From an uncultured Sutterella sp. (GTDB lineage: Bacteria > Pseudomonadota > Gammaproteobacteria > Burkholderiales > Burkholderiaceae_F), in the NCBI GenBank assembly GCA_934249275.1, contig CAKQKT010000010.1, positions 1 through 33,970 of the forward strand: DNA of 33,970 bases, written 5' to 3'. The position numbers were made by a program, and so were the translations under genes. Positions 1 through 33,970 of the stretch are shown here, one piece after another (the stretch's first letter is position 1; each line of letters opens with the position of its first letter). The notes beneath the pieces were generated by a model. That model saw only the letters and a list, made by a program, of their open reading frames with translations, did not search any database and had not been told where the DNA came from.

Positions 1-2313
1 GCCTTTGCGCGACGAACGTCGGCCGCCACCCCTGCCGCCCTTGATCACGCGGCGCTCGAGATTCGACTCGAGCAGGAACGACATGCGGCGGTTTTCAAGG
101 TCGACGTCCTCAAGCTGAACAATGACGCGATCGCCGACGCGAACCTGCGTCATCTCCTCGCGGCTCGTCATCGTGAGATTCTTCTCATCGAACTCGTAAT
201 AGCCCCAGCCCAGATTCGAGATGTGAATGAAGCCCTCGACGGCAATGTCCTTGAGCGCGACAAAGACGCCCGCCGGAATCATGCCGGTGACCACCGCCTC
301 GTGACGGCCCTTGCCGTGGCGAAGCATGTAATCGCACTTGAGATAGTTCATCACGTCGCGCGTGGCATCGTCAGCCCGGCGCTCCGCGGCGGAGCAGAGA
401 ATGCCGAGGCGCTCCCAGACGCTGTGCCGCTTCTCGGCGAGCGTTGCCGGCTTGCCGTCGACCTTGGCTTCGGGCTTGCTGCCCAGGCCGCGTGCCTGGC
501 GAGAGACCATCAGGGACGAGTCGTCAAAAACGACTTGGGGCACATAGACGCGACGGGAGAGAATGCCCTTGATCGTTCGATGCAGCAGCAGGTCGGGATA
601 GCGGCGAATCGGCGAAGTGAAATGCGCATAAGCCTCGTACTGCAGACCGTAATGTCCGACATTGTCGGGCGAATAGCAGGCGCGGGACATCGAACGAAGA
701 ATTGCCGTCTGAAGGAACTCATTGTCCTTCGTGCGCTTGATGAGCTCGGCAAAGCCTTCGGGCGTCGGCTCATCGAGCTTCTCGTTGAAGCTCTTCAAAA
801 CGGCGCGCAGCGTTTCAAGACGTTCCTGGCTCGGCGCGTCATGCACTCGGAAGAGCGTGCAGCGCTTTTTCTGAATCACAAAGTCAGCCGCGCAGACGTT
901 TGCAACAAGCATGCACTCTTCGATAAGCCTGTGCGCGTCGTTGTGGTCTCGGACCTTGAATTCACTGATGACGCCCTTGTCGTCAAGAACAGCCATCGTC
1001 TCCTTGGTTTCAAGATCAAGCGTATGGCGGGCGTCGCGGGCCTTGCGCAAAATCTTGAAGAGTTCATAAAGCGCCTTGATGTCGGAGAGACGTTCGCCGA
1101 CCGCGGCCAGACCGCCCTCCTCGCCCTGAAGCGCGCCCCAGACCTGCGTATAGGTTAGACGAGCATGAGAGTGAATGACGGCGGGATAGAACTGATAGGC
1201 TTCCGTGCGACCGGCGGCGTCAATGATTGCATCGCAGACCATCGTCAGACGATCGACGCCGGGGTTGAGTGAACAGAGGCCGTTCGAAAGCTTTTCTGGA
1301 AGCATCGGCACGACGCTTGCGGGGAAGTAGACGCTCGTCGCGCGCTGCTGCGCATCCACATCAAGCGGCGCACCCGGCTTGACGTAATGGCTGACGTCGG
1401 CAATTGCCACGAGAAGACGCGTTCTGCCGTCCTCAACAGGCGTGCAGAAGACCGCGTCGTCGAAGTCGCGGGCATCCTCGCCGTCGATCGTGACGAACGG
1501 AATGTCGCGAAGATCGACTCGATGCCCCATCGTCTTCGGGTCGACCTCGTCAGGAAGAGCCTGCGCCTCATCAAGCGCGGCTGCGCTGAATTCGACCGGA
1601 ATGTCGTATTCGGCGGAGGCAATGGCGATTTCGCCGAGCGGATCGAAGCGATTGCCGATTTCCTTCACGTAGCGAACGAAAATATCGCTGTACGCCTCGG
1701 GCTTTTGAGACTCGGGAAGCAGCTCGACTTCAAAAGCCGCCTTTTCAAGATCGACGCCTTCGGGCACGCCGGCAAGATCCATCTGCATCTCAACGGGCGC
1801 AAAACCGTTGACGGGCATGACCTGGACGATGCCTGTGCGGCGGTTGCGGCGAACGCGGCCCACAACCTTGCAGACCCATCGAGTCTGATGGCGGGCAACA
1901 AAGGTCGAGACGCGCCAGTTGCCGGCAACGGTCTTGCGAAGCATGAAGACGTCGCCCGGCAGGCACTTGAGCGTGAACGGCACGGGAAGCGAAACTTCGG
2001 GATCGCTCTGAAGCATGATCGTGAAATTCGCCGCCTCGCGGGCGCCGCGCACAACGCCGGGCTCCACCGGCGTGTTCGGATTCGAGAAATAGTTCTTGTC
2101 GCCCGCCATGAAGCCTTCCTCGTGAAGGGCGACGATGACGGCATTCGACTTCGAGCGCTCCCACCCGCAGGCTTCTGCGAGCTGGCGCTTTGCCTGACTG
2201 TAGGCAATGTCGGCATTGAGGCCTTCAAGCCAGGCACGTGCCTTGGTAACATCCTCGTCAGTAATGGAAATCGGCTCGATCTTCGCGGCCGGCACCTTCT
2301 TCTTTTTAGCCAT
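1..2313 (-). CDS. rnr: Ribonuclease R (3'-5' exoribonuclease), C-terminal end cut off by the window edge
   Basis: RNase R degrades structured RNA 3' to 5' and takes part in mRNA decay, rRNA/tRNA quality control and trans-translation. 771 codons are visible; the frame is still open at base 1. Order of domains: a Lys-rich start and helix-turn-helix-like N-terminus (about 8-65), OB/cold-shock-like region, the RNB catalytic domain with the metal-binding motif RDFDDA at residues 282-287 and the second signature HFTSPIRRYPD near 565-576, an S1 RNA-binding domain (about 665-740), then a basic Gly/Arg-rich tail that runs out of the window. The start is the ATG at 2313, preceded by AGAGG at a good distance. 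The gene is read away from the tRNA-Leu promoter region. RNase II (rnb) is the alternative; the N-terminal HTH, the length and the basic tail favour RNase R. Confidence 0.93.
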   Translation of the reverse strand, partial: MAKKKKVPAAKIEPISITDEDVTKARAWLEGLNADIAYSQAKRQLAEACGWERSKSNAVIVALHEEGFMAGDKNYFSNPNTPVEPGVVRGAREAANFTIMLQSDPEVSLPVPFTLKCLPGDVFMLRKTVAGNWRVSTFVARHQTRWVCKVVGRVRRNRRTGIVQVMPVNGFAPVEMQMDLAGVPEGVDLEKAAFEVELLPESQKPEAYSDIFVRYVKEIGNRFDPLGEIAIASAEYDIPVEFSAAALDEAQALPDEVDPKTMGHRVDLRDIPFVTIDGEDARDFDDAVFCTPVEDGRTRLLVAIADVSHYVKPGAPLDVDAQQRATSVYFPASVVPMLPEKLSNGLCSLNPGVDRLTMVCDAIIDAAGRTEAYQFYPAVIHSHARLTYTQVWGALQGEEGGLAAVGERLSDIKALYELFKILRKARDARHTLDLETKETMAVLDDKGVISEFKVRDHNDAHRLIEECMLVANVCAADFVIQKKRCTLFRVHDAPSQERLETLRAVLKSFNEKLDEPTPEGFAELIKRTKDNEFLQTAILRSMSRACYSPDNVGHYGLQYEAYAHFTSPIRRYPDLLLHRTIKGILSRRVYVPQVVFDDSSLMVSRQARGLGSKPEAKVDGKPATLAEKRHSVWERLGILCSAAERRADDATRDVMNYLKCDYMLRHGKGRHEAVVTGMIPAGVFVALKDIAVEGFIHISNLGWGYYEFDEKNLTMTSREEMTQVRVGDRVIVQLEDVDLENRRMSFLLESNLERRVIKGGRGGGRRSSRKG

Positions 2314-2379
2314 AAATCCTCTGTTTTTTCAGCACCACGACAGTCTACAGCCAACTCAAAAAAATATTTTCAAAAAATC

Positions 2380-2408
2380 TTGACAAAGTCAAAAAACGTG
2401 TGCATAAT
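2380..2408 (+). promoter_or_regulatory. Sigma-70 promoter of tRNA-Leu
   Basis: A perfect -35 box TTGACA (2380-2385) is followed by a 17-base spacer and CATAAT (2403-2408), five of six bases of the consensus -10. The expected start is near 2415, ten bases before the mature tRNA. This is the clearest promoter in the window. Confidence 0.85.
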
Positions 2409-2424
2409 TCGAATTCTCAAGGTT

Positions 2425-2511
2425 GCCCGGATGGCGAAATTGGTAGACGCACCAGCTTCAGGTGCTGGCGGCTTCACGGCCGTGGAGGTTCGAGTCCTCT
2501 TCCGGGCACCA
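2425..2511 (+). tRNA. tRNA-Leu (anticodon CAG)
   Basis: The 87-base cloverleaf includes the encoded CCA (2509-2511). Acceptor arms are GCCCGGA and TCCGGGC. The anticodon stem CCAGC/GCTGG encloses the loop TTCAGGT, giving anticodon CAG, which reads the CTG leucine codon. The TpsiC arm contains GGTTCGAGTCC. The long variable arm typical of class II leucine tRNAs is present. It has its own promoter and terminator, so it is a single-gene unit. Confidence 0.97.
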
Positions 2512-2521
2512 ACAGAATTCC

Positions 2522-2554
2522 AAAAAGGTCTGTACGAAAGTACGGGCCTTTTTT
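2522..2554 (+). terminator. Intrinsic terminator of tRNA-Leu
   Basis: An 11-bp stem (AAGGTCTGTAC paired with GTACGGGCCTT, with G-T pairs) closes a GAAA tetraloop and runs into a T tract at 2549-2554, just after the tRNA. Confidence 0.85.
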
Positions 2555-2611
2555 CGTATCGGCACGTGGTATCCTGACGGCACTGCAGACTGCCTTTTCC
2601 TATTATCGTTC

Positions 2612-3049
2612 ATGACTACGACATGCACACGCTTCCCCTATTGGATTGAGCGCATCGCCGACGGCTACTACATTGCGCATTTTCCGACCATTCCGGAAAT
2701 CCGGCCGTCGGCGCCGAGCATCGCCAAGCTTATCGACGGACTTCAGGACGCCGTGCTGCCTGCGCTAGAGGCCAGGCTCAAGGACGACGACCTGCCCGAA
2801 CCTCGCGAAGCCCGTGCCGGCGAGGAAGTTTTCCTGCTCTCGCCCAACTTCGCCGGCAAGCTTCATCTGATTGTCGCGCTCAAGCAGGAAAAGCTGAGCG
2901 CATCCGAGCTTGCACGACGCCTCGGATGTCTTCCTCAGGAAACGCATCGACTGCTCAAGCTCAGCCACCCGACCAAGATCGACACGATCGCCGCGGCCCT
3001 TTCGGCGCTCGGCGGCGAACTCACCTGCTCAGTCACGTTCAAGCATTGA
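2612..3049 (+). CDS. HicB-like orphan antitoxin/regulator
   Basis: The 145-residue protein has two parts. Residues about 9-75 resemble the HicB fold (aromatic strand YWIERIADGYYIAHFP followed by a helix). Residues about 95-135 look like a helix-turn-helix (LSASELARRLG ... KIDTIAAALSALGGEL). In HicAB modules HicB neutralises the small RNase HicA and represses the operon. No hicA-sized gene lies on either side: the left neighbour is a tRNA terminator and the right neighbour is a shared terminator, so this looks like a solitary regulator. The ATG at 2612 follows the tRNA terminator and has no clear Shine-Dalgarno sequence; earlier in-frame starts fall within the tRNA region. The family call is by overall pattern and is moderate; a stand-alone DNA-binding protein is the alternative. 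Confidence 0.65.
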   Translation: MTTTCTRFPYWIERIADGYYIAHFPTIPEIRPSAPSIAKLIDGLQDAVLPALEARLKDDDLPEPREARAGEEVFLLSPNFAGKLHLIVALKQEKLSASELARRLGCLPQETHRLLKLSHPTKIDTIAAALSALGGELTCSVTFKH

Positions 3050-3057
3050 GCACTATG

Positions 3058-3097
3058 AAAAAATGGCGCGCCTCCTTGCGAGACGCGCCATTCTTTT
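3058..3097. terminator. Bidirectional terminator between the HicB-like gene and the MscS gene
   Basis: Inverted repeat AATGGCGCG (3062-3070) and CGCGCCATT (3084-3092). It has an A tract on the left (3058-3063) and a T tract on the right, so it can end transcripts from both convergent genes. Confidence 0.85.
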
Positions 3098-3116
3098 TTC
3101 AAGGCAAAGCAACAGA

Positions 3117-4550
3117 TCAGGACGACTTGACCTTCATGCTCACCGGAATATCGCCGACGTCGACCTTGCGGATGTTGATTTCCAGCTGGTTGTACGGCAC
3201 CTCAATGCCTTCTTCGGCAAAGCGCTTGAGGATGGCGATCGAAATCGCGGTCTTGAGGCCCGCGACGCCGTTGGCAGGGTCCTTCACCCAGAAGCCGAGC
3301 TTCAGATTGATGCCGGAATCGCCGAAGTTGTCGAGATAAGCCCAGCCGCGGCGGTCGGTATCAATTCGCGGACGAGGACGCATGCCTTCCTCGAGCATGA
3401 TTGCGAGGGCGCGCTCGACATTGGCATCGTATGCGACCGAGATGTCGATGTACTGAATGCAGGCGGTTTCCGTATAGGAATGGTTGAGGACCGCGCTCGT
3501 CACGAAGGACTCGTTCGGGACGATGTTTTCAATGCCGTCGTTGTTGCGGACAACAGTGAATCGCGTGTTGATTTCGGTCACGCGGCCCTTGAAGCCGCCG
3601 ACGGTCACGAGGTCGCCGATCTTGATCGACTTGTCGAGAAGAATGATGAAGCCCGAGATGTAGTTCGAGGCGATCTTCTGCAGGCCGAAGCCCAAGCCGA
3701 CGCCGACGGCGCCGCCGAAGACGGAGAGAATCGTGAGGTCGATGCCGACGGTCCCCAGAGCGATGATCACGGCCAGGATCATGAAGACCACGGTGACGAC
3801 GCGCTTGAGAACGACCTTGATGTTGTTCGACATGTTTTCAAGGCCGTCGACCATCTGATTGACCAGAGAGGCAAGCCAGTTTGCGACGCCGAGCGTCAGG
3901 AGCACGGAGACGATCGCAACGAAAAGCTTCCAGACCGTCATGCTGCCGCCGCCGATCGGGATGACCGTGCTGTCAAGATACTTGACCACGTCGGTGAGAA
4001 TGCCGAAGAACTGCAGAACGGCCATGACCCAGAAGGTGATCGTGACGATGCGGCGCACGGCGGGCGTGATCATGCTCAGGCCCATGCCGCCCTGCAGGAA
4101 GGCCATCAGAAGCGAGAGAAGCGCATAGGCGTAGAGAATGTTGTAGCCCACGCGCGCGATCACCATCGACTGCGGCGCAAAACCGAAGAAAGAAATGATG
4201 CAGTAGACGATGAGCGCAAGGAGCGAGCCGGAGATGAAGCTGAACGAGACGTTGTGCGTGAATGCGACGAGCGCGCGGCGGGCATAGGCGCCGAGGCCGC
4301 GAACGCTCTCGCCCGGAAGGAGCTTGTCTGCGAGCTTGTTGAGCCTGCGCGAGAGAAAGTAGCCGATCGCCATGCTGAGGAGGACGGCTCCGAGCTGCAG
4401 GAGGACGTTTTCAACCGAGAGATGACGAAGAAGCTCTTCGATCACGCTGGTAAAGCGTTCGGCAGTGGATGCGATGACGTCGACCGCGCCGTCGGTAAGC
4501 TCGGTGACGTCCATGGCATTTGCCAGGTCGTGCGTAACAGGTTCAGTCAT
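3117..4550 (-). CDS. MscS-family mechanosensitive ion channel
   Basis: The 477-residue inner-membrane protein opens under membrane tension and releases solutes during osmotic downshock. Several hydrophobic segments precede the MscS core: segments near 48-64, 103-122, 134-152, 168-186, 208-228 and 246-266, then the Gly/Ala-rich pore helix at about 277-297 (VFGGAVGVGLGFGLQKIASNY without the last residue is the MscS hallmark). The beta domain follows (GDLVTVGGFKGRVTEIN, residues about 313-329) with a cytoplasmic vestibule up to about 470. It is longer than E. coli MscS (286 residues), so it belongs to the intermediate-size members with extra N-terminal helices. I chose the ATG at 4550: a GTG at 4598 lies inside the upstream terminator hairpin. 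Only a weak AG-rich ribosome site is seen. Confidence 0.9.
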   Translation of the reverse strand: MTEPVTHDLANAMDVTELTDGAVDVIASTAERFTSVIEELLRHLSVENVLLQLGAVLLSMAIGYFLSRRLNKLADKLLPGESVRGLGAYARRALVAFTHNVSFSFISGSLLALIVYCIISFFGFAPQSMVIARVGYNILYAYALLSLLMAFLQGGMGLSMITPAVRRIVTITFWVMAVLQFFGILTDVVKYLDSTVIPIGGGSMTVWKLFVAIVSVLLTLGVANWLASLVNQMVDGLENMSNNIKVVLKRVVTVVFMILAVIIALGTVGIDLTILSVFGGAVGVGLGFGLQKIASNYISGFIILLDKSIKIGDLVTVGGFKGRVTEINTRFTVVRNNDGIENIVPNESFVTSAVLNHSYTETACIQYIDISVAYDANVERALAIMLEEGMRPRPRIDTDRRGWAYLDNFGDSGINLKLGFWVKDPANGVAGLKTAISIAILKRFAEEGIEVPYNQLEINIRKVDVGDIPVSMKVKSS

Positions 4551-4577
4551 TGTTGTTGCTTTCTGAAGTTGGATTCT

Positions 4578-4612
4578 AAAAAAGCCGCTTCCGGACACCC
4601 GAAAACGGCTTT
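4578..4612 (-). terminator. Intrinsic terminator of the phosphoribosyltransferase gene
   Basis: Read on the minus strand, a 13-bp stem with a GTGT loop ends in a run of six T (A tract 4578-4583 on the plus strand). It lies between the phosphoribosyltransferase stop and the MscS start. Confidence 0.85.
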
Positions 4613-4697
4613 GTGCGTTTGGTCAGTATAACCCAGCGGGCTTTAAGACCCGAGCCTGAATGATCAAGAAAGGCTCACGAATTGCAACGCGAGAAGC

Positions 4698-5225
4698 TTA
4701 GGCCTTCTTGGCGGCTTCCTTGGCTTCGACGCGCTCGATGAGCTTGGCCGGGCCGAGAGCGTCGTAGCATTCGAACGGCTGGTGAATCCAGGGATTGTCC
4801 ACGAGGTATTCGACGTGCCAGTCGGGAACGAGAACGGAATGGGCCTTGTACCAGAGAACGGCAACGCGGATTTCCGTGATTTCGGGATAGCGCTTCTTGA
4901 GGTGTTCGATCACTTCGCGGATCGTCTTGCCGGAGTCGACCATGTCGTCGACGAGAAGAACGCGGCCCTTGAGCTGGGAGACGCCGGTGATGCAGTCGGA
5001 GATGTCGAGGTCGGACTGAACGGTGCCCTTGGCTTCGCGATAGGAGCTCGTGGCGAGGACGGCGAGAGGCATGTCATAGACGCGGCTGAAGAAGTCGCCC
5101 GGGCGCATGCCGCCGCGAGACAGGCAAAGGATGCTGTCAAACTGCCAGCCGCTCTTGGCGACCATGGCAACAAGCTTTTCGTTAAGGTCGATGTACTCTT
5201 CCCAGGTGTAAGAAATATCCGACAT
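4698..5225 (-). CDS. Purine-type phosphoribosyltransferase
   Basis: The 175-residue protein is a type I phosphoribosyltransferase. The PRPP-binding loop VLLVDDMVDSGKT is at residues 89-101, with an N-terminal SRGGMRPGD segment (36-44) typical of hypoxanthine/guanine or xanthine enzymes. The C-terminal part is rich in Trp/His (DWHVEYLVDNPWIHQPFE, residues about 134-151), the usual place for base recognition. It would salvage a purine base with PRPP to give a nucleotide. It lies just downstream of purA, the usual betaproteobacterial pairing, which fits a salvage role, but exact base specificity cannot be read. The ATG at 5225 has an upstream AGAGAG. A terminator lies between it and purA, so it probably has its own promoter. 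Confidence 0.85.
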   Translation of the reverse strand: MSDISYTWEEYIDLNEKLVAMVAKSGWQFDSILCLSRGGMRPGDFFSRVYDMPLAVLATSSYREAKGTVQSDLDISDCITGVSQLKGRVLLVDDMVDSGKTIREVIEHLKKRYPEITEIRVAVLWYKAHSVLVPDWHVEYLVDNPWIHQPFECYDALGPAKLIERVEAKEAAKKA

Positions 5226-5360
5226 GTGTGTCTCTCTAACGTGCCAAGTAAGCGGACCCGCGAGAATCGGGCGGGATCCGGAAAAAAATTAAAGACGGGA
5301 TTTTAGACCAAAATCATCCGCTTGTTTAGAGGATTCGGTCAACAAGGGATGAATTTCATG

Positions 5361-5392
5361 AAAAAACGGCAGAAAACACAGGTTTTCTGCCG
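5361..5392 (-). terminator. Intrinsic terminator of purA
   Basis: A perfect 11-bp stem (CGGCAGAAAAC / GTTTTCTGCCG) with a 4-base loop. On the minus strand it runs into six T (A tract at 5361-5366). It sits 28 bases after the purA stop. Confidence 0.88.
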
Positions 5393-5419
5393 CTTTTCAT
5401 TGATTCAGCCTAACGAGAA

Positions 5420-7076
<1,657 letters not shown>

Positions 7077-7265
7077 TCAGACAATCCAGATGATTGCGAG
7101 ACCGAGCGCAACGAGAAGCAGGCCCGTGATGCGCAGCGATGCGTCGGGCGTCTCAACGATGCGGCGAACCGCATCCTTCCAGAAGCCCGGCGCGATCATC
7201 GGCGTGATGCCCTCGATGACGAGGACCCAGCCGAGCGCAAGCATCATGATGTCGATCTTGTTCAT
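7077..7265 (-). CDS. DUF2065 small membrane protein
   Basis: The 62-residue protein has two hydrophobic helices (about 5-25 and 44-61) joined by a short basic/polar turn containing PGFWKDAVRRI. This matches the DUF2065 (YjeT-like) family, whose function is unknown and which commonly follows hflC. Its start overlaps the hflC stop in an ATGA arrangement (7262-7265), so translation is probably coupled. A role in the HflKC complex is only suggested by context. Confidence 0.85.
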   Translation of the reverse strand: MNKIDIMMLALGWVLVIEGITPMIAPGFWKDAVRRIVETPDASLRITGLLLVALGLAIIWIV

Positions 7266-8134
7266 TGCGCCTTTTCCGACTTGAAGTAGCGGAAGAAGTC
7301 GGCGGACGGATCAACGACCATCACGTCGTTCTTGTCGGCGAAGCTTTCGCGATAAGCCTGCAGGCTGCGGTAGAAGCGTGCGAACTCGGGATCGCGGCCG
7401 AAGGCCTGAGCATAGATCTCAGCGGCCTGGGCATCGCCTTCACCCTTGATCTTCTGAGCATCGCGATAGGCCTGGGCGAGGATGACCTCGCTTTCGCGAT
7501 CGGCGGAAGCTCGGATGCGTTCGGCCTGCGCGGCGCCCTTGGAGCGTTCTTCGCTGGCAACGCGCTTGCGTTCGGCCTCCATGCGGCGATAGACGGATTC
7601 GGAAATTTCAGGCGTGAAGTCGACGCGCTTCATGCGCACGTCGACGATGCCGATGCCGACGTCGCGCACGCGCTCCTGGAGGAGCTGCGCGATTTCAACC
7701 ATGGCCTTGTCGCGTTCGGAAGACGTGATCTGATTGACGCTGCGCTTGTTGACGACAATGTTGAGCACGTCGCGCAGAAGCGCGGAGACGCGGTTCGCGG
7801 CTGCGGCTTCGGCGCCCTGGAAGGAGACCCAGTAGAGTCGCGGATCCTCGATGCGCCACTTGACGAAGGTGTCGATCAGAAGGTTCTTCTTTTCGGACGT
7901 CTGAACGAGGTCGGCGCCGTTCGCGTCAAGATTGAGAATGCGCTTGTCGAGATAGACGATGTTCTGCAGGGGCGGCGGGAGCTTGGCATGAATGCCGGGC
8001 TCGGAGATGACGGTCTTCAATTCGCCGAGAGCGAAGACGAGCGCGTACTCGCGTTCGTTCACGGTATAGACGCACATGCGGAGCAGTCCGGCCGCCACGA
8101 GGACGGCGATCAAAAGCGAGGAAATTTTCTTCAT
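7262..8134 (-). CDS. hflC: HflC, membrane protease modulator (SPFH/band 7 protein)
   Basis: HflC partners with HflK in a large inner-membrane complex that encloses FtsH and tunes its proteolysis. The 290-residue protein starts with one membrane segment (about 5-22), followed by the band-7/SPFH domain (from EREYALVFALGELK, about 29-42) and a charged coiled-coil region (about 175-235, rich in RMEAERKRVASEERSKG-type sequence). The ATG at 8134 is preceded by AAGGACG. It begins 12 bases after the hflK stop. Confidence 0.95.
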   Translation of the reverse strand: MKKISSLLIAVLVAAGLLRMCVYTVNEREYALVFALGELKTVISEPGIHAKLPPPLQNIVYLDKRILNLDANGADLVQTSEKKNLLIDTFVKWRIEDPRLYWVSFQGAEAAAANRVSALLRDVLNIVVNKRSVNQITSSERDKAMVEIAQLLQERVRDVGIGIVDVRMKRVDFTPEISESVYRRMEAERKRVASEERSKGAAQAERIRASADRESEVILAQAYRDAQKIKGEGDAQAAEIYAQAFGRDPEFARFYRSLQAYRESFADKNDVMVVDPSADFFRYFKSEKAQ

Positions 8135-8146
8135 GTCTGTCGTCCT

Positions 8147-9754
8147 TTAGGGGCGTTCGCGGAGCATGCGCTGGTATTCGTTGCCGGGAGCGGCGGACGA
8201 CGTCTGAGCGGAGCCCATCCCTTCGACGGCGCTCTGAGCGGCCGTGACGCCGTGGTCGGCAAGCGCGGCGGCGTCCTTCTGAGCCTGGGTCATGGCGTCG
8301 GTCTTCGTGGTGTTGACGATCTTGTCAAGCGGCAGGTAAAGCAGGTTGTTGCCGCCCTTGGCGTCAACGTAGACCTTGGTGACGTTCTTCATGACGTCGC
8401 GCACGGTGTCGACATAGAGTCGGTCGCGCGTAACTTCGGGCGCCTTGGCGTACTGGGACTGCAGGGCGGTGAATCGGTCGGCGTCGCCTCGGGCGGCCTC
8501 GACGATGCGGGCCTGATAGCCGAGCGCCTCTTCCTTGAGGCGTGCGGCGGTGCCCTCGGCCTTCGGGATGACGGCGTTGCGATAGGCTTCGCCGAGGTTG
8601 ATCGAGCGCTCGCGGTCCTGACCGGCCTTGACGGCGTCGTTGAAGGCGGCCTGAACCTGCTGCGGCGGCTGGGCGTTCTGGATGGCGACGCTCATGACCT
8701 CGATACCGGAGGAGTAGCGGTCAAGCATGCTCTGCATGGTCTTCTTGACGGCCTCGGCAATTTCGGCCTTGCTTTCAAAGAGGACGCTGTCCATGGTCTT
8801 GCGGCCGACGACTTCACGCATGGCCGATTCGGCGGCCTGCGTGACGGTAAGGTTCGGCTGGCGGATGCGGAAGACGTAGTCCCGCGCGCCGTCGCCCGGC
8901 TTGATGCGGTACTGGACGGTGAACTGAACGTCGACGATGTTTTCGTCGTCGGTGAGCATCAGAGCTTCGCGCAGGCGGTCGGAGCGGCCGGCAAAGCCGA
9001 TTTCGGTCGTGCGAACGGACGAGACGTCGACGATCTGAACGTCCTGAACCGGCATCGGAAGATGCCAGCGGAAGCCAGCGGCGGTCGTTTCGGCATAACG
9101 GCCGAAGGTTGTGACGATGCCGCTCTGGCCTTCGGGAACGATGTAGAAGCCCGTGGCGCCCCAGGCAAGAACTGCGAGGCCGAGAATCACGGACATGCCG
9201 ATGCCGGTGCCCTTGCCGCCGGTCGGCAGGTTCGGGCGCTTGCCGCCCAGGCCGCCGAAGCCTCCCATTCCGCCCATGCCGCCGAAGATGCCGCGGCCGC
9301 CCGTCGGACGGTCGCCGGAATAACGGCGGTCCTGCTGTTCGGAGGAACGGTCGTCCTCGCCGTAGCGGCGGGCCTGCGGTCGCTCGACGCGCTCATTGCG
9401 GTCGCTGCGGTCGTCATCACGATCGTCGGCCCGATCGTCGACGTCGTCGCGGGAGAAGTCGTCGCGGCTGCGCAGATCGGGATGACGCTGATCGGACTTT
9501 CCGCGGCCGGCTGCGCCGTGGATAAGTTCGGAAAATTCCTTCCAAAGGCGATCGAGATCATCCATCCCGTCATCGTTGTCGTCGCGGCGTCGGTCATTGC
9601 GGCGGTTGTCGTCGCGTCGGTTGTCGTCACGTCGGTTGTCGTCACGTCGTTCGTCGTCATTGGGACGGCGGGGCGGCTCTTCGTCGGCAGGACGATCGTC
9701 CTTGCGCGGCTCCTCGTCGGAGGAGCGGCCCCAGCGGGGGTCATTGAGCGGCAT
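8147..9754 (-). CDS. hflK: HflK, membrane protease modulator with an expanded charged N-terminus
   Basis: HflK is the second subunit of the HflKC cage around FtsH. It is 535 residues, about 115 longer than E. coli HflK. The extra length is N-terminal: residues 1-180 are almost all Asp, Arg, Asn, Glu and Gly, with tandem RRDDN units at about 36-60, then the conserved HflK N-terminal motif DDLDRLWKEF (65-74), a second charged stretch, and a Gly/Met-rich linker (153-172). The membrane segment is about 185-204 and the SPFH domain starts with VPEGQSGIVTTFGRY (206-220). I chose the ATG at 9754 (MPLNDPRWG) with GGAG upstream over one seven codons earlier. hflX is not adjacent as in relatives, so hflK needs its own promoter; a TATAAAAT box lies on the minus strand near 9838-9845. 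Confidence 0.95.
   Translation of the reverse strand: MPLNDPRWGRSSDEEPRKDDRPADEEPPRRPNDDERRDDNRRDDNRRDDNRRNDRRRDDNDDGMDDLDRLWKEFSELIHGAAGRGKSDQRHPDLRSRDDFSRDDVDDRADDRDDDRSDRNERVERPQARRYGEDDRSSEQQDRRYSGDRPTGGRGIFGGMGGMGGFGGLGGKRPNLPTGGKGTGIGMSVILGLAVLAWGATGFYIVPEGQSGIVTTFGRYAETTAAGFRWHLPMPVQDVQIVDVSSVRTTEIGFAGRSDRLREALMLTDDENIVDVQFTVQYRIKPGDGARDYVFRIRQPNLTVTQAAESAMREVVGRKTMDSVLFESKAEIAEAVKKTMQSMLDRYSSGIEVMSVAIQNAQPPQQVQAAFNDAVKAGQDRERSINLGEAYRNAVIPKAEGTAARLKEEALGYQARIVEAARGDADRFTALQSQYAKAPEVTRDRLYVDTVRDVMKNVTKVYVDAKGGNNLLYLPLDKIVNTTKTDAMTQAQKDAAALADHGVTAAQSAVEGMGSAQTSSAAPGNEYQRMLRERP
9604..9660 (-). repeat. 15-bp tandem repeat inside hflK
   Basis: Three copies of a 15-base unit start at 9604, 9619 and 9634, followed by a degenerate fourth (from 9649). 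On the minus strand each unit encodes RRDDN or a rotation of it. A 15-base period keeps the frame, so copy number could vary by slippage without breaking HflK. Confidence 0.85.
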
Positions 9755-10200
9755 ATGCGTTGCTCCAGTCAGCAATGTTTGTCTTTAAGTAGAAGGTCGG
9801 TGGGCTCTCAGAGCGCGCATCCGAGCTGAACCAATTATTTTATAGCGTCTTTGACAATTGACCGCTCCAGAGGCAAGGTTCTTTACAACTCATATGTCTT
9901 CCAACAGCGAAAAACAGCTCCGCCCGGAATTCATGCAGGCGTGCGCGACCTTTATTTTTGCAAGAGCCGCGTCCTCTTCCGCGAGATTTCTATCGGAAAC
10001 CCTCAAAGCACTGCAAAAACCCCTGTTTTTGCCTGGGCAGAAGGGTAAACGCCTAGCGACGTTTACAAGTGCCTCAATTATGATTTGCAGGCGCGTGACG
10101 GACACCGTTTTTCCGGCGGCCGCTCCCGCACTTTTTGGGAACACATTCAGCGGCAACAGACCGCCCGTCCCGTATTCATAAGCAACCAAGGACTTGTATC
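9755..10200. other. Divergent regulatory region between hflK and the yjiH-like gene
   Basis: No convincing gene. It holds the start of hflK transcription to the left (minus-strand TATAAAAT near 9838-9845) and of the yjiH-like gene to the right. Two inverted repeats lie near the right gene: GCAAAAAC/GTTTTTGC around 10014-10033 and GTAAACG/CGTTTAC at 10045-10066. A TATGAT -10-like box lies at 10079-10084. An open frame on the minus strand (9890-10189) was rejected. Confidence 0.5.
10045..10084 (+). promoter_or_regulatory. Candidate operator and -10 box for the yjiH-yjiG-like pair
   Basis: Inverted repeat GTAAACG (10045-10051) and CGTTTAC (10060-10066) with an 8-base centre sits where a -35 box should be relative to TATGAT (10079-10084). 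No good -35 hexamer is present, which would fit a promoter dependent on an activator, or one blocked by a repressor. The protein that binds is unknown. Confidence 0.4.
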
Positions 10201-10890
10201 ATGACCTCCGAAAATACGAATGAAAAGGTCGGCATCGGTGCGTACCTCTCGCTCGCATTCGCCATCATTTTCTTCTCCGGTCTCTGCGCTTCGTCACAGT
10301 GGTGGGGCGTTTTCGACTTCACTACCGTCAACGGCGGCTTTGGCCGTCTCGTCAGCAGCGTTGCTGATCAGGGCGACACCATCAAGACCGCCATGGCCAA
10401 CTTCCGCGGCAAGGGCGGTTCCGGCGCCATTGACGGCTTCATGTTCGCTCTCTCCCTCGTTCCGACCGTGATGTTCGCTCTCGCGATGATCACCGTGTTC
10501 GAACACTTCGGCGCCCTCAAGGCCGCCCGCAAGGTCCTGACACCGATCATTCGCCCGCTCATCGGCATTCCGGGTTCCGCTGCTCTCGCCCTCATCGCCT
10601 CGATGCAGTCCACCGACGGCGGCGCCGCTCTGACGCGCCAGCTCAAGGACGCCGGCGAACTCACCGAAGCGGAAGCGAACACGTTCGCCGCCTTCCAGAT
10701 GACGGCCGACGCCCCGATTACGAACTTCTTCGGTTCCGGCGCTGTGCTCTTCACGCTTCTCGCTGCCGACGGCACCCCCGCCGCCCCGGTCAGCCTCGGT
10801 CTCTGCCTCGGCATCATCCTGCTCGGCAAGGTGCTGTCCGCCAACCTGATGCGCCTCATCCAGATCCGCTCTGCCCGCAAGGCCAAGTAA
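10201..10890 (+). CDS. YjiH-like nucleoside-recognition (Gate) domain membrane protein
   Basis: The 229-residue protein has several hydrophobic helices (about 13-32, 79-100, 117-137, 178-200, 200-220) and the Gly/Pro-rich segment RPLIGIPGSAALALIASMQSTDGG split across about 117-141, which is typical of the Gate/SpmA-like family. Its length and its partner match E. coli YjiH (227 residues). The substrate is unknown; transport of a small molecule is the usual inference for Gate proteins. The ATG at 10201 is preceded by AAGGA. Its stop is 29 bases upstream of the next gene, so the two form an operon. Confidence 0.8.
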   Translation: MTSENTNEKVGIGAYLSLAFAIIFFSGLCASSQWWGVFDFTTVNGGFGRLVSSVADQGDTIKTAMANFRGKGGSGAIDGFMFALSLVPTVMFALAMITVFEHFGALKAARKVLTPIIRPLIGIPGSAALALIASMQSTDGGAALTRQLKDAGELTEAEANTFAAFQMTADAPITNFFGSGAVLFTLLAADGTPAAPVSLGLCLGIILLGKVLSANLMRLIQIRSARKAK

Positions 10891-10919
10891 TCACGAACAT
10901 CTGAAGAAGGAATATAAAA

Positions 10920-11396
10920 ATGTCCGGACATGAATCTGCCAATCCCATGGTGACCGACGTCTTCGTCAAGGGCGCGGTCCAGGGCTGGAACATCGCAGTC
11001 ACCTCCACCATTCCGAACGTTCTCATGGCGTTCGTGATCATCAAGGTCCTCAACCACTCCGGCCTGCTCGCCCTCATCGGCCAGCTCTTCCAGCCGGTCA
11101 TGGCCATCTTCGGCCTTCCCGGCGAAGCCGCCACGGTTCTTCTCGGCGGCTGGATGTCGATGGGCGGCGGCGTTGGCGTCGCGGTTTCCCTGTTTGACCA
11201 GGGCATCCTCAACGGCGACCACATCGCCATCGTTGCTCCGTCCATCTTCCTCATGGGCTCCCAGGTCCAGTACATGGGCCGCTGCCTTGGCGTGATCGGC
11301 GTCAAGGGCGCCGACATCCTCAAGATCATGGCTCTCCCGATCACGACCGCCTTCATCTCGCTCTTCGTGATGAAGCTCATCGTGCTCGCCGCCTGA
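10920..11396 (+). CDS. YjiG-like (SpmB/Gate family) membrane protein
   Basis: The 158-residue protein resembles E. coli YjiG (153 residues) closely over its length: PNVLMAFVIIK (about 33-43), GLPGEAATVLLGGWMSMGG (66-84), then LMGSQVQYMGRCLG (117-130). It likely forms a two-part membrane complex with the upstream YjiH-like protein. In E. coli the pair sits beside iadA (isoaspartyl dipeptidase); no such gene is here. AAGGA precedes the ATG at 10920. A strong terminator follows. Confidence 0.82.
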   Translation: MSGHESANPMVTDVFVKGAVQGWNIAVTSTIPNVLMAFVIIKVLNHSGLLALIGQLFQPVMAIFGLPGEAATVLLGGWMSMGGGVGVAVSLFDQGILNGDHIAIVAPSIFLMGSQVQYMGRCLGVIGVKGADILKIMALPITTAFISLFVMKLIVLAA

Positions 11397-11420
11397 TTCC
11401 GGCCCGAAGCTGAAAAGTAA

Positions 11421-11464
11421 AGACCGCCCCAGCGTTCCCAAGACGCCGGGGCGGCTTCGTTTTA
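11421..11464 (+). terminator. Intrinsic terminator of the yjiH-yjiG-like operon
   Basis: Stem CCGCCCC-A-GCGT / ACGC-C-GGGGCGG (11424-11454) followed by a T-rich tail (CTTCGTTTTA). Confidence 0.8.
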
Positions 11465-11520
11465 TGAAGCCCCGCATGCTATGCTGAATCGAACGGACAT
11501 CCATGCCTGCAGGAGGCCTC

Positions 11521-12477
11521 ATGAAGAACATTCTCGTGATCGGCGCAGCCGGTCAAATCGGCTCCGAACTCGTCCCCGAACTGCGACGCCGCGGCTACAT
11601 GACCGTAGCCGCGGGAAGCGGCCGCACCCCGCTGCCCGCTTCGCTCGCCGAAGGCGGACCGACGGCCGTCGTCAATCTGCTTGACGCCGAAGGCGTACGG
11701 AAGACAGTAGAGCACTTCAGCATCGACACGGTCTTCAATTTAGCCGCCATTCTCTCCGCCGTGGGCGAATCAAAGCCCATGACCGCGTGGGACATCGGCG
11801 TCAACGGCGTCATCGGCCTGCTCGAACTTGCCTGCGACAAGAAGCTGTCGGTCTTCACGCCAAGCTCCATCGGCGTCTTCGGGCCCGAAACCCCACACGA
11901 TCCGACGCCTCAGGACACGGTCTGCCGGCCGAGAACCATGTACGGCATCACCAAGGTCGCGGGCGAGCTGCTTTCCGACTACTACAGGGCGAAGTACGGC
12001 GTCGACGCAAGAAGCGTGCGCTATCCGGGACTCATCTCGCACGTGACGCCGCCGGGCGGCGGCACGACCGACTATGCCGTCGACATCTACTGGAAGGCTG
12101 TCGAAAACCGATGCTATGCCTCGCCGCTTGCCGAAGGCACGAAGCTTCCGATGATGTTCATGGCCGATGCACTCAGAGCCGCGATCGAGCTGATGGAAGC
12201 GGACGCCTCAAGGTTGCGCCACTTCAACAGCTTCAACGTTGGCGCGATGAGCTTCGCGCCCGAAGAGATTGCCGCTAGCATCCGCAGGAGAATGCCCGGA
12301 TTCGAGCTTTCGTACGAAGTGAATCCCCTTCTCCAACGCATTGCCGAAAGTTGGCCCGACGCGCTCGACGACACGGCGGCACGCGAGGAATGGAACTGGA
12401 AGCCGGAGTACGATCTGGACGCCATGACGGACGTGATGCTCAACGCCGTTGCCCAAAGGCTTGGGAAAACCCTTTGA
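11521..12477 (+). CDS. SDR-family L-threonine 3-dehydrogenase (NAD-dependent epimerase-like)
   Basis: The 318-residue protein has an N-terminal Rossmann motif (GAAGQIG, residues 7-13), the catalytic YxxxK within MYGITK (about 140-145) and a preceding PSSIGVFG segment carrying the catalytic Ser. The sequence GGGTTDYAVDIYWKA and the later SWPDALDD are, as I recall, characteristic of the short-chain (not zinc-dependent) threonine dehydrogenases, which oxidise threonine to 2-amino-3-ketobutyrate. The partner ligase gene kbl is not in the window. A GGAGG sits just before the ATG at 11521; a start six codons earlier is less likely. A TATGCT box at 11480-11485 could be its -10. A related UDP-sugar epimerase is the alternative but fits the C-terminal motifs less well. 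Confidence 0.8.
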   Translation: MKNILVIGAAGQIGSELVPELRRRGYMTVAAGSGRTPLPASLAEGGPTAVVNLLDAEGVRKTVEHFSIDTVFNLAAILSAVGESKPMTAWDIGVNGVIGLLELACDKKLSVFTPSSIGVFGPETPHDPTPQDTVCRPRTMYGITKVAGELLSDYYRAKYGVDARSVRYPGLISHVTPPGGGTTDYAVDIYWKAVENRCYASPLAEGTKLPMMFMADALRAAIELMEADASRLRHFNSFNVGAMSFAPEEIAASIRRRMPGFELSYEVNPLLQRIAESWPDALDDTAAREEWNWKPEYDLDAMTDVMLNAVAQRLGKTL

Positions 12478-12492
12478 TCCAGAGCGGGCCTG

Positions 12493-12525
12493 AAAAAAGC
12501 CGGCACTCGAAAGATTGCCGGCTTT
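12493..12525 (-). terminator. Terminator of hfq-hflX
   Basis: A 10-bp stem AAAGCCGGCA / TGCCGGCTTT. On the minus strand it runs into six T, ending hflX. It may also weakly stop the convergent threonine dehydrogenase transcript (TTTGG on the plus side). Confidence 0.82.
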
Positions 12526-12546
12526 GGTGTCTGAAGAAGCAGAGGC

Positions 12547-13746
12547 CTACTTCTTCTTTTTGCGCACGAGGAAATCCTCGATGTTGTCGCCCGCCAGGGT
12601 GGCAAGGTCATGCGCGACCTCCTCTTCCCAAGGTTCGGGCGCGCGGGGCTCGTTCGGATTGTCAACGCGCCACTGGTGCGCGAACTCTCCGATCGCCTGG
12701 CGAAGAAGATCGAGGCCGTCGCCCGTCAGAGCGGAAACGAAGACCGCCTTCGGACGGCCGTCGGGATGGCGCACGATCTCGGGCTCGAGCGTCGTGTTGT
12801 CGATCTTGTTGTAGACAAGAATCGCAGGCACGTCGTCGGCCTTGATGTCCTTGAGGACCGAGTTCACCTCGACGATCTGATCCTCTCGCACGGGCGAGGA
12901 GGCGTCGACCACATGAAGGAGAAGGTCCGCATGAACCGTTTCGTCAAGCGTGGACTTGAAGGCTTCGACGAGCTGATGCGGAAGACCGCGGATGAAGCCC
13001 ACCGTATCGCTTGCCACGACCGTCTCGTCGTCACTGATCCAGCAGCGGCGGGCCGTGGTGTCGAGCGTTGCGAAGAGCTGGTCGGCCGCGTAGCTCTGAG
13101 CCCTTGTGAGGCGATTGAAGAGCGTCGACTTGCCGGCGTTGGTATAGCCGACGAGCGAAACGGAAAGCGTGTCGGAGCGCGAGCGGGAGCGGCGCTGCGT
13201 GTCGCGCTGGCGCGCAAGGCGCTTCAGCTGATCGCGCAGCTGCTTCATGCGCACGCCGATCATTCGGCGGTCAAGCTCGATCTGCTTTTCGCCCGGGCCG
13301 CCGGTCTTGCCGAGGCCGCCGCGCTGGCGCTCAAGGTGGGTCCAGCCGCGCACGAGGCGCGTGGACAGGTGCTCAAGCTGGGCAAGTTCGACCTGCAGGC
13401 GGCCTTCGCGGGACTTCGCGCGGGCGCGGAAGATGTCGAGAATCAGCTGGGTGCGGTCCAAAACGGGGAGCTCGATGGCGCGCTCGATGTTGCGCTGCTG
13501 AGCGGCCGAAAGAGGAACGTCAAAGACAACGACGTCGGCATGGAGTTCATGGGCGAGATCGCCGAGCTCCTCAACCTTGCCGGAACCGATGAAGAAGGCG
13601 GGATCGGGCTTGTCTCGCTTGGCATCAAGAAGTCCGACCGGTTCGAGACCGTCGGACTTGACGAGAAGCGAGAGTTCCTCGGCCGAATCCTGATAGATGA
13701 CGCGGCCGACTACGACGCAGACGAGAAAGGCGCGCGTGGCCTTCAC
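12547..13746 (-). CDS. hflX: GTPase HflX (ribosome rescue/dissociation factor)
   Basis: HflX binds the 50S subunit and splits stalled or heat-damaged ribosomes using GTP. The 399-residue protein has the N-terminal HflX domain (PAFFIGSGKVEEL, about 49-61), the glycine-rich linker GGLGKTGGPGEKQIE (143-157), the Walker A GYTNAGKST (200-208), switch region DTTARR, DTVGFI and the NKID G4 motif. The C-terminus ends in a Lys run. The only standard start I find is the GTG at 13746; the frame stays open upstream to the hfq stop, so a rarer start could add about ten residues. It is 34 bases after hfq, and the two are one operon. Confidence 0.94.
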   Translation of the reverse strand: MKATRAFLVCVVVGRVIYQDSAEELSLLVKSDGLEPVGLLDAKRDKPDPAFFIGSGKVEELGDLAHELHADVVVFDVPLSAAQQRNIERAIELPVLDRTQLILDIFRARAKSREGRLQVELAQLEHLSTRLVRGWTHLERQRGGLGKTGGPGEKQIELDRRMIGVRMKQLRDQLKRLARQRDTQRRSRSRSDTLSVSLVGYTNAGKSTLFNRLTRAQSYAADQLFATLDTTARRCWISDDETVVASDTVGFIRGLPHQLVEAFKSTLDETVHADLLLHVVDASSPVREDQIVEVNSVLKDIKADDVPAILVYNKIDNTTLEPEIVRHPDGRPKAVFVSALTGDGLDLLRQAIGEFAHQWRVDNPNEPRAPEPWEEEVAHDLATLAGDNIEDFLVRKKKK

Positions 13747-13780
13747 CGCGCGCGTCTCATCAATTTGAAACGTGCTGATA

Positions 13781-14014
13781 TCAGTTCTCCGGCACGGAGG
13801 GCATGTTCACGGCGCGCGTCGGAACGACGGTGCTGATTGCATGCTTGTAAACCATCTGGGTGACCGTGTTGCGCAGAAGCACGACATACTGGTCGAAGGA
13901 TTCAATCTGGCCCTGAAGCTTGATGCCGTTGACAAGATAGATGGAAACGGGGATGCGATCCTTGCGAAGGATGTTCAGGAACGGATCCTGGAGGAGCTGA
14001 CCTTTCTGAGTCAT
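13781..14014 (-). CDS. hfq: RNA chaperone Hfq
   Basis: The 77-residue Sm-like protein forms hexamers that pair small RNAs with mRNAs. The Sm1 region ([24 protein letters not shown], given here in parts: residues 10-33) and the Sm2 motif YKH (56-58) are present. The C-terminal tail is short (about 12 residues after the core), as in several betaproteobacteria. GGAG lies upstream of the ATG at 14014. Confidence 0.97.
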
Positions 14015-14122
14015 TTTGTTGTTCTCCGACCGTCGGGGACTTTTCCTTGCGGAAGCCCGTCAGTCTTTGTTGTTATTCGATGCGGGAGACCCTGAACCGG
14101 TTTCAGAACACCCCCGCGCACG

Positions 14123-14140
14123 TCCGCAATCAATTGCGGA
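14123..14140. promoter_or_regulatory. Perfect-arm palindrome in the hfq leader
   Basis: TCCGCAAT-CA-ATTGCGGA: 8-base arms around a 2-base centre. It lies a few bases downstream of the minus-strand TAAAAT box (14151-14156), so it would fall at the start of the hfq transcript. It could be an operator or a 5' hairpin; nothing in the sequence decides which. Confidence 0.4.
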
Positions 14141-14262
14141 TCCTTTTGAGATTTTAACACCTGGCGATTGTAAAAAACGTCGGCGAAGAGGCTAGGAATC
14201 TCAAAAGAAGGCGGAATTTGCCCCCCTTTTCATGAAGCAGCCCGCCATTTTGAGAATCGCTC

Positions 14263-14300
14263 AAAAAAAGAACGCCCTTCTCGGCTTGAGAAGAGCGTTC
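14263..14300 (-). terminator. Intrinsic terminator of der
   Basis: A 13-bp stem with one mismatch (GAACGC..CTTCTC / GAGAAG..GCGTTC), a 5-base loop, and seven T on the minus strand (A tract 14263-14269). It lies about 60 bases after the der stop. Confidence 0.87.
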
Positions 14301-14358
14301 CGGCATGCAAGAAGGACCGAAGGCGAGCTCCGGCCCCAAGTGAATTTTACCTCACTGA

Positions 14359-15708
14359 TCAGCGCTTGTTTTCGTCCTTGACGAAGGGGTTTTCCTTCGT
14401 GCGGAACTCAATGCGAAGCGGCGTGCCGGCGAGGTCGAACTTTTCGCGGAAGAAGCCTTCGAGGTAGCGGCGGTAGCTTTCGCCGATGTCCTCAAGGGCG
14501 TTGCCGTGAATGACGATGACCGGCGGATTGGAGCCGCCCTGGTGAGCGAAGCGGGGCTTCGGACGGCCGCCGCGGGCACGCGGGGGCTGCTGGCGCTCGA
14601 CGGCTTCGAAGAGCGCGCGCGTGAGCTTCGGCGTCGGGATCTTGCGATAGGCCGCGGCATGGGCCTCGTCAACCGCCTTCATGAGGTGGTTGAGGCCGTT
14701 GCGCTTCAGAGCGGAGATGCGGATCATGCGGGCCCAGCGCAGGAAGTGAAGCTTGCGCTCGAGCTCGAGATTGAACATTTCGCGGTCATAGTCGGACATG
14801 AGGTCCCACTTGTTGACGGCAACGACAAGCGCACGGCCGGTTTCGAGAACGTAGCCGGCAATGTGGGCGTCATGGTCGGCGATGCCGTTCTTGGCATCGA
14901 TGACGAGGATGACGACGTTGGCGTCCTCAATGGCCTGAAGGGTCTTGACGACGGAGAACTTTTCGATGGCTTCGAACACCTTGCCCTTCTTGCGAAGGCC
15001 GGCGGTGTCGACGAGCTCGTAGGGGCGGCCGTTGTATTCGAAGTCGACGCGAATAGCGTCGCGGGTGGTGCCCGGCATGTCGAAGGCGATGAGTCGCTCT
15101 TCGCCGATGAGCGCGTTGATGAGCGTGGACTTGCCGGCGTTCGGACGGCCGGCGAGCGTCACCTTGAGGCGCTTGGGCGCATCGGGATCCTCGTCCTCCT
15201 CTTCGTCATCAGGCTCATCTTCAAAACCTTCGAGGGCGAGATCCATGACGGCGTTGACGCCCTGGCCGTGAGCGGCGGAAATCAGCCACGGCTCGCCGAA
15301 GCCGAGTTCGTAGAATTCGGCGGCAGCAATGGCGGAGAGACCTTCGGCCTTGTTCACGACGAGAATGATCTTGCGGCCGGATTCGCGCAGGCGTACGGCG
15401 ATGCGCTGATCGTGCGGCGTAAGGCCGGAGCGTGCGTCGCAGACGAAGATGACGACGTCGGCTTCGTCAATGGCGAGCTCGGCCTGGCTGGCCATGGCCT
15501 TGACGATGCCCTCGGACTTGACGGGCTCGAAGCCGCCGGTGTCGACGACGATGTAGGGCATGCGGCCGACACGGCCCTGACCGTACTGGCGGTCGCGGGT
15601 AAGCCCGGGGAAGTCGGCGACGATGGCGTCGCGGCTGCGCGTGAGGCGATTGAAAAGCGTGGACTTGCCGACGTTCGGGCGGCCCACGAGAGCAATGACA
15701 GGAAGCAT
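14359..15708 (-). CDS. der: GTPase Der (EngA), ribosome assembly
   Basis: Der has two GTPase domains in tandem and is needed for 50S subunit maturation. Both Walker A motifs are visible: GRPNVGKS (9-16) and GRPNAGKS (187-194), with an acidic linker between them (about 163-177, mainly Asp/Glu) and the DTGG and DTAG G3 motifs. The C-terminal KH-like domain covers about 350-440. The 449-residue length is normal. The ATG at 15708 lacks a strong ribosome site (CTAGAAAC precedes it). It follows bamB as in related genomes. Confidence 0.97.
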
Positions 15709-15801
15709 GTTTCTAGAAATAATGAGGCCGGACGACGCTCCGCAGGGAGCATCGGCCGGCAGGAAATCAAGGCGTATTAAAGAGCGATGGAGTGCGCGGC
15801 C

Positions 15802-16944
15802 TTATTCGCCGAGCGTCTCCTGAAGCACGTAGGCGACTTTGCCTTCGACGGTCTGGAAGACCGCGCCGTAGCCGAACTGGGCGGCGGGCGAGCGCACGGC
15901 GCCGCTCAGGCGGGTGCGGCCGACAACCGTGCCGGTCATGGGGTCCATCATCGTGACGTAGCCCTCATAGTCGGCAACCGCAAGCGTGGCGCCGATGCGG
16001 ATCGGAGCGGAAATCGTGCGGTATTCGAGGTCGCGGTTGACCCAAGCCTCGCGGCCGTTCTCGCGGTTGTAGGCGTGAACGTAGCTCTGGTCGTCGACGA
16101 CGTAAACCATGCGGGCGTCGGCAACCGGACCGGTCACGCTGTCAACCTTGGCGCTCCAGGCAAGCTGGCCGTTCATGGAGTTCATGCACACGAGGTTGCC
16201 CTGGAAGGCGGCGGCGCACATGAGCTGGTTGTCAACCCAGGGGCGGCCGACGACGTCGATCAGACGTTCGACTTCGGTGATGCCGGAAGCCTGGCCGATG
16301 ACGGCGTCAAACACGGGCTTGCCGTTGAGGCCGAGCGCGAGGAGACGGCCGTTGGACTGGCCCGAGAGAATGCCTGCCGGCGACCAGGCCATCTGATTGA
16401 AGGCCTGAAGGGTGAGCGCGGGAGCCTGACCCTGATAGTGCCAGCGGCGTTCGCCGGTGACGATGTCGAAAGCCGTGATGCGCGTGTCGGAGGTCTTCAC
16501 CACGACGAGCCCCTGGCCGACGAGCGGCGGAACATCCGTTTCGGCGGAGAGAGCGGCGCGCCAGACGAACTGGCCTTCGGCGTCATAAACCTCGACCTCG
16601 CCGCGATCGGTGACGATCGCCTGATGCAGGCCGTCGGAGCCGACGCCGGCAACAATGCGCGAGCCGGCCTTGACCTTCCAGACCTTCTCGCCCGTCAGGC
16701 GGTCGAGGCGGTAGAGAGTCTTTTCACCGGCGGCGTAGACGGCGTTGTCCGTCACGGCGGGAATGAGATAGCCGTCGTTTTCGCCGACGGAAGCCGTCCA
16801 GGAAATCTTCGGGCTGACCTGTGCGCGGAAGTCCTGCAGGTCGGCAGGTTCGCGGCTGTTGGGCGTGCTGCAGCCGGCGAGGGTCATAACCGTCAGCGCG
16901 GCAACGGCGCCGAGCAGAACTTTCTTGGCAAACATCGTATTCAT
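15802..16944 (-). CDS. bamB: Outer-membrane assembly lipoprotein BamB
   Basis: BamB is the beta-propeller lipoprotein of the BAM complex that inserts outer-membrane proteins. The 380-residue protein has a lipoprotein signal peptide with the lipobox LAGC (Cys at 25). Repeated PQQ-like blades follow, with Trp-Gly/Trp-Lys turns (EKVWKV, GQFVWRA, ERRWHYQ, GQLAWSA, GREAWVN). The start at 16944 and the ATG three codons later give the same mature protein. It lies between yfgM and der, its usual place. Confidence 0.93.
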   Translation of the reverse strand: MNTMFAKKVLLGAVAALTVMTLAGCSTPNSREPADLQDFRAQVSPKISWTASVGENDGYLIPAVTDNAVYAAGEKTLYRLDRLTGEKVWKVKAGSRIVAGVGSDGLHQAIVTDRGEVEVYDAEGQFVWRAALSAETDVPPLVGQGLVVVKTSDTRITAFDIVTGERRWHYQGQAPALTLQAFNQMAWSPAGILSGQSNGRLLALGLNGKPVFDAVIGQASGITEVERLIDVVGRPWVDNQLMCAAAFQGNLVCMNSMNGQLAWSAKVDSVTGPVADARMVYVVDDQSYVHAYNRENGREAWVNRDLEYRTISAPIRIGATLAVADYEGYVTMMDPMTGTVVGRTRLSGAVRSPAAQFGYGAVFQTVEGKVAYVLQETLGE

Positions 16945-17026
16945 CTCGTTGTATTGGGCATCTCGCCGCAGGCAAACCGCCGCACGGCTGAACCTAGGAT
17001 TGTATTAGCAAAAAGAACGGCAACGG

Positions 17027-17056
17027 GGACAAATGAGGCGTTTTTTTCATTTGTCC
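17027..17056. repeat. Inverted repeat in the yfgM-bamB gap
   Basis: GGACAAATGA (17027-17036) pairs perfectly with TCATTTGTCC (17047-17056) around a 10-base T-rich loop. It lies in the 175-base gap between yfgM and bamB. It has no T tract directly after it on the minus strand, so it is more likely an RNA hairpin or protein site than a strong terminator. Confidence 0.6.
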
Positions 17057-17119
17057 GGCGCCGCCGTCCTGAATGCGCCGCCGCATCGGCTCAAAACCGT
17101 GCTCGGGCGGCGCCGACCG

Positions 17120-17755
17120 TTATTCCGCAGTGGAAACGGAAGCGAGCTTGTAGTGAAGCACGCCGCGGATCGGGCTCTGCTCGCCGGCGGCAACAGCCTT
17201 TTCCCAGGCCTCGCGAGCCTTGGCGATATCGTTCATGGCGTAGTAAACGTCGCCGAGACGATCCTGAACAAGCGCAACCTGATCCTGCACGGGCTTGGCG
17301 GCCTCGATGGCCTTCAGAGCAGCCTGCGGATTCTTGGCGGAAAGCTCAATGCCGGCAAGACGAACGCGGGCGATGGTGTCGTACTCGGGATGACCCGACT
17401 TTTCGATCACCCAGGTGAGACGAGTGCGGGCCAGATCGAGATTGCCCTCCTGAGCTTCAACAGCGGCGGAGGCGAGCGCACCCAGAGGGGCGTAGATCGT
17501 CGAGCCGTATTCGCTGATGAGGCCGTCGGCGATCGACTTCACGTTCTTCGTGTCGTTCTGATAGATCGCGTTCTGCAGCTGCACATAGGCGCCGGAGGCA
17601 TTGGCGGCCTGATTGCGCTGATACCAATGCCAGCCGTTCCAGCCGGCAAAGCCGAGACAGCAGACGCAGACGGCGGCAGTAATGGGGGTGCCCCACTTCT
17701 CCCACCAGGCCTTCATTTGGTCAATGCTCTCTTGTTCTTCCAAGTCGTAAGCCAT
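17120..17755 (-). CDS. YfgM-like tetratricopeptide membrane protein (ancillary SecYEG subunit)
   Basis: The 211-residue protein has a short acidic N-terminus, one membrane segment (about 24-44) and a periplasmic TPR region (about 50-205, with helices such as DQVALVQDRLGDVYYAMND). This is the YfgM (TPR_21) pattern; in E. coli YfgM contacts the Sec translocon and periplasmic chaperones. AAGGAG lies before the ATG at 17755. The hisS-yfgM-bamB order matches relatives. Confidence 0.85.
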   Translation of the reverse strand: MAYDLEEQESIDQMKAWWEKWGTPITAAVCVCCLGFAGWNGWHWYQRNQAANASGAYVQLQNAIYQNDTKNVKSIADGLISEYGSTIYAPLGALASAAVEAQEGNLDLARTRLTWVIEKSGHPEYDTIARVRLAGIELSAKNPQAALKAIEAAKPVQDQVALVQDRLGDVYYAMNDIAKAREAWEKAVAAGEQSPIRGVLHYKLASVSTAE

Positions 17756-17787
17756 CGCTTGCGCTCCTTAAGTCAACTCGTGAATGA

Positions 17788-19074
17788 TTACGCGGCAAGC
17801 GCGGCGGCAATGGCCGCGGCTGCGCCGGCAAGCGGAAGGGCCGTCTGTTCGGCATAAGCCGCTTCGCCTTCGCGAAGAGCCTTGACGGAAACCGTGCCGG
17901 CAGCGAGCTCGTCCTCGGCGGCAAAGACCGCAAAGCGGGCGCCGCTGGCGTCGGCCTTCTTCATCTGGCTCTTGAAGCCGGACTTGCCCGGATGCACCAT
18001 AACGCGCACGCCGGCGTCGCGAAGCGCTTCGGCGAGAAGCATCGCCTGAACCTGCGTGTCGCCGCCGTTATGAATGACGTAGACGTCGGTCTGGGTACGG
18101 GTCGGCACGCGGCCGCATTCGCGCATGAGTTCGATGACGCGTTCCATGCCCATGGCAAAGCCCACGCCCGGAGCCGGACGGCCGCCGAGCATTTCAATGA
18201 GCGGGTCGTAGCGGCCGCCGCCGCAGATCGTGCCCTGAGCGCCGAGCTTGTCCGTAATCCACTCGAAGACCGTGTGGTTGTAATAGTCAAGACCGCGGAC
18301 GAGACGCGGATTGATCACGTACTCGATGCCGGCGGCGGAAATGAGCTGCTCCATGCGGGCGAGGAAGGCGCGGCTGTCTTCGCCGAGGTAGTCGAGAAGA
18401 CGCGGAGCGGCGTTGACGAGATCCTGCATCTCGGGATTCTTCGTATCGAGAATGCGAAGCGGATTCGTGTAGAGACGGCGGCGGGCGTCCTCGTCGAGAA
18501 CGTCCTGATTGCCTTCGAAATACTTGATCAGGGCTTCGCGGTGAGCCTGGCGTTCCGGCAGAGCGCCGAGCGTGTTGAGCTCAAGACGAACTTCACCGAC
18601 GCCGAGCTCCTTCCAGATGCGGGCGAGCATCATGATCATTTCGGCATCGATGTCCGGGCCTTCCATGCCGAGCGCTTCAGCGCCGAGCTGGTGGAACTGA
18701 CGGTAGCGGCCGCGCTGCGGACGCTCGTGGCGGAACATCGGGCCGCAGTACCAGAGGCGCTGCGTGGTGCCGTAGAGAAGGCTGTGCTCATTCACGGAGC
18801 GAACAACGGCGGACGTGCATTCGGGACGCAGCGTAAGCTGGTCGCCGTTCATGCTGTCGGTAAAGGAATACATTTCCTTTTCGACGATGTCGGTCACTTC
18901 GCCGACGCCGCGGGTGAACACCTTCGTGTTTTCAAGGATCGGGGTGCGGATTTCCTGATAGCCGTAGCGTTCGAGAACGCCGACGGCCGTCTGCTGCAGG
19001 GTCTGCCAGACGGCGGCGTCTGCAGGGAGCATGTCGTTCATGCCCTTGACGCCGGCAAATTTTTCTTTGCTCAT
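17788..19074 (-). CDS. hisS: Histidine-tRNA ligase
   Basis: HisS charges tRNA-His. The 428-residue class II synthetase starts with the family motif [10 protein letters not shown] (residues 8-17) and contains the motif-2 region ([13 protein letters not shown], then [16 protein letters not shown]), the histidine signature [12 protein letters not shown] and the C-terminal anticodon domain. I chose the ATG at 19074 over one 21 codons upstream because the latter would overlap ispG. It starts 4 bases after the ispG stop and has only a weak AAAAGA site, so translation is probably coupled. Confidence 0.96.
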
Positions 19075-19078
19075 TCTT

Positions 19079-20341
19079 TTAAATATCGGATTGCCCACGG
19101 GCCAAAGCACCGTAGGTCGTTTGGACGAATTCTTCAATCATAGCGTGAAAGCGGGCCTGCATGTCATCGCCCTTAAGGGCGCAGACCTTCTCTCCGCGGA
19201 CATAGACGGGAGCGACGGGGCTTTCGCCGGAACCCGGCAGGCTGATACCGATGTCGGCCTGACGGCTTTCGCCCGGGCCGTTGACGACGCAGCCCATCAC
19301 GGCAACCGTCATATTTTCAACGCCCGGACACGAGGCGCGCCAGTCGGGCATGCGAGAGCGGAGATACTCCTGCGTACCGGCGGCGAGACGCTGGAAAAGG
19401 TCGGACGTGGTGCGGCCGCATCCCGGGCAGCTGGTGACCATCGGCGTAAAGCTCCTCAGACCCATGCACTGCAGGATCTCCTGCGCAACGACGACCTCTT
19501 CGGTGCGGGGTGCGCCCGGAGAAGGCGTGAGCGAGACGCGGATCGTGTCGCCGATGCCTTCCTGAAGAAGAACGGAAAGCGCCGCGGTCGAAGCGACGAT
19601 GCCCTTGGAGCCGATGCCGGCCTCGGTAAGACCGAGATGAAGCGCGTAGTCGGCCCGCTTGGCAAGCATGCGGTAGACGGCAATCAGGCCCTGAACCTCG
19701 GAAACCTTTGCGCTCAGGACGATGCGGTCGGCCGGAAGCCCCAGCTTCACGGCCATGTCGGCGCTCTGCACGGCGCTTTCGACGAGCGCGGCGCGAAGCA
19801 CCGCATCGGGCGCGAGCGGATGCTCAAGCGCATTGTTCTCGTCCATCATGCGGGCGAGGAGCGACTGATCGAGAGAACCCCAGTTGACGCCGATGCGAAC
19901 GGCAGCACCGTACTTCCTGGCGCACTCGATCATGGAGGCGAAATTCTCCATGCCCTTTTCGCCCTTGCCGACGTTGCCCGGATTGATGCGGTACTTGGAA
20001 AGCGCAGCGGCGCACTCCGGATAATCGGCAAGGAGCTTGTGACCGTTGTAATGGAAGTCGCCCACAAGCGGAACATGGCAGCCCGCGCGGTCGAGCTCCT
20101 CGCGAATTCGGGCGACGCCGCGGGCGGCATCGGGCGTGTTGACGGTGAGGCGGACGAGCTCGCTGCCCGCGCGCGCAAGCGCGAGCACCTGAGCGACGCT
20201 CGACTCGACGTCGGCCGTCGAAGTGTTCGTCATCGACTGCACGACGATCGGGTTCAAACCGCCGATCGTCACGACGCGATCGCCCCATGCGACCTTGACG
20301 GCATGAGTCTTGCGGCGAAAGTCAAGGGTGTTTTCCGACAC
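19079..20341 (-). CDS. ispG: 4-hydroxy-3-methylbut-2-enyl diphosphate synthase (IspG/GcpE)
   Basis: IspG carries out the next-to-last step of the non-mevalonate isoprenoid pathway, using a 4Fe-4S cluster. The 420-residue protein has the N-terminal [11 protein letters not shown] motif and the C-terminal cluster ligands: [10 protein letters not shown] (two Cys) and GCVVNGPGE (one Cys). The start is a GTG at 20341 with GGAG upstream. Two hairpins lie between it and rodZ. Confidence 0.95.
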
Positions 20342-20362
20342 GGCTTAAGTCTCCGGGAAATG

Positions 20363-20408
20363 CACACCGGCCGGAGGCCGGTGTGAAAAGAGCGGCCCGA
20401 AGGCCGCT
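20363..20408 (-). terminator. Tandem hairpins between rodZ and ispG
   Basis: Two perfect hairpins: AGCGGCC/GGCCGCT with a 4-base loop (20391-20408), followed on the minus strand by CTTTTC, then CACACCGGCC/GGCCGGTGTG with a 3-base loop (20363-20385). The first may be a weak terminator of rodZ. The second ends about 10 bases before the ispG ribosome site. Confidence 0.6.
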
Positions 20409-20423
20409 GCTCTGTTGAATCTT

Positions 20424-21389
20424 TTACTTCACCACGAAGCGGCAGATGCCGTTTCGGGTGGACTTGTCAAGCTCGAAGGATCGGCCGTCGACCGTGATCG
20501 TCATGGCGGAGGCATTGCCCACCGTGACGCGAGCGCCGACGGGAACGTTCAGAACCTCGCTGCCGCCCGCAGCCATCTCCTTGGCGAAGAGGTTGCGGCC
20601 GTTGGGCAGAAGAATCTGCACCCAGCAGGCGCCCGAAGTCGAAAGAGCAACGCGGCGCTCGGATACAACGGCAGCCTGTTCCTGTGCGCGAGCCTTTTCA
20701 GCCCGGGCCTTCTCGGCTGCGGCCTTTTCAGCAGCGGCCTTTTCCGCGGCCGCCTTTTGAGCGGCGGCCTTCTCGGAAGCAGCCTTTTCAGCCGCCTCCT
20801 TTTCCGCCGCTGTCTTGTCAGCGGCAGTCTTTTCGGCCTCGGCCTTCTCTTCGGCGGCCTTGGCTTCGGCCGTCATTTCAGGCGCGGCCTCGGGGGCCTG
20901 AGCTTTCTGAACGTCAGCTGCCGGAGCGGGCAGTTCACCCCCGGGCTCGGCGGCGCTCATGCTCGACCAGACATACCAGCCGCCGGCGCATGCAAGCACC
21001 ACGGCGACGGCAATGGCGGCAGCCTTGATGCCGGTGCGGGAGCCGGAAGCGCTGACGACGGTTTCCGTGTTGGGATCGTGATCGGGAATAACGCCGACGC
21101 TTGCAGCGCCGTAGCGGGCGCTGTAGTCGGCCACGAGCGGATCGGAATCGAGTCCAAGAACCTGGGCGACGCCGCGAATGAAGGCGCGCACGTAGACCGG
21201 TTCGGGAAGCTCGTCAAGTGTTTCGTCCTCAAGAGCGCGAACCTGCTGAACCGACAGGCGGGAGCGCGCGGCCATGTCGCCGATGGAAATGCCCTGAGCT
21301 TCGCGGGCGCGCTTGAGTGCGGCGCCGAAGCCTTCGGCGGGTGCCGAATGCAGGATCGGCTCGTTCATGTCAGACGTTTCTTGGGCCAT
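20424..21389 (-). CDS. rodZ: RodZ-like cytoskeletal/HTH membrane protein
   Basis: RodZ links MreB filaments to the cell-wall elongation machinery. The 321-residue protein has the cytoplasmic HTH_25 domain (about 20-95, LKRAREAQGISIGDMA), one membrane segment (about 121-141), a long Ala/Lys/Glu-rich coiled stretch (about 172-238, repeated EKAAA units) and the C-terminal RodZ/DUF4115 beta domain (about 244-321, ACWVQILLPNGR). AAGGAAG precedes the ATG at 21389. The Ala/Lys repeats are expanded, probably a flexible periplasmic spacer. Confidence 0.88.
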   Translation of the reverse strand: MAQETSDMNEPILHSAPAEGFGAALKRAREAQGISIGDMAARSRLSVQQVRALEDETLDELPEPVYVRAFIRGVAQVLGLDSDPLVADYSARYGAASVGVIPDHDPNTETVVSASGSRTGIKAAAIAVAVVLACAGGWYVWSSMSAAEPGGELPAPAADVQKAQAPEAAPEMTAEAKAAEEKAEAEKTAADKTAAEKEAAEKAASEKAAAQKAAAEKAAAEKAAAEKARAEKARAQEQAAVVSERRVALSTSGACWVQILLPNGRNLFAKEMAAGGSEVLNVPVGARVTVGNASAMTITVDGRSFELDKSTRNGICRFVVK

Positions 21390-21471
21390 GGCGCTTCCTT
21401 CCGGAATTTTCTAGGTGTTCAGTGGATCGGCGCCGCGGGCCCTCACGGCCCGCGCACGTCTCTGCCGGGGC

Positions 21472-22644
21472 TTACTCTTGGCGGCGAGCCGCCTGAAGGA
21501 GCGATGCGGCCTCGGCCTTCTGCTGCGCAAGGCGCTCTGCGCGGCGGGTGCGGTCGCGCACCTCGCCCGCGAGCTGACCACACGCGGCATCGATGTCGTC
21601 CCCTCGCGTCTTGCGGACCGTCGTCACGATGCCGGCCTCGTTGAGGCGGCGGCAGAACGCGAGAACCTGCTCGCGCTCGGGCTTGCGCAGATCCGACTGC
21701 GTGAAGGGATTGAAGGGAATCAGATTGAACTTGCACGGCACGTCTTCGCGGCGCACGAGTTCGATGAGTTCGTCGGCCTGCTCAAGGCGGTCGTTGATGC
21801 CGCCGAGCATGACGTACTCGAAGGTGATGAAGTCGCGCGGAGCCACCTTGAGGTAGCGGCGGCACGCGGCCATCAGGTCGGCAAGCGGATGCTTGCGGTT
21901 GACCGGCATGAGCTTGTCGCGCAGCGCATCGTTGCCCGCATGCAGGCTCACGGCGAGCGCAACGGGACTGTCCTCCGCGAGCTTGTCCATCTGACGGACG
22001 AGACCCGACGTGGAGACGGTGACGCGGCGGCGGGAGAGCCCGTAGCCGTTGTCGTCAAGGAAGATGTGCAGCGCGCGCAGAACATTGTCGAGATTCTGGA
22101 GCGGCTCGCCCATCCCCATGAGCACGACGTTGGAGATAATGCGGTCATTGGGGTCCGTCACACCTGCGTCGCGGCGCAGTTCGCGTTCGGCCCACCAAAG
22201 CTGGCCCACGATCTCGGCGGTCGTGAGATTGCGGTTGAAGCCCTGCTTGCCCGTAGAGCAGAAGAGGCAGCCCATGGCGCACCCCGCCTGCGTGGAAATG
22301 CAGAGCGTGCCGCGGTCATCCTCGGGGATGAACACCGATTCGACCGCGTTTCCGTTGCCGACCTCAAAGAGCCACTTGCGCGTGCCGTCAGCCGACTTCT
22401 TTTCGGTGATGGGCACGGGAGGACGCACTTCGGCCATGTCCTTCAGCTTGGCTCGGAACGCCTTCGCAAGGTTCGTCATGTTGTCGAAGTCGCCTTCGAC
22501 ATGACGATGGAGCCAGCGCGAAAGCTGAGTTGCACGGAAGGCCTTTTCGCCGATGCCGGCACACCATGCGGTAAGTCCTTCATGATCAAAGTCGAGAAGG
22601 TTCACCTTGGGAGCGGCAGCAGACTCTTTGACGTTGTCGGTCAC
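21472..22644 (-). CDS. rlmN: Dual-specificity RNA methyltransferase RlmN
   Basis: RlmN puts the C2 methyl group on A2503 of 23S rRNA and A37 of some tRNAs. The 390-residue radical-SAM protein has the cluster motif C-x3-C-x2-C (C122, C126, C129), the nearby catalytic Cys (C115, in GTLCISTQ) and a second C-terminal Cys in AACGQLAG. The start is a GTG at 22644 with GAGGA upstream. It is 29 bases after ndk and probably co-transcribed with it. Confidence 0.95.
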
Positions 22645-22673
22645 GTATTTTTCCTCACTGAGTTCGCAGCAGA

Positions 22674-23099
22674 TTAGCGGCTGTGAATGGCGAGAGCCGG
22701 GAAGAAGTAGGCGATTTCAACGGCGGCCGTTTCCGGAGCGTCGGAACCGTGGACGGCGTTGGCGTCGATGCTTTCAGCGAAGTCGGCGCGGATCGTGCCG
22801 GCGGCAGCCTTCTTCGGGTCGGTAGCGCCCATGAGTTCGCGGTTCTTGAGAATGGCGCCTTCGCCTTCGAGAACCTGGATCATGACCGGGCCGGACGTCA
22901 TGAAGGAGACGAGATCCTTGAAGAAGGGACGTTCCTTGTGAACGGCGTAGAAGCCTTCGGCTTCAGCCTGGGAAAGCTGGCGCATCTGAGCGGCAACGAT
23001 CTTGAGGCCGTTCGTTTCGAAGCGGGAGTAGATCTTGCCGATGACGTTCTTGGCAACGGCGTCCGGCTTGATGATGGAGAGGGTGCGTTCAATAGCCAT
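22674..23099 (-). CDS. ndk: Nucleoside diphosphate kinase
   Basis: Ndk balances nucleoside triphosphate pools by a ping-pong phosphotransfer through a histidine. The 141-residue protein has the N-terminal [10 protein letters not shown] and the active-site motif [10 protein letters not shown], with the phosphorylated His at 117. Length is standard. AGAGAG precedes the ATG at 23099. The leader holds two terminator-like hairpins (listed separately). Confidence 0.97.
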
Positions 23100-23114
23100 T
23101 TTGTTCTCTCTGAG

Positions 23115-23178
23115 AAAAAGCCCGGAAAAAAGGCTCCGGGACGTAAAAAAACCGATAAAAGGGAGCGGCTCTGCTCCC
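23115..23178 (-). promoter_or_regulatory. Two terminator-like hairpins in the ndk leader
   Basis: On the minus strand, GGGAGC/GCTCCC (23161-23178) is followed by TTTTAT and, eight bases on, a further T7 run. Then CCCGGA/TCCGGG (23121-23140) is followed by CTTTTTC. Both precede the ndk start in the same orientation. They could end transcription coming from upstream, or act as attenuators of ndk. Confidence 0.5.
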
Positions 23179-23405
23179 TTTCATACTGAACGAATGATTT
23201 TAGCACGAGGCCGCAGACACGCCCCCTGTCAACCCCGCCTTTTTCGTTTGGCTACAACAAGATTCAATCCGCCACAAGATGCCGGCAAGCCTGATCGCCG
23301 CCCGAACGCCGCCCAAGCGAAGGCATCGTTCGCATCCTCTTCGATCGCCTGCCGCTGATGGACGGGTTTGTCAGCGTTTCTTATTCCATGCAAGTCGTGG
23401 CAAAA

Positions 23406-23434
23406 TTGCACCTGCGGGAAATATCTCCTATGCT
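23406..23434 (+). promoter_or_regulatory. Sigma-70-type promoter of the unknown gene at 23472
   Basis: TTGCAC (23406-23411), a 17-base spacer, and TATGCT (23429-23434). The expected start, near 23441, leaves a 31-base leader before the ATG at 23472. Confidence 0.6.
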
Positions 23435-23471
23435 GAGGACTTCCGGCGCTCACTACTTCGGATTCATACCC

Positions 23472-24077
23472 ATGCCCACCAACAACCAAGATAAGCACGA
23501 CAAGCCCGTCAATCGTCCGGTCGACAAGATCTTTGCCGAGAATCTCGGCGCCACCTTCGCCGGCTGCGTGCGCGACCTCACCGGTTCCCTCTTCAACAAG
23601 GAAGTGGCGAAAGCGGCAAACGTGAGCCTCTGCCCGATTCCGTTCCTCGGCACCGAAGCCAAATGCCGGTTCAAGGCCTTCTGGGGGGCCGCTCTTCAGG
23701 CGATCGCAATCCGCATTGCCATTGAGAACCTGCCCGCCTACGCTGATGAGAAGCTTCTCAAGAAGACGCTCTTCCAGATGCAGAACTTCGTCGACCAGGC
23801 GCTCGGCCGTCCGGTCTTTTCCAAGATGTCCCCCGAAGACGTCGAACGCTACAGCACGATCCGCAGCCGCATGACGCAGGCCGCGCTCGCCCCCGGATCC
23901 GACAAGGAATCCATGGCCCGCGTCTTTCTTTCGCTCGTGCACGACATCCCCGCCGACTCGGTTCCCGATTCCCGTATCAATGAAACCGCCACCCACATCG
24001 GCATCTCCATGGGACTCTTCAAGCGACTGCTCGAGATTTCACTCAATTCCCCGAATTCCTGGACGCGTCCCAAGTAG
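23472..24077 (+). CDS. Unrecognised protein of 201 residues
   Basis: I do not recognise this protein. It is soluble in appearance: no signal peptide, a polar N-terminus (PTNNQDKHDKPVN), an alpha-helical middle with a hydrophobic stretch near 60-78 (FWGAALQAIAIRIAIE), and a C-terminal helix-turn-helix-like pattern (INETATHIGISMGLFKRLLEI, near 171-190) that could bind DNA but is not convincing. It has two Cys (near 37 and 58). It is a single plus-strand gene with its own promoter and terminator, convergent with a GntR-like regulator. The ATG at 23472 is chosen because an earlier in-frame ATG lies in the -10 box. Codon use matches its neighbours, so it looks native. Confidence 0.75.
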   Translation: MPTNNQDKHDKPVNRPVDKIFAENLGATFAGCVRDLTGSLFNKEVAKAANVSLCPIPFLGTEAKCRFKAFWGAALQAIAIRIAIENLPAYADEKLLKKTLFQMQNFVDQALGRPVFSKMSPEDVERYSTIRSRMTQAALAPGSDKESMARVFLSLVHDIPADSVPDSRINETATHIGISMGLFKRLLEISLNSPNSWTRPK

Positions 24078-24088
24078 CCTCGCGTCTC

Positions 24089-24115
24089 AAGGCGGCTCGG
24101 CGGAGCCGCCTTTTT
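24089..24115 (+). terminator. Intrinsic terminator of the unknown gene
   Basis: An 8-bp stem GGCGGCTC/GAGCCGCC with a GGCG loop and five T (24111-24115), right after the stop. Confidence 0.88.
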
Positions 24116-24181
24116 CATACCTACAAAAAGACCGGCAAGGCTCATCGAACCCGCCAGCCTGAAGCTAAAAATCAAGCGCCG

Positions 24182-24946
24182 TTACTTTCCGGCCTTTTCA
24201 GACTTTTCGGCCTTTTCACCCGACTTTCCGGAAGCCTTTTCGTCCGTCTTCTTCGGGGATTCAGGCTTCGGAAACACAAGCTTGAAGAGTTCCTCAAGCT
24301 CGGCCACGACCTTCTTGCGGCGCCCTTTGAGAAGCTCCTTCAGAACGCCCCGACAAGCGGAGGCAAGTTCCGCGGGATCGAGCTTCAGATCGTAGGCTTC
24401 GCGGCGAGCGGCCTGGCGAACGGCAAGGCGCACGCAGAGCGCCGTGTAGCGGTTCCCGTCAACAGCCGCCAAATCCGTCAGAAACTCCAGAACGGCGGCG
24501 CGGCGTTCGACCGGCGTGCGGACATTGCCCACAACTTCAATCTGCGCCTCAAGCTCGGCCAGCTTGTCGGGATTGATCTTGTCCATGATGACGGGAACGA
24601 GCCCGCAGACGAGATCCCGGGCAGAGCCCTCGAACTCCTCTGCAGGCAGACCGGCGACTGAGAGAAGATGATCGACGCGATCGGCCAGATCCTCGTGCGT
24701 GACCGTCTTCACGGTCGAGCCTCCGTGCTTGACCCTCTCGAGCACGCCGGCCTGATTCAAAGCCTCGATGGCCTTGCGAACCTTGTAGCGGGTGACCCCG
24801 AAACGCTCTGCGAGCTGGGATTCGCTCTCAAGCTTGAAGCCCGGCTTTGCAAAGCATTCGAACATGTAGGCGTCAAAAGCCTCCCTGAAGGCCGCATCGG
24901 CCTCGCGGCGGGCCTGAGCCCTTTCCCTGACTGCGGCTCTCGTCAT
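24182..24946 (-). CDS. GntR-family-like transcriptional regulator
   Basis: The 254-residue protein has a winged-helix DNA-binding domain at about 33-82. The pattern LESESQLAERFGVTRYKVRKAI, then EALNQAGVLERVKHGGSTV is the GntR signature. The effector half is helical (about 100-215) and could be an FCD-like domain, but its metal-binding residues are not clear. The last 30 residues are a Lys/Glu/Ser-rich tail (KKTDEKASGKSGEKAEKSEK), unusual for GntR proteins. The ATG at 24946 has AGGAGG upstream. The target genes cannot be read, but a palindrome over its own -35 box suggests it controls itself. Confidence 0.75.
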   Translation of the reverse strand: MTRAAVRERAQARREADAAFREAFDAYMFECFAKPGFKLESESQLAERFGVTRYKVRKAIEALNQAGVLERVKHGGSTVKTVTHEDLADRVDHLLSVAGLPAEEFEGSARDLVCGLVPVIMDKINPDKLAELEAQIEVVGNVRTPVERRAAVLEFLTDLAAVDGNRYTALCVRLAVRQAARREAYDLKLDPAELASACRGVLKELLKGRRKKVVAELEELFKLVFPKPESPKKTDEKASGKSGEKAEKSEKAGK

Positions 24947-24990
24947 AGTCAAATCCTCCTTGATCCCTAAAAAACGGACCTTTTGCAATC

Positions 24991-25023
24991 ATTGTAGCGC
25001 GGCCAAAAATATAAGTCGACTTA
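24991..25023 (-). promoter_or_regulatory. Promoter of the GntR-like gene with an overlapping palindromic operator
   Basis: On the minus strand, TCGACT (25014-25019) lies 17 bases from TACAAT (24991-24996). The perfect 12-base palindrome TAAGTCGACTTA (25012-25023) covers the -35 box entirely. A palindrome here is a good place for autorepression by a dimeric regulator. Confidence 0.55.
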
Positions 25024-25094
25024 ACTTCCGTTATTTTATTTTCCCTTTTGCGAGAAGGAAAAACAGACTTCTCCATGCAAGTCGCCGGCATATG

Positions 25095-25134
25095 AAAAAA
25101 GCGCCGTGACGGCGGTCCGTCCGGCGCTTTTCGA
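25095..25134 (-). terminator. Terminator of rlmD
   Basis: A two-part stem: GCGCCG/CGGCGC outside and GACGG/CCGTC inside with a CGGT loop (25101-25127). On the minus strand it runs into six T (25095-25100). Confidence 0.8.
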
Positions 25135-25177
25135 CTTGTTCCCCGAACCGGCGATCGGATTCGGGGAGCTCCGCAAT

Positions 25178-26632
25178 TTACTGAGGAAGGTTCATCTTGA
25201 CATCGTCATCACCCGAAGCGGCGATGCGGCGTTCGATAGCCTCGGCTTCTTCGGTCTTCTTCTCGGGCTTGGGACCCGGTTCGAGAACGGCGATGGACTC
25301 GACATGGCCCGTGTGCGGGAACATGTTCATGATGCCGGCGGCGCGGATGTGCCAGCCGCCCTCGTGATAGAGGATGGCGCAGTCTCGGGCAAGCGTGGCG
25401 GGGTTGCAGGAAACATAGACGACGCGGGCCGGACGCTTGTCGGTCGCAGCGAGAACGCGGGAGAGCGCAAGAGCGCCTTCGCGCGGCGGGTCGATGAGAA
25501 CACGGTCGATGCCGCCCATCTTCTTCCAGAGGGCATCCCAGTCGGCTTCGCACCAGGTGAAGAGATTGCGGGCGACGAAGTCGGTCTTGTCGGCCAGACC
25601 GTTGTCGGCTGCGCCCTGGCGGGCGCGTGCGACGAGCGCGTCGGAGCCTTCGATGCCGGTCACGTGCGAAGAGCGCGTGGCGAGCGGCAGCGTAAAGTTG
25701 CCCAGACCGCAGAAGAAGTCGGCGACCTTGTGTTCGGGCTCAACGCCGAGAAGACGGACGGCGCGGCCGACCATAGTTTCGTTGAGCTCATGGTTGACCT
25801 GCGTGAAGTCTGTCGGCTTGAAGTTGATGCGAACGCCGAACTCGGGCAGCTGAAGGCCGAGCGCATCAATATTGGCCGGATCGACCGGATGGGCGGAATC
25901 CGGACCCTTGGGCTGGAGCCAGATGTCGGCGTTGTGCTCGGCGCCGAACGCATTGAGAAGAGCCATGTCTTCATCGGTCGGCGTTTCGAGAACGCGGAAG
26001 ACGAGGGCCGTGCGGCCGTTGCCGCCGACGGCGACTTCGATCTGCGGCATGCGCTGGCGGATGGAGAGCTTGGAAACGAGCTCGCGCATCGGCATGATCA
26101 TGTCGGAGACGTTCTTCGTGAGGATGTGGCACTCCTTCATCTCGGCAACGTAGGAGGAGGACTTTTCATGAAAGCCCACAAGCACGCCTCCCTTCTTGGC
26201 AACGTCGCGAACGGTGAGACGGGCGCGGTGGCGGTAGTTCCAGAACGGACCGTAGATCGGCGTGATCACCTGTTCCGGGCGCACGCGGCCGATGTGCCAG
26301 AGCGTGTCGAGAAGCGTGAGCTCCTTGTAGGCAACCTGAGCGCGGGGCTCGAGATGCTGCATGGCGCAGCCGCCGCAGCTTCCCGGGCCGTGGCCGAACT
26401 TGGGACAGCGGGGCTTGACGCGCTGGACGCTTTCGCGATGGACCTGGGCGACGCGGCCGATTTCAAAGCTGGTCTTGTTGCGAATACGCTCGTAGGTGAC
26501 GAGCTCGCCCGGAAGGGCGCCCTCGATGAAGACGACCTTGCCGTCGTGGTGGCCCACACCGCGGCCTTCCTGATCGAGGCGTTCGACCTCGACCGTGAAG
26601 TATTCGGGGGTTTTCTCTTTGCGTCGTGCCAT
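25178..26632 (-). CDS. rlmD: 23S rRNA (uracil-C5)-methyltransferase RlmD
   Basis: RlmD methylates U1939 of 23S rRNA. The 484-residue protein has an N-terminal TRAM-like domain (about 10-65), four Fe-S cluster cysteines (C76, C86, C89 and C168), the SAM-binding DFFCGLGNFTLPLA and the catalytic cysteine in VYVSCNPATLARD. An acidic/Lys-rich C-terminal tail (about 455-475) extends beyond the core. The ATG at 26632 follows AGAGAG; an earlier ATG is less likely. It is downstream of nlpD behind a terminator. Confidence 0.93.
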   Translation of the reverse strand: MARRKEKTPEYFTVEVERLDQEGRGVGHHDGKVVFIEGALPGELVTYERIRNKTSFEIGRVAQVHRESVQRVKPRCPKFGHGPGSCGGCAMQHLEPRAQVAYKELTLLDTLWHIGRVRPEQVITPIYGPFWNYRHRARLTVRDVAKKGGVLVGFHEKSSSYVAEMKECHILTKNVSDMIMPMRELVSKLSIRQRMPQIEVAVGGNGRTALVFRVLETPTDEDMALLNAFGAEHNADIWLQPKGPDSAHPVDPANIDALGLQLPEFGVRINFKPTDFTQVNHELNETMVGRAVRLLGVEPEHKVADFFCGLGNFTLPLATRSSHVTGIEGSDALVARARQGAADNGLADKTDFVARNLFTWCEADWDALWKKMGGIDRVLIDPPREGALALSRVLAATDKRPARVVYVSCNPATLARDCAILYHEGGWHIRAAGIMNMFPHTGHVESIAVLEPGPKPEKKTEEAEAIERRIAASGDDDVKMNLPQ

Positions 26633-26717
26633 GACTGTTAACTCTCTATAAAACAGGGGTCCCGGGGCGGCCGACTTCATCCAGCCGTCCTCAAAAATTC
26701 AGGTAGGAGACTTTACC

Positions 26718-26758
26718 AAAAAGAAGAGCGCCTGGCGAAAAAGCCGGCGCTCTTTTTT
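26718..26758. terminator. Bidirectional terminator after nlpD
   Basis: Stem AAGAGCGCC (26724-26732) / GGCGCTCTT (26746-26754). A tract on the left and T tract on the right. It stops nlpD on the minus strand, so rlmD needs its own promoter in the 85 bases before its start. Confidence 0.85.
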
Positions 26759-26774
26759 GCAGTTCCTCTTCAGA

Positions 26775-27740
26775 TCATCGCTTGTTGAGGTAGTTCATCG
26801 GATCGACGCACTTGCCCGTCTCGCGAACCTCGAAGCGAAGCGTATCGCCCTGAAGGTCGGCGATCTTCTGGCCGGCCTTCACCTTGGCGTTCTGAGCGAC
26901 CGTGACATTGCCGAGCCCGGCATAAGCGGTAATGAGGGTCGGAAGATGCTTGACGACGACTAGCATGCCGGAATAGCCGTCGAGCTTGCCGATCCAGATC
27001 ACTTCGCCCTGCATGGCGGCAACGACAACATCGCCCTTGACGCCGGCGATGTCAAGACCGCGCTTGTTCTTCGCGAAGTCGCTCGTGATCTTGCCGCTGA
27101 TCGGCCAAATCATGCGCTGGCCCGGCGTGACGGCCTTGAGCTTCTCCTGGGCCTCGGCCTTGGCAGGTTCAGCCTCAGCCTTGAGCTTCGCCGCAGCAGC
27201 CTCGGCGTCAGCCTTGGCCTGTTCGGCAGCGGCTTCGACTTCGGCCTTCTTTTGAGCCGCTTCGGCCGCAACCTTTGATCCGGCTCCTTCTTCAGCGGCA
27301 GCGCCCGGCACTGCCTGAGCAGTGCGCACCGGGGCGGTTTCAAGCACGGTGTCGTTCGTCACGCGGTTGACGCGAACCTGAGGATTGGGAACATAATCGC
27401 GCGGCGCATTGACGGCCTTCGGGAGGCGGAGCACCTGACCCACACGAAGCGTCGTCGGATCGCTGATGGCGTTGAGCTGCTCGAGCTGATCGACGGAAAG
27501 TCCGTAGCGCATGGAGATGTTGTAGACGGTGTCGCCCGGAGCCACCGTGTGGGTGCGGCCGGAATCGACGATGCCGCCGGGCAGCAGGCTCGGCGTCAGA
27601 ACCGGAGCGGTCGAGGCATCGCCGTAGGTGGAATGGTCGACAACCTTGGCGGGCCCCATGTCAACGGACGAGCAGCCCGACAGGAAGGCTGCGGCGGCAG
27701 CCGCGGCCGAGATCGACAGAATGCGTGCGGTTTTATTCAT
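26775..27740 (-). CDS. nlpD: NlpD-like LysM/M23 lipoprotein (amidase activator)
   Basis: The 321-residue protein has a lipoprotein signal (Ala-rich, lipobox SGC with Cys at 23), one LysM peptidoglycan-binding domain (about 63-108), an Ala/Glu/Lys-rich spacer (about 150-205), and a C-terminal M23/LytM domain (about 210-321). The domain lacks the usual zinc ligands: GLDIAG has no His and the HxH place reads AYAGLG, so it is probably a non-catalytic activator of cell-separation amidases, like NlpD. It starts 31 bases after surE. The stretch upstream has AAGGAAG. Confidence 0.9.
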   Translation of the reverse strand: MNKTARILSISAAAAAAAFLSGCSSVDMGPAKVVDHSTYGDASTAPVLTPSLLPGGIVDSGRTHTVAPGDTVYNISMRYGLSVDQLEQLNAISDPTTLRVGQVLRLPKAVNAPRDYVPNPQVRVNRVTNDTVLETAPVRTAQAVPGAAAEEGAGSKVAAEAAQKKAEVEAAAEQAKADAEAAAAKLKAEAEPAKAEAQEKLKAVTPGQRMIWPISGKITSDFAKNKRGLDIAGVKGDVVVAAMQGEVIWIGKLDGYSGMLVVVKHLPTLITAYAGLGNVTVAQNAKVKAGQKIADLQGDTLRFEVRETGKCVDPMNYLNKR

Positions 27741-27771
27741 CTTCCTTTGCCTTGAATAATCGTTTAGGTGC

Positions 27772-28527
27772 TCAGACGGCGGGACCGTCCATCCAATTGC
27801 GGATGGTGGGAACCTGCTTGTAGTTCGTAAGGTCGACCTGAAGCGGCGTCACGGAGACGTAGCCGTGGGAGGTTGCCCAAAAGTCCGTGCCCTCCTCCGC
27901 ATCGGCAGGCTTGCCGGCGGCGCCGAGCCAGTAGATCGGAAAGCCGCGCGGGCTCATCTCGCGAATGACGTTTTCGGCGCAGTTTCGCTTGCCCAGACGC
28001 GTGCCGCGAATGCCCTTCAGGGCTTCGACCGGCATGTTGGGCATGTTGACGTTGAGGAGCACCGCCCTCTCGTCCTCTCGGCTTTCAAGATAGCGCTCGA
28101 CAACGAGCTGCGCAATCTTGGCGGCGGATTCAAGCTCCACCCAGCCCTTGTCGATCTGCGAAAAGGCAATGGAGGGAACGCCGAAGAGATAGCCTTCGAT
28201 CGCAGCCGCAACCGTGCCCGAATACATCGTGTCGTCGCCCATGTTGGCGCCGCAGTTGATGCCGGACACCACAAGGTCGGGCTTCGGCAGAAGGCCCGTC
28301 AGCGCGACGTGCACGCAGTCGGACGGCGTGCCCGAAAGAACATAGAGGCTGTCGCCGTCCTGATGCTCGACGGTGAGCGGACGATTGAGCGTAAGCGAAT
28401 TGGAGGCGCCCGAATGATTGTGATCGGGCGCGACGACCGTCACGCGGCCGAAACGGCGCATGGCGTTTGCAAGAGCCTTGATGCCGGGCGCGCGATAGCC
28501 GTCATCGTTGGAGACAAGAATATGCAT
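27772..28527 (-). CDS. surE: 5'/3'-nucleotidase SurE
   Basis: SurE is a metal-dependent phosphatase that hydrolyses nucleoside monophosphates. The 251-residue protein has the active-site motif SNDDGYRAPGI (6-16), HNHSGASNSLT and INCGANMGDDTMYSGTVAAA. Length is standard. AGGAT precedes the ATG at 28527. A minus-strand TAAAAT box lies at 28564-28569. Its usual neighbour pcm is absent. Confidence 0.95.
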   Translation of the reverse strand: MHILVSNDDGYRAPGIKALANAMRRFGRVTVVAPDHNHSGASNSLTLNRPLTVEHQDGDSLYVLSGTPSDCVHVALTGLLPKPDLVVSGINCGANMGDDTMYSGTVAAAIEGYLFGVPSIAFSQIDKGWVELESAAKIAQLVVERYLESREDERAVLLNVNMPNMPVEALKGIRGTRLGKRNCAENVIREMSPRGFPIYWLGAAGKPADAEEGTDFWATSHGYVSVTPLQVDLTNYKQVPTIRNWMDGPAV

Positions 28528-28639
28528 GGATATCCTGCAGACTTCGTTGGATTGGATCGTCTGATTTTAGCCCATCAGCCCAAGCGAGTCGCGCCCTGCC
28601 CTGCAAACGAAAGGAAAAGTTCGCCTCCTTGTCCGGCAG

Positions 28640-29920
28640 CTACAGATAGTGTCCGGAAAAGAGCCTCTCCTCGGGGAACTTGAGCATGAACGTCGAACCC
28701 TCGCCGAGCTTCGAGTGAATGATCAGCTCGCCGCCCGCTCGGCGCATGACGTGCTTGACGATGGCCAGTCCGAGCCCCGTTCCGCCCGTATCTCTTGAGC
28801 GGCCCTTGTCGACTCGGTAGAAGCGCTCGGTAATGCGGGGAATGTCTTCGGGCGGGATTCCGATGCCGTTGTCGGACACCGTCAGAACGGCGCCGGTTCC
28901 CACGCGCTTCCATACGATCTGGATTCGTCCGCCGCGCGGCGTGTAGCGCACGGCATTCGTGATGAGATTGATGACGGCGCTGCGAATCTCCTCGGGATAG
29001 CCAAGCAGGGAAATCCTCTCGTGCTTCACTTCGAACTTGTGCTGCATCTTCGAATAGGCCATGCCTTCGCGCACGGCATTGTCGACGAGTGCGGGCATGT
29101 TGATGAGCTCGGGCTCGGCGGTGCCGCGCTCATCCCGGTTCTCGAGCTTCGAGAGCATCAGCAGGTCGTCGGTAAGGCTCTTCATGCGGGCGGTCTGCTC
29201 GCGCATCAGGGCGAGATGGCGCTTTCTCAGCTCGATCGGAACATCCATGTCCGCAAGATCGAGAAAGCCCGCAATGACGGTGAGAGGCGTGCGAAGCTCG
29301 TGAGAGACATTGGCCACGAAGTCGCGGCGCATGTCGTCGACGCGGCGGCGTTCGGTGACGTCATGCGAGACGATGATCGTATGACGATCGTCGGGCGCCA
29401 CGACGGCAACGTCAAGTAGCACGGAGCCGCCCGAAACTTCAAGTGAAAAATGGTGGGAGAAGTCGCGCGAGTGCAGCCACGCCGCAAATGCGGGCTGTGA
29501 TGCCGAAATCATGTCCGTGAAGATGCGGCCGGCATCCTCAGGCGTGACGTCCATGTGCACGGCAGCCATGGTGTTCACCCACTCGACGACGCCGTTCTCG
29601 CCCTTGAGAATGACGACGCCCTCGGGTAGAAGCTCAAGCGTCTGGCGATATCGCGCATCGCGGGCCTCGAGCCTCGCCTGCATGGAGCGCTCCTCGTCCA
29701 CGATGAGCTTTCCGGCATAAACGGCCAGCAGGGCGAAGACGGCAACACCCATGCAGAAGAAGAGCGCGGCGGTGTCGCCGGCAACGCTCAGCCAGAGAAC
29801 GGCCGAGATGAGCGCGACGAGGATAAGGCCGCCGACAATCAGAATGCCGAGATGCTGCGTCCGTCGTCCTCTGGGCGACAAGGGTTCCGGCATGGAAATT
29901 GCTTTTTCAAGCCTGTGCAT
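28640..29920 (-). CDS. phoR: Phosphate-regulon sensor histidine kinase PhoR
   Basis: PhoR senses phosphate limitation through the Pst system and PhoU, and phosphorylates PhoB. The 426-residue protein has two adjacent membrane segments (about 24-46 and 50-70), a PAS domain (about 90-190), the HisKA motif SHELRTP (phosphorylated His at 207) and the ATPase boxes NLITNAVRYTP, DNGIGIP and GTGLGLAIVK. The ATG at 29920 has GAGG upstream and is preferred over one nine codons later. It was presumably read from the phoB promoter; now a transposon of about 1.6 kb lies between phoB and phoR. Confidence 0.94.
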   Translation of the reverse strand: MHRLEKAISMPEPLSPRGRRTQHLGILIVGGLILVALISAVLWLSVAGDTAALFFCMGVAVFALLAVYAGKLIVDEERSMQARLEARDARYRQTLELLPEGVVILKGENGVVEWVNTMAAVHMDVTPEDAGRIFTDMISASQPAFAAWLHSRDFSHHFSLEVSGGSVLLDVAVVAPDDRHTIIVSHDVTERRRVDDMRRDFVANVSHELRTPLTVIAGFLDLADMDVPIELRKRHLALMREQTARMKSLTDDLLMLSKLENRDERGTAEPELINMPALVDNAVREGMAYSKMQHKFEVKHERISLLGYPEEIRSAVINLITNAVRYTPRGGRIQIVWKRVGTGAVLTVSDNGIGIPPEDIPRITERFYRVDKGRSRDTGGTGLGLAIVKHVMRRAGGELIIHSKLGEGSTFMLKFPEERLFSGHYL

Positions 29921-29964
29921 TTGCGTAACCTCAATCCGATGAGCGTTCTATCCGGTCCGCCTCA

Positions 29965-30110
29965 TTGAAGCTCCCCCGTTAAAAACGGAGGATTCACTAT
30001 GACACTCTCAAGGCTTTTTCAGGGGACAAAGCCGCCTGAACGTCACCCATTGAACAAAGTGTTTGCGACAGACCTCTTTCCCGTTCCTCCTTGCTTGCGC
30101 AATTAGGCTT
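29965..30110 (-). ncRNA. Predicted omega RNA (TnpB guide RNA) scaffold
   Basis: In IS605-type elements the guide RNA of TnpB comes from the 3' end of tnpB and the right end, with the guide just outside the element. Here the end hairpin lies at about 29972-29990 and the guide would start at 29964 on the minus strand (TGAGGCGGACCGGATA). The inner 5' edge (30110) is only a guess; the call rests on family knowledge and the right-end structure. Confidence 0.4.
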
Positions 30111-31514
30111 CGTGAGTCTCGAAGAACCTTGCGGCTCTCCTTGATCGCTACGAGGTTGTTGACGACACAGACCGCTGTCGCGCAACAGTGCTTCCGCAGT
30201 CGTCCACTTCTGCAAGAGAAGGGCTCGGTCGTGTCCATTTTTAGTTGCATGACATGCGAGGAATGCACTCATGACATCTCGTTGCACGAGCGTGTCGGTG
30301 TCTCCCCAGCGATGCCACCTTTCCTTCAACGGCTTCTTTCGGTACGAATCCGTTTCCGGGTCGTACTGCGACATCTTCAGCTTGTATGCGTTGAGTTCAA
30401 TGACCTCGCAGCCGGCGCTTTCAGCCTTGCGCTTGAGGTGTGCAACGAACTCGCCCATACCAGTCCGATTGGTCGATCTTCCGAAACTGCGCTGATAGGA
30501 TCGGTAACTGTTTTTCTCTATCTTGATCGTGCCGCCGATTTGGAGCAGATCGTTCACCAGCTTGCCGTGGTCGCGCTTTCGGGTCGCTGCCAAACGCCTG
30601 TGGTGTTCGGCAAGCTTCGCCAAAAGCTTGCGTCCGCGATTGCCGGTGATCCATTTGGAGGAACCTTTTTTGACGGTTCCGTCCGGATTGTAGTTGTCGG
30701 GATTGTTCGCCCTTCTGGATCGGTCGATCCTGCGCTGAAGCAGTCGAATCTTCGATTCCTGCATATCAACGTTGGGAGCCACTTCGACAATGGCCGCATG
30801 GTGCTCATGAAAGTACGCAATGCGGCTCGGACCCGGGTCGATGCCGACCACTTCGCATTTAGGTGCATAGACCTTGCGAACGGGTGGAAGCCCCTCGACA
30901 ACGAGCTGAACAAACCAGCGTTTTATGCCGTTGAGCGTTCGACGCACTATGCGGCAATATTTCACGCGACGATCCGAGGCAAGCGCCTCATTCATGTAGT
31001 TCGTGTCTGGCTTCATGTACTTCATGTCGTGCTTGCGCCAGACAACGGCTTTCTGCTCAGGCTTGTACATGATTTCGCGATTGTCTGTACCTTCAATGGA
31101 GTTAAGTCCGCGCTTGAAGGACTTGAATCGCGGCTTGCCGCCGTTCTGAAACATATAGCGCTTCAAAGCTCTCCAGACGGTTTTGCCGATGTTTTGCGCC
31201 TCATGAGAGCCAATGTCGTTTCGACCGCTGGCCTTGCGATGATCGTTGGCAATAGTTACCAAGCCGAATTCATTCAAGCCGAAAGCATTGTGAACCGCAG
31301 TAAAGGCCTTGGTGCGGGCTCTGCCTTTCGGCATGTCTTGTGCTTCCCGCCACTCCTTCGTTTCACGCATGCGCTGAAGACGCCCGAGAGCCGTCCCGAG
31401 CGTCGCGTTGTACAGCATGCGGCCGAACTCGAATGCTTTTTCGAGAAAACGATTCTGCTGATCGTTTACACGAAGCGTGAGTTCGACGATGTAGGAAGAA
31501 GTAGTAGATCGCAT
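29997..31514 (-). CDS. tnpB: TnpB-family RNA-guided nuclease/transposase-associated protein lacking the zinc ribbon
   Basis: The 505-residue protein belongs to the long IS1341-like TnpB branch. The N-terminal half holds the RNA/DNA-binding region (ELTLRVNDQQ at 11-20, NGGKPRFKSFKRG at 124-136). The RuvC nuclease residues are all present: D226 in GIDPGP, E333 in KIEKNSY and D413 in QRDVMSAF. The zinc-ribbon place between them (382-405, from SQYDPETDSY to WHRWGD) has no cysteine at all, whereas relatives carry two CxxC pairs. A long C-terminal tail follows (about 421-505). The ATG at 31514 has a weak ribosome site. It should make an RNA-guided DNA nuclease that keeps the element at its site. 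Confidence 0.85.
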   Translation of the reverse strand: MRSTTSSYIVELTLRVNDQQNRFLEKAFEFGRMLYNATLGTALGRLQRMRETKEWREAQDMPKGRARTKAFTAVHNAFGLNEFGLVTIANDHRKASGRNDIGSHEAQNIGKTVWRALKRYMFQNGGKPRFKSFKRGLNSIEGTDNREIMYKPEQKAVVWRKHDMKYMKPDTNYMNEALASDRRVKYCRIVRRTLNGIKRWFVQLVVEGLPPVRKVYAPKCEVVGIDPGPSRIAYFHEHHAAIVEVAPNVDMQESKIRLLQRRIDRSRRANNPDNYNPDGTVKKGSSKWITGNRGRKLLAKLAEHHRRLAATRKRDHGKLVNDLLQIGGTIKIEKNSYRSYQRSFGRSTNRTGMGEFVAHLKRKAESAGCEVIELNAYKLKMSQYDPETDSYRKKPLKERWHRWGDTDTLVQRDVMSAFLACHATKNGHDRALLLQKWTTAEALLRDSGLCRQQPRSDQGEPQGSSRLTKPNCASKEERERGLSQTLCSMGDVQAALSPEKALRVS

Positions 31515-31545
31515 ATGGCTATGTTACTTCACGTTCCCAAAATGG

Positions 31546-31588
31546 GTACGCCTCGACCTCTCTTTGAAAAGAGAGGTATGCGGCGTAC
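31546..31588. repeat. Nested palindromes at the left end of the TnpB element
   Basis: Outer arms GTACGCC (31546-31552) and GGCGTAC (31582-31588) enclose ACCTCTCTTT-GA-AAAGAGAGGT (31556-31577), a 10-bp stem. They form one long hairpin between phoB's end and tnpB. This resembles a left-end recognition structure for a Y1 transposase; it has no T tract, so it is not a typical terminator. Confidence 0.75.
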
Positions 31589-31592
31589 TGTT

Positions 31593-32315
31593 TCAATCAA
31601 GAGGACGGCATCGATAGCCGACCCCGCGAACGGTTTCGATGAGGTCTTCAGCGGCCGTGCCGGCGAGCGCCTTGCGAAGGCGCAACATGTGCACGTCCAC
31701 CGTGCGCTCGTCGACGAACGCGTTGCCCCAGACGCCGTCCAAGAGCTGCCCGCGCGTAAAGACGCGGCCCGGCCGGGAGGCGAACGTCTGCAGAAGACGA
31801 AACTCCTTGACGCTGAGCTTCAGAGGCACGCCGGCCGCGGTCGCCTCGAATCGGGTCTCGTTCATCACGAGCGGACCGCAGGTCACAATCATCTCCTCGC
31901 CGTCCTTGACGGGCGGCGCGGCGTCGGGACGCACATGACCTTCGGCGCTTGCACGGCGAAGAACGGCTCGAATGCGGGCCGTCAACTCTCTGGGCATGAA
32001 CGGCTTGACGACATAGTCGTCCGCACCCGCATCAAGACCTTCAACACGATCCGCCTCGTCGCCACGCGCCGTAATCATCACGACGGGAATCGATGCGCTG
32101 GCTGCGTCGGCTCGAATCTCGCGCAGAAAACTGAAGCCCGAACCGTCCGGGAGCATCACGTCAAGAAGAATGAGATCAAAGCCGCCCGATCGAAGCGCGG
32201 AACGCGCCTCGGCCAGATCGGCAGCCTTGACCGTCTGATGCCCGTCCGTCTCGCAGATGAAGGCGAGGAGTTCGCGAATAGCGGTTTCGTCGTCGACGAT
32301 GAGAAGCTTGGCCAT
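31593..32315 (-). CDS. phoB: Phosphate-regulon response regulator PhoB
   Basis: PhoB is an OmpR-type activator that binds Pho boxes when phosphorylated by PhoR. The 240-residue protein has the receiver domain with D52 (LILLDVMLPDG) and the Lys in DDYVVKPF near 103, then a winged-helix domain (about 140-235, with TVDVHMLRLRKAL and VRGVGYRC). The ATG at 32315 follows AAGGGG; upstream starts would run into phoU. The last codon is GAT, and the TGA stop (31593-31595) is the first three bases of the inserted element. The empty site would give the same stop. Confidence 0.95.
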   Translation of the reverse strand: MAKLLIVDDETAIRELLAFICETDGHQTVKAADLAEARSALRSGGFDLILLDVMLPDGSGFSFLREIRADAASASIPVVMITARGDEADRVEGLDAGADDYVVKPFMPRELTARIRAVLRRASAEGHVRPDAAPPVKDGEEMIVTCGPLVMNETRFEATAAGVPLKLSVKEFRLLQTFASRPGRVFTRGQLLDGVWGNAFVDERTVDVHMLRLRKALAGTAAEDLIETVRGVGYRCRPLD

Positions 32316-32343
32316 AGACCCCTTGCAGTTGTTTTTTTGAAAA

Positions 32344-33069
32344 TTAATGTTGAACGCCGTCTTCAGCCGGCTCATTTTGACCAACCGGCGCTTTTTGAGT
32401 ATAGAACTCGTGGCGAACGTCCGCACCGTCCTTGATGTAGATGACGGCCTCGCAGACATTCTTCACATGATCGCCGACACGCTCGAGCGAGCGACCGATC
32501 CAAGTGAGCGCGATCGCGCCTTCGATTGAGGACGGATCCTGCATCATGTGCACGATCAGGCTTCGAAGAGCCGTCTTGTAGACGTCGTCGACAAGATGAT
32601 CCCGATCGATGATCTCGCGGGCAAGGTCCGTATCGAGACGGGAAAGCGCAAGAATGGAATCGTCGATCATGTGCGCGACAGTGTCGACGGCCATGATGAT
32701 GGCGGAGCGATTTTCAAGAAGCGAAGCATCAAGTCCCTTGAGCTCAAGAACGCTCCCCGCCATGTTGCGGATTTCGTCGCCCATGCGCTCGAAGTCTACG
32801 GACACGCGGTTCATGCCGATGAGCGTTCGCAGATCCCGGGCTGCAGGCTGCCGACGGGCAAAGACGGATTCGATTTTGGCATCGACCGCCACTTCGCAGC
32901 CGTTCACCTCGGCGTCTCTGACCATGACCGAGCGGGCTTCGTCCGCATCGAGCTTTTGAAGAGCATCGGCCGCCTTCACAAGCTGTTCGCGCACGAGCTT
33001 TCCCATGGCGGTCACTTCGGCGAGCACTTCATCGAGGTCGCGGTCGAAGCTTTTGACGATGTGATTCAT
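32344..33069 (-). CDS. phoU: Phosphate transport system regulator PhoU
   Basis: PhoU joins the PstSCAB transporter to PhoR and keeps the Pho response off when phosphate is plentiful. The 241-residue protein is two PhoU helical repeats (about 8-110 and 120-215), with the metal-binding motifs NRVSVDFERMGDEIRN and SLERVGDHVKN. AAAGGA precedes the ATG at 33069. It lies between pstB (19-base gap) and phoB (28-base gap) in one operon. Confidence 0.95.
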   Translation of the reverse strand: MNHIVKSFDRDLDEVLAEVTAMGKLVREQLVKAADALQKLDADEARSVMVRDAEVNGCEVAVDAKIESVFARRQPAARDLRTLIGMNRVSVDFERMGDEIRNMAGSVLELKGLDASLLENRSAIIMAVDTVAHMIDDSILALSRLDTDLAREIIDRDHLVDDVYKTALRSLIVHMMQDPSSIEGAIALTWIGRSLERVGDHVKNVCEAVIYIKDGADVRHEFYTQKAPVGQNEPAEDGVQH

Positions 33070-33088
33070 GATGTTTTTCCTTTCGCTT

Positions 33089-33892
33089 TTAGCCGAAGCG
33101 GCCGGTGATGTAGTCTTCCGTCGCCTTCTTCTGCGGACGCGTGAAGATGTCGTTCGTCGGGCCGGCTTCGATGAGTTCACCCAGATAGAGGAAGGCCGTA
33201 TAGTCGGAAACGCGGGCCGCCTGCTGCATGGAGTGGGTGACGATCACGACCGTGTAGTCGTTCTTGAGCTCTTCGATAAGCTCCTCGATGCGGGCGGTTG
33301 AAATCGGATCCAGAGCCGAGCACGGCTCGTCAAGAAGGAGAACCTCCGGCTTGACGGCGATGCCGCGGGCGATGCAAAGACGCTGCTGCTGGCCGCCCGA
33401 GAGGCTTGTGCCGGGCTGGCGAAGCTTGTCCTTGACGTCGTTCCATAGAGCCGCCTTCTTGAGGGCCCATTCGACGCGGCCGTCAAGTTCAGACTTGGAA
33501 ACGTTTTCGCGCAGGCGGATGCCGTAGGCGATGTTGTCGTAAATGCTCATCGGGAACGGAGTCGGGCGCTGGAAGACCATGCCGACACGGCTTCTCAGCG
33601 TGCAGTCGTCGATCGCGCCCGTGAGGATGTTGACGCCGTCGAGCATCAGTTCGCCTTCGGCGCGCTGCCCCGGATAGAGGGCGTACATGCGGTTGAAGGT
33701 GCGAAGCAGCGTGGACTTGCCGCAGCCCGACGGACCGATGAAGGCCGTGACCCGGCCTTCCGGAATATCGAGCGAAATGTGCTTGAGCGCATGGAACTTG
33801 CCGTACCACACGTTGAGATCGATCACGGAGATCTTCGTAGGAATGCCGTCGAGACTCTTCGCGGTCATGCTGGTTTGATCAATGCTGGTCAT
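33089..33892 (-). CDS. pstB: Phosphate ABC transporter ATP-binding protein PstB
   Basis: PstB powers phosphate import by the Pst system. The 267-residue protein has Walker [10 protein letters not shown] (53-61), the Q-loop [15 protein letters not shown], the signature LSGGQQQR, and Walker [13 protein letters not shown] followed by the switch His ([13 protein letters not shown]). I chose the ATG at 33892, with GGAAGAG upstream, over one 13 codons earlier that lacks a ribosome site. Confidence 0.97.
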
Positions 33893-33940
33893 GTTTGGGC
33901 TCTTCCGACTTTTTGGGGTAACCAGGCGCATTGGTCGATG

Positions 33941-33970
33941 TCAGAACTGGCTCTTGAGAAGGAAACGGTG
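33941..33970 (-). CDS. Last codons of an upstream gene, probably pstA
   Basis: One minus-strand frame (HRFLLKSQF then TGA at 33941-33943) runs in from the window edge. Ahead of pstB the expected gene is pstA, the second permease of the Pst system. Nine codons are too few to prove it. Confidence 0.45.
   Translation of the reverse strand, partial: HRFLLKSQF

Follow-up and report, generated by a model that had tools for sequence, protein, structure and literature searches.

Two described systems come closest to the locus analysed here. ISDra2 of Deinococcus radiodurans, according to excerpts of its published accounts (PMC2806898, PMC8612924), has TTGAT 5' of its left end and inserts 3' of that motif without duplication. 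The element that we describe resembles it in these respects and in the fold of its TnpB protein and, judging from the ISDra2 anatomy excerpted in PMC8612924, its guide is likewise expected to come from the right flank; it differs in having no tnpA and in the sequence of its TnpB (505 aa, approximately 18% identical over the structural alignment). For TnRErm46 of Rhodococcus equi, excerpts of PMC6794481 describe a target, CTAG, which contains a stop codon, and some target genes that retain their stop after insertion, as phoB does at our locus; stop-preserving insertion as such is thus already known. In those excerpts the stop is supplied by the CTAG direct repeats, whereas the phoB stop studied here comes from the element's own first base. 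Among the titles listed by searches of the open-licence literature, none describes a TnpB element at the phoB stop, or one that keeps the stop of its target by its own first base. The locus offers a single-base view of a TnpB element inside a central regulatory operon with the upstream protein left intact, and its junction with phoB makes the preservation of a stop codon by a base change open to testing.

The window, i.e., the whole stretch of 33,970 nucleotides that we analysed, comes from an uncultured Sutterella sp. and carries the element between phoB and phoR, with genes for a PhoU-domain protein and for the ATPase of an ABC transporter upstream of phoB. The features that define the two junctions are the following.

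31593..32315, minus strand: phoB, 240 aa, intact, with response regulator domains
31596..31600, minus strand: TTGAT, target or transposon-associated motif and last phoB codons (cTT GAT); the same or a near motif precedes related copies, and it is the known ISDra2 target (excerpts of PMC2806898, PMC8612924)
31593..31595, minus strand: TGA, phoB stop and element bases 1-3; base 1 (31595) is T here and A in 39 of 43 other junctions
29965..31595, minus strand: TnpB-only IS200/IS605-type element, 1,631 bp; left edge set by motif and homology, right edge by TTCAA as in the sister copy
28640..29920, minus strand: phoR, 426 aa, intact

Read on the minus strand across both junctions (each marked by a slash), the sequence is ...GATGCCGTCCTC TTGAT/TGAAACAGTACGCC...GGGGGAGCTTCAA/TGAGGCGGACCGG..., so that phoB ends CTT GAT TGA and its TGA (31593-31595) doubles as stop codon and start of the element. 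The right flank starts with TGA as well (29962-29964), 41 nt from the listed phoR ATG (29920), and the sequence past the element continues TGAGGCGGACC.... This direct read bears out the sequence-only reading, which had placed a TnpB element with TGA as its first bases exactly at the phoB stop after TTGAT, and had noted the second TGA in the right flank; its claim of an unchanged PhoB, with a precise insertion between last codon and stop, is also supported. Between 29880 and 32400 we found no promoter-like sites and three terminator-like sites (shuffle mean 3.2), none of which lies at the right end of the element.

We take the element to be IS1341-like (i.e., TnpB-only): on its coding strand tnpB fills nearly all of it, the other listed ORFs overlap tnpB, and no Y1 transposase (TnpA) of its own was found within it. 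Y1 transposase genes were present in 10 of the 12 Sutterella genomes. Inside its edges the element, with the flank next to it, comprises the following parts.

31546..31588, minus strand: left-end imperfect hairpin, GTACGCC...GGCGTAC, with an inner stem pairing CCTCTCTT and AAGAGAGG; compensatory change in 11 of 14 pairs of a 13-sequence alignment
29997..31514, minus strand: tnpB, 505 aa, presumed RuvC residues D226, E333 and D413
29973..29991, minus strand: right-end hairpin pairing CCTCCGTT and AACGGGGG, where the presumed omega RNA scaffold ends; 98.6% of cells paired in a covariation analysis of nine sequences
29965..29972, minus strand: right terminus AGCTTCAA
29949..29964, minus strand: presumed 16-nt guide TGAGGCGGACCGGATA from the phoR-side flank, starting with the displaced phoB stop, by analogy with the ISDra2 reRNA anatomy (excerpts of PMC8612924)

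Subterminal imperfect hairpins are therefore present at both ends. The compensatory changes on the left are double changes and come from 13 of 18 left ends, the five left out being L155 (whose left end is that of L154), L159, L087, L144 and L145. On the right, nine of 11 ends (without L147, whose stem is that of L146, and L074, which is in another alignment register) gave a covariation score of 0.368 (shuffled mean 0.142); three pairs showed double changes, a number also reached in 68 of 500 shuffles, and there were five further pair types, a number reached in 267 of 500. The folded right-end RNA (196 nt) was more stable than its shuffles (z −2.8). The TTCAA terminus is found in the window and in 10 related copies with the same hairpin; the search pattern for these 10 required TTCAA, and seven of them had first been seen without that requirement, while a plus-strand right-end match in L141 was judged a chance hit and left out. 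Right ends were not recovered for two G008 copies (other DNA stands in their place) or for L019 (contig end), nor located for the S. wadsworthensis copies within the 300 nt examined. Directly 5' of the left end, the 18 subfamily junctions placed by eye (window included, copies without a recognisable left end excluded) carry a short fixed motif, which is TTGAT or TTGAC in 15, ATGAY in two and GTGAT in one. All copies with locatable ends thus agree, which answers the objection, anticipated by the earlier reading, that other copies might end at different bases. A live element would require such hairpins and termini. Genome G023 carries numerous copies of a related TnpB subfamily (L125-L139, L143), in which the left motif is mostly TCAC and the right end is GTTGTTTAG.

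TnpB itself gave a profile match below the curated cut-off; a Pfam search returned no match for it, and neither did a single-sequence PDB search. At the place usual for the zinc-ribbon cysteines of TnpB, inspection of an alignment by eye showed none in the protein of the phoB element, another difference from ISDra2. The residues D226, E333 and D413 are all present and the dN/dS of tnpB is 0.21, and with the fold these features make TnpB seem intact. TldR-like proteins are nuclease-dead TnpB repressors that have lost the RuvC catalytic residues, a loss not seen here.

The mode of insertion could be read from a sister element in S. seckii (L151 4431-6062), which is 94.8% identical in nucleotide sequence and has the same ends. 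This copy likewise stands at the stop codon of a gene (GAT TGA T/), directly behind that of a metal-transporting ATPase gene (named by eye from the sequence), but the stop there precedes the junction and is untouched, and base 1 is A; its junctions read ...GGGATTGATTGAT/AGAAAC...CTTCAA/TCCCTTTGACG. The corresponding empty site, ...GGGATTGATTGATCCGGTTTGACG, was found in Sutterella genome G003, whose ATPase is 98% identical. Left flanks of the two are 99% identical over 300 nt, and right flanks resume after four mostly unlike bases on each side, with 89% identity over the next 73 nt. No target duplication separates the sister copy from the empty site, and presumably none occurred at phoB. The comparison shows precise insertion 3' of TTGAT, with nothing duplicated and TTCAA as the terminus. 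A three-base ambiguity of the boundary, as proposed earlier, does hold for the window sequence taken by itself; it is resolved by the insertion mode of the sister and by the TTCAA ends of other copies. Given precise insertion 3' of TTGAT, the ancestral phoB very probably ended CTTGAT/TGAGGCGG.

The sister copy also suggests another origin for the phoB junction, i.e., the element landed behind an intact stop (CTTGATTGAT/) and 4 nt were later deleted at its left end, in which case the stop was never displaced. The S. seckii element occupies just such a site (TTGATTGAT/AGAAAC), where a deletion of this kind would give the sequence seen here. We nevertheless consider this course quite improbable, as the window keeps the sister's exact 7-nt spacing between motif and hairpin with a single substitution, and the TGA at the start of the right flank is what a displaced stop would leave; both would otherwise be coincidences.

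Twelve Sutterella genomes were searched, and the phoB-phoR junction could be read in 11 of them (G009 yielded no clear PhoR); none of the 11 has an element there. PhoB of the present Sutterella species is represented by a 99% identity cluster of 11 members (P0124). In the nearest relative, S. wadsworthensis (PhoR 85% identical), phoB ends CTTGAC TGACC and is followed by a different spacer; TTGATTGAGGCGG, the empty junction itself, occurs neither in the 187 loci compared nor in the window. The prediction that relatives would display the empty junction therefore holds for the position of the PhoB stop, which S. wadsworthensis supports, and not for the junction base by base, which it does not support. 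Absence from all 11 relatives also speaks against TnpB having been domesticated as a regulator of phoBR instead of acting as the nuclease of a mobile element. Such a role might be suggested by the location of tnpB between phoB and phoR, on the same strand as both; we find it highly improbable, considering too that the catalytic residues are kept, that the element ends bear covarying hairpins and that a near-identical copy occupies another site in another species.

We then compared base 1, on which the phoB stop depends, with that of 43 other junctions from this and related subfamilies, placed by eye. It was A in 39, C in two (both G028 copies), T in one (L136) and G in one (L138, a G023 copy); contig-cut, rearranged or unrecognised left ends lie outside this count (e.g., L010, L012, L024, L028 and L032, and on the same grounds L074, L082, L142, L162 and L163). 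The idea that a stop is a general property of the element family does not survive this comparison, since most copies start with A (AGA...) and not with TGA. Base 1 is also the only mismatch to the S. seckii sister in the first 17 bases (T here, A there). With A at this position, the phoB frame would read AGA AAC AGT... and stop 23 residues later. In our reading the T preserves the stop, whether it was favoured by selection once the element was in place or was already present in the copy that inserted; it could reflect selection for a stop, carry-over of a base from the empty allele, or neutral variation.

A neutral variant would mean that the donor already had T at base 1 and that PhoB was never disturbed, luck and the survival of a harmless insertion accounting for the rest. 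T is possible without any role as a stop, because no open frame of at least 60 codons runs into the L136 junction, and the G of L138 is a further variant without a stop role; set against the A of the nearest sister and a single T among the 43 junctions, this leaves a neutral origin unlikely, albeit the most credible of the alternatives. An improbable variant of carry-over is that the T which completes the stop comes from the host, acquired when a TnpB-driven break in the empty allele CTTGATTGAGGC was repaired from the occupied allele CTTGATAGAAAC. Once trimmed to ...TTGATTGA, the broken end could anneal to ...TTGATAGA despite a single mismatch, and its extension would yield exactly the observed CTTGATTGAAAC. 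If so, TnpB homing would itself restore the stop that insertion removed, and an altered base 1 might hamper excision and so freeze the element at phoB. A co-conversion check gave this repair no support, as base 1 of neither L136 nor L138, the deviating copies, matches the right flank.

The account that we favour, at a probability of about 0.72, joins a TnpB-only insertion between GAT and TGA to an ancestral A, a favoured T and retention by TnpB. A TnpB-only IS200/IS605-type element, probably moved in trans by a Y1 transposase, would have inserted 3' of TTGAT in the last phoB codon, between GAT and TGA and with no target duplication, and the displaced phoB stop would now open the right flank and, with it, the presumed TnpB guide. 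An element with the usual A would turn the stop into AGA and lengthen PhoB by the 23 residues, whereas the present sequence, set beside the family consensus, shows a T that gives TGA and a PhoB of normal length. On this account A was probably ancestral at the phoB locus and T was favoured for the stop that it gives. The ancestral A is drawn from relatives of the element, because neither a conspecific genome nor an empty phoB site with this spacer was among the sequences compared. The 23 extra residues need not be harmful, because PhoB length varies in more distant relatives (e.g., P0144, which has 261 aa and another C-terminus); similar C-terminal ends (PLD, PLD, PTD) are seen in the three closest of the PhoB relatives inspected.

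Retention would follow from the guide. The last bases of the guide RNA would be taken from the right flank and equal TGAGGCGGACCGGATA (29964-29949), and TTGAT next to TGAGGCGGACCGGATA, absent from the window, is expected in the empty allele. TnpB looks intact, and if active it would, by analogy with ISDra2, be expected to cut every empty CTTGAT/TGAGGCGG allele and so hold the element in place, favouring its retention over alleles that had lost it. In plasmids, TnpB has been reported to act as a gene drive for IS elements (PMC11870625).

The element appears to have crossed species boundaries. PhoR of the window is 85% identical to that of S. wadsworthensis and 54% to that of S. seckii, and TnpB follows the reverse order (94% aa identity to the S. 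seckii copy, at most 82% to the S. wadsworthensis copies). The S. seckii copy lies on a contig of 8,286 bases, and the ATPase gene there matches its counterpart in another Sutterella genome at 98% identity. Because 94.8% identity of the element contrasts with 54% identity of PhoR, the simplest reading is that the element moved between Sutterella species. Of 399 sampled genomes of the order, five had a match at 1e-60, with one new genome among them (G099, 42-46%). A TnpB scan of viral contigs returned two distant relatives (36-38%), and we dismissed 36 left-end matches in such contigs as chance, as none directly followed the motif and none had a TnpB by tblastn.

When ORFs of at least 200 codons were considered, 3 of 18 junctions fell near a stop (2 of 17 once the window is excluded), compared with 29 of 926 background TTGAY sites; lowering the cut-off to 150 codons gave 4 of 18 versus 35 of 926, and to 100 codons 6 of 18 versus 67 of 926. 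We do not claim enrichment at stop codons from these few junctions, given the unannotated ORFs and a window picked for this very feature. Right flanks started with TGA at three of 11 right ends (window included), perhaps through a preference for TTGATTGA targets, on numbers too small to judge. L144 (genome G028) was considered as a second rebuilt stop (TTGAT/CTGA) and rejected: its ORF holds a YheO-like PAS domain, the frame runs on into L147, and the ORF is most likely a truncated gene. A related element probably split this YheO-like PAS regulator gene between L144 (G028 C35) and L147 (G028 C44), whose contig ends fit in frame, TTGAT/.../TGACCGC, if our pairing of them is right. Elsewhere in the window, an Rfam scan had a tRNA as its sole match, with a tRNA-Leu (CAG) at 2425-2511, and a RodZ-like gene holds 12 overlapping repeat copies at 15-nt spacing (20661-20915).
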